In this document: positions 1 through 64,000 of the stretch, piece by piece
Layout: each line of letters starts with the position of its first letter
Numbering within the stretch: position 1 is the first letter of the stretch
Made by a program: the position numbers and the translations under genes
Notes under the pieces: generated by a model
Database searches by the model: none
What the model was told of the DNA's origin: nothing
Seen by the model: only the letters and a program-made list of their open reading frames with translations
Assembly: GCA_016342345.1 (NCBI GenBank)
Contig: JAEINO010000004.1
Span: forward strand, 79,122-143,121
Direction of reading: 5' to 3'
Length of the DNA stretch: 64,000 bases
Source: Pseudodesulfovibrio sp.
GTDB lineage: Bacteria; Desulfobacterota; Desulfovibrionia; Desulfovibrionales; Desulfovibrionaceae

Positions 1-197
1 GTCAGGTTCAGGACATGGAGACTTTTTTCCATCTACAAGGAGTGCAGACCCTTCGAGCCAGCCATGATAATCTGATGGCAACCGTGACCTATTTGCCAGA
101 AGCGGCTGATATAATGGTGAAAAGCAGTGATAAATTCGCGGCGTTAATTGAAAGGATCGGCTTGAGATCATACAGAATCAAGGAGTGGACCGGATGA
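1..197 (+). CDS. 3' end of an unknown gene, cut by the window edge
   Basis: A reading frame is open from the first bases of the window and ends in a TGA at 195-197. That stop overlaps the larB ATG as ATGA, the usual sign of translational coupling, so this is probably the last part of a gene upstream of larB. The ORF track starts it at the internal ATG at 15, but nothing marks that as a real start. The visible residues (ending RIGLRSYRIKEWTG) show no motif I recognise. It could be another gene of the lar cluster, but I cannot show that. Confidence 0.5.
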   Translation, partial: QVQDMETFFHLQGVQTLRASHDNLMATVTYLPEAADIMVKSSDKFAALIERIGLRSYRIKEWTG

Positions 198-943
198 GCC
201 TCGACACATTGCTGGACGAGTACGAGGCCGGGCGCATTACAAGAACGGATTTGAAGCGCAAATTGGTACATTCCAGTTTTGCGGATGCTGGTTGCGCCAA
301 GATAGATCACCATCGCGAGCTTCGTGCAGGTGGCCCGGAGGTCGTCTATTGCGAGGGCAAAACGCCAGAGCAGGTTGCTGCCATATTTACGGAAATAGTA
401 AGACACTCGGGGTACGCCCTTGGAACGCGGGCCAGCCAGGAGCATCATGACGCTGTTGGAAAATTTTTTGATGCCCGTTACGATTGTGTTTCCAGACTCC
501 TCTGCGTAGGAACTCCGCCTGTTGATCTTACGGGCAAGATCGTGGTTGTTTCGGCGGGAACTTCGGATTTGCCGGTGGCCGAGGAGGCTGCCGGAACAGC
601 CGAGTTTTTGGGCAATCGTGTGGATCGGCACTATGATTGCGGCGTGGCTGGCATCCATCGCCTGTTCTTCATCATGGACGATCTGGCGGATGCATCGGTG
701 ATTATAGCGGTTGCCGGTATGGAGGGAGCGCTTCCTTCGGTGATAGGCGGCATGGTTTCTCCTCCGGTCATCGCGGTTCCGACCAGTGTCGGGTACGGTG
801 CAAATTTCCAGGGTCTTGCCACATTGTTGGCCATGATGAATTCCTGTGCGCCTGGTATAGCCGTTGTGAATATCGACAATGGATTCGGAGCGGGATTCAT
901 GGCGCATAAAATCAACAAGAGAGCTGTAACGGGCGCGGTGTAG
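194..943 (+). CDS. larB: Nickel-pincer cofactor biosynthesis protein LarB
   Basis: LarB carboxylates and hydrolyses nicotinic acid adenine dinucleotide in the first step of the nickel-pincer nucleotide cofactor pathway used by lactate racemase (LarA) family enzymes. The C-terminal two thirds carry the AIR-carboxylase (PurE-like) fold signature: GKIVVVSAGTSDLPVAEEA, a conserved DCGVAGIHR segment and AGMEGALPSVIGG. The length (249 residues) is normal for LarB. I place the start at the ATG at 194 rather than the track's GTG at 185 because AAGGAG at 180-185 is spaced correctly for 194 and the ATG overlaps the upstream stop. The neighbour downstream is a LarC-like gene. No LarA or LarE is visible, though the gene to the left is truncated. 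Confidence 0.9.
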   Translation: MSLDTLLDEYEAGRITRTDLKRKLVHSSFADAGCAKIDHHRELRAGGPEVVYCEGKTPEQVAAIFTEIVRHSGYALGTRASQEHHDAVGKFFDARYDCVSRLLCVGTPPVDLTGKIVVVSAGTSDLPVAEEAAGTAEFLGNRVDRHYDCGVAGIHRLFFIMDDLADASVIIAVAGMEGALPSVIGGMVSPPVIAVPTSVGYGANFQGLATLLAMMNSCAPGIAVVNIDNGFGAGFMAHKINKRAVTGAV

Positions 944-1061
944 GGTTCCTTGAGACTCTGATTGTTCGGAATGCCTGAGCATTTTGTTGCACGAGGTTGC
1001 CGGGCTGAAAATTACCGGTTAGGTTCTGTCAGCAAATTTTCATTTTCAGAAGGAGTCGGAA

Positions 1062-1838
1062 TTGCGTTCAATCCATCTCGATTGTTCCTCCGGGGTGAGC
1101 GGCGACATGTTGCTGGCATCGTTAAGTCATGCGCTGGAAGAACTCCGTGGGCCAGGAAGCGGGTATGCCTTTTTGGAACAGGAGGTGGCACGTCTTGGCC
1201 TGGATGGTTTCGGTCTTGAGTGGTCGGAAAAAATAGTCGGTGGCATCAGGACCTTTCACGTGGAAGTTTTGCAGAAGCGGGAACAACCTCTCAGAACGTT
1301 GAGCGATCTCCTTGAAATCATAGAGAAGAGCGGAATGACAGGTCGGGCATCGGAGCGGGCCGGTCATGCCCTGCGTCTGTTGGGGGAAGCCGAAGCAAAG
1401 GTTCATGGCATGCCTTTGAATGCGGTACATTTTCATGAGATAGGGGCTGTGGATACTATTGCGGACATCGTTGGAGTCATGGTCCTTCTTGATGCTTTGG
1501 AGGCACACTCCGTGACCTGTTCACCTGTGGATCTCGGGTCGGGTTTCGTGGACTGTTCTCACGGTAGATTACCAGTTCCTGCACCGGCTTGTGCCGAATT
1601 ATCCCGAGGCCTCATCACCTTTGGTTCCGAGTGTGGAATGGAGCGGGCGACACCCACTGGGTTGGCTATCTTGCGGACTATTGTGGAAGCATGCGGGCCA
1701 CAACCCTTGGGTGAGGTTAAAAGTGTCGGTTATGGTTCTGGTTCCAGATCGTCAGACGAGCAGCCGACGTTTGTTCGGGCCTTTGTTCTGGAGACAGTTG
1801 AGGTTCCTTTGTCCAATTGTGAAGGTGCTTATGCCTGA
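1062..1838 (+). CDS. larC: LarC N-terminal-domain protein (LarC1-only nickel insertion protein)
   Basis: LarC inserts nickel into the pyridinium-dithiocarboxylate mononucleotide in a CTP-dependent reaction. The start is a TTG preceded by AAGGAG at 1050-1055; the first residues HLDCSSGVSGDML match the LarC family N-terminal signature (LDxxSGxSGDM). A conserved HFHEIGAVDTIADIVG segment and the late GYGSGSR motif also fit. At 258 residues it stops shortly after the GYGSG region, where full-length LarC proteins (about 400 residues) continue into the C-terminal CTP-binding LarC2 domain. No LarC2-like sequence such as a TNIDDM motif follows in any frame before the next gene. It is therefore a LarC1-only protein, an unusual form. 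It overlaps the DUF3431 gene by 8 bases. Confidence 0.85.
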   Translation: MRSIHLDCSSGVSGDMLLASLSHALEELRGPGSGYAFLEQEVARLGLDGFGLEWSEKIVGGIRTFHVEVLQKREQPLRTLSDLLEIIEKSGMTGRASERAGHALRLLGEAEAKVHGMPLNAVHFHEIGAVDTIADIVGVMVLLDALEAHSVTCSPVDLGSGFVDCSHGRLPVPAPACAELSRGLITFGSECGMERATPTGLAILRTIVEACGPQPLGEVKSVGYGSGSRSSDEQPTFVRAFVLETVEVPLSNCEGAYA

Positions 1839-2499
1839 CACTGTTATGATGATCATAGCCAGATACCGCGAGAATGTGTCCTGGGTACATCAGATTGGAT
1901 ATGATTACATTGTGTACGACAAGGGTGGCAATGCGTCTCCAAAGTCAATTGTCCTGCCGAATGTTGGTCGTGAGGCGCATACCTATTTTACACATATTGT
2001 CCGGGAATATGAGACGTTGGCCGGAATGAATGTTTTCTTGCAGGGTGATCCGTTTGATCACATTGATGATCGAGGTCGGGCCTCTGTGGACACGTTGCGG
2101 ACTCAGCTTGCGGAGATTGTGGAAAGAGATGTGCCGTTCAAGGGATTGGCCTGGTTCAAGCTGAAATGCGATACACTTGGGCGCCCTCATGATCTGCACA
2201 AGCCGGAAAACAAGGGACGGTGGGCTGGTTGGGGCCGGGATATCCCTGTTGGCGATGTTTTTGAGCTGCTTTTTGATGCCGAGGCCCCTGCCCGGATAGT
2301 TGCTCGTGCTCCCACTGGAAATTTCTGTGTCACGGGCGAACGAATCAGGACTCGTCCCAAAGAGTTTTACGAGTATGCCCTGAAGCTGGTTGAAAGTGAT
2401 CCTTTGGATGAAAAGAATACCGGACATGCCATCGAGCGATTGTGGCAGCACATTTTCAATGGCAACACTGCGTGGAACAAGGATAAATATGGGGCGTAA
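1831..2499 (+). CDS. DUF3431-family protein, lar-linked
   Basis: The 222-residue product shows the DUF3431 pattern: an opening IIARYRENVSWVHQIGYDYIVYDKG, then LPNVGREAHTYFTHIV and FLQGDPFDH. The family is widespread and uncharacterised; it has been likened to glycosyltransferase-type folds, but that is not shown here. I choose the ATG at 1831 (GAAGG upstream, 8-base overlap with larC) instead of the long upstream extension of the ORF track, which is a larC shadow. The overlap suggests co-translation with the LarC1 protein. It sits in the place and frame position where one might look for a frameshifted LarC2 domain, but its sequence is unrelated to LarC2. Confidence 0.75.
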   Translation: MPDTVMMIIARYRENVSWVHQIGYDYIVYDKGGNASPKSIVLPNVGREAHTYFTHIVREYETLAGMNVFLQGDPFDHIDDRGRASVDTLRTQLAEIVERDVPFKGLAWFKLKCDTLGRPHDLHKPENKGRWAGWGRDIPVGDVFELLFDAEAPARIVARAPTGNFCVTGERIRTRPKEFYEYALKLVESDPLDEKNTGHAIERLWQHIFNGNTAWNKDKYGA

Positions 2500-2523
2500 G
2501 GATTTCGTGCCGTTGTTGGCACT

Positions 2524-3777
2524 ATGCATAGCTTTATTCGGGGGCTTTTGAGCATGACCTTGCCATTGAATTTCAGGATCGCCATGTCATCCCTTTCGGC
2601 TCACAAGGTGCGGGCTATTCTTGCCATGTTGGGGGTTTTTCTTGGCGCGCTCGCCTTTACAGGTGTGCAGCACGTTTCAAAGATAATGGTCAGACAGGCT
2701 GAAATGGAGACGGAAAAACTTGGTCCCAATTTGTATTCGGTCATGGCCGGGCAGATTCGTTTTCGCAGGAGCGGTGGCGTCCGTGTGTCTGGCAGTGTCA
2801 TGAATTTTACCCTTGCCGATGCGAAAGCCGTGATTGAAGGGGTTCCGTCGGTCTTGGAGGGTGCTCCGTTCGTGTTGCGGACCATGCAGGTTCGTGGAAA
2901 CGGCAATGCCGTGAATGCCAAGGTCATGGCAACGTGGCCGAACTATCAGGGGATACGGAATTTTCATCCGGCATCAGGTCGGTTTTTTAATTGGAGCGAA
3001 GTAGACAATCGGGCCATGGTCTGCGTCCTTGGCCAAAAGATAGCTGAACGCCTTTTCGGCAGTTCCGAAAAGGCTGTTGGTCAGAGGGTCTACCTGTACA
3101 GGGCCAATTTTCGAGTCCTGGGAGTCATGGAGACCAAGGGTCGGGATGTTTCTGGCGATGATCAGGATGAATTCATGTTTCTTCCGGTAACCACTTTTAT
3201 GCGTCGCGCCAGTAATCAGCGGTGGATAAGTGGGGTGTTTTTACGGTTGTCCAAGGATGCCGGTCTTGAAGCCGTCGGTGAATCGGCGCGGTCCATACTG
3301 CGTCAGAGGCACAAGATCGAGGACGGACAGGCAGAAGATTTTAGCACGTTTTCCCCAAAGGATGCCATCAAGCTGCAACGTCAGGCCCTGGCTCTCATGA
3401 CCACCCTCGGTGCCATTACTTCATCCATATCGTTTGCCGTTGGCGGCTTGGGAATTCTTTCCATCATGATTCTGGTGGTTCGGGCTCGGCGGGTCGAGAT
3501 AGGCATACGACGGGCCGTGGGAGGGCGGAGGCGCGATATTGTCCGGCAGTTCTTGTTTGAATCAGGACTCATGGCCGGAATTGGTGGCGCGTGCGGTGTT
3601 GCGATGACTGTCATTGTCGTGACCATAGGCTGTTCGGTGGCTGGCCTGCCCGTGATCATCGAGCCTGGCAGTCTCGTGTTGACCCTCATTGGAACAGGCG
3701 TTCTCGGCATTGCTGCGGGGGCGTATCCAGCCTGGCAAGCAGCAAATATCGAAATTCTCGACGTTCTCAAATCCTGA
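2524..3777 (+). CDS. FtsX/MacB-type ABC transporter permease
   Basis: The 417-residue protein has the MacB topology. An N-terminal transmembrane helix (AILAMLGVFLGALAFTG) is followed by a periplasmic MacB_PCD-like region of about 220 residues and a C-terminal FtsX domain with three membrane segments and the RRVEIGIRRAVGGRRRDIVRQFLFES motif typical of these permeases. It likely works in lipoprotein or peptide export or signalling from the outer leaflet of the inner membrane. No ATPase subunit is adjacent in the window, so its partner must lie elsewhere. The start is uncertain: ATG 2524 as in the track, or ATG 2554 with a weak GGGGG upstream. Confidence 0.8.
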   Translation: MHSFIRGLLSMTLPLNFRIAMSSLSAHKVRAILAMLGVFLGALAFTGVQHVSKIMVRQAEMETEKLGPNLYSVMAGQIRFRRSGGVRVSGSVMNFTLADAKAVIEGVPSVLEGAPFVLRTMQVRGNGNAVNAKVMATWPNYQGIRNFHPASGRFFNWSEVDNRAMVCVLGQKIAERLFGSSEKAVGQRVYLYRANFRVLGVMETKGRDVSGDDQDEFMFLPVTTFMRRASNQRWISGVFLRLSKDAGLEAVGESARSILRQRHKIEDGQAEDFSTFSPKDAIKLQRQALALMTTLGAITSSISFAVGGLGILSIMILVVRARRVEIGIRRAVGGRRRDIVRQFLFESGLMAGIGGACGVAMTVIVVTIGCSVAGLPVIIEPGSLVLTLIGTGVLGIAAGAYPAWQAANIEILDVLKS

Positions 3778-4186
3778 CAGAAGAATATTTGATTGTGTAA
3801 TTAAGATAGTAGTTTGAAGTTTTGTATAGCCTACTATGTTTGAATGTCGCAATGGTGTTTGGGCGGTACGTGCCATGTTTTCTTGATATCTTGCGGGTTT
3901 TGATAAGTCGTTGGCTAGAACAAAAAAAGAGGGGGGATGATTTATCTGACTCAAGCTTTTTTTTGAAAAGTACAGGGACGTGGGGAAAAAAACAGCGACT
4001 GATCTTTATACACTGCCTTGCTAGTTTTCATAGAACGGACGAACAAAGACAGCTTTCGTCCTCGTTGGAATTCCTATGATGGTATTTAACGTGTGGGATG
4101 ATGGCTATGGCTTTGTCCGTAGACTCTGAATTTCTTGATGAAATGGTATACGGATTATATCAAGAGTACACCATTTGGGATTGCGC
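3778..4186. other. AT-rich intergenic region, no gene supported
   Basis: Between the permease and the lipoprotein gene there are about 400 bases of AT-rich sequence with several A and T runs. The short ORFs of the track here (3822-4079 and 4135-4338) have no convincing ribosome-binding site and no recognisable protein features. The base composition matches the AT-rich genes to the right, so this may be the left part of an acquired segment. I see no integrase, attachment-site duplication or tRNA. Confidence 0.5.
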
Positions 4187-4219
4187 AAAAAAAGGGTGAC
4201 ACAACAGAATCACCCTTTT
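4187..4219 (-). terminator. Rho-independent terminator of the hydrolase-lipoprotein unit
   Basis: A perfect 10-bp stem, AAAAGGGTGA (4190-4199) paired with TCACCCTTTT (4210-4219), with a 10-base loop. Read on the minus strand it is followed by a run of seven T residues (the A run at 4187-4193). It lies 17 bases past the stop of the lipoprotein gene. Confidence 0.85.
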
Positions 4220-4235
4220 CACTTCTGCTTGCAAG

Positions 4236-4715
4236 CTACTGTTTTAGTCCGTCGGGTATCCTGATTCCTGCTTCAACATACTCTGTTCGCATCTGCTCTG
4301 GAGATAACTGTTTGTACACTCCTTCAAGACGGGAATAGAGTCCACAGTAGCCCCACGTTTCAGCAGTAATAACTGTTAGCTGCTTTTCTTCAAACTCAAT
4401 ACGAACATGTTTCGCTTTGGGATAGTCCTCACTTGGCGTATCAACAAATTGAGCTACAACCCCCTTGCCTACAAGCTTTCCCTTTGCGATGACTTCACAA
4501 TCCGTTGAAGCCATTTCGATGGGACCGTCAGCGACATGACCACCGTTAAGGGTAATATTCACCACCTGACCATCAATCGACACGTAAGCACGAGTAAATA
4601 TCCCTCTGTGCTTATTAAGGTACCAGCCAGAAATCGTCTCTGAATTGTTTGCACACCCCGACAAGGACAGCAAGGCCAAGACAATAGTGATGAATAATAG
4701 TAGCCTGTTTATCAT
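4236..4715 (-). CDS. Lipoprotein, putative immunity protein
   Basis: The 159-residue product begins with a basic-hydrophobic signal peptide (MINRLLLFITIVLALLSLSGC) whose LSLSGC is a lipobox, so it is probably lipidated and anchored in the cell envelope. I do not recognise the mature domain; it contains two further cysteines (DCEV and GYCGLY) that could form a disulfide. The start ATG overlaps the stop of the upstream hydrolase gene as ATGA, and a terminator follows. A periplasm-facing lipoprotein encoded directly after a peptidoglycan hydrolase is the layout of immunity proteins that protect against cell-wall-degrading effectors. That role is an inference from position. The base composition is AT-rich compared with the flanking genes. 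Confidence 0.7.
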   Translation of the reverse strand: MINRLLLFITIVLALLSLSGCANNSETISGWYLNKHRGIFTRAYVSIDGQVVNITLNGGHVADGPIEMASTDCEVIAKGKLVGKGVVAQFVDTPSEDYPKAKHVRIEFEEKQLTVITAETWGYCGLYSRLEGVYKQLSPEQMRTEYVEAGIRIPDGLKQ

Positions 4716-6223
4716 TTCTTTCTCTGGCTCCTCTCCTTTTTAAGGAGTTCCAGAGCCTCTTTTCGTTCTTGGACTATTCGTTTTCGGAACCCTTGCTTCA
4801 CATTTGGAGAGCAGTCTCCGCAACGGGTAGCCCGTTCATCGTATATGGCTTCAATCAACTTTTTCTCGTAGTCTGGATGCGACTTATCAAGCCTCTTCGA
4901 TGTCTTCTCAAAACGCTCAAAAGCCTTGTTTATAAGTTTCGGTTTATGTTGTACACCCGTGGACCAAACAACATCTTTCAATGTGCTTGATTGCTGAGAC
5001 ATATCCACGCCCAACTTATTTTCAAGTTTCGCAGCAGCAGGCTTGTAGTGCGTTTCGTATATGTAAGCATGTTGGTTTTTCCTGAACTCTTCAGGATGCT
5101 TTTCTGATATTTCCTTCCATTTTGCAGAAAACTCATTTGAGCCAGGCTTCAGCCCTTCGAATTCCTTCTTCCAAGGAAAACTGTTCGAGTTGACGTACTG
5201 TTCTACAGTCCCACCTACTTTCTTGGTATCAGGAGTGACGCTCGTCATCTGATACAGACCATACGATACCCCACCGGGATCGCCTTTTCCAGAGGAAACT
5301 GTACTTACTCCTCGTCCACCAGTTTCGTATTTCTCAGACAGTTTGCCTAATTTTTGAATATCCTCAGTGGTCGGCTCAGTCTTTTTAGGTTTCACTTTCC
5401 CACGATACTGGTTGCCTTTATATATCTCATCCTGACCTTCCGGGATTTGAAGTTCAGCATTTTTCTTTTCACCAGTATCATTTATGACACCAGTGTTCTT
5501 CTCGGTATACATCTCAGTACCTTTCATCTTGAAGCCTGGCTTGGCACCCGGGATATTTTTATTCTCAGATGCTCGTGCTTTCTCAATGTCAACACCAGTA
5601 TAACTCAAATACTTGTCATACATGGCATCCGCGTTCTTCTCGTCAAACTTGGCTTCTGACATGACGTACTTGTTGATGAGATCGAAAGCAGCAGCGTCAT
5701 GGGCCTGTATGCCATTCTCGTCATTGGCACCAAGTGCACCTTTGGCGAGACGCTGCAAGCCTTTGTCGAGGACAGTGCGGGAACGCTCGTTGAGCTTGTT
5801 CAAAGCGAACTGATGCCCTTGTTGCAGGAAGTCTTTCTTGATGTCTGGCAGGGACTTCGAGAGGGCTTCGTGCCGCTTGCCACCTTTGGTGACAGTGGAG
5901 AGCACGGAGTGTTCGTAGTCGTCGTATTGCTTCTTGAGGTTGGAGGCATCTTTGGACGGCTGCTTGCCAGTGACGTTTTTCTGCCAATCGGCCAAGCCCT
6001 TGCCAAAGAAATCATGCGCTTCGTTTTCTTTTTCGACGATGGTGTTGAGCCGATCCAGGTCATGATACGCATCACGCTTCTGCTGTCGTTGTTGCTGGTT
6101 CTGATTCCTGAAGCCGATTCCCATTTCAAGAGCAGTCTTTCGCTGGCCGGAAGTGGCGTTGTCGAGCAGCTTCTTCTGCTCGTCAGGGTCAATGTTGATG
6201 AGCGATTTTCCAAAGTCAAACAT
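4712..6223 (-). CDS. Mosaic protein with VgrG-related/phage-type peptidoglycan hydrolase domain, putative effector
   Basis: The 503-residue protein has no signal peptide or membrane segment. Residues about 290-430 hold the recognisable domain: LSEKYETGGRGVSTVSSG, GGVSYGLYQM, an aromatic FPW segment and LKDVVWSTGVQH. This pattern occurs in lysozyme/chitosanase-like domains of VgrG-related and phage tail proteins; Glu300 in the YETGG motif is the likely catalytic acid. Residues 1-190 are helical, Gln/Lys-rich and unrecognised; 215-290 look like a linker. The DNA of the first 190 codons is GC-richer (dense shadow ORFs) than the rest, suggesting a joined module. A clear AGGAGG lies upstream of the ATG. 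It could be a type VI-type or polymorphic effector, or a phage remnant. Confidence 0.7.
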   Translation of the reverse strand: MFDFGKSLINIDPDEQKKLLDNATSGQRKTALEMGIGFRNQNQQQRQQKRDAYHDLDRLNTIVEKENEAHDFFGKGLADWQKNVTGKQPSKDASNLKKQYDDYEHSVLSTVTKGGKRHEALSKSLPDIKKDFLQQGHQFALNKLNERSRTVLDKGLQRLAKGALGANDENGIQAHDAAAFDLINKYVMSEAKFDEKNADAMYDKYLSYTGVDIEKARASENKNIPGAKPGFKMKGTEMYTEKNTGVINDTGEKKNAELQIPEGQDEIYKGNQYRGKVKPKKTEPTTEDIQKLGKLSEKYETGGRGVSTVSSGKGDPGGVSYGLYQMTSVTPDTKKVGGTVEQYVNSNSFPWKKEFEGLKPGSNEFSAKWKEISEKHPEEFRKNQHAYIYETHYKPAAAKLENKLGVDMSQQSSTLKDVVWSTGVQHKPKLINKAFERFEKTSKRLDKSHPDYEKKLIEAIYDERATRCGDCSPNVKQGFRKRIVQERKEALELLKKERSQRKK

Positions 6224-6506
6224 AGCCGAATTCCTCCTGGTAGGATTTTGATTGTTTATAGATCAAAAAGCCTAACACGGGTTTTCGGCTCAGGACGAAA
6301 GCGGGCATAAATGGGTACTAAAAGGACACAAAAAGCATAACTTGGCAACTTGACAGACTTTTGGAGACCGATTCTAAAATATGATCACTCAAGTTGTTAT
6401 TGGAATATTTCGAAAAGTGCATTTTAACCGGGTGAGCAATAATAATAGATAAAAAAGGTTTCAAATGAGAGTAGCAAGGTAGAGTCGAAAAAATATTGGA
6501 GGCGGT

Positions 6507-7079
6507 ATGCCGGTCGGACGTGAGGAATTCCTGGATGGAGCGCGTGAACGGTTTCGCGAGAGCGGCATGGCCGGAGTCAGTGAGATGGATATCGCGTCTG
6601 AAATCGGGATGGACAGCGAAACCGTGCAATCCCATTTTCCCGATAGAACGAGCCTCGTCGTTGCCGTTTTGCTGGAAGAGCTGGGTTCGGTTTCCAAGGC
6701 CGCCATGAAAGCACTTCCTCAGTCCCAACTTGACCTTCAGTTGAAACATCTCCTCAAAGCCCGTTTTGGGTTCTATGTCCAACACAAGCAGAGTTCCGCT
6801 TTGATACTGCGCGAGGTGATATTCAGTCGGGCTGGATGGCGGGAAACCTATGAAAACATGCTGTGGCGTTTTTCCGTGGAGATTGTTTCTCTGTTTCATG
6901 CTGCCAAGCGCAGGGGGGAAATTCGCCAGGATGTGGATGAAGCCCTCGCGGCCCGGGCGTTGGTTTCATACTATGTAACGGGCGTGCTCATGGGTGTGCG
7001 CGGTGATGCTTTTGATGATGAAGGTGTTTGCGTCTTTGTTTTTCCGCTGGTGGATTGCCTGGTGGCTTCTCTCAAATAA
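6507..7079 (+). CDS. TetR-family regulator (first of two paralogues)
   Basis: The 190-residue protein starts almost directly at the helix-turn-helix (FLDGARERFRESGMAGVSEMDIASEIGMDSETVQSHFPDR), the TetR N-terminal DNA-binding domain, followed by an all-helical ligand-binding domain. A GGAGG lies just before the ATG. It is clearly related to the next TetR gene: both share the GSV-x-KA-x-x-x-x-P segment after the HTH and an (I/L)(R/K)E(V/A)(I/L)F-x-R-(A/G)-(G/E)-W segment in the ligand domain. Its gene lacks the twin palindrome found before the second copy. It lies upstream of an RND efflux pair and may take part in regulating it. Confidence 0.85.
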   Translation: MPVGREEFLDGARERFRESGMAGVSEMDIASEIGMDSETVQSHFPDRTSLVVAVLLEELGSVSKAAMKALPQSQLDLQLKHLLKARFGFYVQHKQSSALILREVIFSRAGWRETYENMLWRFSVEIVSLFHAAKRRGEIRQDVDEALAARALVSYYVTGVLMGVRGDAFDDEGVCVFVFPLVDCLVASLK

Positions 7080-7131
7080 CAGAAAATTCGAGCTTGTTTC
7101 GGAACACTCTTGATCAAACTGGCGCAGGGTG

Positions 7132-7186
7132 TTGACAATTTTATCAGGGCTGTTTAATGAACATGTTCAGTTAATGAACGTGTTCA
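7132..7186 (+). promoter_or_regulatory. Promoter with twin TetR-type operators
   Basis: A TTGACA at 7132-7137 is followed after 17 bases by TAATGA (7155-7160), a plausible sigma-70 promoter. Two 12-bp palindromes follow: TGAACATGTTCA (7158-7169) and TGAACGTGTTCA (7175-7186), 17 bp apart centre to centre and each embedded in the repeat TTAATGAAC-N2-GTTCA. The first overlaps the -10 box. The start codon of the second TetR gene is 12 bases downstream. This is the layout of an autoregulated TetR repressor. Confidence 0.75.
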
Positions 7187-7198
7187 TGTGGAGTGTAA

Positions 7199-7816
7199 AT
7201 GAAAGAAAGTGACAGCGAGACCCTGCGGGGCCGACAAAAATCCGAGACCCGAAAGCAGATTCAGAGTGCAGCAAAGGCACTGATTATCGAACTCGGGTAC
7301 GAAAAAACAACCATGCGTGCTTTGGCAAAGTCTGCGGGCGTGGGGCTTGGTACGATTTCCTTGCATTTCAAGGACAAGAAGTCCCTTTTGCTGGCGAGTT
7401 TCTTCGAAGAGATCGGAAGTGTGGCACAGAAGGCCTTGAATTCCGTGCCTCGGGATGAGCACGTTCGTGAACAGCTTCTCTACATTTTGCGCGAAGTCTA
7501 CGGGTATTATGCCATGCACACAGATTTCTTGAGGACCGTGATCAAGGAGGCCCTGTTCATCCGTGGAGAATGGGGGGCGGTCTTTGACAGACAGATAGGC
7601 GGATACATCTGCCTTATGGGTGAGATGATCGAGGCAGGCAAGGAACGGGGTGAGGTCAAGCCGGATATTAACGGCGAGCACGTGGCAGCCATCTGTTGGG
7701 GGCTGTATCTTAATGGACTTCTTGAGGGTTTCAAGCAGGATCGGTTTGACCCCGATGCCCAGGTCGCACGAATCGAGCCCCTGTGGGAGATTGTTTTGGG
7801 CGGAGTTCTGGTTTGA
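7199..7816 (+). CDS. TetR-family regulator (second paralogue), probably autoregulated
   Basis: The 205-residue protein has a standard TetR HTH near the N terminus (TRKQIQSAAKALIIELGYEKTTMRALAKSAGVGLGTISLHFKDKKSLLLASF) and a helical ligand-binding domain. It precedes a membrane-fusion protein and an RND pump on the same strand with a gap of about 270 bases, so it is probably their local repressor. The twin palindrome directly upstream suggests it controls its own promoter. I found no third copy of TGAAC-N2-GTTCA in front of the pump genes, so control of the pump may be by read-through or from another site. Confidence 0.88.
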   Translation: MKESDSETLRGRQKSETRKQIQSAAKALIIELGYEKTTMRALAKSAGVGLGTISLHFKDKKSLLLASFFEEIGSVAQKALNSVPRDEHVREQLLYILREVYGYYAMHTDFLRTVIKEALFIRGEWGAVFDRQIGGYICLMGEMIEAGKERGEVKPDINGEHVAAICWGLYLNGLLEGFKQDRFDPDAQVARIEPLWEIVLGGVLV

Positions 7817-8083
7817 TTTTCAGGGCATATGGATATCAGTGGATTCTCATGGGTGCTGAAATTGGGTAGTTTTTTTGTATTTCAATCTGATATGTCCATG
7901 TAACGTATATTTTGTCTTTGTTGCGGGGGCCGCAATGCATTCCAATGGTTCAATAAATGGCAGAAAAGGTCAGGCCGGTGCAGTGCGAAGTCTGTATTGA
8001 TGCGGATGGTGTCCACAGATGACCTGCATCGAGCGGGCTTGTGGACCAAATTTTGTGGTAATCCTTGAAAAAGGAGTGATTGA

Positions 8084-9220
8084 ATGAGTTTTATATATAA
8101 ATTACCAATAAATTCAGGCTTTTTTGTGGTAAAAAACATAGCCTTAATATTTGTTGTAGTTCTTGTGGCCGGTCTGGCCGGCTGTGGCAATGATCGCCTG
8201 GGAGGTGATACCCAGGCCGATTCCGGGGATGATCCGGTTTCAGAAAGTTCTTCGGCTGAGGGTGTTCAACCCGAAGCCAGTCCCGTGCTACCGGTCAAGT
8301 CTTCGGAGACGTTTGTTGTCCAGTCCGCGGACCGCTGGTCCACCCTGACCGGCTTTACCCGTGCCAGAAACGCCATGACGCTGGTGACCGAAGAGTCTGG
8401 CCGAGTACACAAGGTTGTTGCCGATGTGGGTGATACCCTTGGAGAACATGGGTTGTTTGCCGAGTTGGACACGACATTTATTGAACTTGATCTGGCCGGA
8501 AATCGGGCTGATCAGCAGCGTCTCAAAAGCGATTTGAACTACAACAAGAAGGAAATGGAGCGGTATGAGGCCCTGGTCAGGGATCAGAATGCTGCCCAGT
8601 CCACCTTGGACAACAATATTCGTGCGCATCAGGCAGCCCTGCAACAACTCAGGGCCAAACAAATAGAAGAGCGCGTGCTTATGGAGCGGATGAAACGATT
8701 CTCATTGCTTGGCCCTGCGGGGTGGAAGATTGTTACTCGTTACATCGAGCCGGGCGAATGGGTCACCAAGGGCGAAAAAGTGGCTGAGCTTGGCAGGTAT
8801 GACGTGTTGCTGGTGCCATATGCTCTGACAAGTGCCGAATATCGTGCTCTCAAGGATCAGGGTGAAACCGTGGACCTCAAGCTGACCGATCTGAACAGGA
8901 TTATCAAGGCAAGGGTCATTCATGTGTCTCCCGGATTTGATCCTCAGACCCGCAAGATCAATGTTGATCTCGAAATAGCAGAAGGGGATTTTGAATTTCG
9001 TGGTGGCATTCGCACGGAGCTTAAGCTCGGTCTGCCCGATCCCGGCGGTGCTGTTATTGTGCCCGAGTCGGCCTTGGTAAAGGCATACGAAGAGTATTTT
9101 TTGATGACCCCGGATGACAATCGGGTTCGCGTGGTGCTGATGGGTGGAGCGGATGGCAACATGCGTCGGGTTTCCAGCTCGAACGTGCGTCCGGGAGACC
9201 GCTTTCTGCTTTATCCGTAG
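8084..9220 (+). CDS. RND efflux membrane-fusion (periplasmic adaptor) lipoprotein
   Basis: The 378-residue protein bridges an inner-membrane RND pump to an outer-membrane channel. A hydrophobic N terminus ends in the lipobox VAGLAGC, so the adaptor is lipid-anchored in the periplasmic leaflet. A lipoyl-like barrel half (TLVTEESGRVHKVVADVGDTLGEHGLFAELD), a helical hairpin (about residues 145-205) and the second barrel half plus beta-barrel (ARVIHVSPGFDPQTRKINVDLEI) follow in the normal order. AAAGGAGTG precedes the ATG. It is 45 bases upstream of the RND gene. No TolC-type outer-membrane gene is next to them. Confidence 0.9.
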   Translation: MSFIYKLPINSGFFVVKNIALIFVVVLVAGLAGCGNDRLGGDTQADSGDDPVSESSSAEGVQPEASPVLPVKSSETFVVQSADRWSTLTGFTRARNAMTLVTEESGRVHKVVADVGDTLGEHGLFAELDTTFIELDLAGNRADQQRLKSDLNYNKKEMERYEALVRDQNAAQSTLDNNIRAHQAALQQLRAKQIEERVLMERMKRFSLLGPAGWKIVTRYIEPGEWVTKGEKVAELGRYDVLLVPYALTSAEYRALKDQGETVDLKLTDLNRIIKARVIHVSPGFDPQTRKINVDLEIAEGDFEFRGGIRTELKLGLPDPGGAVIVPESALVKAYEEYFLMTPDDNRVRVVLMGGADGNMRRVSSSNVRPGDRFLLYP

Positions 9221-9265
9221 CAGGAAGGCTCACCATGCATTTTCCCATTCCAAGGAGTTGATATA

Positions 9266-12200
9266 ATGTCCATTGTCAAAAAGGACACTCCCGTACAGAG
9301 TCTTGTTCGGATGACACTGAGGCAGAAGGTCTTTGTCAATCTGATCTTCGTGCTACTTATGGTCGTGGGCGTGTTCTGCGTCTTTGATTTGCCGGTCGAG
9401 CGATATCCCGATATTCATCTGGGCAAGGTCATCATCAGTGGTTTCCTGCCCGGAGCCAGCCCGGACGAGGTTGAAACGCTGGTGACGCGCAAGATCGAAG
9501 ATTCATTGGAAGATCTGGACAATGTGGAATTCATTCGTTCCCGTTCGTTCCGGCAGCGCGCATCAATCACGGTTAAATTCCTGGACGATACGGACTATGA
9601 CACTTTGTATGACGAACTCAGGTTCAAAGTGTTGTCTATTCAAAATGATCTGCCGGAGGAGATGGACCCGCCCACGTTTGCCTTTATCAGGGTCAGTGAA
9701 TGGCTACCGGTGATTTCGGTCAATCTGGTTGGTGACAGGTCCAATCGTGCGCTGACGTTAATGGCCGAGGAAATGAAAATACCTCTTCAGCGGATACCCG
9801 GAGTCAAGGACGTCAAGATCAATGGAGAGTTCACGCGGGAGTTTCATGTGGCTCTGGCCCCGCAGAAGCTCATGCGTCTCGGCGTCACGTTCGATGAAGT
9901 GGGTAAGGCTCTGGAAGGGGCCAACATATCGGTTCCGGCAGGGGATTTTGTCAGTGATTCCGGCGAATACATTATTGTTGCCGATGAGAAGTTTCGGTCC
10001 CGAGACGAAATTGCGTCAACCGTTGTCCGGCGGGATGGGGATGGCTCTTTTGTGACCGTGGGCGATGTCATGAGTAGTGCCGGGATGAATTATCGCGATC
10101 CGTTTGTCGTGTCATCGGTTAATGGCAAGGACTCTGTCGCAATAAAAATAGTCAAGACGCCGGATGGCAACGCGCTGGATATCGGGGCTGAAGTGGAAAA
10201 GGTGGTGGAAGGCTTCCGATTCATGCTCGACAAGGAAGGTGTCGAGGCGATCATGACCCAGGATCAGCGCGTTTACATTAACGAGAATATCAACACGCTG
10301 GGTTCCAATCTGTTAGTCGGCATTTTTCTTGTCTGTGGTTGCATCTGGATTGTCATGGGGTTCAGGAATGCCATGCTGACGACTGTTGGTGTGCCGTTCG
10401 CGTTTTTGGTGACCATGATTATCATGTGGATCACCGGTAATTCACTCAATGAAATCACGCTGTTTTCCTTTGTGCTGGTGAGCGGAATCATAGTTGACGA
10501 TGCCATTGTGGTGGTGGAGAACATCTATCGCCATGTGCAGGAAGGCAGGGCGATTCGGGACGCGGTCATAGACGGGACCAGCGAGGTTTTTCTGCCGGTG
10601 CTGGCTGCCACTTCTACCACGGTTGCGGCCTTTTTACCCATGCTCATCATGTCCGGCTCCTCTGGCGAGTTTTTTGCGCTGGTGCCCAAGGCGGTCAGTT
10701 TTGCCATACTTGCATCCATCATCGAATGTCTGTTCATCCTGCCTTTGCATTTCATGGATTGGCCTGGTGCTCGGACTCTTGAAAAGGAGGCCCGGACCCA
10801 CTCGCGGCGTGCCTCTGATCCGAAGTCGTTGATCTGGTTGAAAAAAGTTACAGACTCTGTATTGCAGCTTTCCATGCGTCACAAGTGGAAGAGTCTGTTT
10901 CTGGTTTTTGGAGCTTTTGTCATGGCAGTCATTATCCTTGGCGTATCGGTTTCGGGGGTCATGCCTCTTTTGCGCATCAAGTTTTTCCCTGACGAATACA
11001 ATCTTTATTACGTGTCCATGGAAGGCCCGGTGGGGACAGGTGTCTATGTATCATCCCAAAAGGCCAAGGAGATTTCGAGTTTTGTAAAGAGTTTCGGTCC
11101 AGGTTCCACCAAATCCTGTTCTGCCCTTGGCGGCATGGATGTCAACGATGACTACGAGACCGTGTATGGTTCTAATCGAGCTATTGTCACGGTGGAGCTT
11201 CCGGCCAAGGATGAACAGGAATTTATCGAGAATCCTGACAACGATCCGGTGCTTTTGCTCGAGATTGTGCGCGAAAAGCTCAACCCCTTTGCCAAGGATG
11301 GCTGGAGCTTCCGGGTCTGGCCTGAAAAGAGCGGACCGCCGGCAGGCAAGGACGTGAATATTCGTGTTCTCGGTTCTGATCAGGAATCCGTGCAGGGCCT
11401 TACGGAGAATGTCTTTGGCTGGGTCAAGAACAACAAGGATATAGAGCCATATCTGATTGATTTCGGGCGTGATACCGGTACGGATAATCGTGTTTTCCGG
11501 TTCAGGCCGGTTCCGAGCCTTGTCTCAGAATACGGATTGACCCCGGCTCAGGTTGTTTCGCTGGCCGGGGGCATTCTGGATGGTCGGTTTGTTGGCAAGT
11601 TCCGTGTGGCTGACGAGGATATTGATCTGCGAATGAAGATCGACAAGCAGTATTTGAAGCAGCCTGAGGATGCCTTGGATATACCCATTCTGGAGGATGA
11701 TGAAGGGCCGGTGCGCGTGGGGGATCTCGTGGAGGTGGAAACCTACCGCGAATCAGGACAACTCAACCGCTTTCAGGGGCAGCGGGCTGTAACCCTGACG
11801 GCCAATATCCAGGCTGGTGCGCCGATCAACGCGGCGAGCATCGTGCATGATGTGCGGGCCTTTTATGGGACCATTCAGGACAAGTACCCCGGTGCGACCC
11901 TGGGCTTTGCCGGAGAATACGAGTCCACAGGGCGTTCCTTTACTTCACTCATGTATGCGTTTTGTATAGCAATAATGATAATTTACATCATTCTTGCCTG
12001 TCAATTCCAGTCGTATACTCAACCTGTTGTCATTTTATCGGCCGTGGCATTTGCCTTGACCGGGGTGGTTTTTGGCACTTTGTTTACCCGCTCCCTGTTC
12101 ACGATCAACAGCTTTATTGCCACAGTGGGTGTCACCGGGGTTGTGGTCAATGACTCCTTGGTACTGCTTGATTTCATCAATCGTCTCTATAAGGCAGGAT

Positions 12201-12505
12201 ACAGTCGCGCAGAAGCTATCCGCGAAGGAGTTAGCATCCGTTTGCGGCCGATTCTGTTGACCACGTTGACCACCACACTGGGCTTGTTGCCCATGGCCTT
12301 GGGCATTCCCTATTATTCAGTTGTGTGGGGTACCATGGCCACCACGTTTGTCACGGGCCTGTGCGTTGCCACTACATTGACTCTGTTTATCATGCCCATT
12401 GAATGGGATCTCTTGATGCGCAGGCAGGAGCGCAAAGCCGCAAAGCGATTTGCAAAGCTCGAAAAGCAGGAAGACGATACCGGAAAAACGCTGCTTCAGA
12501 GTTAA
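9266..12505 (+). CDS. RND-family efflux transporter (HAE1/AcrB type)
   Basis: The 1079-residue protein is full-length for the AcrB/HAE1 group. It shows the two-fold repeat: TM1 near residue 25, a large periplasmic porter loop with LPGASPDEVETLVTRKIE, a membrane block containing VSGIIVDDAIVVVENI (the two Asp residues of the proton relay in TM4), a second periplasmic loop, and a C-terminal block with TGVVVNDSLVLLDFIN and RLRPILLTTLTTTLGLLPMALG. It pumps hydrophobic drugs, detergents or metabolites out using the proton gradient. AAGGAG stands in front of the ATG. It forms an operon with the adaptor; the substrate cannot be told from sequence. Confidence 0.93.
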   Translation: MSIVKKDTPVQSLVRMTLRQKVFVNLIFVLLMVVGVFCVFDLPVERYPDIHLGKVIISGFLPGASPDEVETLVTRKIEDSLEDLDNVEFIRSRSFRQRASITVKFLDDTDYDTLYDELRFKVLSIQNDLPEEMDPPTFAFIRVSEWLPVISVNLVGDRSNRALTLMAEEMKIPLQRIPGVKDVKINGEFTREFHVALAPQKLMRLGVTFDEVGKALEGANISVPAGDFVSDSGEYIIVADEKFRSRDEIASTVVRRDGDGSFVTVGDVMSSAGMNYRDPFVVSSVNGKDSVAIKIVKTPDGNALDIGAEVEKVVEGFRFMLDKEGVEAIMTQDQRVYINENINTLGSNLLVGIFLVCGCIWIVMGFRNAMLTTVGVPFAFLVTMIIMWITGNSLNEITLFSFVLVSGIIVDDAIVVVENIYRHVQEGRAIRDAVIDGTSEVFLPVLAATSTTVAAFLPMLIMSGSSGEFFALVPKAVSFAILASIIECLFILPLHFMDWPGARTLEKEARTHSRRASDPKSLIWLKKVTDSVLQLSMRHKWKSLFLVFGAFVMAVIILGVSVSGVMPLLRIKFFPDEYNLYYVSMEGPVGTGVYVSSQKAKEISSFVKSFGPGSTKSCSALGGMDVNDDYETVYGSNRAIVTVELPAKDEQEFIENPDNDPVLLLEIVREKLNPFAKDGWSFRVWPEKSGPPAGKDVNIRVLGSDQESVQGLTENVFGWVKNNKDIEPYLIDFGRDTGTDNRVFRFRPVPSLVSEYGLTPAQVVSLAGGILDGRFVGKFRVADEDIDLRMKIDKQYLKQPEDALDIPILEDDEGPVRVGDLVEVETYRESGQLNRFQGQRAVTLTANIQAGAPINAASIVHDVRAFYGTIQDKYPGATLGFAGEYESTGRSFTSLMYAFCIAIMIIYIILACQFQSYTQPVVILSAVAFALTGVVFGTLFTRSLFTINSFIATVGVTGVVVNDSLVLLDFINRLYKAGYSRAEAIREGVSIRLRPILLTTLTTTLGLLPMALGIPYYSVVWGTMATTFVTGLCVATTLTLFIMPIEWDLLMRRQERKAAKRFAKLEKQEDDTGKTLLQS

Positions 12506-12806
12506 TAGAAAGGCGTCGATATCGGGCTAGACAAAGTCTAGTAAAACTTTAGACAACTGCCGAATGCCATGATTTTATAATGATAATTATTATTTATTTA
12601 GGCGAACGAAGGGTTGTGTCTTGGCGTGGTGTTTTTTGGGGGGGCGAGTGGTTCTTTTTTTGCCAATTCTTACTTCTTGCGTTTGGAAACGGGTTGAGTG
12701 ATGTGGAAAACAGCCTGTTCTTTTCTGATGGTTTTGGGACGTGTTGCGTCCTTTGTCCATGCAAGCTATTATCCATACTCGAAATCGGAAAATTCAAGGA
12801 GTCTGA
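12506..12806. other. Intergenic region with a small hairpin
   Basis: About 300 bases between the RND gene and the VOC-HAD gene. CTAGAC-AAA-GTCTAG at 12527-12541 can form a 6-bp hairpin just after the RND stop, but no T run follows, so it is a weak terminator at best. The ORF 12580-12912 of the track overlaps the start of the next gene and has no support. Otherwise I see nothing. Confidence 0.4.
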
Positions 12807-13598
12807 ATGGCCGCTTATCCGCCTGTTACGCTGCTGGTCCGTGACATTGACAAGTCCGCTGCCTTTTATGAGAAATCCCTCGGTTTTGTGCTTGCCTGGG
12901 ATGCCTTGCTGATCGGTCCTCACGGTCAGTCTTTGCGTCTTGTGGAAACCGAAGGCACCATGCCGGGCGGATGTGTGGTCGTGACTCTGGAGGTACCGGA
13001 CGTGAGTCGGGCTGCCGATGGAATCATGAACAATGGCGGTGGCAGAGCCGAGAAATTGCTGGGTGATGAACCGCTGTATCTCGGTTTGGATGGCGAGATG
13101 ATAGCCCTGAAGGAACGCGGGTTGCCCGGTGTGGAAGCCGTGAAGCTTGTCGTATATGATTTTGACGGTGTCATGACTGATAATTCCGTGGTCGTGGATC
13201 AGGACGGACACGAGTTCGTGAGTGCCAATAGGAGCGATGGGTTGGGTGTGGGCATGATTCGCAAGCTTGGTCTGGAGCAGCTCATTTTGAGCACCGAGAC
13301 CAATCCTGTGGTCAAGGCACGTGCAGACAAGCTTGGCCTGGATGCCATCCACGGCGTTGGTGACAAGGCGTCCACTCTTCTGGCCTTGTCCTCCAACAAG
13401 GGCGTATCCCTTGTCGAAATTCTGTATGTGGGCAATGATATCAACGATTCAGATGCCATGGCCCTGGCTGGTTTCAAAGTTGCTCCGGCAGACGCTCACC
13501 CGTCCATTCTTGCTCTTGCCGATTATGTCACCAATGCCCGAGGTGGACGTGGTGTCGTCCGAGAGTTGGCTGATGTGCTTGTTTCAGTGATGGGTTGA
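12807..13598 (+). CDS. VOC (glyoxalase-like) domain fused to a KdsC-type HAD phosphatase
   Basis: The 263-residue protein has two domains. Residues 5-105 look like a vicinal-oxygen-chelate domain (VTLLVRDIDKSAAFYEKSLGFVL at the start, GLDGEMIALKER at the end). Residues about 111-263 are a HAD phosphatase of the KdsC/YrbI type: YDFDGVMTD (nucleophile Asp118 and acid Asp120), LILSTE, a Lys at 187, and GNDINDSDAM. KdsC-type enzymes remove phosphate from sugar-acid 8- or 9-phosphates, and the compact cap-less form fits a tetramer. AAGGAG precedes the ATG and the frame is continuous across the domain border. The pairing with a VOC domain is unusual. The substrate is unknown, and no Kdo or sialic-acid genes are nearby. 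Confidence 0.8.
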   Translation: MAAYPPVTLLVRDIDKSAAFYEKSLGFVLAWDALLIGPHGQSLRLVETEGTMPGGCVVVTLEVPDVSRAADGIMNNGGGRAEKLLGDEPLYLGLDGEMIALKERGLPGVEAVKLVVYDFDGVMTDNSVVVDQDGHEFVSANRSDGLGVGMIRKLGLEQLILSTETNPVVKARADKLGLDAIHGVGDKASTLLALSSNKGVSLVEILYVGNDINDSDAMALAGFKVAPADAHPSILALADYVTNARGGRGVVRELADVLVSVMG

Positions 13599-13870
13599 TG
13601 ACAGCAGGCGGGGGTGATTCTTTCCTGGTTTTTCTTTTTCCTTATATGTTCCGGCTGGGTAGAGATCGTTTACGGGTCTGTCTGAAAGCGTAATTCAAAT
13701 TTTTTCGGGTTTCGTGAGATTTGAGTAAAAAAAGTGGCATGAATCTCTCTTTCGTGGTTCTGAAGTTTAATTCGAGTAAAGTGGACCATTTCTGGACATT
13801 ATTCCCGGTTTCAGCCTAAATCAGAGGAACGTGTTCCGTTTGGGGTACGCGGACAGCAATTGGAGAGGGT

Positions 13871-15295
13871 ATGGCTGAAACTTCCTTTGAGAATATTTGC
13901 ATATTCCACATTCTGGACGGGCTGAGGGATGGCCTGTCACATTATTCGCAACCCAGTCGGGCCGCATTGATTTACGCCGAGCACCCAGATTCACCGCCTC
14001 GCATCTGTGACCCGCAGGATCTTTTGAGAGGCCATGAGCCCAAGCTTCAGGACCTCTTTCTGTATTCCAACAAGTGGCGTGACGGCGATGTTTTCAACGA
14101 TGAGGTTCGAGTTCTGGACGGTAATGGAACCGAACTGGATCTTTCAGGTATCATTTCGCTGTCAGCGCGCTCAAAGTCAATGTGCTATCAGGCCTGGTTC
14201 ACGGATCAGCATCCGGATATGTGCAGCCTCGGGCCAACCAAGCGATGGCTTGAAGTTGCGGCAGGATTGCTTTCCCAAAATTTTACGGCTCGAAACGTCA
14301 TGAATCTCGATACTGCCGGCTTTGTGCTTCAGCATTGCGCCAATCACGCCGTGCGTGACCATATTGTTGATGAGCGAATCCGGCAGGGATGGCTTGATAC
14401 CCGGATACGGGTGTATCCTTTCCTTGATGCTGTGCTTGGTGTGTCCGGGACCCAGGAAGAGGGAGCCTGGCCCCGAGGACGTCTGGTCGTGGTGGAGCCA
14501 AGCCAACTGGATCAGGTCCGTTTTATCTGTCGTTTTCCGGAAATGGAACAGCCCATGCTGGCGGATTCGAAACATGTACGGAAGCTTTTGCAGGCCGTTG
14601 AAGAGTCGGGCCGTGTTCTGGTCTCTGATGGAAAAACTGTGCTCGGCATTGCCATAGGCTCCATGCCCGGTGCATATCTGGCGGCCCAGTTCAGCGGAAC
14701 GCACGGTTTTCTGTGGATCAAGAGCGACCCGGTATGCTGTTTCTTTGAAGGACGGTTTCATTCTTCCAACCTGCGGGCCAACCTTGTCCAACTTGAAGAA
14801 CAGATGCTCGAAACCGACATGGAAATGGGACTTCAGCATACCCTGCTCCAGATAGTCTCGTTGATGGTCAATCGGGTTCGTGATCGCAAGCATGGCTGTA
14901 CCCTTGTTATTGATGTTTGCAAGGATCGTCTGGCCATGTCAGGCCAGCATTTCATGGAACCGCTTGATCTCCAAGACAGCGGCCAGCTCAAACTTGCCTG
15001 CTCTCTGGCCAAGCTGGACGGGGCATTGCATATCGGGCGGGATTTGAAGCTTCATGGTTTTGCCTGCCTCATGGACGGACGGTGTGTTCCCGGTGAGAAC
15101 AGGGCGCGTGGTGCTCGTTTCAATTCAGCTCTCAGATTTACGGCCGAGCACGAAGATATCGTGGTGGTGGTCGTCTCCGCTGATCGGCCTGTCTCGATCA
15201 TCAAGAATGGGCAGGAACTGACGGCCCAGTGTCATTTTGACCAGATTCGTGGTTTGTCCCGACCTCCGCTTCTGGCCGAATGGATTATGAGTTGA
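13871..15295 (+). CDS. Divergent diadenylate-cyclase-like (DisA_N/DAC) protein with unknown N-terminal region
   Basis: The 474-residue soluble protein ends in a region resembling the DAC domain that makes c-di-AMP: LDGALHIG (DGA at 383-385), then GFACLMDG, GARFNSAL (414-421) and the strand VVVVVSADRPVSIIKNG. In canonical DACs the second motif is G-x-RHR-A-A; here the Arg is kept but the next two residues are Phe-Asn. Activity or substrate may therefore differ, or it may only bind nucleotide. Residues 1-330 are not recognised and could be a sensor region. The gene starts at an ATG with GGAGAGGGT upstream. It stands between a VOC-HAD gene and an HD-GYP gene. Confidence 0.65.
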   Translation: MAETSFENICIFHILDGLRDGLSHYSQPSRAALIYAEHPDSPPRICDPQDLLRGHEPKLQDLFLYSNKWRDGDVFNDEVRVLDGNGTELDLSGIISLSARSKSMCYQAWFTDQHPDMCSLGPTKRWLEVAAGLLSQNFTARNVMNLDTAGFVLQHCANHAVRDHIVDERIRQGWLDTRIRVYPFLDAVLGVSGTQEEGAWPRGRLVVVEPSQLDQVRFICRFPEMEQPMLADSKHVRKLLQAVEESGRVLVSDGKTVLGIAIGSMPGAYLAAQFSGTHGFLWIKSDPVCCFFEGRFHSSNLRANLVQLEEQMLETDMEMGLQHTLLQIVSLMVNRVRDRKHGCTLVIDVCKDRLAMSGQHFMEPLDLQDSGQLKLACSLAKLDGALHIGRDLKLHGFACLMDGRCVPGENRARGARFNSALRFTAEHEDIVVVVVSADRPVSIIKNGQELTAQCHFDQIRGLSRPPLLAEWIMS

Positions 15296-15329
15296 TTTGT
15301 GGTTTATTGCGGACGGAGCGTTGAAGTTC

Positions 15330-15560
15330 ATGTCTGGTACCTGGCTGACATCTTCGGTTTTCTGGATTATTTCCCTGCCTGCCCTGGCTCTGTCAGGTTT
15401 GCTTTTTCAAATGATTTTAAGTCTGTTCAGCTGCTGCGGCACATTCAAGTTGCGCGGCAGGGTCGTTGTGCTCAAGTGGTGGATGATTCCGGTCACCAGT
15501 GGTTTGTGTTGCCTTTTGTGGATGGTTGCAGTCGCGTATGTTGTGTTTGAGATGAACTGA
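15330..15560 (+). CDS. Small two-helix membrane protein
   Basis: A 76-residue ORF from the ATG at 15330 that encodes two hydrophobic segments (SSVFWIISLPALALSGLLFQMILSL and WWMIPVTSGLCCLLWMVAVAYVVF) separated by a basic loop (KLRGRVVVLKWW), as expected of a small inner-membrane protein. A GGAG lies 12 bases upstream, slightly far. The overlapping frame at 15299-15550 has no such pattern. It follows the DAC-like gene by 34 bases on the same strand and may be co-transcribed with it. No family recognised. Confidence 0.45.
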   Translation: MSGTWLTSSVFWIISLPALALSGLLFQMILSLFSCCGTFKLRGRVVVLKWWMIPVTSGLCCLLWMVAVAYVVFEMN

Positions 15561-15706
15561 CAGCTTGTGGTGTCATTCTTTCGACTGTTTTTTCTGGAAA
15601 AAGGGCAGCCCCTTATGAAGAGAGCCTTACGGGGTCGACTTCACCTGCTTTGCAGGGTAAGGGGATAAAACTTTGTGGCTGGTATCGATAGACGGGAAAA
15701 AGCTGT

Positions 15707-16729
15707 ATGGCGATCAAGGAAAATGTTCTGGGGGTCAAGGAGATTGACTGCTCGGACGGATTGAATACCGAAGATTACAATCAGATAGACCCTGGTATCC
15801 TGGATTGTTTTCCGCGGGCCGAATATCCGGTGAATCTCTTCCATTGGAAGGAGAATATCCGCGTTCTTTCACCGGTTTATCGGACCGGACGTGAAGTTGA
15901 TCGTCATTTGAGGGCCAAGGTCCGCGACCTGAGCGAAAAAGGTCTTCTGTTCTTCTCCCGCAATCAAATTCAGGATTATGCTGCCTGCGTGGCCTGCAAT
16001 CTCGACACTGCCCTGGACGATCCGAATCTGACCTGGGACGAGAAAGCCGGGGTTTTTATTGGCGAACTCGGGCGCAGGCAGGAGGCGGTTTTCCTGAATC
16101 CCATGGCCCGCGAACTGGACGACCTGCAAAAGGCCATTGAGTCCCTGAGTGTCTATCTGGTGGAGGATTCCACCCGCATGTCCAAGGTGGTTCACGATGT
16201 CCATTCCAATATTTTCCCTCAGCGCAGGCGGATAAATGCTTCGCTTCTTGCCTTGGCCGTGTATCTGGAGATGAACAAGGGAGAGATCTTTCTCGAAACC
16301 CTGGAAATAGTGGCTCTGGGCTTCTTTCTCTATGATATAGGCATGTCAAAGGTATCACCCATGATGCTTTCCAAGGCCCAGCAACTGACTCCGCCCGAGA
16401 AGCGGACCGTTCGCGAACATCCCAAGGTGGGGCTTGAAATTCTTGGCAAGCTCAATCTGACCCGTCTCGAAATCACCGAGCCGGTTATTCAGCATCATGA
16501 GCGTATTAACGGAACAGGCTATCCCAACAAGCTCAAGGATGACCGCATCGGGCAATTGGGACGCATCGCCGGAGTGGCTGACTCTTATTGTGCCATGATC
16601 ACTGGTTCTCCTCATCGCAAGGGCATCCCGCCCATCAATGCTGCCGCCGAACTTGTCACCAACGAACGTCAGTATGATCAGGTTGTTTGTCGTACCCTGG
16701 TCCGATTTCTTCAGACAGTCACAAAATAG
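15707..16729 (+). CDS. HD-GYP-type protein with altered HD motif
   Basis: The 340-residue protein has an unrecognised N-terminal region (1-120, no membrane segment) and a C-terminal HD-GYP domain (about 165-335). The hallmark RINGTGYP and the paired His in VIQHHERINGTGYP and REHPKVGLEIL are present. The canonical HD metal pair at ALLHDIGK is changed to FFLYDIGMSK, so the first His is Tyr and the Lys is lost. The usual AVADxYDA is GVADSYCA. HD-GYP proteins hydrolyse c-di-GMP, but with these changes this one may be inactive or act as a binding or partner protein. No strong ribosome site is visible before the ATG. Confidence 0.8.
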   Translation: MAIKENVLGVKEIDCSDGLNTEDYNQIDPGILDCFPRAEYPVNLFHWKENIRVLSPVYRTGREVDRHLRAKVRDLSEKGLLFFSRNQIQDYAACVACNLDTALDDPNLTWDEKAGVFIGELGRRQEAVFLNPMARELDDLQKAIESLSVYLVEDSTRMSKVVHDVHSNIFPQRRRINASLLALAVYLEMNKGEIFLETLEIVALGFFLYDIGMSKVSPMMLSKAQQLTPPEKRTVREHPKVGLEILGKLNLTRLEITEPVIQHHERINGTGYPNKLKDDRIGQLGRIAGVADSYCAMITGSPHRKGIPPINAAAELVTNERQYDQVVCRTLVRFLQTVTK

Positions 16730-16770
16730 AACTTTCTTGCCGGTTTCAGGCTGTTGACAAAGGCTTGATT

Positions 16771-16860
16771 GCGGCGTTGCTGCAAAAAATGCAAATCCTA
16801 ACGTACAGATAGTACGCGTCGGACGTGCTTTTTTTTTGTGTCTTGCACTCGAACCACTCT
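16771..16860 (+). repeat. Intergenic repeat element, copy A
   Basis: About 90 bases after the HD-GYP gene align without large gaps to 47641-47730. The shared skeleton is CGTTGCTGCAAAAAA, CCTA-CGT-CAG, CGTC, TTTTTT and CTTGC followed by CGAAC. The middle holds a small inverted repeat, GTAC-AGATA-GTAC, whose counterpart in copy B is GTGC-AGGAA-GCAC, so the pairing is kept while bases change. The element may be a REP-like unit or a structured RNA at a transcript end. Confidence 0.65.
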
Positions 16861-16903
16861 CCGCAGTTTGCCGGGTGAAAAGGTGAAGTGGGTAGAGTGG
16901 TTC
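16851..16903. repeat. 10-bp inverted repeat
   Basis: GAACCACTCT (16851-16860) and AGAGTGGTTC (16894-16903) are perfect reverse complements separated by 33 bases. It abuts repeat copy A. A further 7-bp inverted repeat, TTGTTAC (16977-16983) and GTAACAA (17001-17007), lies closer to the chemoreceptor gene and could be a regulator site. Function unknown for both. Confidence 0.5.
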
Positions 16904-17107
16904 ATTCTGTGATTTTGTGGTGTTTGCTTTCGGGGGAATGATAAACAGGATGCACTGTCACGCAAAAAACATGAGATTGTTACCCTACTGTAATCTTTTC
17001 GTAACAAATTCGAGCACTTAAATAATTATTGAGGCTACGCTTCCTTCCGGCCTTGAATCCTTGATGGGTCGAACGTGGAATCCCTGCAGGGGAGAGGAGG
17101 CAGTGCA

Positions 17108-19693
17108 ATGAAGCTCGGTGTGAAAATGACCATGTTTTGCTTGTTGGTAGGTGTCCTGCCTTTGGCGGGCATGGCCGGGTATAGCCTGCATGCTGCATCC
17201 GGGAGCATGAAATTCCAGGCATATGACAAGCTTGCCTCCCTCAAGGAGGCCAAACTTCATGATCTTAACGAACTCACCAAAACCTGGAATAAGGATATAA
17301 CCATGTATTCCGAGGCTCGCTATGTGTACAGCGCACTGGTCAGGCTTCGGGATATTGTTTTTTATGCGGCTGAACCGGGCAAGAGCATGGACGTGAACAA
17401 TGAGGAATACGTCCATGCCATGAAGCGGGTGGAAGCCGAATTCCGTCCGTGGATCGCGGTGCGAGGATATGCGGACGCCCTGATCCTGGATGATACGGGA
17501 CGAATCGTCTTTTCGGTAAAAAAAGGCAGGGAGCTTGGCGAGGATCTGGTCCGGGGGCCTCTGGCAAAAAGCAGGCTGGCCAAGGCGTGGAAGCACGCTC
17601 TCAAAGGTGATGTTGTTTTTGTGGATTTTCATCCATATGAACCGCTTGACGGTGAGCCCTGTGCCTTTGTCGCTACTCCCATTCGTCGTAATGGTCAGGA
17701 GATCGAAGGCGTGGCAATGCTTCGTATCCCGCTGGCGAGCGTGAATGGTGTCATGTCAACACGTGCTGGCATGGGTGATACGGGAGAAGCCTATCTGGTC
17801 GGTCCTGACATGCTCATGCGGTCCGATCTCTTTTCCGACCCGAAGCAGCATAGTCTGCGGGCCTCCTTTGCCGCGCCGGACATGGGCAGCATGACAACCA
17901 TTCCCGTGGTGCAGGCTCTGGCCGGTAAGACCGGGAGCATGGAAACCCTGGACTATCGGGGACGAGCTGTTCTGGCAGCTTTTGCTCCGGTGGCCGTGGG
18001 CGCGGATATCTGGGCTTTGGTGGCCAAGGTCGATGCGGTTGAGGCCTTTGCTCCGGTCAGGCGTTTGGAAAATGCTGCCATGATCGTGGGTGCGACTTCC
18101 GTGGCAGTCATCATTCTGGTCACGCTTGTTTTTCTTCGCTTTGCTCTGCTTAGCCCTTTGGACAGACTGCGAATCTATGCGGGCAGAGTTTCTGGTGGCG
18201 ACCTTGATGCACGCCCGGAGGGATTGTTCAGGGGCGAGTTGAAACAGGTTCGGGATGCAATTGAGCGCATGGTCCGCAATCTGGCGGACAAGATGCAGGA
18301 GGCGGAAGGTGCATCGCAACTGGCCCTGACGCGGGCGACCGAAGCCGAGGCTGCCCTGATCCGGGCTCGCAGGGAGCGGCAGCAACGCATGGATGATGCC
18401 CGTGCGCAGCGGGAGGGAATGCTTAAGGCCGCAGGCATGCTGGAAGGCGTGGTGGTTCGGATGACAGAGGCTTCAGCCACGGTAAACGACGAATCCGACA
18501 GGATCATGCGGGGGGCCACAAGCCTGAACAAGCGGGTGGAGCTTACTGCTACGTCCATGGAGCAGTTGGCAGGGTCCATTCGGGAGGTCGCAGACAATGC
18601 CGAGACTGCTTCGTCTGAGGCTGTCATGGCCCGCCAGCGCGCCAGGGAAGGCTCTGAAGTGGTCCGGAGGGCCATGGACTCCATCGGCGAGGTTCATGCC
18701 ATTACAGCGCAGCTCAGAGGCAAAATGTCGGAACTGGGTTCCAAGGCCGATTCCATAGATAAGGTCATGAATGTCATTTCGGATATTGCTGACCAGACCA
18801 ATCTGTTGGCTCTCAACGCCGCCATCGAGGCTGCCCGGGCCGGAAAATCCGGGCGCGGGTTTGCCGTTGTTGCTGATGAGGTTCGCAAACTGGCCGTAAA
18901 GACCATGGACGCCACGCGTGAAGTGGGTGGGTCCATCTCTGCCATCCAGTCCGGTGTACGGGAGAACATGCAGGGCATGGAGCAGGCTGCGTACAAGGTT
19001 GATACCGCTAACGAACTTGCCGGAGAATCCGGGAAGGCATTGGGCGAGATCATGGAGTTTTTTGATTCCACTTTGGCGCAAATTCAGGCCATTGCAACGG
19101 CCAGTTGTCAGCAGTCCTCTGCGGGCGATGAAATAAACAAGGCCGTTGCCGAGGTGGACACAGTGTCCAGCAAGACCGTTGAAGCTGTTGGTCAGACCGG
19201 TGTTGCCATCGATGATCTGACTGGTCAGATAGAGAATTTATCCAAATTGTACGGGTTGTTCATGGTTTTGGGAGAAGGGCAGGTTCAGGAAGATGTGGTC
19301 AGGCTGGCATCCCTGCCGGGGATCGTGTCCATGGATTCGTTCAAACAGCGGGAAATACTGGAAAGGGCTGTGCGCGAGAATCCGTGTCTGGAGCTGGCCC
19401 GGATCATGGATGCCACGGGCAGGCAGGTGACTGATTCTGTTTATGCCTCGGATTCGGGCACGGGTCGTTCTTTGGGCCGACCTGGAGTTGACTGGTCACA
19501 TCACGACTGGTTTTCTGAACCGATGCGGACCGGAGAGACGTACCTTTCCGGTATTTATCATTCCGGTACTGTTGGTGATTATTGCCTGACCGTTTCGACC
19601 CCCATCAGGACTCGTGGTGGTACTCTGTTGGGCATTCTGGCTGTGGATGTGCGTCATGCCAGTCTTCGAAGTGCCCTGGAGCGGGCGGCCTGA
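17108..19693 (+). CDS. Methyl-accepting chemotaxis protein with extra C-terminal sensor domain
   Basis: I start at ATG 17108 (GAGGAGG just upstream) rather than the track's 17075, giving 861 residues. TM1 lies at about 8-30, followed by a periplasmic double-Cache-like sensor (to about 315), TM2 (about 325-350), a HAMP region, a coiled coil rich in Ala/Arg/Glu, and the MCP signalling domain with the conserved tip [40 protein letters not shown]. After the signalling domain, residues about 745-861 form another PDC/Cache-like domain ([33 protein letters not shown]) that must be cytoplasmic. A cytoplasmic PDC module after the methylation helices is rare. No CheR-docking pentapeptide is seen at the end. 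Confidence 0.9.
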
Positions 19694-19800
19694 CAGCACC
19701 AATGACATCGTGTCAAGATATGATGCAATCGACGCCTGAGGGTCATGGAGTTGTTACTTCTGTTGGGTATCTTGTCCCAAAACAACAGGAGGATACAGTC

Positions 19801-19965
19801 ATGATATGGTTTCCCAATGAGAAGTATACATCCGAGTACATTGCTGCCGAACTTTTCGAGATGGGTGCGAGGGTTCATCAAGGAACCCTGTGCATGGTGA
19901 TTGTGGCAGCGGGTGCTGTCGGCGTCATGGCCGTTGCTCAGGCTACGTGCATTTACGGCATGTAA
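19801..19965 (+). CDS. 54-residue membrane peptide
   Basis: A short ORF with a strong ribosome site (AGGAGG, 7 bases before the ATG). The peptide starts MIWFPNEKYTSEYIAAELFEMGARVHQ and ends in a hydrophobic segment (TLCMVIVAAGAVGVMAVAQATCI) with two Cys and a short IYGM tail, so it is probably a single-pass membrane protein. The track lists it only inside a longer upstream-extended ORF. Its last 23 bases overlap the end of the convergent substrate-binding-protein gene. No family recognised. Confidence 0.6.
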   Translation: MIWFPNEKYTSEYIAAELFEMGARVHQGTLCMVIVAAGAVGVMAVAQATCIYGM

Positions 19966-21097
19966 GTCGTCGCAACAGAAAGAGAAGTGCGGCAAGGGTG
20001 ACAAGCCCGAGAGCCGCGCTCAGTATGCCTGATGAGGTGATCGTGTCCGTTTCGGCGGGTCGCACGGGTTTGTTGACGAGTTGTGCGGTTTGAAGCAGTG
20101 GAATGTTCTGGGTCTGTATGCCGAAACGGGCAAGGACCGTGGCGTCGACTACAAGTTGCGGTTGGGGTGGTTGGGGCAGCATTTCCCCGGCTGGTTCGCC
20201 TGCAAGAATGCGTTTGATCAGTTTGGCCGCACTGCTGCCCTGGTTTTTCCCTGTAGCCACAAAGCCGCCGAGAACTCCTTGGCCTATCCACGTGTCGAGC
20301 AGGACAAACACCGGCCCCGCGCTCTGCTCCGACAGCATCTTGACAGCCTTGACGTCATCAACGGTCTTTCCGGTCCGGTCTTCCTGAAATCCGAGAAACA
20401 GCACCGCACCTGATGTTGGAATGCTGGATGCCACGGCATCAAGGGTTTCCATGTCGAGGCCCTTGTTGTCGCCTGGTTCATGGCCGGGGAAGATGAGTTG
20501 GGCATGATCCAGATATGGGGTCATGGCCTGCTCCATTGATTTTCTGAGGGACAGGCTGATTGGCGTTGCATCCATGATGCCTACCACCAGACGGGTGTCC
20601 GGTCGTGTGGCGAAAATCAAATCCACGGTGTCGCTGACATCCATATCCAGGGGAACGCCTGTGCAATCGCCACATTGACGGAGCAATTCCGGTCCGGGCC
20701 TGGGCATGGAACAGAAGACAACCGGAGCATCGGAGAATAAGGTCTCGCGGTACTTGCGCATGAAGGCAAAGGCTATTTTGCCGCTGGCGACCACGGCTTC
20801 GGGTCTGGTGTTTGCGTGCACGCGGGAAAGTCGTTCGTATTCCGAGTCAAAGTGTTCCTCCTTCATGTCCTCGCCACCAAGATGTTCCTGTCGTATTTCA
20901 GTCCCTTTACCCAGTTCGGATGCCAGGCCTGCAATGATTCCCTGCGTCCACGGCGTGGGGCCGTCTTCGGAGTGGAGCACGACAATTCCTTTTGCCAGGG
21001 CCAGATGCGTGGGGCATGAAAGTATCACCAGAATAAAGAGCACGATGGTAAATCGTAACCGTTCAAATATGTTGTTGTAACTGGCAGGAAAATTCAT
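19943..21097 (-). CDS. Membrane-anchored ABC-substrate-binding-type sensor protein
   Basis: The 384-residue protein has a signal sequence or N-terminal helix (RFTIVLFILVILSCPTHLALA), a periplasmic domain of the ABC_sub_bind type (IVVLHSEDGPTPWTQGIIAGL, AFMRKYRETLFSDAPVVFCSM, VLGGFVATGKNQGSSAAKLIKRIL) and one C-terminal membrane helix (ILSAALGLVTLAALLFLLRRL) with a short basic tail. The same domain forms the sensor of the large hybrid kinase at 32302-35847 (its matching piece is FMRRYHSELFPNVPVVFCG). Here the output domain is missing. Just upstream on the same strand, with a gap of about 40 bases, is a diguanylate cyclase, so the protein may be a sensory partner of that enzyme. No permease or ATPase is close. 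Confidence 0.78.
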   Translation of the reverse strand: MNFPASYNNIFERLRFTIVLFILVILSCPTHLALAKGIVVLHSEDGPTPWTQGIIAGLASELGKGTEIRQEHLGGEDMKEEHFDSEYERLSRVHANTRPEAVVASGKIAFAFMRKYRETLFSDAPVVFCSMPRPGPELLRQCGDCTGVPLDMDVSDTVDLIFATRPDTRLVVGIMDATPISLSLRKSMEQAMTPYLDHAQLIFPGHEPGDNKGLDMETLDAVASSIPTSGAVLFLGFQEDRTGKTVDDVKAVKMLSEQSAGPVFVLLDTWIGQGVLGGFVATGKNQGSSAAKLIKRILAGEPAGEMLPQPPQPQLVVDATVLARFGIQTQNIPLLQTAQLVNKPVRPAETDTITSSGILSAALGLVTLAALLFLLRRLTCRKCT

Positions 21098-21137
21098 CGG
21101 AAGTTATCGGTAGTTTGTCATTTTAAGCTGAAGCAAA

Positions 21138-22190
21138 TCAGTCTGTGAAGGTGCAGACCTGATTGCGACCCGAGTCCTTTGCTTCATACAGGGCCGTGTC
21201 TGCGGCATTGACAAGCTTTCCCGAATTCCAGTCCGTGCGCCACTGGGCCACGCCAATGGAAACGGTGAACTGGATTGGTTTGTTTGCCAGTTGTCCGTCA
21301 GTGCGGATGCGGAAATCATAGCTTTCCACGTCGGCCCGGATGGCCTCGGCCTTGAGAATGGCTTTGTCCAGAGTCATGCCCTTCATGACGATGACCAGTT
21401 CTTCTCCCCCATACCGGGCCGTGAAACTTTGATACTGGATGGCGTGGGCGCAGATGATTCGGGCCAGGGCGTGCAGGAAATCGTCGCCTGCCTGGTGTCC
21501 GTAAGTGTCGTTGACTTTCTTGAAGTGGTCCACATCGATCATCATCAGGGACAGGGGTGCGTCCTTTTTTCGTTGACCCAGGACCGCGTCATTGATGAAG
21601 GCATCCAGCGCGCGCCGGTTGTGCAACTCGGTGAGCATTGGGTCGAAGTTGGCTGTGTGTTCCAGCATTCGGGCCTTGGCTTGCAGTTCTCTGGCTTCTT
21701 CCTTGAATTCCACGATCAGATCCTGAAACATGTCCCGGACCTTGGACACGATAAGCGACTGGTCCTTGCCTGATTTGATGACACCCACTGTCTGTTCTTT
21801 GAAAGCGTCCAGTTTACGGTTCTGGCGTTCGCAGTTGCCCTGCATGGAGTTGATGATTCCATGCATCTCGTTGAGGAGTTGGGTGGCTGAGCGTTTTTCC
21901 TGAGCCAGGGACTCCTCAAGTTCAAGTGCGCCAATGGTTTGCATGATATACATGTCGAGCATGGCTATGATGGTCTCAAACTGTTTGTCCGAGAAGTCTT
22001 TTTTGGCGAGCTCCCTGAATATTTCCTGCTGGATTTCTATTTTCTTTTTGTCGGAATAGATGGACAGCTTGGTGAGCAGATTGCGTACGAAAAGTACAAT
22101 AGCCAACCAGTCCTGATCGTTGTCTATTCCAAAATTCTTGAGGATTGCGGACAATTCGCCCATGCTTTTGCGTGCGTTTTTTTGCGTCAT
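21138..22190 (-). CDS. GGDEF-domain diguanylate cyclase
   Basis: I start at the ATG at 22190 (AGGA upstream) rather than the TTG at 22271, which has no ribosome site; this gives 350 residues. The N-terminal half is helical with a coiled coil (about 50-190) and no membrane segment. The C-terminal GGDEF domain has the metal site MMIDVDHFKKVNDTYGHQAGD and the active signature RYGGEELVIVM. It should join two GTP to make c-di-GMP. No RxxD inhibitory site is seen at the usual position (five residues before GGEEL). Downstream is the orphan sensor and upstream an HD-GYP phosphodiesterase, all on the minus strand, so synthesis and degradation lie in one cluster. Confidence 0.9.
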   Translation of the reverse strand: MTQKNARKSMGELSAILKNFGIDNDQDWLAIVLFVRNLLTKLSIYSDKKKIEIQQEIFRELAKKDFSDKQFETIIAMLDMYIMQTIGALELEESLAQEKRSATQLLNEMHGIINSMQGNCERQNRKLDAFKEQTVGVIKSGKDQSLIVSKVRDMFQDLIVEFKEEARELQAKARMLEHTANFDPMLTELHNRRALDAFINDAVLGQRKKDAPLSLMMIDVDHFKKVNDTYGHQAGDDFLHALARIICAHAIQYQSFTARYGGEELVIVMKGMTLDKAILKAEAIRADVESYDFRIRTDGQLANKPIQFTVSIGVAQWRTDWNSGKLVNAADTALYEAKDSGRNQVCTFTD

Positions 22191-22339
22191 ATCGGTGTCC
22201 TGTTCAAGGCGTGTTCCGGTTTTGGAGGCAGAGCTTGTCAACCCAACTTCATCATAGGGAAAAATGTTCAAACCGGTAAAGGGAATAATTGCAATTGTGG
22301 CAGGAGGCGGGCGCGGGAAGCACGTGTGTTGGTGATTCG

Positions 22340-23320
22340 TTAAAGCATGTCCGCGCCGCTCAGGACTGCTACGAATCGTTTGAAGACATTCATGTCCACA
22401 CCATCGCGCATGTCGTGACGGATGAGGGTCAGAGCCTCGTAGGGTTGCATGGCTTCGGCATATGGGCGCTCTGTTGTCAGGGCGTCATATATGTCCGACA
22501 TGGAAATGATGCGGACAGGCATGGGGATGTTGTCGCCTTTGAGACCTGCCGGATAGCCTGTACCGTCCAGTTTTTCGTGGTGGAAGAGTATGCAGTTGAT
22601 GGTGTTTTGCGTCATGGGCAGGTGGGCGCACATGGAGACTCCGTGTATGGGGTGCTCCTTGATTATTTCACGTTCGGCCCGGGTCAGGGAACCTCGTTTG
22701 TTGAGGATGCGCCGGGGAATCTTGGCCTTGCCCACATCGTGCAGCAGTGCGCCCAGACCGCATTCATAGATTTCGTTGTCGTCCATGTCGTATGTCTGGA
22801 ATACGGCCACGGAGTAGATGAAGACGTGCATGCAATGAGTGTAGGTCTTGTAATCATGGGAAATGAACGGGGCAACGGCTGAAAGAGATGAGTCTGTTGC
22901 CAGAAATTTGATGGAATTCTTGACGATTTCCGAAATGCGGTCAAAGTGTCTGGCCCGGAGCGCGCTGGGCAACTTGCGCTCGAAGACATCCTGCATGACA
23001 ACTGTGGAGGCTTCATAGAAGACCTCGGAGCGGACCTCGATGGGCAGGTTCTCATCCAGAAGAATACTGCCTAGATTGAGCTCGATGTATTTTTCGTATT
23101 GTGGCCGTTCGGAACCCTGGATGTAGACTTCCTTGATTCCGTTCTTGTGCAGAACCTGGCGATGCTTGAGGGTGAACTTGTGGCCCGATTTTGTGTACAG
23201 CACAAAGTCCCCTCCCTGCCAGAGGAAGACGGAAAAATCCCCCAAGGCTTCCGGGAAGAGCATAACCGGAGAGACGGGGAAGTAGGATACCGGTCGAGCG
23301 GCGCGAAGGTTTGTATCCAT
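22340..23320 (-). CDS. HD-GYP c-di-GMP phosphodiesterase
   Basis: The protein (326 residues from the ATG at 23320; the track's TTG at 23347 lacks a ribosome site) has an N-terminal DUF3391-like region (FVLYTKSGHKFTLKHRQVLHKNGIKEVYI) and a complete HD-GYP domain: ALLHDVGKAKIPRRILNK, IIKEHPIHG, ILFHHEKLDGTGYPAGLKG and ISMSDIYDALTTERPY. All metal-binding residues are present, so it should hydrolyse c-di-GMP to GMP. No membrane or receiver domain, thus cytoplasmic. It lies 149 bases upstream of the GGDEF gene on the same strand. Confidence 0.9.
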   Translation of the reverse strand: MDTNLRAARPVSYFPVSPVMLFPEALGDFSVFLWQGGDFVLYTKSGHKFTLKHRQVLHKNGIKEVYIQGSERPQYEKYIELNLGSILLDENLPIEVRSEVFYEASTVVMQDVFERKLPSALRARHFDRISEIVKNSIKFLATDSSLSAVAPFISHDYKTYTHCMHVFIYSVAVFQTYDMDDNEIYECGLGALLHDVGKAKIPRRILNKRGSLTRAEREIIKEHPIHGVSMCAHLPMTQNTINCILFHHEKLDGTGYPAGLKGDNIPMPVRIISMSDIYDALTTERPYAEAMQPYEALTLIRHDMRDGVDMNVFKRFVAVLSGADML

Positions 23321-23489
23321 CTCTGCTGAAGTATAATAATAGTTCAACGAAGGCTAGTTAAAATCATGAGAAAGCCTAGAGGGATGAAATTATCCGGGCA
23401 TTGTCAGTGGTTGCCGTCAAGCAGAAATTGTGTTGGCGAAGAGCCCCTTTCAATTTTTGCGGATGGACGATCTGGTTGCGGGAAAGAGT

Positions 23490-24161
23490 TTACGCAGATT
23501 TGGTTGTTGGAGCGGGCGGGCGCGATTTCAGCCTGTCCAGAATAATGCCCATGTCCGGGGGGATGATGTCCATGAAGATATGTTTTTCCTCTTCATAAAC
23601 CGAGAAAGGAAGGCGAGGGTATCCCTTTTTCCACATGGGTTCGAATCGAACACTCGGATCATTCACCCAGAAGACGCCGAGTCCGAAATCGCTGTCAACG
23701 ACGAACGAGTGTATGTCTGCATAGTTGTGATGAAGATCGTGCATGATTTTCCAGACATCGCCATTCCATGCGCCGGTTTTTATTTTTCGGGCACCTTCAG
23801 CCTCGGACGAAGGCAATAGATCGTGTGCCACGACATACCCACCCGGACGCAGACAATTCAGCGCATTGAGAACATCCTTGATGGACTGTTCGTAGAGGTG
23901 CAAGCCGTCCACAAAGATCACATCAAACTGTTCCTGGTTCTGCCTGAAAAAGGGATCGCTTTCGCAGGGATAGACTCGCACGCCCACAAGTCCGTTGCTC
24001 AGCGGCGGCTTCAGGCGATCAAGCAGGGGGGGCGGGTCGACTCCGGTTCGGCCAGGCACTTGAACCTGGCTGAGAACTTCACCTTCCCGAATTCCTATTT
24101 CAAGGTAGTCCGTTGCCCTGATGTGTGCGCAGATTGCGTTGATCAATTCGATTCTAGTCAT
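23490..24161 (-). CDS. Class I SAM-dependent methyltransferase (Methyltransf_24-like)
   Basis: A 223-residue protein with a Rossmann-type methyltransferase core: motif I YLEIGIREGEVL, then FDVIFVDGLHLYEQSIKDVLNALNCLRPGGYVVAHDLLP, the pattern of the methyltransferase family often encoded with glycan genes. The acidic residue Asp in VVAHDLLP and the His in FVDGLHLYE are typical. The acceptor is unknown. It is on the minus strand after the giant hybrid kinase gene, with a gap of about 105 bases, and has no clear ribosome site. No sugar-biosynthesis genes are adjacent. Confidence 0.8.
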   Translation of the reverse strand: MTRIELINAICAHIRATDYLEIGIREGEVLSQVQVPGRTGVDPPPLLDRLKPPLSNGLVGVRVYPCESDPFFRQNQEQFDVIFVDGLHLYEQSIKDVLNALNCLRPGGYVVAHDLLPSSEAEGARKIKTGAWNGDVWKIMHDLHHNYADIHSFVVDSDFGLGVFWVNDPSVRFEPMWKKGYPRLPFSVYEEEKHIFMDIIPPDMGIILDRLKSRPPAPTTKSA

Positions 24162-24267
24162 GTCATTGTCATGCTACGTGTCAGAAAAGCAGAGTGCAAT
24201 ATTTTTATGGTAATGCAGCAGATGGCAAAAGGTGAAGGGGAATCGGGAAGACTGGTTATTGTCTGGT

Positions 24268-27200
24268 TTAGTCCTGATCCTTTGTCATGGGGAACAGGTG
24301 CGCCAGGACTCTTTCGATTTCTTCCATTTCAACGGGCTTGGCAATGTAGTCTGTCATGCCGCTTTTGATGAAGCCTTCACGGTCGCCAAGCATGGCGTGT
24401 GCGGTCATGGCGATGATCGGCGTGTGTGGGTCCATGGTGGAGCCTGCAGGGGCATTTCGTATCATGCGGGTTGCTTCGATGCCGTCCATGCCGGGCATTT
24501 GAATGTCCATGAATACGGCATCAAAGGAGTGTTTTTCAAGAAGCCTGAGGGCCTCTTCGCCTTCACAGGCCGTTTCTGCAAGGTGTCCGAGTTTGCCGAG
24601 CATCCGGGCGGCCATGAGCCTGTTGACGCGGTTGTCTTCGACAACGAGGAGTTTGAGTCCTGTTCTGGAGGCCATGTGCTGATCGTTGTCTTTCTGAGTA
24701 TCTTCGATGTTTATTGGGTCGAATTGGAGATTCAGGGCGAGATGGACGATGGTGCCCATTCCCTTGTTGCTTTCGATGGACAGGGACCCACCCATGATAC
24801 CTGCCAGTCTTTTCACGATGCCCAACCCCAGTCCCGTTCCTTGGTGTCGGCGTATGTAGGAACCATCGACCTGGGTAAAAGGTTCGAAAATGTGGTCGAT
24901 CATTTCGTCCGGGATACCAATCCCCGAGTCTTCAACGCTGAACAGGATTCTGACTGTGCCGGTTTGCATGTCCTTGTTGATCAGGTGGACGGAAACAGAG
25001 ATCCTGCCACTGTCGGTGAACTTGATGGCGTTGCCTACAAGGTTGAAGAGAATCTGTTTGAGTCGACTTTTGCCGCCCACGAGTTTGCAGGGAACCTCGG
25101 AGCCGATGTCGCTGACAAGAGTCAATCCCTTGTCCTGAGCCTGTCCCCTGAAAGAGGCCAGGACATCCTGCATGAATGTCGTGAGGGAAAACGGCTCGGT
25201 GACGATTTCCATTTTGCCCGCTTCGATCTTGGAGAAGTCCAGGATGTCGTTGATGATGGAGAGCAGGCTGCGGCCCGAGAAAAGAGCGGTGCTCACATAG
25301 TCGGCCTGTTCTTCAGTCAGGTCGGTTGTCTGGGCGAGTTGCAGCATCCCGAGTACGCCATTGAGTGGTGTTCTGATTTCGTGGCTCATGTTGGCCAGGA
25401 ACTCGCTCTTGGATTGGTTGGCTGCTTCGGCCAGTTCCTTGGCCTTGAGTAAATCCTGTTCATTGGTCTTTCGCTCGATGGCCAGGGCTATCTGTTCGGA
25501 CACGGAGACAAGAAGCCCCACATCCTTTGCCGAATATTGGTTGGAGTTCGTATAGGACTGTACAGCCATGACTCCCACGACCTCATTTCGTATCTTGAGT
25601 GGAACGCCCAGCCAGACTTCGGAACGTGTTCCGAGCATGGCCTCTTCACGGGTGTGCCTTTGTTTAAGGAAGGTCTTTCGGGTCAGATGCTCAGTGTTGT
25701 GGAGTCTGAGGTCGTTCAAGGTTGGAGAGTCGGGATCAGGAAGAGCCTTTTTGTTGACGAGCAGAGGTCTGCCGGATCGGATGACTTCGACGGCAAAGCT
25801 GGTGGTGGCTTGTTCGTCGATGTCGAGTATTGCGCCCTTCAAGTCGTCCATTTCATCTTCGAAATAGGAGAATTCAAGGTGTCTTCTGCTCTTGTCCAGA
25901 AGCGCGATGAAGAAGTTGGCGGCTTCGATATTGTCGTTGAGGGCCGTGTGTATGCGTCCGTATAGGTCGTCGAGATCCGAAGTTGTGCTGACGGCATTTG
26001 AGATTCGATAGAGCAGGCTGGCCACGGTTTCGTTATAATTGCGTTGGGTGACATCGACTATGGTCCAGATGATGCCTTGGTCGAGGTCGTTTTTATCCAC
26101 TGCCTTGGCAAAGAGGTTGGCCCATATAAGGCCTCCGTCCGGGCGACGGAATTGATGCTCGGCATGGAATTCTCCTTCAATGGACAGTCCGTGCAGACAG
26201 CGTCGGCGAAAGCTTCGGTAGGCTTTGTCGGACTGAAAGAATTGTGATCCGTTGCTGCCAACCATTTTATTCTGGTCGTGGCCGAAGATTTCCGCACCTC
26301 GTTTGTTGATGCGCAGGATGGTGCCGCTCTTGAAAAGCCCGATGCCGATGAACGTGTTGCGCTGGATGGCTTCCGTCTCATCCAGAGCTTCCCGGAGTCT
26401 GTCTTCGGTCTGTTTCCGCGCGGTGAAGTCCATGAGCGACGCTATGGACTGGTTGCTGCCTGGCAACATATCCACCTTGAGGTGGATGTGGCGAATTTTT
26501 CCTGAACGGGTGATGAACTGGAATTCATAGGAAGTGGGTGCATTACTTTTTTTATTGAATCGTTCGCAATGGTATTGGTACATATGTGGAAGAGTGCTTT
26601 CGTCCACGAAATCGGTCCAGGACATGATCCCTTCAATTTCTTTCCGGCTGTATTCGGAGAGTTCGGCAAAGCGTTTGTTGGCTTTGGAGATGGTGGAATC
26701 GCTTTCAATTATGACTGAGGCTGTGCCGGTGGTCTCGAATATGGTGCGATAGAGTTGTTCGGTCTTTTTTCGTGCTTTTTCGGCATTTTTTCGTTTGGAG
26801 ATGTCGCGCATGATGGCAACGTATCCATCGGATTGGCCCTCAAGCATGGGGTGGATGATGGAAATGGAGGTTTCTGTGGGAATGGGGGTGCCATTGCTTG
26901 CGGCGAACGTCCATTCGCCAATCCAGGCACCTGTCCCGGAAAGCGTTGGTCCTATCAATTGATTGAATTTTTCAAAATCCTCTGGAGATTGCTGTAGAAT
27001 TTTAGTGTTTTGTCCGATTAGTGTCCCTTTGTTGAAGCCCAGTCTGGTAATGGCAGATGTGTTCATGTCCGTAATAATCAGATTGGCATCAAAGAGCAGA
27101 ATGGGGTCAATGGAACTCTCGAAGATGGCCCGGAAATATTCGCGGCTTTCCAGCATTCGAGTCTGGGCCAGTGCCGATTCGGTAATGTCCTTGGACACAG

Positions 27201-28704
27201 TGGTGACGTGCGTTACCAGTCCTTCCGTGTCCATGTATGGATACATGAGAACTTCGTAGTATCGGTTATCCCTGTTGGGAAAGGAGAACCATGCCTTGTA
27301 TCTGAGGGCTTTTCCGGTGAAGCATTCTTCAAGATGGGGGAGGATGTATCTTTCGAAAATCTCCTTGCTCCAGAGTTCCTCCACACTGTGTCCGACAATG
27401 GCCTCTTTTGATTTGTCATGGATGTCGAGGTAGGCGCGGTTGACGGCTTCGTAGATATATTCGCGGTTGATCAGGGTCATCAAATCCAGGGAGGCATTGG
27501 CGATGAATTCGAATTTGCGCAATGCTTCCTCAATGTCTTTCCTTGCCGTAATGTCCGAAAAAGAGATGAAGGCGACCTTGCGACCCTCGAGTTCCATGAG
27601 TACGGCGGACGCCTGGGTCCAGAAATGGGTTCCGTCGTGGCGAACCATTTCTATTTCCACGTTGTCCAGATGGCCGTTCTTCAGAACCTGATCGAGGAGG
27701 AGTTCGCGATCCTTTTGGTCAGCGTAGAATTCTTTTGTGGATAGACCCACGGTTTCAGCGGGATCAACGGCAAACTGGGCTGCACTGCTGAGGTTGGCAA
27801 AGATGGTTTTCCCGCTGTCAAGGTCCACGAGGAGTGTCGGCAGCGGTGAACTTTCAAGCAGGGTGCGGAATCGATCCTCGCTTTGCCTCAGCTTATACTC
27901 GGCGGCCTTTTGGCTGGTGATATCGGTAAGAATTCCCACGATTCCGGAAGGTTTGTTGTCCAGATCGGTGAATATGGCTTTTCGGACCAGAATGGTGCGT
28001 TCTTTGCCATCGAAAAGCGTGGTGCGTTCGTATTCCTGCAAGCCCCCCCGGTACAGAAGTTCGCGGTCTTTGTCACGGTAGAATGTTTCTTCGTCCTTGG
28101 GTGCGAAGTCCTCGATTTTCTGGCCTATGAATTTTTCTTTCGGGATGCCGGAAAAATCGACGAAGGCTTTGTTTGCACCAATATATACTCCGTCGAGGTC
28201 CTTGAAGAAGATTTGGTTGGGAACCGCATCTATGACGGTCTGGATGAAGGAAAGCTGGTTGTTAAGTGCCATTTCGGCGCGTTCGCGTTCGCGGGTCTCC
28301 ATGTCGAGTCTCTGGCGTTGGGCCTTGAGGAAAGACGCGCGTTCAAGTGCCTTGGATATGGCCTTGTCCATTTCGGGCAGGACCGAGTCGTTCTTGATTA
28401 CGAAATCCCAGGCACCTTTGCGAACAGTTTTGATGGCGTCTTCTATTTCACTGACTCCGGAAATGACGATGAATGGAATTTCCAGGGAACAATCCGTCAA
28501 TTCGGCAAGCACATAATGGCCGTCCATTTCTGGCATGTACAGATCAAGAAGAACGGCATCCGGCTTTTCTTTCAAAAAAAGGTCGATGCCGGACCTGCCG
28601 TTTTCGGCCTCCAGCATTGTATATCCCTGTTTTTCAAGATGGTGCACCACCAACGTCCTGAATGTAGGATTGTCATCTATGATCAATACGCGGGGTTGAC
28701 TCAA
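24268..28704 (-). CDS. Giant hybrid histidine kinase: receiver, multiple PAS, GAF, kinase, receiver
   Basis: At 1478 residues this is among the largest two-component proteins. Order: receiver 1-120 ([23 protein letters not shown]), about six PAS domains between 150 and 900 (several ending in the DITxRKxxE pattern), a GAF domain (about 905-1080), HisKA at about 1110-1180 ([22 protein letters not shown]), HATPase at about 1190-1335 ([31 protein letters not shown]) and a second receiver at 1350-1470 ([35 protein letters not shown]). There is no membrane segment, so it senses cytoplasmic signals or redox through PAS/GAF. The start is a TTG with GAGGA upstream. No Hpt domain is attached. Confidence 0.92.
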
Positions 28705-28873
28705 AGCTCATCCTCTTTTGTGATTGTGCCAGCTACGTACGATGTTTTCGATTTAAAATGAAGAGGGGTATAAATATAATCATAGGACGTCGGTAAAAGG
28801 GGTTGGTTGCTTGTATCCCACTCGTGAACCGGGTATACGTTCAGAATAATGCTTTTTTATCAGGAGAGAATTG

Positions 28874-29641
28874 ATGAAATTTATTAGCCTCGTCGTGGCC
28901 ATTGTCTTGATTTCTTTTGTCGGTTCGGTTGAAGCCCGTCAGAATCTGTTGTTTGTGGCAGATGTTGATTTTGCTCCGTATTCCATGATTACCGAAGGTA
29001 AACCAGCTGGTATTGATGTAGAAGTACTGTCCGAAGCGGCCAGGCGGGCAGGTTTGACCGTGGATATTGAGTTCAAATCATGGGATGAACTTGTGGAAAT
29101 GATCAGGAAAGGGGACTGTGACGGTGCCGTTGGCCTGTTCAAGAATCCGGAACGGGAAAAGTATGCCATGTTCATGGATGCAACTCCTATTCACTTTAGC
29201 GATTACGTTCTCTTCACCAAGGTAGGGTCCAATTTTTCCTTTCGCACCTATGCGGACCTTCAGGGCAAGACCATTGGCAGGGTATCGGGGATCACTCTGG
29301 GAAGCGAGTTTGAAAATGCTCTTGCCAAAGGTACAATGCAAGTCAGGGAATATGCTGATCTTGCTTCGGCCATCAAGGGATTGTTGGTTAACGAAATCGA
29401 CGCCTATGCAGGCAACATAGATGTGACGTATTATCGTTTGAAAAGTATGGGAATGACCAGCTCCATTATCTATTTGCCCAAGAAGATCGTGACAGATCTG
29501 CCAGCCTATCTCGTCATGTCCCGTGCTTCCAAGACCGAGGACAGGGATCGTGTCATGCAGGGACTGGAACGTGCCCTTGATCAGATGCGCAAGGATGGCA
29601 CCTACAACAAGATTGCACGACGATATCTGTTCAGGTTTTAA
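28874..29641 (+). CDS. Periplasmic solute-binding protein (SBP_bac_3 type)
   Basis: The 255-residue protein has a cleavable signal peptide (MKFISLVVAIVLISFVGSVEA) and the amino-acid-binding fold: FVADVDFAPYSMITEGKPAGIDVEVLSEAARRAG, then WDELVEMIRKGDCDGAVGLFKNPEREKYAMFMDATP and a C-terminal LDQMRKDGTYNKIARRYL. Such proteins bind polar amino acids for ABC import or feed periplasmic ligand information to sensors. No permease or ATPase is near; the flanks are histidine-kinase genes. CAGGAGAG precedes the ATG at 28874; the track's TTG at 28871 is unlikely. A terminator follows the gene. Confidence 0.88.
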   Translation: MKFISLVVAIVLISFVGSVEARQNLLFVADVDFAPYSMITEGKPAGIDVEVLSEAARRAGLTVDIEFKSWDELVEMIRKGDCDGAVGLFKNPEREKYAMFMDATPIHFSDYVLFTKVGSNFSFRTYADLQGKTIGRVSGITLGSEFENALAKGTMQVREYADLASAIKGLLVNEIDAYAGNIDVTYYRLKSMGMTSSIIYLPKKIVTDLPAYLVMSRASKTEDRDRVMQGLERALDQMRKDGTYNKIARRYLFRF

Positions 29642-29730
29642 CGGCCTGGTGTGAGTCGACAGAATTGTCGACTGTCCTTTTTTGTGGATTGTGAACGGCC
29701 TGACAGAGTGCTTTTGTGAGTACTTGGAAA

Positions 29731-29753
29731 CCCCGACTCTTGTCGGGGTTTTT
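29731..29753 (+). terminator. Rho-independent terminator after the solute-binding protein
   Basis: CCCCGAC (29731-29737), loop TCTT, GTCGGGG (29742-29748), then a T-rich run: a perfect 7-bp GC-rich stem on the plus strand. It lies about 90 bases past the stop of the solute-binding gene and touches the end of the convergent kinase gene. Confidence 0.85.
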
Positions 29754-31041
29754 ATTTGGAGGACGGCAGGACTGGCAGGGTGAAAACGAATTTGCTGCCT
29801 CGATCTTGTGTGCTTTCCAGCCAGATGTGTCCGCCGTGACCATTGACGATGCTGCGGCAGATGGGGAGTCCCAGGCCGGTCCCCTTGGGGCGGTCGGCCA
29901 GGCTTTTATGTCCTTGGGTGAATTTTTCAAAGATGATGGCTTGCACTTCCTCGGGAATGCCGATTCCGGTGTCGGAAACGCTGATCCGCACATGGTTGTC
30001 CACCTGTCGAGCCCTGCACAAGATATTGCCTTCGTCAGTGAATTTTACGGCATTGGAGAAGAGGTTGATCATCACCTGGATCAACCGATCGAAATCGCCC
30101 AATACTTTAGGCAAATGTGGTTCTATATCCGCTTGCAGGACAAGGTTGGAATTTTCGAACAAGGCGGCTGTTGCTTCAATGGACCGGGTGATGAAGTCGT
30201 TGGGGCTGGTTGGTTTCATCTTGTATTCGACCTTGTCTGCTTCAAGCTTGGCGAGGTCGAGTACATCGTTGATGAGTTCGGTGAGGCGATCGCCTTCCGA
30301 AATGATGATGTCGATATTCTTTTTGATTCGGTTCATTTCCTTTTGCAGTTTTTTGTTTTCGGTGAGGTCCACTACCGGGAAGATCTTGGTGGTAAGTTTC
30401 TTGAGATTGATCTTGGCGAAACCTATGATCGAAGTGAGCGGGGTTCGCAATTCGTGGGATACGATGGATAGAAATTCCGACTTGGCCTGATTGGCCCGAT
30501 CCAATTCCCTGGTGCGTTCACGGACCCTGATTTCCAGTTGGTCATGGCTTTTTATGAGTGCCTCTTCATTGCGTTTGCGTTCGGAGATGTCGCGAGCCAC
30601 GATAACGGCCTGGCGTTTGCCCTGGTCTGTAACGATCCGGAGGGTCATTTCTACAGGCACAGAGTCACTTTTCGAGTCGTTGGGACAGCAGAATTCCGTT
30701 TCGAGACTCAGTGTGGCATTTTTTGGGCAGAACAGGTTCTCGGTGTAGCGGCTGACGTGTTCCGGCAGTATTTCCTTGAAATGCAAACCAATAATGTCCT
30801 TGGCCGGGCAGCCGATCATGACTTGTGTGGAGCCAGAGGCATCGATAATTATCCCGGTGTCAGCGTCCACGATCAGGATGGCATCGGACACGCGATCAAG
30901 CAGAGTTCGGAAGTGTTCCAGCTCATCAAGCCTGGCCTTCAGTTCCGGGTAATAGCTTTTGCTGATGGACCGTTTGCCCAGGCCGATGAGTTTTTCGCGT
31001 TCGTCGGTAGGATTGTTTATTGGGTCAGCACGCTTTTTCAT
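29752..31041 (-). CDS. Cytoplasmic PAS-domain histidine kinase
   Basis: The 429-residue protein has a PAS domain at about 40-155 (DAILIVDADTGIIIDASGSTQVMIG, ending VARDISERKRNEE), a short coiled coil, HisKA at about 185-255 (SEFLSIVSHELRTPLTSIIGF; the His is the phospho-acceptor) and HATPase at about 300-425 (NLFSNAVKFTDEG, DTGIGIPEEV, GTGLGLPI). No membrane segment or receiver is present, so it needs a separate response regulator, none of which is encoded next to it. Its start lies inside the end of the upstream alcohol dehydrogenase gene (17-base overlap), so the two are translationally coupled and may sense alcohol or aldehyde or redox state together. Confidence 0.92.
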   Translation of the reverse strand: MKKRADPINNPTDEREKLIGLGKRSISKSYYPELKARLDELEHFRTLLDRVSDAILIVDADTGIIIDASGSTQVMIGCPAKDIIGLHFKEILPEHVSRYTENLFCPKNATLSLETEFCCPNDSKSDSVPVEMTLRIVTDQGKRQAVIVARDISERKRNEEALIKSHDQLEIRVRERTRELDRANQAKSEFLSIVSHELRTPLTSIIGFAKINLKKLTTKIFPVVDLTENKKLQKEMNRIKKNIDIIISEGDRLTELINDVLDLAKLEADKVEYKMKPTSPNDFITRSIEATAALFENSNLVLQADIEPHLPKVLGDFDRLIQVMINLFSNAVKFTDEGNILCRARQVDNHVRISVSDTGIGIPEEVQAIIFEKFTQGHKSLADRPKGTGLGLPICRSIVNGHGGHIWLESTQDRGSKFVFTLPVLPSSK

Positions 31042-32194
31042 AGATGGACAGGACCTCGCTTGCAGAGGGAAATTTGGGGTTTGTGAGCATGCAGGGATCG
31101 GCCAGCGCGTTCTTTACCAGTAACGGAAGGTCATCCATGGACATGCCCATTTTGCAGAGGTTATCCGTAACGCCTGCGGCCTGTTTCAGATTGCGGAAGG
31201 CCTCCAGGATGCCATCCTTGACTTCGTCAAGAGGTGCGTTTTTGGGAATGGATGCACCGAGTTCGTTGCCGAGTTGGCGATACTTGTCTGGCGTGGCGTC
31301 AAAATTGTAGTCTATTACATGATCAAGCAGTATAGCGTTGCATAATCCGTGCGGCAGGTCGAGCAGACCGCCCAGGCTGTGGGCCATGGCATGGACTGCT
31401 CCCAGAATGGCGTTTGAAAAAGCCAGGCCCGCATAGGTGGATGCGAGCATCATGCCTGTGCGAGCGGCTATGTCGTCGGGATGGTCCAGAGTCTGGAGGA
31501 AGTTTTTCTTGATCAGGCGCACGGCTTCGAGTGCATGCAGGTCAGTGATTGCCGAGGAAGCGTTGGAGACAAATGCTTCCGTGGCGTGGGTTAATGCATC
31601 AAGGCCGGTATGGGCGGTCAGTTCCTTGTTCATGGTTAAGGTCAACAGCGGATCGATGAGTGCCACATCCGGGATCATGGTTTTGGACACTATGGCGATT
31701 TTTACCTTTCGACCGGTGTCGTTGATGATGCAGAATTGGGATATGTCCGCAGCTGAGCCTGCGGTTGTCGGTATGCAAATGAGCGGTGGCCCGGGGTGTT
31801 CGATCCGGTCCACGCCTTCGAATTCCAGCACATGACGGTTGTTCGTGCAGACTACGCCGATGGCTTTTGCGCAGTCCATGGGGCTGCCTCCGCCGATGGC
31901 AACGATGGCATCGCATCCTTCCTTTCGGTATGTTTCGGCACCAGCCATGACTTCATGATCGCGTGGATTTGCCGTCACACCTGTATACAGGACACTGTCA
32001 ACGCCCTCGGCTTTCAGGCTGTCGATGATTGTGGCCGGATAGCCGAGTTTGTCCAACGTCGGACCGGATACAACAAGTGTTTTTTTGATGGACAGATTGG
32101 CGGCATACTGGCCCGTCAACTTGGAGGCACCAGCACCAAAAACGAATTCAGGTGCAACAAATTTTCGCAGTTCTTCAATGTCGTATTTTGCCAT
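31025..32194 (-). CDS. Iron-containing alcohol dehydrogenase
   Basis: The 389-residue enzyme (ATG at 32194 chosen over the track's GTG at 32206) belongs to the group III Fe-dependent alcohol dehydrogenases, which interconvert alcohols and aldehydes with NAD(P)H. The N-terminal dinucleotide region has AIGGGSPMDCAKAIG and the second half the metal-site signatures TGLDALTHATEAFVS and GAVHAMAHSLGGLLDLPHGLCNAILL, which supply the Asp and His ligands. Length and motifs are normal. In sulfate reducers such enzymes serve ethanol and other alcohol oxidation. The 3' end overlaps the following kinase gene by 17 bases. Confidence 0.93.
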   Translation of the reverse strand: MAKYDIEELRKFVAPEFVFGAGASKLTGQYAANLSIKKTLVVSGPTLDKLGYPATIIDSLKAEGVDSVLYTGVTANPRDHEVMAGAETYRKEGCDAIVAIGGGSPMDCAKAIGVVCTNNRHVLEFEGVDRIEHPGPPLICIPTTAGSAADISQFCIINDTGRKVKIAIVSKTMIPDVALIDPLLTLTMNKELTAHTGLDALTHATEAFVSNASSAITDLHALEAVRLIKKNFLQTLDHPDDIAARTGMMLASTYAGLAFSNAILGAVHAMAHSLGGLLDLPHGLCNAILLDHVIDYNFDATPDKYRQLGNELGASIPKNAPLDEVKDGILEAFRNLKQAAGVTDNLCKMGMSMDDLPLLVKNALADPCMLTNPKFPSASEVLSIYEKAC

Positions 32195-32301
32195 GAAAAA
32201 TTCCACACTAGGGTTTGAAGCGGGCGTGCACTTGTCATTGTGTTCTCAATACCCAAAGAAGAGAGGCAAGTAAAACCTCTTATAAATAATTATTGAGATC
32301 T

Positions 32302-35300
32302 TCAGAAATTCTTGTGTTCTTTCATGAGGGCCAGAAGAAGGTTGATTTCAGCCATGAGATATTCAAAGGAGCTTGTCGTGTCCTTCTTTTCGCGGCAGTC
32401 GGCTTCAAGTTTTGATGAGGCCAGTGCTGCAGAGTTGGCACCTATGGATGTGCAGATCGATTTGATGGTATGGGAAAGCGTGAGACCCGTTTCCTGGTCT
32501 TCGGAACCGATGGCCTGTTTGAGTTCCTCGGTCATGAGGATCATTTCATTGCGGGCAGTTGTCAGATATCCCGTGAAGACGGTTTTATCCACGCCGAGGT
32601 CCTTCATGGCCTGGCTTGGTGTCCAGATCGGGATTCCTGAATTTTTTTTCGATGATTTGTCTAACTCGGGAACCTTGGCTTCAGGCGTGTTGTCAATGGA
32701 CGGCAGATCCTTTGCGGGCAAGGGGTTTGAGCCGACCAGTCTGTTGATGATGCTTGCCAGTTCATAGAAGTCAACGGGTTTGGATACGTAGTCGTTCATG
32801 CCTGCAACCAGGCTCTTGTCCCTGAACTCCTTGAGGGCGTGTGCCGTGACGCCGATAATGGGGATGGATGGATTGGGAATAGGCCCGCCCGGAGTGGCGG
32901 AGCGGATGGCCTTGGTTGTCGATATGCCGTCCAGTACGGGCATTTCGATGTCCATGAGAATGAGGTCGAAGTGTTCGCGTTTGAGGAGGTCCAATACCTC
33001 CAGCCCTGTCCCGGCAACGGTATAGGTATAGCCCATTTCATCAAGTCTGAGAGTCGTTACCATGACATTGACATAGTTGTCCTCGGCAATGAGCAGCCGA
33101 ATTGGTCCGGCCGGAGCCTTGGGCAGGTCCGGGTTGCGTTCGGCCGGAATCGGGCAGAATACTCCTGGCTCGTACCATGCAGTGAAGGAGAAGATGCTGC
33201 CCTTGCCTACTTTGCTTTCCACGCAAATGTCTCCGCCCATGAGCGAGATGAGTTGTTTACAGATGGCAAGGCCCAGGCCTGTGCCGCCAAAGGCCCTGGT
33301 GGTTTGGGAAAAGCTTTGGAAGATGGCTTCCATGAATTCTTCGGGGATACCTATCCCGGTATCCTGTACTTCGAAGGAGACACCAAGGCTTCGCGGATCA
33401 TCGGTGCGACTCTCGTCAGTCTTGGCCAGGGTGATTCGGATGGCTATCGATCCTCGGTGGGTGAACTTGATGGCATTGCCCACCAGGTTCATGAGCACTT
33501 GCCTTAGTGATAGCGGGTCTCCCTTGACGCATCCCGGGACATCGTCGGCAATGGAAAGGGTCACGTCCAGCCCTTTCTGGCGGGCCTGCATCTCAAGTCC
33601 CTTGATGGTGGTATGCACATGAAAAGGCAGATCAAAGTCAGTCCTGTCGAGTTCCAGCTTGCGAGCTTCTATCTTGGACAGGTCGAGAATGTCATTGATG
33701 ATGTTCAGAAGGTGCTGGGCCGAATCCATGACGGTTTTCAGATAGTCACGCTGTGTGTCATTCAGATTGGTCTGCAAGGTGATGTCGGTCATGCCGACAA
33801 TGGCGTTCATGGGTGTCCTGATTTCATGACTCATGGCTGCCAGAAATTCGCTTTTGGCACGGTTGGCAGCTTCGGCGTCCTCCCGGGCGCGCATCAGGTC
33901 TTCCTGGGCGCGTCGATATTCCGTAATGTCATCCCAGGCCCAGATGATGCCCTTGTTCAGGGTGTTCTGGTCCACGGCCTTGGCATACATTCGGCACCAG
34001 ATTTCGGAGCCGTCATTGCCCCTGAAGGCTTGTTCGGTGTTGAACTCGCCATTGAGGGACAAGGCCTTGCGCGAAACCTGGATAAAATCCTCGACCGTGT
34101 CGTTGGAGTCGAGGAGGACGGAAATTTCGCTTCCTATGAGTTCTCCGGGGGAATATCCGAATATTTCGGCTCCCCGGCGGTTGATGGTCGCGAACACCCG
34201 GCCTTTGGACATGGCAATACCCATGAGGGAATTTTCCAGAATGGCTTCGAATTTTGAGAGAGACTGTCGGATTCGGTTTTCCGATTCCTTGCGTACAGTT
34301 ATGTCGCGAACGTTGGCAAGGATGGCTTTTTGGCCGTGGAAGGTGATGCGGTTGAGGTAGACTTCGACATCAAATTCGCTGCCATCGTGAGGTCGTTTGG
34401 CTCGCCATTCGAAATACTGGGGTTCACCGTTGTTGGCAGCGCGCCACATGGCGGAGAGCCGGTAGAGGGAGTTGTCGCGGCTGGAAATGTCCCGAGCAAT
34501 GGAAAGGCCGTCGATATCGCTTTTGACAAGGCCGTACATCTTGAGCATGCGTTCATTCACTTCCAGAAGTCGTCCACTTACGTTGTGGATGATAATGGCA
34601 TCGTGGGAAGAGTCGAACACGGTTCGCAAGGCTTCTTCAGATTCCTTCATTTCACTGGTGCGTTCACGTACACGGGCTTCCAGGGACTGGTGGGCGCGCC
34701 TCAGTTCCTTTTCTGTCTGCTTTCGGCGTGTGGTGTTTGCTATCAGGAACAGGATGATGATCATCTGGATAGAGGTGAAGCCGGTGCCAAGCCAGATAAG
34801 TCCCATGTGTTCGGTGTAGAAGGATTGTGGACGGTTGATGATCGTACTGTTTTCGGGCAGATCTTCCAGGCTGACGTTGTATTTCTTGATCTGCTTGTAA
34901 TCGAACATGGGTCTGGAGGTGGAATCTCGGAGGACCGGAATGTCTCTGGGGTGGCGTCCGGCCAGCACGTGCAGGGCTATCTGGGCCATTGCCTGGCCCT
35001 GGCTGTAGCCGCTTGAGAGCATCCCGCCCATGATGCCGTGGCCGAGGTCGAAGTCAAGGAGTCCGTACACGGGTACTTTGGCGTGGGAAGCGATGGTTTC
35101 CAACGCTTCGGTTGTGTCATGAAATCGGCCGTGTCTGTCGCGGTAGTAAATGCCGTAAAGGATCAGGGCATTGTGGGGCAGTGCCTCCACCTCGGCAAGA
35201 AGTCCTGTCATGTCCATGTTGCCGGAGAAACGGACGTGTACGCCTTGCGCAAAATTATTAAGCTCCTGCCTGATGGTGTTGGCAATGGCCTGGCCGGAAG

Positions 35301-35847
35301 GAGTGTGGTCGTTGATGATATAGATGGTCGTGGTTTTGGGATGCAGTTTGAGAGCCCACCAGAGGGTTCCTTTGGCATCCATGTTTTCGGTTATACCGGT
35401 GAACAGCGGGTGGTCGGTGATCAGTTCGTCCCGGTAGAAGTTGATGCCGCAGAAGACCACCGGCACATTGGGAAAGAGCTCGGAGTGGTAGCGGCGCATG
35501 AACTCCAGGGCGTTGTTGTCCGTGACCATTATCAGGTCGAGCTGAATGTTTTTGTATTTGTGTTCGAACACGTTTCGAAGTTGCTGCACATAGTGTTCGT
35601 TGAATTCCACACGCTTGGTGTCCATGTTTTCCACGTGCAGGAGGATGCCTGTCTCCCTGGGGCGTAGCACTTCATTCAAGCCGCGGAATATTTCTTCGTT
35701 CCAGTTGAGATTCTGATGATAGGAGTTGAGAAGCAGAATTTGTTTTTTTTGGACAAGCTGGGCCTCTGAAGGCGCACTCAGCCCGACCAGCAGAAAAGCT
35801 GAGATCAGGCAAAGGAAGAACATCTGGCGGCTCAAATAGTTTTTCAT
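32302..35847 (-). CDS. Membrane hybrid histidine kinase with ABC-substrate-binding sensor and Hpt domain
   Basis: The 1181-residue protein carries a whole phosphorelay. A signal peptide (1-29) precedes an ABC_sub_bind-type periplasmic sensor (about 34-335; ILLLNSYHQNLNWNEEIFRGL, FMRRYHSELFPNVPVVFCG). Then come a membrane helix at about 350-372, two PAS domains (about 400-645), HisKA ([21 protein letters not shown]), HATPase ([31 protein letters not shown]), a receiver (LLIAEDNYVNVMV, MDIEMPVLDGISTT) at about 920-1045 and a C-terminal Hpt (TLSHTIKSICTSIGANSAALA). It probably reads a periplasmic ligand and passes phosphate to an unlinked regulator. The ribosome site is weak. The sensor is related to the orphan protein at 19943-21097. 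Confidence 0.92.
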   Translation of the reverse strand: MKNYLSRQMFFLCLISAFLLVGLSAPSEAQLVQKKQILLLNSYHQNLNWNEEIFRGLNEVLRPRETGILLHVENMDTKRVEFNEHYVQQLRNVFEHKYKNIQLDLIMVTDNNALEFMRRYHSELFPNVPVVFCGINFYRDELITDHPLFTGITENMDAKGTLWWALKLHPKTTTIYIINDHTPSGQAIANTIRQELNNFAQGVHVRFSGNMDMTGLLAEVEALPHNALILYGIYYRDRHGRFHDTTEALETIASHAKVPVYGLLDFDLGHGIMGGMLSSGYSQGQAMAQIALHVLAGRHPRDIPVLRDSTSRPMFDYKQIKKYNVSLEDLPENSTIINRPQSFYTEHMGLIWLGTGFTSIQMIIILFLIANTTRRKQTEKELRRAHQSLEARVRERTSEMKESEEALRTVFDSSHDAIIIHNVSGRLLEVNERMLKMYGLVKSDIDGLSIARDISSRDNSLYRLSAMWRAANNGEPQYFEWRAKRPHDGSEFDVEVYLNRITFHGQKAILANVRDITVRKESENRIRQSLSKFEAILENSLMGIAMSKGRVFATINRRGAEIFGYSPGELIGSEISVLLDSNDTVEDFIQVSRKALSLNGEFNTEQAFRGNDGSEIWCRMYAKAVDQNTLNKGIIWAWDDITEYRRAQEDLMRAREDAEAANRAKSEFLAAMSHEIRTPMNAIVGMTDITLQTNLNDTQRDYLKTVMDSAQHLLNIINDILDLSKIEARKLELDRTDFDLPFHVHTTIKGLEMQARQKGLDVTLSIADDVPGCVKGDPLSLRQVLMNLVGNAIKFTHRGSIAIRITLAKTDESRTDDPRSLGVSFEVQDTGIGIPEEFMEAIFQSFSQTTRAFGGTGLGLAICKQLISLMGGDICVESKVGKGSIFSFTAWYEPGVFCPIPAERNPDLPKAPAGPIRLLIAEDNYVNVMVTTLRLDEMGYTYTVAGTGLEVLDLLKREHFDLILMDIEMPVLDGISTTKAIRSATPGGPIPNPSIPIIGVTAHALKEFRDKSLVAGMNDYVSKPVDFYELASIINRLVGSNPLPAKDLPSIDNTPEAKVPELDKSSKKNSGIPIWTPSQAMKDLGVDKTVFTGYLTTARNEMILMTEELKQAIGSEDQETGLTLSHTIKSICTSIGANSAALASSKLEADCREKKDTTSSFEYLMAEINLLLALMKEHKNF

Positions 35848-36103
35848 GACAGCACCGGGTTGAATAGAGATTCACCATCCCTATCAAAACACAGGGTATT
35901 AATAAAGGAAGCTTTCAAGCTCATGGCTTGGGCTGCGAAATGCGTAAAACGGGTTGAGATTCAAGTCCCTTGGTCAATTCCTTGGTGGGCAGGTGTGGGT
36001 GGAACGGGACAGACAAGTAATAACGACAACTAAATTCATTATAATACTCCGTAATGTGCGCCGCAGATAAAGTTTGTCAAAATTATGCATGTTTCTTCGC
36101 TTT

Positions 36104-36117
36104 TTGACTCAAGTCAT
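36104..36117 (+). promoter_or_regulatory. Candidate HcpR/FNR-type operator upstream of hcp
   Basis: TTGAC-TCAA-GTCAT is an imperfect TTGAC-N4-GTCAA palindrome about 75 bases before the hcp start codon. From memory, TTGAC-N4-GTCAA is the motif proposed for HcpR, the CRP/FNR-family regulator of hcp in Desulfovibrio. The rest of the 345-base region before hcp shows no gene. Confidence 0.55.
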
Positions 36118-36192
36118 ACTGCTTTGGCGCGGATTCCCATAGATGTTGTTTCACCAAATGGAAAAATCACCAAAATATCAAGGAGTGAATCT

Positions 36193-37800
36193 ATGTTTTG
36201 TTATCAGTGTGAACAAGCTGCCAAGGGCGGCTGCACAAAAATCGGCGTCTGTGGAAAGAGTGACAACACCGCGACTCTTCAGGATCTTCTTCTTTATCTT
36301 ACCAAGGGACTTTCACAGGTCGCCATTGGTGCTCGTGCGGCTGGCATTGAAGATGCTGATGTGAACCTCTTTGTGGTTAAGGCTGTTTTCTCCACCTTGA
36401 CCAATGTCAATTTCGACGATGCCCGTTTTGTCGAGCTTATTAATCAGTGTGTTGCCCTGCGTGAAGCTCTTAAGGCCAGAATCAGCGATGTTTCTTTTGA
36501 TGGCCCGGCAGTGCTCGAAGCCGCGTCCGGTCTTGAAAGTCTGGTCGCCCAAGGTAAACAGTACGGCGTTGAGAACGACCCGGAAACCAACGAGGATCTC
36601 AAGTCTCTCAAGCAGACAGTGATTTATGGTCTCAAGGGGGTTGCCGCCTATGCCGATCACGCTGCAATTCTCGGCCACGAAGACAATGCTTTGTATGCCG
36701 GAATCCAGGATCTGCTCGTGGCCACACTATCCACTGACCTGACTCTCGAACAATGCGTCGAAGCTGCCTTGGAGTGCGGACGAGTCAATATTCGCGCCAT
36801 GGAATTGCTGGATGCAGCCAATACCTCCACTTATGGTCACCCCGAACCGACCGAAGTCAAACTCGGTGCCACGGCAGGCAAGGCCATTCTTGTCTCCGGT
36901 CACGATTTGAAAGACCTGCACACCCTGCTCAAGCAGACCGAAGGCAAGGGAATCAATATCTACACTCACGGTGAAATGCTGCCTTGTCTTGCATACCCCG
37001 AACTGAAGAAATACCCGCATCTGGTAGGTCACTATGGTACTGCCTGGCAGAATCAGCAGAAGGAATTCGCAGAGTTTCCAGGTTCGATCCTGATGACCAC
37101 CAACTGTATCCAGAAGCCCAAGGGCTACATGGATGCCATCTTCACCACCGGCCTGGTTGGTTGGCCTGGAGCGGTCCACGTTGGCAATGAAGACTTTACC
37201 CCGGTCATCGAGAAAGCCTTGTCCATGGATGGTTTTGCTGCAGACACTGACAAGGGTACTGTCATGACCGGTTTTGCCCGCAACGCGGTCATGTCAGTTG
37301 CCGGTACGGTCATTGACGCGGTCAAGTCCGGTGCTATCAGGCACTTCTTCCTCGTCGGCGGTTGCGATGGTGCAAAGCCTGGTCGCAATTATTACACCGA
37401 ATTTGTCGAAAAGACTCCCAAAGATACCATTATTCTGACTCTGGCCTGCGGCAAGTTCCGCTTCTTTGACAAGAAGCTCGGCGATATCGGTGGCATACCG
37501 CGTCTGCTTGATGTTGGTCAGTGCAATGATGCCTATTCTGCGGTCAAGATTGCCATGGCATTGGCCGAGGCCTTTGATTGTACTGTCAACGAGCTTCCTC
37601 TGTCCCTGGTTTTGTCCTGGTATGAACAGAAGGCCGTTGCCATCCTGCTTTCCTTGTTGGCCCTCGGCATCAAGAACATCAAGCTCGGACCGACACTTCC
37701 GGCGTTCATCACGCCCAATGTGTTGAACTACCTTGTTGAGAACTACAATATTGCACCTATTACCACTCCAGATGCCGACCTCAAGGAAATTCTTGGTTAA
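36193..37800 (+). CDS. hcp: Hybrid-cluster protein Hcp (hydroxylamine/NO reductase)
   Basis: Hcp protects anaerobes from nitrosative stress by reducing nitric oxide or hydroxylamine at a unique Fe-S-O cluster. The true start is the ATG at 36193 (AAGGAG upstream); the extension to 36085 in the track is not needed. The 535-residue protein begins MFCYQCEQAAKGGCTKIGVCG, giving the Cys3-Cys6-Cys14-Cys20 cluster of class I Hcp with short C-x2-C spacing. Later segments TNCIQKPKGY, GGCDGAKPGRNYYTEF, LACGKFRFF and DVGQCNDAYSAVKIAMALA hold hybrid-cluster Cys/Glu ligands. A terminator follows. Regulation by an HcpR-type site is suggested upstream. Confidence 0.95.
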   Translation: MFCYQCEQAAKGGCTKIGVCGKSDNTATLQDLLLYLTKGLSQVAIGARAAGIEDADVNLFVVKAVFSTLTNVNFDDARFVELINQCVALREALKARISDVSFDGPAVLEAASGLESLVAQGKQYGVENDPETNEDLKSLKQTVIYGLKGVAAYADHAAILGHEDNALYAGIQDLLVATLSTDLTLEQCVEAALECGRVNIRAMELLDAANTSTYGHPEPTEVKLGATAGKAILVSGHDLKDLHTLLKQTEGKGINIYTHGEMLPCLAYPELKKYPHLVGHYGTAWQNQQKEFAEFPGSILMTTNCIQKPKGYMDAIFTTGLVGWPGAVHVGNEDFTPVIEKALSMDGFAADTDKGTVMTGFARNAVMSVAGTVIDAVKSGAIRHFFLVGGCDGAKPGRNYYTEFVEKTPKDTIILTLACGKFRFFDKKLGDIGGIPRLLDVGQCNDAYSAVKIAMALAEAFDCTVNELPLSLVLSWYEQKAVAILLSLLALGIKNIKLGPTLPAFITPNVLNYLVENYNIAPITTPDADLKEILG

Positions 37801-37831
37801 CGGCCCCGTTGATTTTGTCAGTACTTTGCGC

Positions 37832-37864
37832 CCGGTTCGGCATTTGCCGGACCGGTTTTTTTTT
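37832..37864 (+). terminator. Rho-independent terminator after hcp
   Basis: CCGGTTCGGC (37832-37841) and GCCGGACCGG (37846-37855) form a 10-bp stem with one mismatch and a 4-base loop, followed by nine T residues. It lies about 30 bases past the hcp stop. Confidence 0.88.
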
Positions 37865-38094
37865 GCCAGTGGATTATTTTTCTGATTTTACAGGTTATCA
37901 AGACGGGCACGATTCTTGGATTTGAAGCATACATCAGGCTGTGCAGGATTCTGCGTGCAGGCAAGGGGTGTGCCGTCGTTCGGATGGTGTTATTGAATAT
38001 GGACAGCCATATTTTTTTGGTCTGAGTGCCAGGGTATATTGATTTTTCAATGATAGTGGGCCATACCCAAAAGATAATATCAGAGGGAGCTATC

Positions 38095-39330
38095 ATGGGT
38101 GACGAGCAATTTTTGAGTCAGGACAGTGCGGTGCTGACTATTCTCAAGACCAGCGAAGAGGTGAATCAACTCAAGGATGTGGACACCATCCTTGACAAGA
38201 TTCTCTATGAATCCCGCAAATTTGCCAATGCTGACGCCGGTTCCATATTTCTGGTTGAAAAGGATCGTCTGATTTTCAGCTACGTCCAGAACGATACGTT
38301 GTTCAAGAAGGAAACCGCCAACGCGGCCCTGTATCAGAATTTCGGGATTCCCATCAACGAGCAATCCATTGTGGGATATGTTGCCAAGACCCGCCAAAGT
38401 CTGGTTATTGATGATGCCTATGAATTGGACCCGATCCTGCCATTTTCCTTTAATAAGTCCTTTGATGAGAAATCCGGCTTTCGCACTACGAGCATGCTGA
38501 CGATCCCGCTCATAGCCCAGGAGAGTCGGCTGGTGGGAGTCATGCAACTCATCAATGCCAAGAATGATATGGGAAAGGTGGGGCCTTTTTCCAGTGAAGC
38601 CAAGATATACATTCCGCTTTTCTGTAATAATGCTTCAGTGGCCATCGAGCGCGGCATCATGAACCGCGAGCTTATCTTGCGCATGATGCAGATGGCCGAA
38701 TTGCGTGATCCCACGGAAACCGGGGCGCACGTTCAGCGTGTTGGGGCCTATTGTGCCGAAATCTATGGGACATGGGCATCTCGTCGTGGACATTCAGCCA
38801 AGGAGATCAAGCGGGCAAGGGACAATCTGCGACTGGCGGCCATGATGCATGATGTGGGAAAGGTCGGTATTTCCGACTCCATTCTCAAGAAACCTGCCAA
38901 ACTCACGGATGAAGAATTCGATGCCATGAAATGGCATACGGTCTACGGTGCCAGACTTTTCAAGAATGAGACCTCGGAATTGGATCGCATGAGCAGGGAG
39001 ATAGCTTTGTGTCATCACGAGAAATGGCAAGGGCGGGGGTATCCGGGTGTTGTCACACCGGATGTCTGGTCTGACGATGCCAAATTGGGTGAGCCCATAA
39101 ATGGTGAGGATATCCCGTTGGCGGCCAGGATTTGTGCGGTGGCCGATGTCTATGATGCATTGGCTTCACCCCGGTCCTACAAGGACCCGTTCCCGGACGA
39201 AAAGTGTCTCGGGATTCTCGAAAGTGATGCCGGAACGCATTTTGACCCGGAAATAGTGGAAGTTTTTGTTGAGATATTTGATGTCATCAAGGCTATTCGG
39301 GACAAGTATGTAGAAGCGACAAAAAAATAG
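38095..39330 (+). CDS. GAF-domain HD-GYP phosphodiesterase
   Basis: The start is placed at ATG 38095 (GAGGGAGC upstream), giving 411 residues; the track's 38026 start lacks a site. Residues about 30-190 form a GAF domain (ANADAGSIFLVEKDRLIFSYVQND, IVGYVAKTRQSLVIDDAY), and about 210-400 an HD-GYP domain with MMHDVGKVGISDSILKKPAKL, ALCHHEKWQGRGYPGV and VADVYDALASPRSYKDP. An insertion between GYP and DVYD (TPDVWSDDAKLGEPINGED) is longer than usual. Cytoplasmic; c-di-GMP hydrolysis gated by a GAF ligand is likely. The next gene follows after 13 bases, so they form an operon. Confidence 0.92.
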   Translation: MGDEQFLSQDSAVLTILKTSEEVNQLKDVDTILDKILYESRKFANADAGSIFLVEKDRLIFSYVQNDTLFKKETANAALYQNFGIPINEQSIVGYVAKTRQSLVIDDAYELDPILPFSFNKSFDEKSGFRTTSMLTIPLIAQESRLVGVMQLINAKNDMGKVGPFSSEAKIYIPLFCNNASVAIERGIMNRELILRMMQMAELRDPTETGAHVQRVGAYCAEIYGTWASRRGHSAKEIKRARDNLRLAAMMHDVGKVGISDSILKKPAKLTDEEFDAMKWHTVYGARLFKNETSELDRMSREIALCHHEKWQGRGYPGVVTPDVWSDDAKLGEPINGEDIPLAARICAVADVYDALASPRSYKDPFPDEKCLGILESDAGTHFDPEIVEVFVEIFDVIKAIRDKYVEATKK

Positions 39331-39343
39331 CCGGAGTGACTTC

Positions 39344-40252
39344 ATGAAAGCCGAAAAATTATACGACTTTGTTGATCCCGCTGATGCCGAGTGCGTGCGC
39401 CGTGAAGTTGAGATTTCCATGAAGGATTATTTCCCCGAGTATGATGGAGAAATTTTCAATCATGCCTTTGAAGATGTGGAAAAACTGTTTTTCGGTTTCT
39501 ATTCGGGATATCAGGCCAGCAATACCAAATATCACGATTTTGAGCACACGTGTTCAGTCGTTCTTGCCATGGTGAGGCTTATATACGGGGCTATGGCGGA
39601 GGGCGTTGTTTTTACTGAGGAAGAGTGCCGGAAGGGGCTTTTGGCCTCACTGTTTCACGACGTGGGATTGATTCAGACGACTGATGACACCCAGGGCACA
39701 GGAGCCAAATACACGGTCGGGCATGAAGAGCGGTCCATTCAGTTCATGCGTTGCAATCTTGATGGGATCTTGTGCGAGGATGACATAGAGGACATAGCTG
39801 ACTGTATTCGATGCACGATTCTTGCCATGTCCCCGCGCAAGGTGGTGTTTTGTACCGAGAACATGCAGGCAATGGGAAATTTTCTTGGCAGCGCGGACCT
39901 GTTGGCCCAGATTGCTGATCGTTATTATCTTGAAAAATTGCTCCTGCTTTTTGAGGAATTCGAGGAGGCCAAGCTGCCGGGGAATGGCACGGCTCTGGAT
40001 CTGTTGATGAAGACACGGTCCTTTTACAAGGATGTGGCCCGCAAGCGCATGGACAATGACCTGGGCAAGGCGGATCGCTATATGGAGCCTTACTTTAAGG
40101 CTCGTTGGAGTGTGGGTCGGGACTTGTATGCCGAGGCCATAGAGCGCAACCTTAATTATCTGGATGAAATTCTGGCAGGGTGCAAAGGCGACCTGGATTG
40201 TTTTCTTTTGGGGCTCAGAAGGGGTGACTTGTCCGTGGATATTCTCAGTTAG
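39344..40252 (+). CDS. HD-domain phosphohydrolase, PDEase-like
   Basis: The 302-residue protein has one HD domain: KYHDFEHTCSVVLAMVRLIYGA, then LLASLFHDVGLIQTTDD (HD pair), a VGHEERSIQFM helix and ADLLAQIADRYYLEKLLLLFEEF (a late Asp). The spacing of the His/Asp motifs, YH-x3-H followed by LFHDVG, recalls the class I cyclic-nucleotide phosphodiesterase fold, but it lacks the GYP motif. Substrate unknown; a cyclic nucleotide is a reasonable guess. It follows the GAF-HD-GYP gene by 13 bases with GGAG before the ATG, so the two are co-translated. Confidence 0.78.
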   Translation: MKAEKLYDFVDPADAECVRREVEISMKDYFPEYDGEIFNHAFEDVEKLFFGFYSGYQASNTKYHDFEHTCSVVLAMVRLIYGAMAEGVVFTEEECRKGLLASLFHDVGLIQTTDDTQGTGAKYTVGHEERSIQFMRCNLDGILCEDDIEDIADCIRCTILAMSPRKVVFCTENMQAMGNFLGSADLLAQIADRYYLEKLLLLFEEFEEAKLPGNGTALDLLMKTRSFYKDVARKRMDNDLGKADRYMEPYFKARWSVGRDLYAEAIERNLNYLDEILAGCKGDLDCFLLGLRRGDLSVDILS

Positions 40253-40370
40253 ATTCGAACTGTTTTAATCGGTACTTTCTTTATTCTCTTAATCCCTTAT
40301 AAATTTCGAGTGTAGGCGTAAATTGTTGGAACCTGCTTGTTTCCATCTTGGAATAGCGTATGGTTGTATC

Positions 40371-41630
40371 ATGTTAGAAAATGCATCACTCTATGAAGCC
40401 ATATTTGTTGCGCGCCAACCAGTATTTCATGCTGACGAGACAGTCTGGGGATACGAGTTGCTTTTCCGTTCTGGTGAAGAAAACGTGGCGAATATCATTG
40501 ATGATGTTCAGGCCACGTCCTCTGTCATTGTCGATGGTTTGACCATGGCTCTGGTGGGAATGAGTGACAAGGCCAAAGTGTTGATCAATTTTCCGGAGAA
40601 GATGCTTGTTGAGGATGCCGGGTTCGCCTTGCCCAAGGAGACCTGCATTATTGAAGTTTTGGAAAATGTCAGCCCCAGCAAGAAGGTTTTGTCTGCAATC
40701 AGAAGACTTAAGGATGCAGGGTATGCCATTGCGGTGGACGATTATTTTGGTCAGCCTCAACTCAAGCCTTTTCTTGATTTGGCTGACATTATAAAGATTG
40801 ATATATTGGAACTTGGTTCGGATCCCGAACGTATAGCTGGAGCGGTCAAGTCCATCCCGGACAATGGTTCCAAGCTGCTGGGCGAAAAAGTCGAGGACAA
40901 TCGCACTTTTGGCATTCTGAAGGACATGGGCTTTTCTCTGTTTCAGGGATTTTTTTTTAGTAAACCTGAAATCATACCCGGCAAAAAACTGACAACAAAC
41001 GAGATGACCAAGCTTCAACTCCTTTCCGAGTTGGCTAAATTGGATTTCGAACCCAAGCGATTGGCTGAAATTCTTCAATCTGATCCCAATCTGGCCTATA
41101 GACTGTTCCGGTACATCAATTCCGTTGGTTTCGGATTGCAGGAAAAGGTGACGTCACTGAAGCGTGCCATTGACATGATGGGCATGGTTCAGGCCAAGCA
41201 ATGGCTGCGCACTGTGATCATGGCTGATCTCAACCCGGCTCCCAAGGCTGGCGAGTTGGCTTACATGTCCGTGCATCGGGCCAAGTTTCTCGAGTCGATT
41301 TGCATGCAGTCGAACTTGAAGCAGTGCGCGCCGGAAACATTGTTTATCACAGGCCTGTTCTCGCTCCTTGATGCGATGCTTGGTGTTGATATGGATACGA
41401 TTCTCTGCACACTTCCTCTTGATGATTCCGTTATTCAGGCCCTGACTGGTGAGGGACGGGTACATGATCTGCTTGCGCTCGCCAACAGCTATGAGCACGG
41501 GTATTGGGCGGATACTACGCGTCGTCTGAAATCCCTGGATTTGGATACAGTCAAGGCTGACCTTCTTTATGCCCAATCCCGTAACTGGGCTCAGAAGATG
41601 CTTGGTTTTTCCAAGACTGAAGGGCCGTAG
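40371..41630 (+). CDS. EAL-like/HDOD signalling protein (YuxH type)
   Basis: I start at ATG 40371 (419 residues); the upstream TTG of the track adds residues without homology features. The N-terminal half resembles an EAL phosphodiesterase fold (IFVARQPVFHADETVWGYELLFRSG, IDILELG, GEKVEDNRTFGILKDMGFSLFQGFFFSKP), but the EAL residues read ELL and several metal ligands are altered, as in the YuxH group, so c-di-GMP hydrolysis is unlikely. The C-terminal half is an HDOD domain (AEILQSDPNLAYRLFRYINSV, KVTSLKRAIDMMGMVQAKQWL). It lies after two HD-domain genes on the same strand. Probably a signal-binding adaptor. Confidence 0.88.
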   Translation: MLENASLYEAIFVARQPVFHADETVWGYELLFRSGEENVANIIDDVQATSSVIVDGLTMALVGMSDKAKVLINFPEKMLVEDAGFALPKETCIIEVLENVSPSKKVLSAIRRLKDAGYAIAVDDYFGQPQLKPFLDLADIIKIDILELGSDPERIAGAVKSIPDNGSKLLGEKVEDNRTFGILKDMGFSLFQGFFFSKPEIIPGKKLTTNEMTKLQLLSELAKLDFEPKRLAEILQSDPNLAYRLFRYINSVGFGLQEKVTSLKRAIDMMGMVQAKQWLRTVIMADLNPAPKAGELAYMSVHRAKFLESICMQSNLKQCAPETLFITGLFSLLDAMLGVDMDTILCTLPLDDSVIQALTGEGRVHDLLALANSYEHGYWADTTRRLKSLDLDTVKADLLYAQSRNWAQKMLGFSKTEGP

Positions 41631-41821
41631 TGGGCGTGGGAAGGTAGCGGTTTGCCGAGATCGGGAGAGTTTTCTTGCGAGTCTGTTGCTTATTTTTTTT
41701 GTTCTCTCATCGAATATCTCCAGACATTTTGCTGAAGGTCTGGATTTTTTCTTGGTTTTTTCTTGAGAATATGTTGGTTTCGGGCTGTGAAAAAGGCTAG
41801 CTATAGCACAAGGAGCTGGAA

Positions 41822-42664
41822 ATGATGGATAAGGCGGCAGGTTTGCCCATTGGCATGTTCGACTCTGGCGTGGGTGGATTGACGGTTCTCAAGGCTGTGC
41901 GTGAGCAGATGCCTTGTGAAGATGTTGTCTATCTTGGAGATACTGCACGGTTGCCGTATGGTACCAAATCACCGCAGACCGTTTCCCGATATGCCGTTCA
42001 ATGCGCCGCAGAGTTGGTTGGTCGCAACATAAAGTTGCTCGTGGTGGCCTGTAACACCGCTTCTGCCATGGCACTTGATGCCTTGCGTGAAATATATTCC
42101 GATATTCCGGTTGTCGGCGTGGTCGAACCCGGTGCACAGGCAGCCTGTGTAGCCACGCGCAATCGTTCCATTGCGGTCATTGGCACGGAATCAACCATTG
42201 CTGGCGGGGCTTATCAGCGCGCCATTCACTCCATTGACCCCGGCACCCGCATAGTGGGCCATTCCTGTCCGCTCTTTGTGGCCCTGGCCGAAGAAGGGTG
42301 GACTGACGGGCCTATTCCCGAAGCTGTTGCCAAACGATATCTCGATCCGGTTTTTAGTCCGTTTTCCCTGGCTGAACAGTCTGTTATCCCAGATACTCTG
42401 GTCCTCGGATGTACACATTTCCCCTTGCTTGCCTCGGCTATTCAAAAGGCTGTTGATCCTGCCACTGTCATTGTGGATTCGGCTGCCACGACAGCCGCGA
42501 TAGTGCATGGGGAACTCGTCCGGTTGGGCCTTGGAAGGACTGGAGGAGGTTGCGGGAAAACCCTTTATCTCACCACGGATGATGTGGCTCGCTTTGCACG
42601 CACTGGAACGAGATTCCTAGGTAACCCCATATCCGAACGGGAAGTGGAGCTGGTTGATCTGTAA
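41822..42664 (+). CDS. murI: Glutamate racemase
   Basis: MurI converts L-glutamate to D-glutamate for peptidoglycan. The 280-residue enzyme has the N-terminal IGMFDSGVGGLTVLKAVREQMP and the two catalytic Cys motifs VACNTASA and LVLGCTHFPLL, with Asp in FDSGVGG and the pair DTARLPYG. Length is normal. AAGGAG is spaced correctly for the first of two adjacent ATGs. It appears to be a monocistronic gene on the plus strand; the next gene starts 129 bases later. Essential housekeeping function, no regulatory site recognised. Confidence 0.95.
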   Translation: MMDKAAGLPIGMFDSGVGGLTVLKAVREQMPCEDVVYLGDTARLPYGTKSPQTVSRYAVQCAAELVGRNIKLLVVACNTASAMALDALREIYSDIPVVGVVEPGAQAACVATRNRSIAVIGTESTIAGGAYQRAIHSIDPGTRIVGHSCPLFVALAEEGWTDGPIPEAVAKRYLDPVFSPFSLAEQSVIPDTLVLGCTHFPLLASAIQKAVDPATVIVDSAATTAAIVHGELVRLGLGRTGGGCGKTLYLTTDDVARFARTGTRFLGNPISEREVELVDL

Positions 42665-42793
42665 TTACGGTTTTTTATTTCCTTCCGTTCCCTTTTCAAG
42701 CCTCCTTCCTTCCCTTTCCTCAGCTCATGAGCTATTCCTACTCGCAGTAGAGTTCCATCTCGTTAATCAATGAACCGCAACAAGGAGTTTCCC

Positions 42794-43273
42794 TTGAAAC
42801 GCACCTTATCAGCCCTTGCCAGGAACGAGCCTGGCGTTTTGGCGAAAATGGCTTCCGAGTTTGGTAAATGCAAGGCGAACATTCTGTCTCTGGCAGCAGG
42901 GGAAACGGAAAATCCGGAAGTATCTCGTATAGTGCTTTGCCTCGAAGGAGATGGAAAGGCCATGGATGAGGCTGAGAAATATTTGAAAAACCTCAGTGGT
43001 ATCATTCAGATAGATGACCTTTCGCGCAAGGATTTCGTGGACCGGGAGCTTGTCATGATCAAGGTTGCCATGAATCGAGAGCAAACAGGGCAGTTGATGC
43101 AGATATTTGAAGTTTTTCGAGCCAATGTCGTGGGTATGGGCCAGGAAACCATCACGATTGAACTGGCTGGTGATCAGGAAAGGCTGGACGGGCTGATTCA
43201 GATGCTGATTCCCTATGGCATAAAGTCCATGTGTCGCTCTGGCATGATCGCGCTTAAGCGCGGGGATGAATAA
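42794..43273 (+). CDS. ilvH: Acetolactate synthase small subunit (ACT-domain regulatory subunit)
   Basis: The family start pattern is M-x-(R/K)-T-L-S followed by ENRPGVLARVAGLF. Here the TTG at 42794 gives MKRTLSALARNEPGVLAKMASEF, and AAGGAG at 42782-42787 fits this start, so I prefer it to the ATG at 42770. The 159-residue protein carries the ACT domain (1-75) and a C-terminal part (ELVMIKVAMN, ILVEV-like FEVFRANVVGM). It normally binds the large catalytic subunit and confers valine feedback. No large subunit is in the window; instead the gene overlaps ptb by 8 bases, so it may regulate or mark a branched-chain pathway together with ptb and buk. Confidence 0.8.
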   Translation: MKRTLSALARNEPGVLAKMASEFGKCKANILSLAAGETENPEVSRIVLCLEGDGKAMDEAEKYLKNLSGIIQIDDLSRKDFVDRELVMIKVAMNREQTGQLMQIFEVFRANVVGMGQETITIELAGDQERLDGLIQMLIPYGIKSMCRSGMIALKRGDE

Positions 43274-44222
43274 GTCCGTGGTGCAAGATGCACCCCTAAT
43301 CAGCCTGGATGGGTTGGTGCAGGCTGCCCTGTCCCATAATGAGGGCGGTGTCATGCCCAAGGTGGCCATTGCCCGGTCTGCCGAGGGTTTTGTGCTCAGG
43401 GCGGGAGTCGAGGCGTATGAGCGTGGCGTGGCCGAACCTGTGCTCATTGGTGATATCGGAGAGACGCAACGCATAGCGGATGAACTGGGGCTGGATATTT
43501 CTCCATTCCGGCAGGTGAATATGCCTGGCGACGAATTGGCCGTGTTCGAGGCTGTGCGCCTGTTTCGGGAAGGCGAAGCTCAATTGATCATGAAGGGGCT
43601 GGTGTCTACAGCGGCCCTTCTCAAGGCCGTGTTGAACAAGGAAACCGGTGTTCCCCACCCTTCGCGAATATTGAGCCATGTGTCTGTTTTCGAATCTCCG
43701 ATTGACGGGCGGCTGATGATCATGACCGATCCTGGTGTGAATATTATGCCGTCTCTGCAACGTAAGGTGGACATTCTCAAGAATGCCCTTGAAGTCGCCA
43801 GAATGATTGGGATGGTGCAACCCAAGGTCGCTGTTCTTGCGGCCACGGAGAAGATTAATTATCCCGCAATGCCAGCAACCTTGGACGGAGATATACTGAC
43901 CAAGATGGCCGGGCAGGGCGAATTCGGTGATGCCTTGGTACTTGGACCTCTTTCTCTTGATCTTGCCGTTTCGAGAGATGCTGCCGCGTGCAAGCAATTT
44001 GATAATCCGGTTGCCGGGTGTGCCGATATTCTGCTCACTCCCAACATTGAGGCAGGCAATATCCTGTACAAGGCCTTGTCAACGTTTTCTGGTTGCATCA
44101 TGGCGGCTGTGGTCGTGGGCAGCCGCGTACCCGTGGTGGTTCCGTCTCGTGGAGATTCGGATGCGAGCAAGTTCTACTCCATTGCTTTGGCCAGCCTGTT
44201 GGCCCAAAGGAGCCTGTCTTGA
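43266..44222 (+). CDS. ptb: Phosphate butyryltransferase
   Basis: Ptb transfers an acyl group from CoA to phosphate to give an acyl phosphate. The 318-residue protein has the PTA/PTB pattern: EAQLIMKGLVSTAALLKAVLNKETG, LMIMTDPGVNIMPSLQRKVDILKNALEVARMIGM, VAVLAATEKINYPAMPATLDGDILTKM and GPLSLDLAVSRDAAACK. The next gene is a butyrate kinase whose TTG overlaps the ptb stop, so the pair makes ATP from butyryl- or branched-chain acyl-CoA. The ptb start overlaps the preceding small-subunit gene by 8 bases, giving three coupled genes. The substrate may be isobutyryl- or isovaleryl-CoA rather than butyryl-CoA. Confidence 0.92.
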   Translation: MNKSVVQDAPLISLDGLVQAALSHNEGGVMPKVAIARSAEGFVLRAGVEAYERGVAEPVLIGDIGETQRIADELGLDISPFRQVNMPGDELAVFEAVRLFREGEAQLIMKGLVSTAALLKAVLNKETGVPHPSRILSHVSVFESPIDGRLMIMTDPGVNIMPSLQRKVDILKNALEVARMIGMVQPKVAVLAATEKINYPAMPATLDGDILTKMAGQGEFGDALVLGPLSLDLAVSRDAAACKQFDNPVAGCADILLTPNIEAGNILYKALSTFSGCIMAAVVVGSRVPVVVPSRGDSDASKFYSIALASLLAQRSLS

Positions 44223-45316
44223 ATATTTTTGTCATCAATACCGGTTCCACTTCCACCAAGTTGGCCTATTTTCAGGATGGAAAGGTTGTGGCCTTGCGGG
44301 AACACCAACATCCCAGAGAAGAACTGGCCCGTCTGGGGCGGGTGATTAACCAAATTGATTTTCGCATGGCAGTCATTCGAGATGCCATCGGAAAATCCGG
44401 CATTGATGTGAGTTCCATGGATGCCGTGGCCGGGCGCGGTGGTTTGTTGCATCCGTTGGACGGCGGTGTTTACGAAGTGTCTTACGATATGCTTAACGAT
44501 CTGCATACAGCAAGATATGGCGAGCATGCATGTAACCTTGGAGCGGTACTGGCCCACGAATTGGCTCAGGAATGGTCGGTACCGGCTTTTATTGTTGACC
44601 CGGTTGTCACGGACGAGTTGGAGGATGTGGCTAGGCTTACAGGGGTGCCCGGTATAGAGCGGCGCAGCCTTTTTCATGCCCTGAATCAACGGGGGGCGGC
44701 GAGGACAGTGGCGGCCCGTTTGGGCGTGGAGTATGAGGAGAGCAATTTTATTGTCTGTCATATGGGCGGCGGCATTTCCATTGGAGCACACAGGTTGGGT
44801 CGGGTGGTGGATGTGACCAACGCTCTGGACGGAGAGGGTCCGTTCTCACCTGAGCGCACAGGAGGTTTGCCCGTTATTCCGGTGTTGGAGATGATCAGTC
44901 GCGGTGAAACCACCCCGGAGCAATTGAAAAACGTCATTCTTCGCGGAGGGGGATTGTTTGCCCACATGGGGTCCAACGATTTGCGCGAGACTGTGGCACG
45001 GATGGAGTCTGGGCAGGACAGGGCCAGACTTGTATTTGAAGCATTGGCATACAACATAGCCAAGCATATTGCGTCCATGGTCCCTGCCCTGGTTGATGAG
45101 AACGGTGTGTTTGCCGTTGCTGCGGTGGTGTTGACGGGTGGCATGGCTCAAAGTCCTGTTTTGATTGACGAGATTACGCGCTTGATTCGATACGTAGGGC
45201 CAGTGGAAGTGGTTGTCGGTGAAGAGGAAATGATTGCCTTGGCGCATGGGGCCGAGCGCGTCCTGAATGGCGTTGAAAGTGCTCACCACTATCATGCCAT
45301 TCGTAAGAGCCCTTGA
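44219..45316 (+). CDS. buk: Butyrate kinase
   Basis: I place the start at TTG 44219: AAAGGAG lies 7 bases upstream and the protein then begins MNIFVINTGSTSTKLAYF, the phosphate-binding signature of acetate/butyrate kinases. The track's earlier start at 44093 is an overlap artefact. The 365-residue enzyme contains FIVCHMGGGISIGAHRLGRVVDVTNALDGEGPFSPERTG and a C-terminal VVLTGGMAQSP. It turns acyl phosphate plus ADP into acid plus ATP, completing the Ptb-Buk couple. The TTG start inside the ptb stop implies translational coupling. Confidence 0.93.
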   Translation: MNIFVINTGSTSTKLAYFQDGKVVALREHQHPREELARLGRVINQIDFRMAVIRDAIGKSGIDVSSMDAVAGRGGLLHPLDGGVYEVSYDMLNDLHTARYGEHACNLGAVLAHELAQEWSVPAFIVDPVVTDELEDVARLTGVPGIERRSLFHALNQRGAARTVAARLGVEYEESNFIVCHMGGGISIGAHRLGRVVDVTNALDGEGPFSPERTGGLPVIPVLEMISRGETTPEQLKNVILRGGGLFAHMGSNDLRETVARMESGQDRARLVFEALAYNIAKHIASMVPALVDENGVFAVAAVVLTGGMAQSPVLIDEITRLIRYVGPVEVVVGEEEMIALAHGAERVLNGVESAHHYHAIRKSP

Positions 45317-45481
45317 TGATCAAGTGGTTTCGGAGCTTTGTGTCGGAACAAATGGACCGGTGGTAGTGGTTGGAATATATTAGTATTGAGATTTCAATGA
45401 ATAGCAGATATGTCTATAAAATAGAAGAAAGTGGACTATTACGTGGTTGCTGGCGGAAAGCCTAGCCAAAGGAAATCTTGG

Positions 45482-46360
45482 ATGGGATCATTGTTTTCTA
45501 GTTCAATATCTCTCAGAAAAAGTGTCAGGATCTCGGATGACGAGTTTCTGCTCCTGCGCGATTTCATTTATGAGAAAAGTGGTATTTTTGTTGATGTTAA
45601 ACGAAAATATCTTTTTGAGAGCCGTTTTTCCAAACATCTTGGGGAATTGGGGCTTTCCAGTTTTTCTGATTATATCAAGTATTTGAAGTTCGACGTGAAA
45701 AAAGCTGAAGAGTTGCCACGGCTTTTTGAGTTGGTGACCACCAATGAGACCAGTTTTTGCCGGGACTTGAGACAGCTTGATGTTTTCAAAGTCAACGTGC
45801 TCGATGAAATACTTAATGAGCAGCGCAAGGCAGGCAAACTGGAACTCAATATCTGGTCCGCAGGTTGCTCTTCCGGGGAAGAACCGTACACGCTTGCCAT
45901 CTTGCTTCACGAATCGCTCAAGCGGGAACTTCCCCTTTGGAAGATCAAGATCACTGCCGTGGATTTATCCAGGACCATGATCGAGCAGGCACAAAAAGGT
46001 GTTTACGGAGAATACGCCTTTAAGACGACCTCTGACGACATCAGAAAGAAGTATTTCACCAAGGAGTCTGAGGGCTGGAAGGTCAAACCGGAGGTCCAGA
46101 AGCTTGTTCATTTTCAGCAAATGAATCTGAATGATTCCCAGTCCTTGAAGAAGGTGGCTCGTTCACATATTGTTTTTTGCCGGAACGTGGTCATCTATTT
46201 TGACGAGGCCATGAAAAAGAAGGTTGTCGGCTCCTTTTACGACAATTTGTTGCCCGGTGGGTATTTGATGCTTGGACATTCGGAGACGCTGCACAAGATA
46301 TCTCAAGCGTTCAAGCCTCTCTATCATCCCGGGTCGATCGCGTACAAGAAGCAAGGCTAG
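45482..46360 (+). CDS. cheR: Chemotaxis protein methyltransferase CheR
   Basis: CheR methylates glutamates of chemoreceptors using SAM. The 292-residue protein (ATG 45482, with AAAGGAAA upstream) has the N-terminal helical CheR domain (FLLLRDFIYEKSGIFVDVKRKYLFESRFSKHL, ETSFCRD) and the catalytic Rossmann domain with LNIWSAGCSSGEEPYTLAILL, ITAVDLSRTMIEQAQKGVYGEYAF, FCRNVVIYFDEAMKKKVV and PGGYLMLGHSE. All main features are intact. It is not in a che operon; the nearest chemotaxis gene is the receptor at 17.1 kb. An HDOD gene follows after 35 bases. Confidence 0.93.
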   Translation: MGSLFSSSISLRKSVRISDDEFLLLRDFIYEKSGIFVDVKRKYLFESRFSKHLGELGLSSFSDYIKYLKFDVKKAEELPRLFELVTTNETSFCRDLRQLDVFKVNVLDEILNEQRKAGKLELNIWSAGCSSGEEPYTLAILLHESLKRELPLWKIKITAVDLSRTMIEQAQKGVYGEYAFKTTSDDIRKKYFTKESEGWKVKPEVQKLVHFQQMNLNDSQSLKKVARSHIVFCRNVVIYFDEAMKKKVVGSFYDNLLPGGYLMLGHSETLHKISQAFKPLYHPGSIAYKKQG

Positions 46361-46395
46361 AGCTAGGTCCCTAACCCCCACTGGAGGGAAGCGTT

Positions 46396-47616
46396 TTGGG
46401 TATCAAGTGTTTTGAAGAACTGACGGCGGGCATGATTCTGGCTTCTGATTTGAAAGCCAGCGATGGCAGGCTGCTTTTCAAGGCGGGCACGGAAATAGAG
46501 GCGCGGCATATCGAGCTTCTCAAGCGTGTTGGCGTTGCAGAGGTAGATGTCGAGGCTGGCGCATGCGAATTGAGCGATGGCATGCTTCTGGAGATTGAAG
46601 ACTATGTTCGTGATTTTTTCCTGTATGTAAACCCGGACTCTGAGCCGGTTGTCGAGATGTTCCGTATTTCCCTTGCCCTTACCGGTGATGCCGTGGCTCG
46701 GGGATGGTGCTTGCCCGACATAATCCAACGTCGTGCTTCCAACGTCGAGCACATGGAAGATCTATTTCTCAAGGGTATGGGATCGCCGGAAACTATCGTT
46801 ATGCATGAAGCCGAGCTGGCCAGTTTCCCGGATATTTATTTCCGTATCAAGGAAGTGCTTGAGGACGACAGTGCATCTGCCACACGTATAGCCAAAGTCG
46901 TCAGCACGGACATGAGCCTGGCCGCCAAGCTCATCAAACTGGTCAACAGTCCTCTGTATGGTTTTCCGCAAACCATCGATTCCATCAGTCGAGCCGTGGC
47001 CCTGATCGGAGCCAAGGAATTGTCAACGTTGGCACTTGGTATTTCGGCCATAAATTATTTCAAGGATATTCCACCGGAACTTGTGGACATGAAGAAGTTC
47101 TGGCGACACTCCATCACCTGTGGGCTTCTTGCAAAGATTCTGGCAACCACCCAGACAGGTCTGTCTCCCGAGCGTTTTTTCATTGCGGGACTCCTGCACG
47201 ATGTCGGCCGACTGATAATGTTCAAGAAGCTTCCGTATGCCTCCACTGAGGCCATGCTCTTTGCCAGGGAAAACTCAATCCCATTGGTCGAGGCCGAACG
47301 GTCCACCATGGATTTTTGCCATACAGATATCAGCAGGCCGCTTCTTGAGGCGTGGAAATTCCCGGAAGGGCTGTCCAACATGATTAATTTTCATCATAAT
47401 CCCATGGAGTTTCCCAATCCTCTTGAGCCAGCCATTATCCATTTGGCCGATAACCTGACCAATGCGATGGAGATAGCTCAGGGTGGCATGTATGTTCTTC
47501 CCGGCGTGGATGAACAGGCTTGGGAAATTCTGGGAATCCAGGCTGATCCTGTCCTGCGCGATGCTGTAGAGCAATGTCAGGAACAGATTGATACCATTCT
47601 GGGTGCTTTCTTCTAG
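46396..47616 (+). CDS. HDOD-domain signalling protein
   Basis: The 406-residue protein starts at a TTG with GGAGGG upstream. The first 60 residues resemble a DUF3391-like module (CFEELTAGMILASDLKASDGRLLFKAGTEI). Residues about 140-340 are an HDOD domain (TRIAKVVSTDMSLAAKLIKLVNSPLYGFPQTIDSISRAVALIGAKELSTLALG, then FFIAGLLHDVGRLIMFKKL, which keeps an HD pair). HDOD proteins are regulators in motility and stress networks and often lack enzymatic activity. It is 35 bases after cheR and could be co-transcribed with it, pointing to motility control. Confidence 0.9.
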   Translation: MGIKCFEELTAGMILASDLKASDGRLLFKAGTEIEARHIELLKRVGVAEVDVEAGACELSDGMLLEIEDYVRDFFLYVNPDSEPVVEMFRISLALTGDAVARGWCLPDIIQRRASNVEHMEDLFLKGMGSPETIVMHEAELASFPDIYFRIKEVLEDDSASATRIAKVVSTDMSLAAKLIKLVNSPLYGFPQTIDSISRAVALIGAKELSTLALGISAINYFKDIPPELVDMKKFWRHSITCGLLAKILATTQTGLSPERFFIAGLLHDVGRLIMFKKLPYASTEAMLFARENSIPLVEAERSTMDFCHTDISRPLLEAWKFPEGLSNMINFHHNPMEFPNPLEPAIIHLADNLTNAMEIAQGGMYVLPGVDEQAWEILGIQADPVLRDAVEQCQEQIDTILGAFF

Positions 47617-47640
47617 GGAAGCACTGCATAATTGCCTTCT

Positions 47641-47730
47641 GGCTTCGTTGCTGCAAAAAAATCAAACCCTAGCGTGCAGGAAGCACTCGTCAGCCTTGAC
47701 TTTTTTGCGTGCCTTGCCAGCGAACAATTC
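47641..47730 (+). repeat. Intergenic repeat element, copy B
   Basis: Aligns with copy A (16771-16860) over its whole length, sharing CGTTGCTGCAAAAAA at the left and CTTGCC-AGCGAAC at the right. The central pairing is GTGC-AGGAA-GCAC, compensated relative to GTAC/GTAC in copy A. It starts just after the HDOD gene stop, as copy A starts just after the HD-GYP gene stop. Confidence 0.65.
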
Positions 47731-47853
47731 TACAGCACTTCCTGAAGATTGAATTAATCAGTACTTCCCTAGCAGACTGTTGCAAAAGGCCCTATTGCAC
47801 TTTTGAGCTTTCGGTTTTTTTGAAAAGGCTGCCAGATTGACTTTGTCAAAATT

Positions 47854-47890
47854 CCAAGGCCGATGCGTACAGGGTACGCATCGGCCTTGG
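47854..47890. repeat. Perfect 17-bp inverted repeat (related repeat copy C)
   Basis: CCAAGGCCGATGCGTAC, three bases, then GTACGCATCGGCCTTGG: a perfect 17-bp stem with a 3-base loop. The core CGTACAG-GTACGC-TCGG is shared with copy A, so it is probably a third, more palindromic member of the same family. No T run follows on either side, so it is not a standard terminator, though it lies at the 3' end of the convergent TPM gene. Confidence 0.85.
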
Positions 47891-47925
47891 CTTGTCAGAA
47901 CAGTAAGTTGGTTGTCGGGGGTGGG

Positions 47926-48570
47926 CTAGCGAGCTTGTCCCTCGACTATGAGGTTGGGAAGTTCGTCGGTGTCGTCGTGCTTTACAGGGAAATGCTCGAC
48001 AATCAGCTCTCCGCAGCGTTTGACGCCCTGGCAGAGAGCTTCTCCTGCGCGACCTGCGCGGATGCCTTCAGTGATCATATCCACCACTTCGTTCCAGACT
48101 TCAGGATCGACCTTGTCGTTGATGCCCTTGTCAGCCAGTACCTGAACGCTTCGTTCGAAAACCGAGACATAGATGATGACGCCGGTCAGGTCACGGGTGC
48201 GGTGCAGTCCGTTGAGATAAAACGCCGTAAAGGCTGCTTCCTCGACTTCCTCTTTCATTTCCCGTTTGCTGATAAATGGTTTTTTCAGGGCAGGGATGGC
48301 AGTCAGGAGACGGGAGAAGACAACATACGTGACCAGAAATAGCCCCAGAAAGACCCACATGTCTTCTTGGCCCAGCAGCATGGCTATTCCCGTGGAGAGC
48401 AGGATACCGAGAGTTAATCCGCCGAGATGGGCGGCTTGTGGGTAGTCGTAGCTTATGGATGCGAGAACAGGTACTATTTCGCCGGAGGTGCTTTTTTCCA
48501 CGTCCTTGACGCACTGGATGAGTGTGTCTTGTTCTTCCTGAGAGAGGAAGTTCTGTGCGAGATTATTCAT
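47926..48570 (-). CDS. TPM-domain membrane protein
   Basis: The 214-residue protein has a TPM-type domain (FLSQEEQDTLIQCVKDVEKSTSGEIVPVLASISYDYP; later GVIIYVSVFERSVQVLADKGINDKV and ITEGIRAGRAGEALCQGV) interrupted by a hydrophobic hairpin at about 50-90 (LGGLTLGILLSTGIAMLLGQEDMWVFLGLFLVTYVVF). TPM proteins are membrane-linked with poorly defined functions, from phosphatase-like activity to photosystem repair. It is the last gene of a three-gene minus-strand set with a Gly-rich TPM protein and LemA, a common conserved arrangement. AAGGACT precedes the ATG. Confidence 0.85.
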   Translation of the reverse strand: MNNLAQNFLSQEEQDTLIQCVKDVEKSTSGEIVPVLASISYDYPQAAHLGGLTLGILLSTGIAMLLGQEDMWVFLGLFLVTYVVFSRLLTAIPALKKPFISKREMKEEVEEAAFTAFYLNGLHRTRDLTGVIIYVSVFERSVQVLADKGINDKVDPEVWNEVVDMITEGIRAGRAGEALCQGVKRCGELIVEHFPVKHDDTDELPNLIVEGQAR

Positions 48571-48585
48571 GATGAGTCCTTGTTG

Positions 48586-49383
48586 TTACCAGCCGCCGGA
48601 GGCTCCGCCGCCGCCGAAACCACCACCGCCGAAGCCGCCGAAACCACCTCCGCCACCGCCACCAAAACCGCCTCCGCCGCCACGGCTGCCGCCGAGCATG
48701 CTGAGCAGGAGCAGGGTGCTGGCTGTGGAGCCAACGCCTGAACGAGTGGTCGTGGTGCCATCCTCTGCGAGTTGTCCGGACCGTCTGCGTTTGCCAAACA
48801 TTTCAGTGAAGAACATGAACAGAGCCATGGGGATGATGATCAGGGAAAGCACCCCGCGTTTGCTTCTTCGCTGTTTTGACGGAGCTGCCACGTATTCTCC
48901 CCGGACCGCTCCGGTGATAGCTGTCACACCATCGCTGAAGCCTCCGTCGAAGTCGCCCGCCTTGAAGCGCGGGCCGATGACATTGGTGATGATCTGGCCC
49001 GACAGCACATCGGTGAGTACGCCTTCCAGGCCATAGCCGACTTCAATGCGGAGTATGCGGTCTTCTTTGCTTGCCAGCAGGATGACGCCGTTGTCAGTGC
49101 CTTTCTGTCCAGCTTTCCACGCTTCGGCCACCCGGATTGAGAAGTCCTCAAGAGAGTCGCCCTCAAGAGAGGGTATGGTCAGTATCGCCACTTGGGTGGA
49201 ATCCGTGCGTTCCAGTTCTGCCAGTTGGGATTCCAGTGCCTGACGGGTGGCCGGGGACATCATGTTTCCCAGATCGTTGACCCGTCCCTTGTAGGGCGGG
49301 ACGTCCAGGGCAAGTGCTCCGGCTGCAAGGATTAAGACAAGGGCCGCACACATGGCGGCAATGAGAAGTTTACGCACTGTCAT
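48586..49383 (-). CDS. TPM-domain protein with Gly-rich C terminus
   Basis: The 265-residue protein has a signal peptide (ending AAGALALDVPPYKGRVNDLGNMMS), a periplasmic TPM domain (about 28-150: VAILTIPSLEGDSLEDFSIRVAEAWKAGQKGTDNGVILLASKEDRILRIEVGYGLEGVLTD), a membrane helix at about 182-200 and a tail of Gly and Phe repeats (GGGGGFGGGGGGGFGG) ending GASGGW. This is the usual form found next to LemA in many bacteria. The function of the pair is unknown; envelope maintenance has been suggested. LemA ends 6 bases upstream. The GC-rich repeats of the tail produce several strong shadow ORFs. Confidence 0.9.
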   Translation of the reverse strand: MTVRKLLIAAMCAALVLILAAGALALDVPPYKGRVNDLGNMMSPATRQALESQLAELERTDSTQVAILTIPSLEGDSLEDFSIRVAEAWKAGQKGTDNGVILLASKEDRILRIEVGYGLEGVLTDVLSGQIITNVIGPRFKAGDFDGGFSDGVTAITGAVRGEYVAAPSKQRRSKRGVLSLIIIPMALFMFFTEMFGKRRRSGQLAEDGTTTTRSGVGSTASTLLLLSMLGGSRGGGGGFGGGGGGGFGGFGGGGFGGGGASGGW

Positions 49384-49389
49384 ATCCTG

Positions 49390-49989
49390 TTAGGACTTGG
49401 TTTCGAAGTTGACTTTGGGGACTTCTTTCGCGCCGGGATCGGCTTGGAAGAATTCCTTGCGTTCCAAATGCAGTGCAACTGAGTTCGTCAGTGAATTCGG
49501 GAATTTGCGGATGGAGAAATTAAAGGTCTTTACTGCGGCGTTGTACCGTTGACGCGCCACGTTGATGCGGTTTTCCGTGCCTTCAAGTTGATGCTGGAGT
49601 CCAAGGAAGTTCTGACTTGCCTTGAGGTCTGGATAGCGTTCGACAACGACCATTAAGCGGGACAGGGCTGAGGAAAGTTTTCCTTGGGCAGCCTGAAACT
49701 TGGCCAGGGCAACCTTGTCGGTGAGCATTTCAGGGGACAGCTTGACCTGAGTCGCTTGTGAGCGGGCTTCGATAACGGCCTGGAGAGTGTCCTTTTCGTG
49801 GGCTGCAGAGGCCTTGACGGTTGCTACCAGATTGGGGATGAGGTCGGCCCTGCGTTGCAGGGATGCGTCCAGGTTGCCCCAGGCAGCAAAGACTTCTTCT
49901 TCCTGCTGCTGCATGGAGTTGTAGCCGCAACCGGCAAGTGACATGACTGCCACCAGCGCGGCAAAAGACAAGAGTATGCGTTTGATCAT
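49390..49989 (-). CDS. lemA: LemA-family lipoprotein
   Basis: The 199-residue protein is a complete LemA: an N-terminal signal ending in the lipobox MSLAGC, then a coiled-coil body with [52 protein letters not shown] and [46 protein letters not shown]. Most LemA proteins have an uncleaved N-terminal helix; the Cys here suggests lipidation. It is the first gene of the LemA-TPM-TPM set. Confidence 0.92.
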
Positions 49990-50084
49990 TGTTTAATTCC
50001 GTGGTTTGGGGTTTGGATTGCTATACAAAGATGCGGCCCATCCTGAAAAAGTCAAGACGGGCCGTACCTATTTGATTTCTGTTG

Positions 50085-50531
50085 TTACTTTTTTTTCTTG
50101 GTCGTACGTTTGAGTCGTTTTCCTGCGCCCAGAAGCTTTCGCAGTTCGGCAGCGGCAGTCACCACATTACTTTCATGAAGTAGGATTCGTTCCTTGGAGG
50201 TCTGGAAGTGCCAGCCAATCGGCCTGTTCAGGAGTTTTGCCCCGCGTGAATTCAGGTATTCCTCTGCTTCGGTTTCCGCGGCCACGCATTCCAATTCTGC
50301 GAGTATTTCCTCTCGTTTTTGCATCTCGCGCATCTTGTAGGTGATCTCGTAGGCGGATCTGAGAATGTCGTCAGGCTGAACGTCCGTGGTTTTCTTGCGA
50401 CCTGACAGATGTCGTTGCAGTTCGTTGAGGTCGGCTTTGAGTTCCTTGATCTCAAACAAGGCCGTTTCTCTGGAAACTTCTATTTTTTCAGTAAGTTGTT
50501 TGTATATGGCACGCAGTTTTTGCTTGGACAT
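50085..50531 (-). CDS. Coiled-coil protein of unknown function
   Basis: The 148-residue protein is predicted soluble and mostly helical, with heptad-like stretches (YKQLTEKIEVSRETALFEIKELKADLNELQRHLSG and MREMQKREEILAELECVAAETEAEEYL) and a very basic C terminus (GAGKRLKRTTKKKK) that could touch nucleic acid or membrane lipid. No family recognised. It lies alone on the minus strand between LemA and the YigZ gene, with about 95 bases on each side. The codon pattern and the lack of competing frames support it as a real gene. Confidence 0.65.
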   Translation of the reverse strand: MSKQKLRAIYKQLTEKIEVSRETALFEIKELKADLNELQRHLSGRKKTTDVQPDDILRSAYEITYKMREMQKREEILAELECVAAETEAEEYLNSRGAKLLNRPIGWHFQTSKERILLHESNVVTAAAELRKLLGAGKRLKRTTKKKK

Positions 50532-50626
50532 GATACCTACTTTCAGACGTTGCAGTTGACCCGGAATTGTATGAACCAGCTGTAAGTTAGCGCATTATTG
50601 CAGGCATATGCAACCGCCTGATCGAA

Positions 50627-51238
50627 TCAAATTCTGGCAAGCACTCCTTTTCCGTCTGTAATATCAGCAATTCGAGTGGAAAAAGCTGGCAGATGCTCAA
50701 CGGGCAGACGCAGCATGAAGACCGCATCCATACCGAAATTTTCATCCAGAATCTCGGCCTCGAAACCCGGAAGCATGCGCTTGAGCAGAGTGACAGCCGG
50801 ATAGGGAATGGTGGCGGATACGGTCAGGGTGTCGATCTTTTCCCGGGTGGCCAGGGTGTCGAGATTCAGTTGGACCATGCTGGAATAGGCCCGGACCAAA
50901 CCTCCTGTGCCGAGCTTTGTGCCGCCAAAATATCGAGTGACCACCACCACTATTTCACCGACATTTCCATGAAGCAGGACATTGAGCATGGGCTTGCCGG
51001 CCGTGCCATGCGGTTCACCGTCATCACTCATGCCTATCTGTGCCGTGTCTCCGGGAGGGCCGGTCGTGTATGCCCAGCAATTGTGGGTTGCGTCAGGAAA
51101 TTCGGTCTTGATATCGGCAATGAATGTTCTGGCTGTTTCAATGTCTGGCGCGTGACCTGCGGAAGCGATGAAGCGGCTGCGTTTGATGGAATTTTCCACT
51201 CGGTGGAAGTCTGAGGGGATATCGTAACGCTTGCTCAT
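50627..51238 (-). CDS. YigZ/IMPACT-family protein
   Basis: The 203-residue protein has the YigZ N-terminal signature: SRFIASAGHAPDIETARTFIADIKTEFPDATHNCWAYTTG, then SDDGEPHGTAGKPMLNVLLHGNVGEIVVVVTRYFGGTKLGTGGLVRAYSS, matching the IMPACT domain. A smaller C-terminal domain (about 135-203) resembles EF-G domain IV-like folds seen in YigZ. Function is not settled; links to translation under stress have been proposed. No strong ribosome site precedes the ATG. Two ATAGC-type palindromes lie about 190 bases upstream and may control it. Confidence 0.92.
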   Translation of the reverse strand: MSKRYDIPSDFHRVENSIKRSRFIASAGHAPDIETARTFIADIKTEFPDATHNCWAYTTGPPGDTAQIGMSDDGEPHGTAGKPMLNVLLHGNVGEIVVVVTRYFGGTKLGTGGLVRAYSSMVQLNLDTLATREKIDTLTVSATIPYPAVTLLKRMLPGFEAEILDENFGMDAVFMLRLPVEHLPAFSTRIADITDGKGVLARI

Positions 51239-51420
51239 GAGGAGAGCGTACCCCGGTCATTGACGGAGGGTCAACCTGTCGTTGGAAGATCTGTTTTTTT
51301 GGGGTTCTGGCAGCCGGATTGCGAGGGAATTGTGCTTGTGATGGCTTGGTGCTCGTCAGAGAGTGTCCTTCAGGGTTGAATGAGATTAAAAAAATTAAAT
51401 ACATGAGGTTAGGTCTATAT

Positions 51421-51466
51421 TATAGCGTGCTATAAACAGAAGAAAACAATATTAATAGCATGCTAT
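51421..51466. promoter_or_regulatory. Pair of ATAGC-N2-GCTAT palindromes
   Basis: TATAGCGTGCTATA (51421-51434) and ATAGCATGCTAT (51455-51466) share the half-site ATAGC on both arms; the centres are 33 bp apart, about three helical turns. They lie between the start of the YigZ gene and the end of the amino-acid exporter gene, the second overlapping the exporter stop codon. A repressor or activator dimer pair is likely; the protein is unknown. Confidence 0.55.
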
Positions 51467-52077
51467 GCAAGCAGCTCGGAACGGATAAGTGCGGTTGCCA
51501 TGGTCCACATGGTCAGGCAGACCAGTCCGTCAAGAATTCTCCATGTGATGTCTTTTTTGAACACGGGGGCGAGCATCTGTCCGCCCAGGCTCAATACCAT
51601 GAACCAGACGGTCGAGGCCGTAAACGCACCGACTCCGAAGGAGTAGCGTTCCGGTGTGGGAAACTGACCGCTGACAGAACCCATGAGCACGATGGTGTCG
51701 AGGTAAACGTGGGGGTTGAGAAGGGTCACGGCCAAGGTGAGCAACAGTGTGTGGCGCAAGGTCGTTACGGCTTCTTCGCCTGCCTTGAGAGAGCCTCCCT
51801 TCATGGCAGAGCGCAGGGAATTGAATCCGTACCAGGAAAGAAAGGCGGCTCCGCCCCAGGTGGCGAATGTGCCCAGGGTCGGGTTGGATGCGACCAGGGT
51901 TCCGATGCCCGAGACGCCCAGGGCAAGGAGAAGCCCGTCGCACAGGATGCACAAAGCAGCCACGGCCAGATGATGGTTTTTCCGCACTCCTTGAGTGAGT
52001 ACGAATGCGTTTTGTGCGCCGATGGCAACGATCAACCCGCCGCCCATGCCAAATCCCTGAATAAATGGTGTCATCAT
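51463..52077 (-). CDS. LysE/ArgO-type amino-acid exporter
   Basis: The 204-residue inner-membrane protein has six hydrophobic segments and the LysE/ArgO signature GAQNAFVLTQGVRKNH near the N terminus, with NPHVYLDTIVLMGS in the middle. ArgO/LysE exports arginine or lysine and analogues such as canavanine. It is transcribed away from an ArgP/LysG-type LysR regulator 187 bases to the right, which is the standard pairing in bacteria. The ATG may be 52077 or the next ATG at 52074. The basic-amino-acid substrate is inferred from family and context. Confidence 0.88.
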   Translation of the reverse strand: MMTPFIQGFGMGGGLIVAIGAQNAFVLTQGVRKNHHLAVAALCILCDGLLLALGVSGIGTLVASNPTLGTFATWGGAAFLSWYGFNSLRSAMKGGSLKAGEEAVTTLRHTLLLTLAVTLLNPHVYLDTIVLMGSVSGQFPTPERYSFGVGAFTASTVWFMVLSLGGQMLAPVFKKDITWRILDGLVCLTMWTMATALIRSELLA

Positions 52078-52263
52078 TGTTCCCAGTTCCCCAGTCCGTC
52101 TTGTTTCCCCATTTCACGGGTGAAAAAGGCGGGGCCGTATATTGTCTGTTTCTTGTTGAAAAAAAACGTGAATGTTTGCGTGTCTGCCGATTCTCTAGTC
52201 TCGCTTTTCTTGGCTGTAAAACTAATTGTTTTCATGATGCATAAGAATTGCTAATATCGCATC

Positions 52264-53157
52264 ATGCTCGATTACAAATTGGTGGAAGCATTTGCAGTGG
52301 TCGTCAAAGAGGGCGGATTTGAAAAGGCTGCCAGGGTACTGCACCTCACGCAATCTGCCGTGTCGCAACGGTTGAAATTGTTGGAGGAACAGGTCGGATG
52401 TATTTTGCTGGTCCGGTCAATACCACCCAGGCCAACAGCCTCGGGGCGGCAAATGTTGAAGCATTACCGGCAGGTCAAACGGCTTGAGGAAGATTTTGGT
52501 CATGGTCCGGGGAGTGAATCCGGAGATTTTACCTCCTTGTCCGTGGGTATCAATGCGGACAGCCTGGCCACTTGGTTTTTCCCGGCTATCAATGATTTTC
52601 TTGATGCGGAACCGGTTCTGCTGGATTTGAGCGTGGATGATCAGGCTCAGACGCATCGGCTTTTGCGTGATGGCAAGGTTCTTGGCTGCGTGGGCGAGCG
52701 GAGCCAGCCCATTCAGGGATGCCGCGTGGAGTATCTCGGCAACATGGTTTACAGACTGTATGCTACTTCGCAATACAGGGATAAGTGGTTTCCCTTAGGG
52801 ATAACCCTGGAGGGCATGAAGCAGGCTCCGATTCTCATATTCAATCGAAAGGACGCGATGCACCGTGTTTTGATATCCGACAAACTGGGGCAGCAACCGG
52901 ATCATCTCAATGGCTTTTATCTTCCATCGTCCGAGAAGTTTGCACCGACAATTGCTTCGGGACGCGTGTGCGGCATGTTGCCGGATCAGCAGGCAGGGGA
53001 ATATCTGGAGCGTGGTGAGATCGTGGATATCATACCCGGGTTCACGTTCACGGTTGCGTTGCATTGGCATTGCTGGAATCTTGAATCCGACCAGCTCGGC
53101 CGGTTTACCGAGGCTCTGGTGAAAGGCGCACGGCGTGAGTTGAAAATCGTGGAGTGA
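52264..53157 (+). CDS. LysR-family regulator of the ArgP/LysG type
   Basis: The 297-residue protein has an N-terminal winged HTH (MLDYKLVEAFAVVVKEGGFEKAARVLHLTQSAVSQRLKLLEEQVGCILLVRSIPPRPTASG) typical of ArgP (IciA)/LysG, and a LysR substrate-binding domain. ArgP senses arginine and lysine and activates the divergent lysE/argO exporter gene. The 187-base shared intergenic region therefore probably holds its operator, although I could not recognise a clear T-N11-A site. No strong ribosome site stands before the ATG. Confidence 0.88.
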   Translation: MLDYKLVEAFAVVVKEGGFEKAARVLHLTQSAVSQRLKLLEEQVGCILLVRSIPPRPTASGRQMLKHYRQVKRLEEDFGHGPGSESGDFTSLSVGINADSLATWFFPAINDFLDAEPVLLDLSVDDQAQTHRLLRDGKVLGCVGERSQPIQGCRVEYLGNMVYRLYATSQYRDKWFPLGITLEGMKQAPILIFNRKDAMHRVLISDKLGQQPDHLNGFYLPSSEKFAPTIASGRVCGMLPDQQAGEYLERGEIVDIIPGFTFTVALHWHCWNLESDQLGRFTEALVKGARRELKIVE

Positions 53158-53227
53158 GCATTTGCCCGCAGCTCGGCTTTATTGTATTTGCCTTGAACAT
53201 AATGAATTTTTCTTGGAGGAGTTGCCC

Positions 53228-53869
53228 ATGAAACGTCTTGCCCTGATCTTTTTTTTGCTGAGTCTTGTAAGTCTTGTAGGCTGCTCCGGTGCCTATTATT
53301 CCGCCATGGAGAAGGTGGGATACGACAAGCGTGAAATTCTGACCGATCGTGTGCAAAATGCCCGTGAATCCCAGGAAGAGGCCAAGGAGCAGTTTGCTTC
53401 GGCCCTGGAACGCTTCAAGTCCGTGGTTGCCTTTGATGGTGGATCATTGCAGTCCAAGTATGACGAACTGAATGACGAATATGAATTGAGCGAGACGCGT
53501 GCCGAAGCGGTCAAGGATCGTATAGATGCGGTGGAGGACGTGGCCGAGGCCCTGTTCGAGGAATGGGCCATGGAGATCAAGCAGTATTCCAGTGCCAAGT
53601 TGCGCTCGTCCAGCCAGAGCAAGCTGACTGCCACCAAACGCAAGTACAGCACCCTGATCCGGGCCATGCGCAAGGCCGAAGCCAAGATGTATCCGGTTCT
53701 GTCGGCCTTCAAGGATCAGGTCCTTTATCTCAAGCACAATCTCAATGCCAAGGCCATTGCTTCTCTGGAAGGCGAACTTGGAACAATCCGTGCCGATGTG
53801 GATGTGTTGATCAGGGAGATGGACAAGTCCATTGCAGAGGCAGATGCGTTTATCAAGACGCTTGAATAG
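53228..53869 (+). CDS. DUF2959-family lipoprotein
   Basis: I start at ATG 53228 (GGAGGAG upstream) rather than the track's 53162. The 213-residue protein has a signal peptide ending in the lipobox VSLVGCSG, then a long helical region of the DUF2959 type (YYSAMEKVGYDKREILTDRVQNARESQEEAKEQFASALERFKSVVAFDGGSLQSKYDELNDEYELSETRAE), predicted to form a coiled coil. Lipidated and periplasmic; function unknown. A strong bidirectional terminator follows. It is on the plus strand behind the LysR gene but has its own ribosome site. Confidence 0.85.
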   Translation: MKRLALIFFLLSLVSLVGCSGAYYSAMEKVGYDKREILTDRVQNARESQEEAKEQFASALERFKSVVAFDGGSLQSKYDELNDEYELSETRAEAVKDRIDAVEDVAEALFEEWAMEIKQYSSAKLRSSSQSKLTATKRKYSTLIRAMRKAEAKMYPVLSAFKDQVLYLKHNLNAKAIASLEGELGTIRADVDVLIREMDKSIAEADAFIKTLE

Positions 53870-53894
53870 CACGATAGTCACAGGAAAACGAAAA

Positions 53895-53926
53895 GGGCTT
53901 GCAGTACACGCTGCAAGCCCTTTTTT
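53895..53926. terminator. Bidirectional rho-independent terminator
   Basis: GGGCTTGCAG (53895-53904), loop TACACG, CTGCAAGCCC (53911-53920), then TTTTTT on the plus strand; the plus-strand AAAA before the stem gives a short T run on the minus strand. It separates the convergent DUF2959 lipoprotein and MocR genes and overlaps the MocR stop region. Confidence 0.92.
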
Positions 53927-55289
53927 ATGGGTTTTGAGAGAGAATGGAATGGATGATGGTCAGTCCTTTTTTGAAATCATCCGGGTCATCTGTTCCGGTA
54001 AGGGAAATGCGGGCCGCGGTAGGGGCTGTGGTCTCGCCCACGGTGAATTTTTCCGCGCCAAAGACGTTGACCCCGGCTTGGTGTGCGTGTTTTTCGAACT
54101 GCTGGCCTGTCCATGGCTTGGGCAGGGTCAGCCAGATGAAGAATCCGCTCGGCTTGCCCCTGAAAATGAGTCCTTCCAGCTTGTCGCAGGCAATCATGTA
54201 ACGGCGTGCAGCCTCGGTGCGTTTGAGTTTCACGACTTTGTCCGCAGTGCCATCATTGATCCACATGGCGGCCAGTTCGCTGCTGAGAGGTGGAGCCATC
54301 CATATGGTGTTCAGGACGGACTGGGCCAGGGGCTTGAGAAACGTTTTGGGTGCGACGAGAAAGGCTATCCTCAGCCCTGCGGCCAGGGATTTGGATATAC
54401 CGGCAACATAGACGCTGCGATGGCGAACGCGGCTTCCGACTGGTGACAGGATGCCCGGATGGGTGAGGTCGTAGGCGTCGTCCTCGATGATGATCAGATC
54501 GTGCTTTTCCGCCATATCGGCCATGTGGTCCCGACGTTCTTCGGACATGGTGGCCGTGGTTGGATTGTGTACTCCGGGCATGAGGTAAACGCCCTTGATT
54601 CTGTCCCTGCGGCAGGCGGTGTCCAGGCCTTCCGGGGTCATGCCTTGTTCATCCATGGGAATGGGTACCAGTCGGATATCGAGCATGGCTGCCAGGGTCT
54701 TCATACCAGGATAGGTGAGCGCGTCCGTGGCGATGCGGTCTCCAGGCCGGAACAGGCCGCTGAGACAGCAGGTCAGGCCGTGCTGTGCTCCGGCGCACAC
54801 GATGACATTGTCGGCTTCGGTTTCCAGCCCATATCGCCTTGCCCAGTCAGCACCCGCCTGACGATGTTCCGGCAGGCCACGTGGGTCGGTATAGCGCATG
54901 AATGAGCTGGGGTCCTTGCGTCGGGTTATGCGTCTGAATCCCTTGGAAATGTCGGGGTCCAGGTGATAGAGAGGCGCGATGAGGCCCATCTCCAACATGC
55001 CGGGAATGCTTGGTTCGAATGAGACCATGGTCGTGGATGTCGTGGCGTCAGAGCTCACGAAAGTGCCTCGTCCCACGGTTCCCGATACAAGTCCTCGCTT
55101 TTCGGCCTCGCGGTATCCCCGTGTTACGGTGGAAACGTTTATGCCCAGCGCATCAGCCAGATCCCGGTGGGGAGGCATCCGTTCTCCCGGCCTGAGGAGG
55201 GTGCTTTCTATGTCCCGTTCAATGGCATCGGCCAGCTCCTTGTAGAGCACCCTTCCCTGTCTTGCTATGTGCGGTGTCCATATTGTCAT
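53925..55289 (-). CDS. MocR-type GntR/aminotransferase regulator
   Basis: I start at the ATG at 55289 (GGAAAC upstream); the track's N-terminal 94 residues before it show no domain. The 454-residue protein has a GntR winged HTH (LYKELADAIERDIESTLLRPGERMPPHRDLADALGINVSTVTRGYREAEKRGLVSGTVGRGTFV) and a fold-type-I aminotransferase domain with the PLP lysine in YVAGISKSLAAGLRIAFLV and GVYLMPGVHNPTTATM. MocR proteins use PLP or amino acids as ligands. It faces an RhtB exporter gene across a short region with a direct repeat, so exporter control is likely. Confidence 0.92.
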   Translation of the reverse strand: MTIWTPHIARQGRVLYKELADAIERDIESTLLRPGERMPPHRDLADALGINVSTVTRGYREAEKRGLVSGTVGRGTFVSSDATTSTTMVSFEPSIPGMLEMGLIAPLYHLDPDISKGFRRITRRKDPSSFMRYTDPRGLPEHRQAGADWARRYGLETEADNVIVCAGAQHGLTCCLSGLFRPGDRIATDALTYPGMKTLAAMLDIRLVPIPMDEQGMTPEGLDTACRRDRIKGVYLMPGVHNPTTATMSEERRDHMADMAEKHDLIIIEDDAYDLTHPGILSPVGSRVRHRSVYVAGISKSLAAGLRIAFLVAPKTFLKPLAQSVLNTIWMAPPLSSELAAMWINDGTADKVVKLKRTEAARRYMIACDKLEGLIFRGKPSGFFIWLTLPKPWTGQQFEKHAHQAGVNVFGAEKFTVGETTAPTAARISLTGTDDPDDFKKGLTIIHSILSQNP

Positions 55290-55293
55290 GCAG

Positions 55294-55334
55294 ACAATGT
55301 TTCCATTGACGTCACACAATGTCAACCATACAAG
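55294..55334 (+). promoter_or_regulatory. Direct-repeat operator and promoter between mocR and rhtB
   Basis: ACAATGT occurs at 55294-55300 and 55316-55322, start to start 22 bp (about two helical turns). Direct repeats at this distance are typical of MocR operators. A TTGACG (55306-55311) with TACAAG 17 bases on (55329-55334) gives a candidate promoter for the exporter lying over the repeats. Confidence 0.55.
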
Positions 55335-55410
55335 GCAAGCATCAGGAATTTCCCGAGAGCAAACAGGCTGGTGTGCGCAGGGATTGCGGGCTGGCTGACG
55401 GAGAAAGACG

Positions 55411-56004
55411 ATGACCATTGAGACATACACGGCGTTTGTGTTGTTTGCCATAGTGATGACCGGGACACCCGGCATCGGCAACCTGACCATGATGGGCATA
55501 GGGCAGACCACCGGATTCCGGTCCGCACTCCCGTTTCTTTGCGGTGCCACGGTGGGCATGATCAGTCTCAATGTTCTGGTCAGTCTGGGGCTTGGGGGGC
55601 TGTTTATGGCTTCGCCCTCGGCGGCCTGGGCTTTGAAAATTGTCGGTATGGGATATATTTTCTATCTGGCATGGAAGCTGTTGCACATGCAGTTGTCAGA
55701 AGCCCGGACAGGCAGGCGTTTTACTTTTTTGGAAGGGGTGTTTGTGCATCCGCTCAACCCTAAAAGCTGGGCCATGTCCGTGGTCGGTTTCAGCCAGCTC
55801 GCCGAGCCCTCCGTCCCTCTGGGTCGGCAAATGATGGTTTTTGTCGTCACGTTCATGGTGTTTCAGGTGTCATTTCACAGCCTGTGGGGGTGGGCCGGGT
55901 CCGTGATTTTGCGGACGCTCAAGTCGAAGAGTATACTGACCTGTGTTAATATCTCGTTGGTTTCGGTTATGGTCGGGGCAACCTTGTACGCGCTTTTCGT
56001 ATAG
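55411..56004 (+). CDS. LysE/RhtB-family amino-acid exporter
   Basis: The 197-residue protein has the RhtB pattern: MTIETYTAFVLFAIVMTGTPGIGNLTMMGIGQTTGFRSALPFLCGATVGM at the start, then LYLAW-like IFYLAWKLL and HPLNPKSWAMSVVGF, with six membrane segments. RhtB/LeuE-type exporters remove homoserine, threonine or branched-chain amino acids. The substrate here is not determined. It is divergent from the MocR regulator and has GGAG before the ATG, so the pair is probably an amino-acid-responsive export unit. Confidence 0.9.
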   Translation: MTIETYTAFVLFAIVMTGTPGIGNLTMMGIGQTTGFRSALPFLCGATVGMISLNVLVSLGLGGLFMASPSAAWALKIVGMGYIFYLAWKLLHMQLSEARTGRRFTFLEGVFVHPLNPKSWAMSVVGFSQLAEPSVPLGRQMMVFVVTFMVFQVSFHSLWGWAGSVILRTLKSKSILTCVNISLVSVMVGATLYALFV

Positions 56005-56027
56005 CCGGGCAACGAGTCCGCTTCAGG

Positions 56028-57422
56028 TTAATCGTGTGTGGTGAGCATGTTCTCGGGAAGCACGATTCGGTCAAACTCTTCTGCGCTGATTATCTTTGAT
56101 TCCAGGGCCGATTCCCTTAGGGTGAGCCCCTTTTCATGGGCGTTGAGTGCTATTGCTGCGGTCTTTTCATACCCGAGTACCGGGTTCAGGGCCGTGGCCA
56201 GCATCAGGGATTGCGCAACATGGCCTGTTATGCGCTTTTGATCCGGTTTCATTCCTTTGACAAGATTGATGCGGAAGGAGTGCATCCCCTGCGCCATGGT
56301 GCGGATGGAATTCATCACATTGAAGATGATCAAGGGCTTGCAAACGTTCATTTCCAGACTGCCACCTGCTCCGCCCAGAGAGACGGCCATGTCGTTGGCC
56401 ATTGCCTGTATGGCAATCATGATCAGGGATTCGCATTGGGTCGGATTTGTCTTGCCGGGCATGATTGATGAGCCGGGTTCATTGGCCGGAAGGATCAATT
56501 CTCCGATGCCTGCACGAGGGCCGCATGCCAGCAGGCGGATATCACTTGCAATTTTATGTAATGACACGGCCAGCGTCTTCAGTGTGCCGGAAAGGTGTAC
56601 CAGCCCGTCATGGCTGCCCTGAGCCGCGAATTTGTTTGGGGCGGGGGTAAAGGGCAGGCCTGTGATTTCGGCAATGTGACCGATTGCGCGAGCGTCGAAG
56701 CCCGGATAGGCGTTGATGCCCGTGCCAACGGCAGTGCCGCCCAGAGGGAGTTTGAATATGTCGTCAAGGGAGGCCTTGAGTCGGGCTGTATTATCGATGA
56801 GGAGTTCGGCGTATCCCGAGAATTCCTGCCCCAGGGTGAGCGGCGTGGCATCCTGCATGTGCGTTCGTCCAATCTTGATGATGTCAGCCCATGCCTCGGC
56901 TTTGGCAGCAAGTTCATTGTGCAGGGATTCGGTCGCCGGGATCAGGTCGTGAACCATGGCAGTGGCCGCAGCCATGCACATGGCAGACGGGAAGGTGTCG
57001 TTGGTGGATTGGGCCAAGTTGACGTGATCGTTGGGGTGGACCGGTGTCTTGCTGCCCAGAGGATGGCCCGCAAGTTGGGAGCACCGGTTGGCGATAACTT
57101 CATTGACGTTCATGTTGAACTGTGTGCCGCTGCCGGAAATCCAGACGGGCAGGGGAAACATGGAGTCATGTTCACCGGTCATGATCTCTTCGCAGGCTCG
57201 GATTATCAGGTCCTTCCTTTCCGTGGACAGTTTTTCTGTTTCGTGGTTGGTCAGGGCGCAACTCTTCTTGAGTATGGCGTATGCGCTGATCATTTCGTGA
57301 GGCATGGGATCATTTCCCATGGCGAAAAGGTCAAGAGCGCGTTGCGTCTGCGCTCCCCACAGTGCGTTTGCAGGGACATTCACAATGCCGAGGCTGTCTG
57401 TTTCCGCTCTGACGTTGCTCAT
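56028..57422 (-). CDS. fumC: Fumarate hydratase class II
   Basis: FumC interconverts fumarate and malate without an Fe-S cluster. The 464-residue enzyme is of normal length, with [81 protein letters not shown] (active-site His) and the signature [19 protein letters not shown] stands before the ATG. It is monocistronic by layout; the convergent exporter gene ends 24 bases before its stop. In sulfate reducers it serves the incomplete TCA or fumarate/malate branch. Confidence 0.95.
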
Positions 57423-57500
57423 GGGATTCTCCGGACAGGTTATGGTTGTTCATCCTTGTAGTGGACCCGGTCGGGGAGAGATGTCAAATGAGGGAAAGGG

Positions 57501-57531
57501 AAAAGGGCCTCGAACATTCGTCCGAAGCCCC
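57501..57531 (-). terminator. Terminator downstream of the SulP phosphorelay operon
   Basis: Read on the minus strand, GGGCTTCG and CGAGGCCC form an 8-bp stem (one G-T pair) with a 10-base loop, followed by TTTT. It lies about 90 bases past the last receiver gene, before fumC. Confidence 0.7.
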
Positions 57532-57566
57532 TTGATAAGCCGGTTTGCTGCCATGAAGCGTTCCTT

Positions 57567-57620
57567 GCCAGCCTTATTTGGTGACAAGGGCAAGCCATGG
57601 CTGGCTCATGTAAGGCTGGC
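57567..57620. repeat. 10-bp inverted repeat at the end of the operon
   Basis: GCCAGCCTTA (57567-57576) and TAAGGCTGGC (57611-57620) are perfect reverse complements separated by 34 bases; the inner part also holds the palindrome AGCCATGGCT. It abuts the stop codon of the last receiver gene. Function unknown; perhaps an RNA 3'-end structure. Confidence 0.5.
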
Positions 57621-58048
57621 TACCATCCCTTGCTGGCGAGGATATCCTTGACCTTGCTTTCGGATTTCTTTTCCACAAGCAGCATTTTCTTGGCCTGGGC
57701 CTTCTTGATCTTTTCGGTTAGGGAATCGATGTCAGCCGGCTTTTCCATGAAATCCATGGCGCCGAGTTTCATGGCTTCTATGCCCGCTTCCAGAGTGGCC
57801 TGGCCGGTCAGGAGGATGACCTGCAGATCAGGACGACGTGCCTTGATGGCCTTGAGCATTTCAATGCCATTCATGCCCGGCATTTGCAGGTCGAGCACGA
57901 TGGCGTCGTATTCTTCTTCTTCCACTGCGCTGACCGCATTTTCGGATGTCTGGGCCGTGTTGACCTCCATGCCTCTGACGCGCATTCTTTCAGACAGGTT
58001 CTCCAGGAATTCCGCTTCGTCGTCGATGAGCAATACTTTTTCAGTCAT
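57620..58048 (-). CDS. Single-domain response regulator with basic tail
   Basis: The 142-residue protein is one receiver domain (1-120): VLLIDDEAEFLENL, the phospho-acceptor Asp in YDAIVLDLQMPGMNGIEML, the Thr in VILLTGQ, and the Lys in DFMEKPAD. A short Lys-rich tail follows (KKAQAKKMLLVEKKSESKVKDILASKGW) without an output domain. It is the last gene of the SulP operon, after a ChpT-like protein, with an AAGGAGATATAC-type ribosome site. It most likely works as a phosphate sink or as a stand-alone signalling receiver. Confidence 0.92.
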   Translation of the reverse strand: MTEKVLLIDDEAEFLENLSERMRVRGMEVNTAQTSENAVSAVEEEEYDAIVLDLQMPGMNGIEMLKAIKARRPDLQVILLTGQATLEAGIEAMKLGAMDFMEKPADIDSLTEKIKKAQAKKMLLVEKKSESKVKDILASKGW

Positions 58049-58093
58049 TGTATATCTCCTTAAAAAGTAAAAGAGTGTATGTTTATGAGGTTC

Positions 58094-58735
58094 CTACGCC
58101 GTTTTTTTGAGAAACAGCTCAAGAACCCCGTCCTTTTCATTGTTCGTTATTGTGGCGTTCATCTGCTTTGCCAGTTCAGCAAACGCAGTGTCGTTTTCCA
58201 ATGTTATTACCTGCCCGGAGGAGGATATTGTGAATGTCGCACCGTCTGTCGAAGGTCTGGCTGCCACGGTCAAGACACTGCCTTGAGTCATGGTATCCAG
58301 TGCTGCGGCGATCACGCCGTGCAGCAGTCGCATCAGGTCAAATGGGCATACCAGAGCCGTTGCCGGTTCGCATTTGCCCTGTTCAAGTCCTATCTGTTTC
58401 ATGTCGGCCATGCGTGTGGACAGGGCCACGGTCAGGCCGAGGGTTTCCTCCAGGTTCACTTCCTTGGCACCCTCGTCCATTGAATGGGCAAAGGCGTTCA
58501 TGTTCTTGATGATATCATCGCCGCGTCGGATTTGTCCCTGAATGGATTTGGCAACCCGTTTCAATCGTTCCGGCTCGATGGGCATGCCCTTTTCCGACAT
58601 GAGCGTGAGGTCTTCGACCAACCCGGCGGCTTCGTTGATCACGGCAAAGACGTTCTTGATTTCATGGGACGCCGAAGCATTGATCTTTCCGAAGAATTGC
58701 AGATCATCGCGGCTGTTGGATGTGGTTGGTGTCAT
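58094..58735 (-). CDS. ChpT/Spo0B-like phosphotransferase (kinase-derived)
   Basis: The 213-residue protein starts like a histidine kinase dimerisation domain: FFGKINASASHEIKNVFAVINEAAGLVEDL, with His24 as candidate phospho-acceptor. The following domain keeps the size of an HATPase but the N box is LLHGVIAAALD and no D-x-G-x-G or G-T-G-L-G motif is visible, so it probably cannot bind ATP. This layout is that of ChpT- or Spo0B-type phosphotransferases, which shuttle phosphate between receivers. It sits between two single-domain receivers in the operon. An AAGGAGC precedes the ATG. An inactive kinase is the alternative. Confidence 0.75.
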   Translation of the reverse strand: MTPTTSNSRDDLQFFGKINASASHEIKNVFAVINEAAGLVEDLTLMSEKGMPIEPERLKRVAKSIQGQIRRGDDIIKNMNAFAHSMDEGAKEVNLEETLGLTVALSTRMADMKQIGLEQGKCEPATALVCPFDLMRLLHGVIAAALDTMTQGSVLTVAARPSTDGATFTISSSGQVITLENDTAFAELAKQMNATITNNEKDGVLELFLKKTA

Positions 58736-58757
58736 TGGTTGCTCCTTGTCCCGGCCC

Positions 58758-59108
58758 TTATCGGGTCGCCTCTTCGATCTTGGAGATAAGGTCTTCTATT
58801 CGAATGGGCTTGATCAGATACGATTCGGCTTCTGCCGATCCTGCCTCGAAATCCGACACTGACCCGTGACCGGAAAGAAAGATGAATTTCATGGGCGGAC
58901 ATATGACCGAAAGCTGGCGTCGCAGTTCCAGACCGTTCAGCTTGGGCATTTTCATGTCGAGCACGGCAATGTCGTATTCGCATTGACGTGCCATGCCGAG
59001 GGCCTTTTCTCCGCTGTCGGTCCAGTCTGCATCAATTCCGCGCAGGGAAAGCCTTTCTGCCATGGCAGAGACAAGCTCCACCTCATCGTCAACCAGTAGT
59101 ATTTTCAT
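58758..59108 (-). CDS. Single-domain response regulator
   Basis: I start at the ATG at 59108 (GAGG upstream), giving a compact 116-residue receiver: ILLVDDEVELVSAM, acceptor Asp in YDIAVLDMKMPKLNGLEL, Ser in FIFLSGHGS and Lys in SYLIKPIRIEDL. The DFEAGSAEAE segment replaces the usual hydrophobic alpha4 region. It overlaps the end of the kinase gene by 20 bases, so kinase and receiver are translationally coupled and the kinase is its likely phosphodonor. Confidence 0.9.
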   Translation of the reverse strand: MKILLVDDEVELVSAMAERLSLRGIDADWTDSGEKALGMARQCEYDIAVLDMKMPKLNGLELRRQLSVICPPMKFIFLSGHGSVSDFEAGSAEAESYLIKPIRIEDLISKIEEATR

Positions 59109-60840
59109 TATCGTTAGCCTCTCTTGGCGTGGCATTCAGGGGCATGGTTATGGTAAAGGTCGTGCCTTTACCCACCTGACTATCGACGGTCATGGTTCCA
59201 CCCAGTTCCTGGATCAAACCGTATGTTATCGAGAGTCCGAGTCCTGTGCCACCAGTTTTTTTCTTTGTGGAGAAAAACGGATCAAAAATGCGTTTCTTGT
59301 CAGCTTCCGGGATGCCGCAGCCATCATCTTCCACAGCAAAGACAAGGGTTTTATCAGTTTTTTTGTGGGCGGAAATGGAAAGCTTGCCCCCGTCGTTCAT
59401 GGCCTGGAATGCATTGTTGACCAGATTGAGGAAAATCTGCTGCAATTTGCCACGATCGGATACGAATTTCGGAAGGTCTTCCGGAATATCCATCTTGATG
59501 ACAATGCTACGGTACTCGGCTTCTTTTTGCAGGAATCCGATGACTTCCTCAGCCAGATTCTTGAAGCGGATGCTCTCTTCGCGAACGTCAATATGGCGCG
59601 CAAAGCTCAGGAGTCGCTTGGTGATTTTTCCGCATCTTTCCACTGAAGCGATGATCGAATTGATGTTTGCCTGCAACCGTCGATCATGGGCATATTCTTT
59701 CTTGTAGTAGAAGAGGTCGTTTATGAGTCCGGCTTTTTCGTTGATGATGGCCAGTGGGTTGTTGATTTCATGTGCCACGCCAGCTGCCAGCCGTCCGATG
59801 GAGGCCATGCGGTTGGTGTGTTCCATCTGATGCAGGGTTCGCGCCCTGATCTGGTCTGCGATGTAGATCTTGTCAACCATGTAGGTTGCCACGCCTACAA
59901 TGACCACGAGGATGAGGGCGATGCTAATGGCCAGCATCCAGAAAAGCTCGATCCTGATGGTTTCCCACGGCTTCATGAGTACCCTGTTCTTCTTGATCAC
60001 CAGAACGATGAACGGGGAATCGTGGATGTAGGCATAGCCCACGGTGTAATCAACGTTGTTCTTGCCGGTTAACTGTTGAACGCTCGTCTTTTCCGAATAT
60101 CCCGGTATGGGCAGATCGACTTCGGACAGGAGTTTGCCATGCCATTTGGAAGGCGTCTGAAGGATGCCCTTGCGATCCACGACAAATGCTTCACCTTCGT
60201 TTGGCAGATCAAGGGAAGACAGGATTGTGTTGAACTGTCCGGTGTCCAGGGTGGCCCGAAGCACGTAGTTCATGCCGGTCTTCTTGTCTGTTACTCTCTG
60301 GGCAATGATCAGGTGCGGTTCTCCGCGAAATCCGAGAAATACGCCACTGGTGTATGATCCCAGTTCCAGGGTTTTCCTGAACCATTCCTGTTCGCTGTAG
60401 TTGCGTCCGAGCAATTCGTATGGGCCAATGTAGGCAACCTGTTGCCCCTGCCCGTCGATGAGCCCTATATCCACGAAGCCGCCAAAGCTATTCTTCATGG
60501 AATCCAGGATGGAGGTGAGGTTTTTCGGGTTGCTCAGGCTTTTGACACCCAAATAATTAACCAGGAAGTTTAAGGCATTGTCGCGTTCGTTCAGGAAGGA
60601 GGCGATGGTCCTGCGGGTATTGGATGTGGTTCTCGCCGTGCGCAGGAGACTATCCGATTCAATGGAATTCCGGGTGACGTTGTAGTCGATGAAAGTCATG
60701 ATCAACAGTGGGACAAGGGCGACCACAGCCAGTAGCATTATGGCCAATCGCCAGGTACGCCTGTAGTTGAACAGGCTCTTTGGACCTGTGCTGGTGTCTG
60801 TGTCCCAGAACTGTGGTTTGACTTTGTTTAATATCGACAT
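59089..60840 (-). CDS. Cache-domain sensor histidine kinase
   Basis: I prefer the ATG at 60840 (GGGTGACG upstream; 583 residues) to the track's 60858. TM1 lies at about 32-52, a periplasmic Cache domain at about 55-295 (FGGFVDIGLIDGQGQQVAYIGPYEL, YSEQEWFRKTLELGSYTSGVFLG, GEAFVVDRKGILQTP) and TM2 at about 308-332. The kinase core is HisKA with ASIGRLAAGVAHEINNPLAIINEKAG and an HATPase with NLVNNAFQAMNDGG, DDGCGIPEADK and GGTGLGLSITYG. It senses a small periplasmic ligand and feeds the receivers next to it. It is in a tight operon, 21 bases after the pseudo-kinase/receiver gene. Confidence 0.93.
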   Translation of the reverse strand: MSILNKVKPQFWDTDTSTGPKSLFNYRRTWRLAIMLLAVVALVPLLIMTFIDYNVTRNSIESDSLLRTARTTSNTRRTIASFLNERDNALNFLVNYLGVKSLSNPKNLTSILDSMKNSFGGFVDIGLIDGQGQQVAYIGPYELLGRNYSEQEWFRKTLELGSYTSGVFLGFRGEPHLIIAQRVTDKKTGMNYVLRATLDTGQFNTILSSLDLPNEGEAFVVDRKGILQTPSKWHGKLLSEVDLPIPGYSEKTSVQQLTGKNNVDYTVGYAYIHDSPFIVLVIKKNRVLMKPWETIRIELFWMLAISIALILVVIVGVATYMVDKIYIADQIRARTLHQMEHTNRMASIGRLAAGVAHEINNPLAIINEKAGLINDLFYYKKEYAHDRRLQANINSIIASVERCGKITKRLLSFARHIDVREESIRFKNLAEEVIGFLQKEAEYRSIVIKMDIPEDLPKFVSDRGKLQQIFLNLVNNAFQAMNDGGKLSISAHKKTDKTLVFAVEDDGCGIPEADKKRIFDPFFSTKKKTGGTGLGLSITYGLIQELGGTMTVDSQVGKGTTFTITMPLNATPREANDNENTTG

Positions 60841-60861
60841 GACGTCACCCGGTTTCATGAT

Positions 60862-62079
60862 TTATTTGGCGGCCTGGATTTTATCGTTTGCAGCCTTGAG
60901 CGTCTTGCTCAGGACGTCTATGTCCACTGGCTTGTGCAAGTAGGCAAAGGCTCCGAGTCCCATGCAGACCTCGCGGTCTTTTTCCGAGCCGTGTCCGGTA
61001 AGGATGATGACTTCGATGTTCGGGTGTTCGCTCTTGACGCGGCGCAGAACTTCGATGCCGTCAATGCCGGGCATCTTGAGGTCGAGGATCATGACTTCAG
61101 GCTCGTCTTCTTCCACCAGTCCCAGTGCGGATTCCCCATCGTAGACCACGGCGGAACCCATGTCGCGCATCATCAACCGTTCGGACAGGGTCTGGACAAA
61201 CTCGCGTTCGTCATCGACCAGTAACACCTTGGATGGGATTTCAAAGTCCACCCTGCGGTAGATGTCCGTCTGATGGTATCCCTTGCCCACGCCTGTGCTG
61301 ACGGTATTTACGCCGTCTATCCCGGAAACGATGTCGGTCAGATCCCGTTCCAGCTTTTCCAGCATGAGTACGTGTTTGTTGATGGTCAGAGTGACCGCAC
61401 CATTCTTGGCCGAGACCACGACGTTGTGACCTTCGGTAGCCAGGACGGTTTCGACCTTGGCAGCCAGCAGGAAGTCTTCGACTGCGGCGCGGGAAGCGTC
61501 GGAGTTCTGGATGGCGACATTGGCGAGTTGTTCCACTATGAGATCGGCACTTTTTTCAACGCCGGTGGAACCCACGGGTACGATGATGTCGTAGAGTCTC
61601 TTTGCCCAGGGGTCATCGGAACTCTTGAGGGTCTTTACCCAGGCAATTCTGTCCTCGTCATCCTTGTGGATGAGTTTGAGGGCATGTTTTTCCGCATATC
61701 CTTCTTCGCGTTCGGCAACGCCAAGACGTTCTTTCATTTCCGAGATGAGGCAGACTTTGAGTATGTGTGCGATTTCCGGTGCGGGAAGCTGGGAAACGAA
61801 GCCGGAGAAGAGCAGATTGTCTCCGTCCTTGAGCTTGTTGGCCATGGCCAGACGCATCCAGGCGATGGCTTGTTCCTTTTCCCGGCTGAAGGTGTTGAAT
61901 ACGGATGCCTTGGCCTGGAAAGCTCGTGCAATCTTGCCCTCGGCCATGCCGGAGAGCTTTGCTGCATCGGCGACGATTTCCTGGTCCGAGACCAGACGAT
62001 ATCCGGCGGAGTCGAGGACTCTTTTTACCACGACTCCGGCTTCACAAAATAAACCGTTGAATACTGTTATGACGGACAT
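60862..62079 (-). CDS. Degenerate cytidylate-kinase-like, BON-like and receiver fusion
   Basis: The 405-residue protein has three parts. Residues 1-200 resemble the cytidylate-kinase-like family (VITVFNGLFCEAGVVVKRVLDSAGYRLVSDQEIVADAA; ILKVCLISEMKERLGVAEREEGYAEKHALKLIHKDDEDRIAWVK), but the P-loop glycines and Lys/Ser are missing, so nucleotide phosphorylation is unlikely. Residues about 210-275 look like a BON domain (VVVSAKNGAVTLTIN, IVSGIDGVNTV). Residues 285-400 are a full receiver (VLLVDDEREFVQTL, VMILDLKMPGIDGIEVL, VIILTGHG, AYLHKPVD). AGGGAG precedes the ATG. It follows the SulP gene by 25 bases and precedes the kinase by 21. Confidence 0.82.
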   Translation of the reverse strand: MSVITVFNGLFCEAGVVVKRVLDSAGYRLVSDQEIVADAAKLSGMAEGKIARAFQAKASVFNTFSREKEQAIAWMRLAMANKLKDGDNLLFSGFVSQLPAPEIAHILKVCLISEMKERLGVAEREEGYAEKHALKLIHKDDEDRIAWVKTLKSSDDPWAKRLYDIIVPVGSTGVEKSADLIVEQLANVAIQNSDASRAAVEDFLLAAKVETVLATEGHNVVVSAKNGAVTLTINKHVLMLEKLERDLTDIVSGIDGVNTVSTGVGKGYHQTDIYRRVDFEIPSKVLLVDDEREFVQTLSERLMMRDMGSAVVYDGESALGLVEEDEPEVMILDLKMPGIDGIEVLRRVKSEHPNIEVIILTGHGSEKDREVCMGLGAFAYLHKPVDIDVLSKTLKAANDKIQAAK

Positions 62080-62104
62080 TATGTACTCCCTTTTCCTTGT
62101 TTCC

Positions 62105-64000
62105 TTAGGCGAGATGGCAGGCTGTGGTCAGCGGACAGGTCTCTTCGTCGCCTTCCGTGTGTGCGCGAGCGTGAACATCGCAGATGGCGGCTTCCATGGT
62201 CGAATAGAGATGGTCTTCGCCGATCTTTTCCAGCAGATGCGTACGTTTGAATACAGCCATGACTGATTCGTTCACACCTGACAGCGATATGTCAAGTCCT
62301 GCGCTCCGAATACGGTCCACGAGCAGGGACAGCGCTTCCTCGCCCGAGGCATCCATGTCGTTAATGCCGTTGGCAACCAGGAGGATGTGCCTGAGCTTTT
62401 TGTTGCCTGCCATTTTGTCGGAGATCTTGTCTTCCAGGAAGCTGGCATTGGCGAAGAACAGAGGGCCGTCGAAGCGGACCACGGCAATGTGGCTGCACTC
62501 GGCAAGGCCGAATTCTTCGGAACAACGAAGGGATTCGTCTGAATGACGGGACAGGGTTGCCACGCGTGGACGCATGCTCTTGTACAGGAATACTGCCAGA
62601 GACAGGGTCACGCCAACCATGATGCCCTTGTCCAGATGCGGGGCAAAAGCCAGAGTGCAGAGAAACGAGATGATGGAGATGGCTCCGTCATACCACTGGG
62701 CTTTCCAGGCGTGCATGAAACCGGAAGCGTTGATCAGACCGATGACTGCCATCATGATGACTGCTGCCAGAACAGCCTGGGGCAGGTTGTAGAGCAACGG
62801 GGTGAAGAACAGAAGCACGATAACGACCATGAGCGAAGTTATCACGCTTGAGAAACCTGAGACTGCACCCGCCTGGAGGTTGACCGCCGATCGGGAGAAC
62901 GAGCCGGATGCCGGGTAGCTCTTTCCGCATGCGCCGAGAATGTTTGCGAGACCCTGTCCGATGAGTTCCTGGTTGGGGTCCAGTCTCTGGCCGGTTTTGG
63001 CTGCCATGGCCTTGGCAATGGAGATGGCCTCCATGAAGCCCAAAAGCGAGATGATGGCTGCGAACGGAAGCAGGTGCAGCATGGTCTTGATGTCGAGTGT
63101 CGGAATGGAGATGGTCGGGATGCCTGAGGGGACCGAGCCAACGACTGCGCCGCCGCCCATCATTTTCAGGCTGGTGGTGTTCAGGGTATTGTTACCCACC
63201 TTGATCCGCCATGTGCGGCCATCGGTTTCCATTCCTGCCGGGACTGTGTCCTGACGATAGAAAGTAATGTTGCCATCAGAGGCTTCGACACCGCTGAACA
63301 GGACATTGCGTATGCCTGCGCGCAGGAGATGCGCCTCATGCTTGAGGCGGGATATGCGGGTGTTGATGACGTTCAGATCATGCTCGATGTCAAACATGGT
63401 TATGACGTCGTGAGCTGTTTTGGCCTTGTCCATATCCGTGCCGTAAGCAGTGCGCTCCTGGCCCAGTTTTTCGATTTCGGTCAGAACAGTATTGAATTTG
63501 GCAACAGATTCAACGATTTCGGGAGCCTGGATGGCATCAACAGGAGCGTTGGTGTCATGGTTGAAGCCGAGGCCCCAGGACAGGGCTGTGGTGACTGCGA
63601 CCGCCACCAGAACGTTGGGGATTTTCGGGTTGATGCGTTTGAGAATGATCATGATGGCAAAGGCCAGCACCCCCATGGCCAATGAAGGCAGGTGGGTGTA
63701 GTGGAGGGCACTTTCAACCACACGGATGATGGTTTCGTAGTGGTGTTCCGCCTTGTCCACGTATACCCCGAACATCTTGGAGAGCTGGGACGAGGCAATG
63801 ATGATGGCTGCTGCGTTGGTGAATCCGTTGACCACCGGGTGGGACAGGAAGTTCACCACCAGGCCGAGTCGGAGCACGCCGAGCAGGAACTGGAACATAC
63901 CGACCATCAGGGCCAGAAGAATAGCGTATGCAATGTATCCCTCGCTGCCAGCCGTTGCCAGCGGTTCAAGGGATGCCGCAGTCATGAGCGAGACAACGGC
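62105..64000 (-). CDS. SulP-family anion transporter with STAS domain, 5' end outside the window
   Basis: The frame stays open to the window edge (upstream residues AVVSLMTAASLEPLA match SulP), so the ATG at 63985 in the track is internal and the gene is cut at its start. The visible part has several membrane segments (including LLPFAAIISLLGFMEAISIAKAMAAKTG and NLQAGAVSGFSSVITSLMVVIVLLFFTPL), ELIGQGLANILGACG in the SulP core, and a C-terminal STAS domain (IAVVRFDGPLFFANASFLEDKI, ILLVANGINDMDASGEEALSLL). An unusual insert of about 130 residues with a coiled coil (EIEKLGQERTAYGTDMDKAK) splits the membrane region. It transports sulfate or another anion and is the first gene seen of the operon. 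Confidence 0.9.
   Translation of the reverse strand, partial: AVVSLMTAASLEPLATAGSEGYIAYAILLALMVGMFQFLLGVLRLGLVVNFLSHPVVNGFTNAAAIIIASSQLSKMFGVYVDKAEHHYETIIRVVESALHYTHLPSLAMGVLAFAIMIILKRINPKIPNVLVAVAVTTALSWGLGFNHDTNAPVDAIQAPEIVESVAKFNTVLTEIEKLGQERTAYGTDMDKAKTAHDVITMFDIEHDLNVINTRISRLKHEAHLLRAGIRNVLFSGVEASDGNITFYRQDTVPAGMETDGRTWRIKVGNNTLNTTSLKMMGGGAVVGSVPSGIPTISIPTLDIKTMLHLLPFAAIISLLGFMEAISIAKAMAAKTGQRLDPNQELIGQGLANILGACGKSYPASGSFSRSAVNLQAGAVSGFSSVITSLMVVIVLLFFTPLLYNLPQAVLAAVIMMAVIGLINASGFMHAWKAQWYDGAISIISFLCTLAFAPHLDKGIMVGVTLSLAVFLYKSMRPRVATLSRHSDESLRCSEEFGLAECSHIAVVRFDGPLFFANASFLEDKISDKMAGNKKLRHILLVANGINDMDASGEEALSLLVDRIRSAGLDISLSGVNESVMAVFKRTHLLEKIGEDHLYSTMEAAICDVHARAHTEGDEETCPLTTACHLA

What the first reader, a model, noticed from the sequence alone, without database searches (positions are those of the whole stretch)
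4236..6223. Candidate peptidoglycan-hydrolase effector and lipoprotein immunity pair
A protein with a VgrG-related/phage-type hydrolase domain (catalytic Glu300) overlaps by ATGA with a lipoprotein that would face the cell wall; one terminator closes the pair. No phage, VgrG or T6SS genes are near, so it would be an orphan effector module in an AT-rich patch. The order toxin, then envelope-anchored partner, fits an immunity role.
Basis: partly seen in the sequence, partly recalled or inferred. Interest (0 to 1): 0.75.

Follow-up and report, generated by a model that had tools for sequence, protein, structure and literature searches.

The report
Toxin–immunity pair in phage-particle regulon
The gene pair encodes a swappable cell-wall-cutting toxin and its protector, and its promoter is the same one that precedes the genes of a domesticated virus-like particle in these sulfate-reducing bacteria, suggesting the bacteria load such particles with toxins to kill non-kin.

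Summary
Observation confirmed: a 503-aa PF21277 muramidase (E300/D315 intact) overlaps a lipoprotein gene by ATGA, followed by a terminator. It is not an orphan. (1) Residues 1–225 are a module shared by 7 loci in this genome and present in 9 further Pseudodesulfovibrio genomes, joined to six C-terminal types (five wall-hydrolase-like). Each type always sits beside its own envelope-targeted partner family (26/26): a polymorphic toxin–immunity family. (2) No type VI sheath gene occurs in 33 genomes of the genus. (3) About 150 bp upstream of every module gene is conserved. A model trained only on those toxin promoters finds 25 sites genome-wide: 7 module toxins, 8 Rhs toxins, 4 MuF-like cargo genes, one each before the capsid, portal, holin/terminase, tail-tube-A and tail-tube-B genes of a dispersed podovirus-like (gene-transfer-agent-like) element, and one solo site. 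In a second genome 14/14 sites fit. The element's portal is in 32/33 genomes. (4) The module's predicted fold resembles podophage internal-virion-type proteins. Best reading: toxins co-produced with, and probably carried by, a domesticated phage particle. Shared promoter and modularity are shown computationally; packaging, delivery and killing are inferred. I found no published report of a GTA with polymorphic toxins.

The parts
6225..6376 (-). Regulon promoter region: TGTCAA box, tandem ~11-bp YCCNTTTT-like repeats, GAAAACC..GTTAGGC core, then a 5'-leader inverted repeat and RBS; shared with paralogous toxin genes, Rhs, MuF-like and particle operons
   Evidence: nhmmer E=5e-41 in the window; conserved before the module genes of all genomes; genome-wide sites; only significant hit in the 64-kb window
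4712..6223 (-). Polymorphic toxin gene, 503 aa
5549..6223 (-). N-terminal module (residues 1-225): all-helical, no signal peptide seen by eye, no Pfam family; predicted fold like podophage wall-hydrolase/internal virion proteins
   Evidence: alignment A1; AF2 pLDDT 82; Foldseek BFVD; distribution
5354..5548 (-). Low-complexity linker (residues 226-290), GC 43%
4763..5350 (-). Muramidase domain PF21277 (residues 292-487)
   Evidence: E=2.4e-50
5324..5326 (-). Codon of Glu300 (predicted catalytic)
   Evidence: aligned with the KYE Glu of 4NOO/4NSO; position
5279..5281 (-). Codon of Asp315 (second conserved acidic residue)
4236..4715 (-). Immunity lipoprotein, 159 aa, lipobox Cys21, predicted lipocalin-like beta barrel; family found beside all 7 muramidase-type toxins
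4712..4715 (-). ATGA overlap of toxin stop and immunity start
4186..4220 (-). Terminator hairpin plus U run
   Evidence: z=-3.6

Best explanation
The pair is one cassette of a polymorphic toxin-immunity family that belongs to the regulon of a domesticated, podovirus-like (gene-transfer-agent-like) particle. Shown computationally: (a) one N-terminal module with interchangeable C-terminal domains, each with its own envelope-targeted partner; (b) a shared ~100-150-bp promoter region in front of these toxins, of Rhs and MuF-like cargo genes, and of the particle's capsid, portal, terminase and tail operons; (c) conserved catalytic residues. Inferred: when the particle regulon is switched on, the toxin is made together with capsid and tail; its helical N-module, which resembles phage internal-virion-type proteins, loads it into the particle; the particle ejects it into the envelope of a recipient cell; there the muramidase cuts peptidoglycan unless the recipient carries the matching lipocalin-like lipoprotein.
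For: Modularity: 7 N-module loci in this genome (six full-length modules plus one fragment); the module is 65-87% identical across copies while the C-termini change; nucleotide identity of ~77-80% over the module falls away after it. Pairing: VgrG3-type with lipocalin-like partner 7/7, GH24 with LprI lysozyme-inhibitor family 4/4, CHAP-like 3/3, third lysozyme-like type 3/3, M15-like 2/2, unknown type with convergent hydrophobic membrane-type protein 7/7. Intact partners beside frameshifted toxins. Promoter: a profile trained on toxin upstreams only hits exactly in front of particle operons; genome-wide, 24/25 sites in G000 and 14/14 in the two-contig genome G001 precede toxin/cargo or particle genes, with each of the five particle operons hit once per genome; 4.4 Mb of Markov-1 control sequence gave no hit better than E=0.96. 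The same pattern recurs in other genera of the family. Particle: PF12236 portal in 32/33 genomes, capsid PF19821, terminase PF03237, T7-like scaffold and tail fibre. Fold: N-module matches phage proteins annotated LT_GEWL, TtsA-like GH108, SLT, lysozyme, internal virion protein (prob 1.00, TM up to 0.64), against 0.77 and 0.34 for the top PDB hit. No T6SS sheath; contractile sheath and T4SS do not track the module.
Against: No experiment shows packaging, release or killing. The Foldseek E-values are modest (best 3.6e-3) for an all-helical model with pTM 0.59, and no sequence similarity to a prophage protein in the equivalent gene position was found. A shared promoter would also fit release of free toxin by particle-induced lysis. 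No separate sigma-70-like promoter was found for the immunity gene, so protection of cells that are not producing particles is not explained. Most genomes with the particle lack the N-module (several of them carry Rhs or MuF-like cargo instead).
Confidence: 0.62

Rival explanations
1. The toxins are free bacteriocins: co-regulated with the particle only so that particle-induced lysis (the holin-like operon is in the regulon) releases them, as colicins are released by lysis; the N-module is a receptor/translocation domain rather than a packaging domain.
For: Same promoter region as the holin-like/terminase operon; no signal peptide seen in the toxin; pesticin and colicin M are known wall-active bacteriocins with periplasm-side immunity (own knowledge).
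Against: N-module fold resembles phage wall-hydrolase/internal virion proteins, and no colicin is among the listed PDB matches; other regulon cargo is MuF-like, a phage head family, though weakly (E=0.017). TonB/Tol boxes were not searched for.
Confidence: 0.2
2. The hydrolases are only the wall-penetration tools of the particle (ejection lysins); partners protect the producer from early lysis and there is no antagonism.
For: Phage internal virion proteins often carry wall hydrolases; five of the six C-terminal types are hydrolase-like; the particle's tail operon has a short 158-aa protein and no large wall-hydrolase gene between tail tube B and fibre.
Against: Up to seven diverse copies per genome, one-to-one partner families and orphan partners are signs of antagonism; Rhs toxins share the promoter; most genomes of the genus that have the particle lack the N-module.
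Confidence: 0.12
3. Orphan T6SS (VgrG3-type) effector and immunity pair, as first proposed.
For: The catalytic domain is that of V. cholerae VgrG3.
Against: No VipB in 33 genomes of the genus; no VgrG, PAAR or MIX region in the protein; promoter shared with particle genes.
Confidence: 0.03

Closest known systems
Polymorphic toxin systems (Zhang et al. 2012, PMC3482391)
   Same: Constant N-terminal module, exchangeable C-terminal toxin domains, adjacent cognate immunity genes, orphan immunity genes
   Different: N-module belongs to no described trafficking class found here; promoter shared with a phage-like particle
MuF polymorphic toxins of temperate phages (Jamet et al. 2017, PMC5576092)
   Same: Polymorphic toxins proposed to be delivered by tailed-phage particles; MuF-like cargo appears to be in the same regulon here
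   Different: Those are encoded inside temperate phages of Firmicutes, often in the packaging module; here cargo genes are dispersed in a Gram-negative chromosome, joined to the particle genes by a common promoter, and the window toxin has no MuF domain
Gene transfer agents, incl. Dd1 of Desulfovibrio (Rapp & Wall 1987, via PMC11841831/PMC6854486) and the podovirus-like FpGTA (PMC12946183)
   Same: Dispersed, widely conserved phage structural and packaging genes under common control
   Different: No toxin cargo is described for them in the papers I could read; packaging of host DNA was not tested here; relation to Dd1 not tested
VgrG3 / TsiV3 of Vibrio cholerae (PDB 4NOO, 4NSO)
   Same: Homologous muramidase domain with both acidic residues; periplasmic inhibitor (own knowledge)
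   Different: Not fused to VgrG; no T6SS; partner profile has no match in PDB sequences
Xanthomonas X-T4SS effectors with immunity proteins (PMC10933484)
   Same: Wall hydrolases with envelope-located immunity proteins
   Different: Those carry a C-terminal secretion domain (own knowledge); here the constant part is N-terminal and a VirB4 hit occurs in only 4 of 33 genomes, of which just G000 has the module

Membership tests
Polymorphic toxin system | Constant N-terminus with variable C-terminal toxin domains | tested here: met
   Six C-terminal types behind one module
Polymorphic toxin system | Cognate immunity gene next to each toxin, type-specific | tested here: met
   26/26 pairings by type
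Polymorphic toxin system | Toxicity and specific neutralisation | not testable with these tools
   Needs expression assays
VgrG3-like muramidase (PF21277) | Profile match above curated cut-off over the full domain | tested here: met
   171.5 bits, cut-off 27, profile 1-183 of 183
VgrG3-like muramidase (PF21277) | Catalytic acidic residues conserved | tested here: met
   E300 and D315 align
T6SS effector | T6SS apparatus in the genome | tested here: not met
   No PF05943 in 33 genomes
T6SS effector | VgrG, PAAR, MIX or other T6SS-linked region in the protein | tested here: not met
   Only PF21277 above cut-off
MuF toxin | MuF domain at the N-terminus | tested here: not met
   No PF04233 in the window toxin; one other regulon member scores E=0.017, below cut-off
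Gene transfer agent (the particle, not the pair) | Tailed-phage structural and packaging genes without a compact prophage | tested here: met
   Capsid, portal, terminase, tail genes at dispersed loci
Gene transfer agent (the particle, not the pair) | Stable, vertical inheritance | tested here: inconclusive
   Mostly single-copy portal in 32/33 genus genomes; same rlmN and symporter neighbours in G000 and G030; no gene tree was made
Gene transfer agent (the particle, not the pair) | Packages and transfers random host DNA | not testable with these tools
   Needs particle purification
Phage internal virion / ejection protein (N-module) | Fold similarity | tested here: inconclusive
   Prob 1.00, TM 0.5-0.64 to phage proteins, but E>=3.6e-3
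Phage internal virion / ejection protein (N-module) | Sequence homology | tested here: not met
   No PHROG better than E=0.046, no hit in phage records, hhalign against one prophage protein in the equivalent gene position negative

The most novel reading that the evidence does not exclude
A long-kept, podovirus-like gene-transfer-agent particle of Pseudodesulfovibrio and related genera is armed with a repertoire of polymorphic toxins (N-module wall hydrolases, Rhs and MuF-like proteins) that it injects together with or instead of DNA, so that only kin with matching immunity survive: a short-tailed, non-contractile toxin-injection system and a GTA with built-in kin discrimination.
Probability: 0.5. 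Interest if true: 0.95.

Novelty: new variant of a known kind. Interest (0 to 1): 0.85.

Why it matters
GTAs are usually viewed as DNA carriers whose benefit to the producer is disputed. A common promoter joining GTA-like structural genes to polymorphic toxins and their immunity genes would give such particles a second, selfish use (killing non-kin), would help explain long-term retention of the particle, and would add a non-contractile delivery route to T6SS, eCIS and tailocins. It also gives a promoter signature with which particle genes and unknown toxins can be listed in genomes of this family.

Tried and rejected
T6SS origin: rejected. Contractile sheath system and conjugation-type T4SS as carriers: presence does not follow the N-module (module-bearing G001, G026, G030 and G033 have neither). 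Prophage residence: flanks are ordinary genes; N-module has no match in phage records, viral contigs or plasmids (one chance hit). N-module outside the genus: none convincing in 348 order and 395 phylum genomes; no module-like protein was seen at the weak G058 hit. PDB fold hits of the N-module (spectrin and similar) are weak and taken as generic helix matches. Sequence link of N-module to a prophage protein: negative. Immunity partner by sequence profile against PDB: none; by fold: lipocalin-like barrel, low TM. Literature for GTA plus Rhs/toxin: none in the held library.

Full report
Observation. The two genes, the ATGA overlap, the lipobox, the terminator and Glu300 are as described. The hydrolase domain is PF21277 with E=2.4e-50 and aligns with PDB 4NOO/4NSO, keeping both acidic residues E300 and D315. 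Only the C-terminal part and the partner are AT-rich; the first 225 codons are host-like in composition. That break is the first sign of a modular gene.

A polymorphic family. The same N-terminal module occurs in seven loci of this genome, six full-length modules and one fragment, and in nine other genomes of the genus (G001, G002, G009, G010, G022 as a fragment, G026, G029, G030, G033); a named close relative is a Pseudodesulfovibrio MAG. Module sequences are 65-87% identical to the window copy, but what follows differs: VgrG3-like muramidase, GH24 phage lysozyme (PF00959, E=1.9e-39), CHAP-like (below cut-off), a third lysozyme-like type recognised by eye, M15-like peptidase (below cut-off), and one type without a family. 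In own-genome paralogues nucleotide identity is 77-80% over the module and the promoter region and largely stops after it.

Immunity. Each C-terminal type always has the same kind of partner next to it: 26 of 26. The GH24 type is paired with LprI (PF07007, lysozyme inhibitor), a family that others have named as a candidate immunity protein beside T6SS wall-targeting effectors (PMC12135965; PMC8867033). The window lipoprotein belongs to a family found beside all seven muramidase-type toxins, some with plain signal peptides and some with lipoboxes; its model is a lipocalin-like beta barrel. Partners remain intact beside frameshifted toxins in L052, L055 and L063, and partners without a matching toxin also occur (LprI in L041 and L062). 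These are the marks of toxin-immunity loci. Toxicity itself is not shown.

Delivery question. The genus has no T6SS sheath protein (0/33). Contractile sheath genes (9/33) and VirB4 (4/33) do not follow the module. The AF2 model of the module (22-row alignment, pLDDT 82, pTM 0.59) is all-helical. Against viral models its best matches are large phage proteins, several annotated as wall hydrolases or internal virion proteins (prob 1.00, TM 0.5-0.64, best E=3.6e-3), clearly better than any PDB match. This pointed to a podovirus-like particle.

The particle. The T7-type portal family PF12236 is in 32 of 33 genomes of the genus, nearly always as one well-conserved copy, and in 15 of 36 sampled genera of the order. 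Its operon and further loci hold a T7-like scaffold (PF05396, slightly below cut-off), terminase (PF03237), capsid (PF19821), tail-tube-like proteins, a T7-like tail fibre (PF03906) and a small holin-like membrane protein without Pfam match; the tail-tube and holin names are mine, from gene order and appearance. The loci are scattered along the chromosome (in G001 at about 235, 300, 333, 406 and 940 kb), unlike a prophage; the portal operon has the same neighbours (rlmN, a sodium-dependent symporter) in G000 and G030. This is how gene transfer agents look, but DNA transfer was not tested, so I call it GTA-like. GTA activity is known in Desulfovibrio (Dd1; PMC11841831, PMC6854486), and a podovirus-like GTA-like element has been reported in Faecalibacterium (PMC12946183).

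The shared promoter. The ~150 bp before every module gene is conserved across paralogues and species. A profile built only from toxin upstreams also hit, at the right place and strand, before particle operons. To test this without bias I built a sequence-only model from the toxin upstreams and searched whole genomes. In G000 it finds 25 sites: 7 N-module genes, 8 Rhs genes, 4 MuF-like genes, and one each before the capsid, portal operon, holin-like/terminase, tail-tube-A and tail-tube-B genes; the remaining one (C58:47136) has no recognisable gene behind it. In G001 all 14 sites are of these kinds (2 N-module, 7 Rhs, the same five particle operons). In 4.4 Mb of Markov-1 sequence the best hit had E=0.96. 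In other genera the motif again precedes MuF-like, Rhs, terminase-like, tail-tube-B and M15-like cargo genes. Many sites contain tandem YCCNTTTT-like units about 11 bp apart between a TGTCAA box and a GAAAACC..GTTA/GGTAT core, as might be expected for an activator-dependent promoter; the regulator is unknown and the promoter role itself is inferred from position and conservation.

Mechanism and limits. Shown here by computation: modular toxins, type-specific partners, upstream region in common with a conserved phage-like particle. Inferred: co-expression, loading of the toxin through the N-module, ejection into a recipient's envelope, wall cutting, protection by the lipoprotein. The main rival is that particle-driven lysis simply frees the toxins. 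Module fold similarity is suggestive, not proof; sequence comparison with one prophage protein in the equivalent gene position was negative. How cells that are not making particles express the immunity gene is open.

Novelty. The nearest published idea is the MuF toxin family of temperate phages (PMC5576092). I found no paper in the held library that joins GTAs to Rhs or other polymorphic toxins; most subscription papers and preprints are not held, so this is not proof of novelty.

Noticed in passing
L043:7712-8704 (+) (G000:C89, hydrolase match at 60041-60685): A separate 330-aa protein with a VgrG3-like hydrolase domain; relatives of the domain occur in 48 of 59 sampled genera, so this may be a conserved housekeeping wall enzyme rather than a toxin.
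   Followed up: partly
L042:8973-9428, L046:3694-4152, L055:7266-7730, L056:6826-7287, L061:6453-6926: The unknown ('EWEKxTGNS') C-terminal type always has a hydrophobic, membrane-type protein gene in convergent orientation behind it, as in pore-forming colicin immunity arrangements.
   Followed up: partly
L149, L157, L168, L169, L172, L181 behind Rhs genes: A recurrent ~165-195-aa protein with an N-terminal hydrophobic segment ('NTNWFQ..F..RFY..I..APFD') follows many regulon Rhs genes; candidate immunity or accessory protein.
   Followed up: no
L150:7670-7533 and L158:6350-6257: Two regulon sites precede proteins sharing another N-terminus ('W.KYADG..EP.R....SWNHT'), a possible further cargo class.
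   Followed up: no
G000:C58:47136-47249 (L170): A solo regulon motif with no recognisable gene behind it, a few kb from dnaA/dnaN; probably a remnant of a lost cargo gene.
   Followed up: partly
L115 (G000:C43:210000-229000): A separate podovirus-like prophage with its own portal and a 665-aa protein following a small 149-aa gene behind a tail gene; no regulon motif was found in the stretch fetched.
   Followed up: partly
L053:4256-6489: A partial regulon motif and broken 'EWEK' fragments lie behind a muramidase-type cassette, suggesting cassette stacking and displacement.
   Followed up: no
window 6225-6290 (-) and paralogues: The 5' leader of module genes keeps an inverted repeat (GGATGTTTGAT...ATCAACATCC in paralogues) just before the RBS.
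   Followed up: no

Follow-up and report, generated by a model that had tools for sequence, protein, structure and literature searches.

The window analysed here, a stretch of 64,000 nucleotides from the genome of a Pseudodesulfovibrio species, contains a gene that is one uninterrupted open frame for a protein of 474 amino acids and is directly preceded by a good Shine-Dalgarno-like sequence (Table 1). Its predicted product is a soluble protein under sensor control, related to the enzymes behind the bacterial messenger c-di-AMP, with probable sensor domains in front of a diadenylate cyclase (DAC) domain. Upstream is a KdsC-like gene, followed by a terminator-like hairpin and T run, and downstream, about 410 bp away, is an HD-GYP-like gene. 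The hairpin and the Shine-Dalgarno sequence indicate that the DAC-like gene is probably its own transcription unit; the hairpin comes from a consensus scan that found seven sites in the region where 3.2 were expected. Across the genus the upstream neighbour is usually KdsC, while the downstream gene encodes HD-GYP in some genomes and an MCP in others. A crude longest-ORF picker, which failed to pick the focus gene itself at 14 loci, gave no neighbour conserved across genera, as would fit a messenger that acts in trans. A PADLOC search gave no match.

Other genes around the locus have features of their own. The upstream gene (12807–13598, plus strand) encodes an unusual fusion of a KdsC-like HAD phosphatase and an N-terminal glyoxalase/VOC-like stretch. 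The HD_5/HD-GYP-like product of the downstream gene (15707–16729, plus strand) has LYDIGM for HDIGK with HHxxxNGxGYP intact, and is probably a degenerate HD-GYP. A c-di-GMP-rich signalling stretch lies nearby on the minus strand (21138–28704), with genes for a GGDEF protein, an HD_5 protein and a PAS/GAF hybrid kinase of 1478 amino acids.

Table 1. Features of the DAC-like gene and its 5′ flank (positions in the window).
Feature	Position	Strand	Basis
Terminator-like hairpin and T run, 3′ of the KdsC-like gene	13609..13627	+	consensus scan only
Shine-Dalgarno-like GGAGAGGG, directly 5′ of ATG	13862..13869	+	read from sequence
CDS, DACND-DACNH-DAC protein, 474 aa	13871..15295	+	single open frame
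DACND domain, residues 5–170, probable sensor	13883..14380	+	Pfam PF21749, E 2.8e-69
DACNH domain, residues 182–283, probable sensor	14414..14719	+	Pfam PF21750, E 4.2e-31
DAC (DisA_N) domain, residues 333–448	14867..15214	+	Pfam PF02457, E 8.2e-12; fold model
DGALH motif, residues 383–387	15017..15031	+	family alignments
RGARFNSALRF, residues 413–423, replaces GTRHRAAxG	15107..15139	+	family alignments
VVSADRP, residues 434–440, replaces VSEE	15170..15190	+	alignments, hhalign

A first-pass annotation had recognized a DAC-like C-terminal region and called the long N-terminal region unknown. The HMM search that it proposed bore out the former: the DAC domain was found with a score of 45.2 bits against a curated cut-off of 27, so the likeness is not due to chance. 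The N-terminal region is made up of two named domains, DACND and DACNH. All three domains score above their own Pfam cut-offs, in the order that defines the DACND-DACNH-DAC family (PF21749, PF21750, PF02457). In this order, as in its R[FY]N and SxD motifs and its new arginines (see below), the window protein is by sequence an ordinary member of a family that is named but, as far as we found, biochemically uncharacterised. These N-terminal domains were reportedly described by Galperin in 2023. Neither the transmembrane domain of CdaA nor the DNA-binding part of DisA was detected in the protein.

An AlphaFold model of the DAC part alone (residues 299–474) had a mean pLDDT of 80.5. When it was searched against the PDB, all 50 matches listed were diadenylate cyclases, with a probability of 1.00 and TM to target of up to 0.63 among them; a match to another fold, which the annotation had named as grounds for giving up the assignment, was not there. 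The same model gave no significant match in a viral structure library. The full-length model, based on eight close sequences, had a mean pLDDT of 48 and was poor outside the DAC part, and therefore does not give the folds of DACND and DACNH. At the sequence level, phmmer with the full protein found no match in the PDB, and a profile search found only a marginal one to DacA (E 0.9), collinear over the motifs.

Conservation was assessed in an alignment of 128 family proteins with as little as 42% identity to the window protein. In DACND, R30, D47-P48, H55, W109, W126 and E128 are invariant or nearly so, and H114, C118 and H159 nearly invariant. H55, H114, C118 and H159, each present in at least 122 of the 128 members, could at a guess bind a metal. 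E196-E197-G198 and R237-K238 are the corresponding (near-)invariant residues of DACNH.

It is in the active site that the protein departs from the canonical enzymes. The DGA motif is at residues 383–385, as the annotation had it, within a DGALH sequence of which the D and G are conserved throughout, H387 in 127 of 128 proteins and the A in 106 of 108 in the Desulfovibrionales set. GARFNSAL, residues 414–421, was also rightly read as the replacement of GxRHRAA. Relative to GTRHRAAxG, R416 is kept, the His becomes F/Y417, the second Arg N418 and the Thr Ala, while R413 and R422 are new. In VVSADRP, S436 is kept and D438 takes the place of the metal-binding Glu, in a register that is supported by hhalign, though MAFFT left a one-residue shift there. 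The canonical GxRHRxA and [VI]SEE motifs are thus absent, with GARFNSA and VSAD in their stead. The window protein therefore has in common with CdaA/DacA, DisA and CdaS the DAC fold, the DGA motif, the first Arg of RHR and the conserved Ser; it differs in the four substitutions (H to F/Y, R to N, T to A, E to D) and in the new R413, R422, H387 and E409.

The active-site side chains of LmCdaA from Listeria include D71, R103, S122 and E124, and roles have been described for Ser122 and Glu124 (PMC7288161). Against this site, the ribose Asp (D71), R103 and S122 are kept, E124 is replaced by another acid, D438, and the Thr and His are lost. Comparison with 19 CdaA proteins of the same class, all with G-T-R-H-R-A-A and V-S-E-E and including the copy in the same genome, indicates that the change from RHR to R[FY]N is accompanied by those from T to A and E to D and by the two new arginines; in these CdaA proteins position 413 is aromatic or aliphatic and position 422 is Gly. 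R413 and R422 may replace the lost phosphate contacts. The Leu of the GALI motif is also changed, to Thr, Ala, Ser, Gly or Cys, and mostly to Thr or Ala, in all 57 DACND-NH proteins compared.

The first-pass annotation was correct that RHR is replaced by RFN, but the replacement is not peculiar to this protein. All 128 of 128 DACND-DACNH-DAC members, from across the phylum, have R[FY]N, with Phe at position 417 in 74 and Tyr in 54, which rules out a decay event in this species. D383, D402, E409, R413, R416, N418, S419, R422, S436 and D438 are invariant in the 128 proteins, and G384, G403, G414 and A415 are present in at least 98.5% of them. Positions conserved to at least 98.5% make up 19% of the DAC domain compared with 8–13% of the sensor domains. 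A decayed site would not keep such fixed conservation, and the active site thus looks remodelled under strong selection rather than decayed.

Orthologues with 64–82% identity are present in all 35 genomes of the genus Pseudodesulfovibrio. Of 297 genomes sampled across the class, 117 have DACND, and relatives with DACNH and the same architecture occur in seven other families of the phylum (Desulfobacterota). This distribution indicates that the gene has been kept vertically and is not a mobile oddity. Phage records contained no relative, and a scan of viral contigs with the DS-2 protein gave none. The same genome also encodes a canonical CdaA, with GTRHRAA and VSEE, as do most, indeed nearly all, of the genomes with the DAC-like gene; with its presence in every genome of the genus, this makes it an accessory core gene of the genus. 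Two metagenome-assembled genomes of one genus (g11; loci L224 and L225, genomes G054 and G046) have an R[FY]N DAC as the only DAC domain found; they are 94% and 85% complete, so that the absence of CdaA, which is present elsewhere in the order, may reflect incompleteness. Searches of the window protein's own genome gave no match to a c-di-AMP riboswitch or to a PgpH-type phosphodiesterase, and there was no Rfam match in the window.

The remodelled motif is not confined to chromosomes. Seven related plasmid proteins of the DACNG/DACNH type, three found by tblastn and four more through one of those three, all have R[FYL]N, in the form RG[AS]R[FYL]N[SA] together with S[ED]D. The three that were checked against Pfam have DACNH, in two of them behind DACNG. 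The Citrobacter plasmid DAC, with the motif SRGSRYNSGVR, passes the NCBIfam model DS2_3_antiphage (NF053872) with 803.8 bits against a cut-off of 630 and is in an operon with a phospholipase and a CD-NTase; the set recurs on a Gluconobacter plasmid. CBASS-associated R[FY]N plasmid DACs adjoin nucleotidyltransferase genes in Gluconobacter, Citrobacter and Priestia (L199 3941–5713, L155 5299–7044, L201 3470–4990), two of them beside a patatin phospholipase gene. A Phycisphaera plasmid DAC (L200 3989–5815) varies the motif once more, to RGARLNA, with Leu where the others have Phe/Tyr.

The DS-2 DAC (DACNG-DACNH-DAC) is a tested phage-defence protein: mutation of two predicted catalytic residues is reported to abolish anti-phage defence (PMC13092281). 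It has in common with the window protein DACNH and a DAC domain with RG[AS]R[FYL]N[SA], LDG and S[ED]D, and hhalign aligns the two with a probability of 99.6 over 247 columns. The differences lie in the first domain, DACNG in DS-2 and DACND here, and in the setting. The DS-2 relatives are on plasmids, several beside CBASS genes, whereas the window gene belongs to the chromosomal core and has no defence neighbours.

DACNV-type DACs also have a sensor domain in front and SxD for SEE, but keep the His and have neither R413 nor the LDG and RGAR signature. Four of them (L166–L169) have GTRHN[SA] and SQDG, with the His kept and the second Arg lost. Among DACNV-type DACs, which have SQD, the position of the second Arg varies between R, N, Q and H; with RHN, RHQ and RHH among its variants, this Arg is thus not fixed across DACs. 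In a tree, CdaA branches apart from the sensor-type DACs as a whole with full support, but the tree does not settle how DACNV, DACNG-NH and DACND-NH branched from one another.

What, then, does the protein do? The domain order, the fold and the conserved, remodelled pocket are directly supported, and activity, product and ligand have to be deduced from them. We consider it somewhat probable that this soluble DAC-fold protein synthesizes a cyclic dinucleotide, most likely c-di-AMP, under the control of a ligand. DACND and DACNH would bind an intracellular signal, and the conserved E309-E310 linker helix would relay the state of the sensor to the face-to-face pairing of two DAC domains. Each of these would bind a single purine NTP: D438 would hold Mg or Mn, D383 the ribose, and R416 and S436 the phosphates, and R413 and R422 would take over from the missing His and second Arg. 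The two NTPs would then be joined to form a cyclic dinucleotide, most likely c-di-AMP, and the protein would act as a signal-triggered accessory source of messenger beside the housekeeping CdaA. An active synthase is favoured by the intact and strongly conserved pocket and by the reported loss of defence in the DS-2 mutants (PMC13092281). Against it, the phosphate-binding Thr and His are both gone, the adenine-contacting Leu of GALI is mostly Thr or Ala, and a second source of c-di-AMP is not needed where, as in most such genomes, CdaA is already present. The literature, as far as it was accessible, contained no assay of any R[FY]N DAC.

The first-pass annotation had suggested a different cyclic nucleotide or binding alone. 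Two observations together keep such explanations alive: the His and second Arg are lost, and mutants in which RHR was changed to AAA are dead in M. tuberculosis DacA and B. thuringiensis CdaS (PMC3328451, PMC4568413). A less likely, still credible alternative is a catalytically dead DAC that serves as a nucleotide sensor, binding ATP or the c-di-AMP made by CdaA and signalling to DACND/DACNH or to a partner. The loss of the Thr and His phosphate ligands and of the second Arg agrees with this, as does the canonical CdaA in this genome and in nearly all carrier genomes. Also in its favour, the RHR to AAA change abolishes ATP binding as well as activity in canonical enzymes (PMC3328451). On the other hand, a dead domain sits poorly with the retention of the metal-ligand acid, the ribose Asp, the Arg and the Ser, with the gain of arginines, and with the two g11 genomes, incomplete as they are, in which no other DAC was found. 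The dependence of DS-2 on its predicted catalytic residues points the same way, although those mutants could have lost binding rather than catalysis (PMC13092281).

It is rather unlikely that the protein is a synthase with another product, such as cyclic AMP-GMP, c-di-GMP, some other cyclic or linear dinucleotide or one with another linkage, the remodelled pocket being a specificity switch. The base-contacting GALI Leu is replaced in all of the DACND-NH proteins and the phosphate contacts have changed together with it; moreover, the DS-2 DAC adjoins a CBASS CD-NTase, where a second, distinct signal would make sense (PMC13092281). But no residue with a demonstrated role in recognizing guanine or a pyrimidine could be named, the relatives of the DACNG type are mostly hydrophobic at the GALI Leu position, and the neighbourhood comparisons showed no dedicated gene for a receptor, phosphodiesterase or effector that accompanies the DAC-like gene. 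An anti-phage signalling protein like DS-2 is very improbable: DACNH and the R[FY]N DAC are common to both, and the match to NF053872 has an E-value of 1.4e-16, but the score is 60 bits where the cut-off is 630, DACND replaces DACNG, the gene is in every genome of the genus, and its neighbours are KdsC, HD-GYP and MCP, with neither phospholipase nor CD-NTase beside it and no PADLOC match.

The point of interest is a family-wide remodelled active site that is shared with a tested phage-defence protein. RHR is regarded as indispensable to diadenylate cyclases, but R[FY]N is fixed across a bacterial phylum. These DACs bear on whether the chemistry of the DAC domain can do without the His and the second Arg, and on what DS-2 and the core gene described here signal with. 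The window protein would be a convenient test case, being soluble and having the canonical CdaA of the same genome as a control. There is a small chance that the DACNH clade, marked by R[FY]N, SxD and R413/R422, forms a class of cyclic nucleotide synthases of its own that make something other than c-di-AMP. Should that be so, Desulfobacterota would have a core, signal-gated second messenger parallel to that of CdaA, and the DS-2 relatives would use it as a second signal in CBASS defence.
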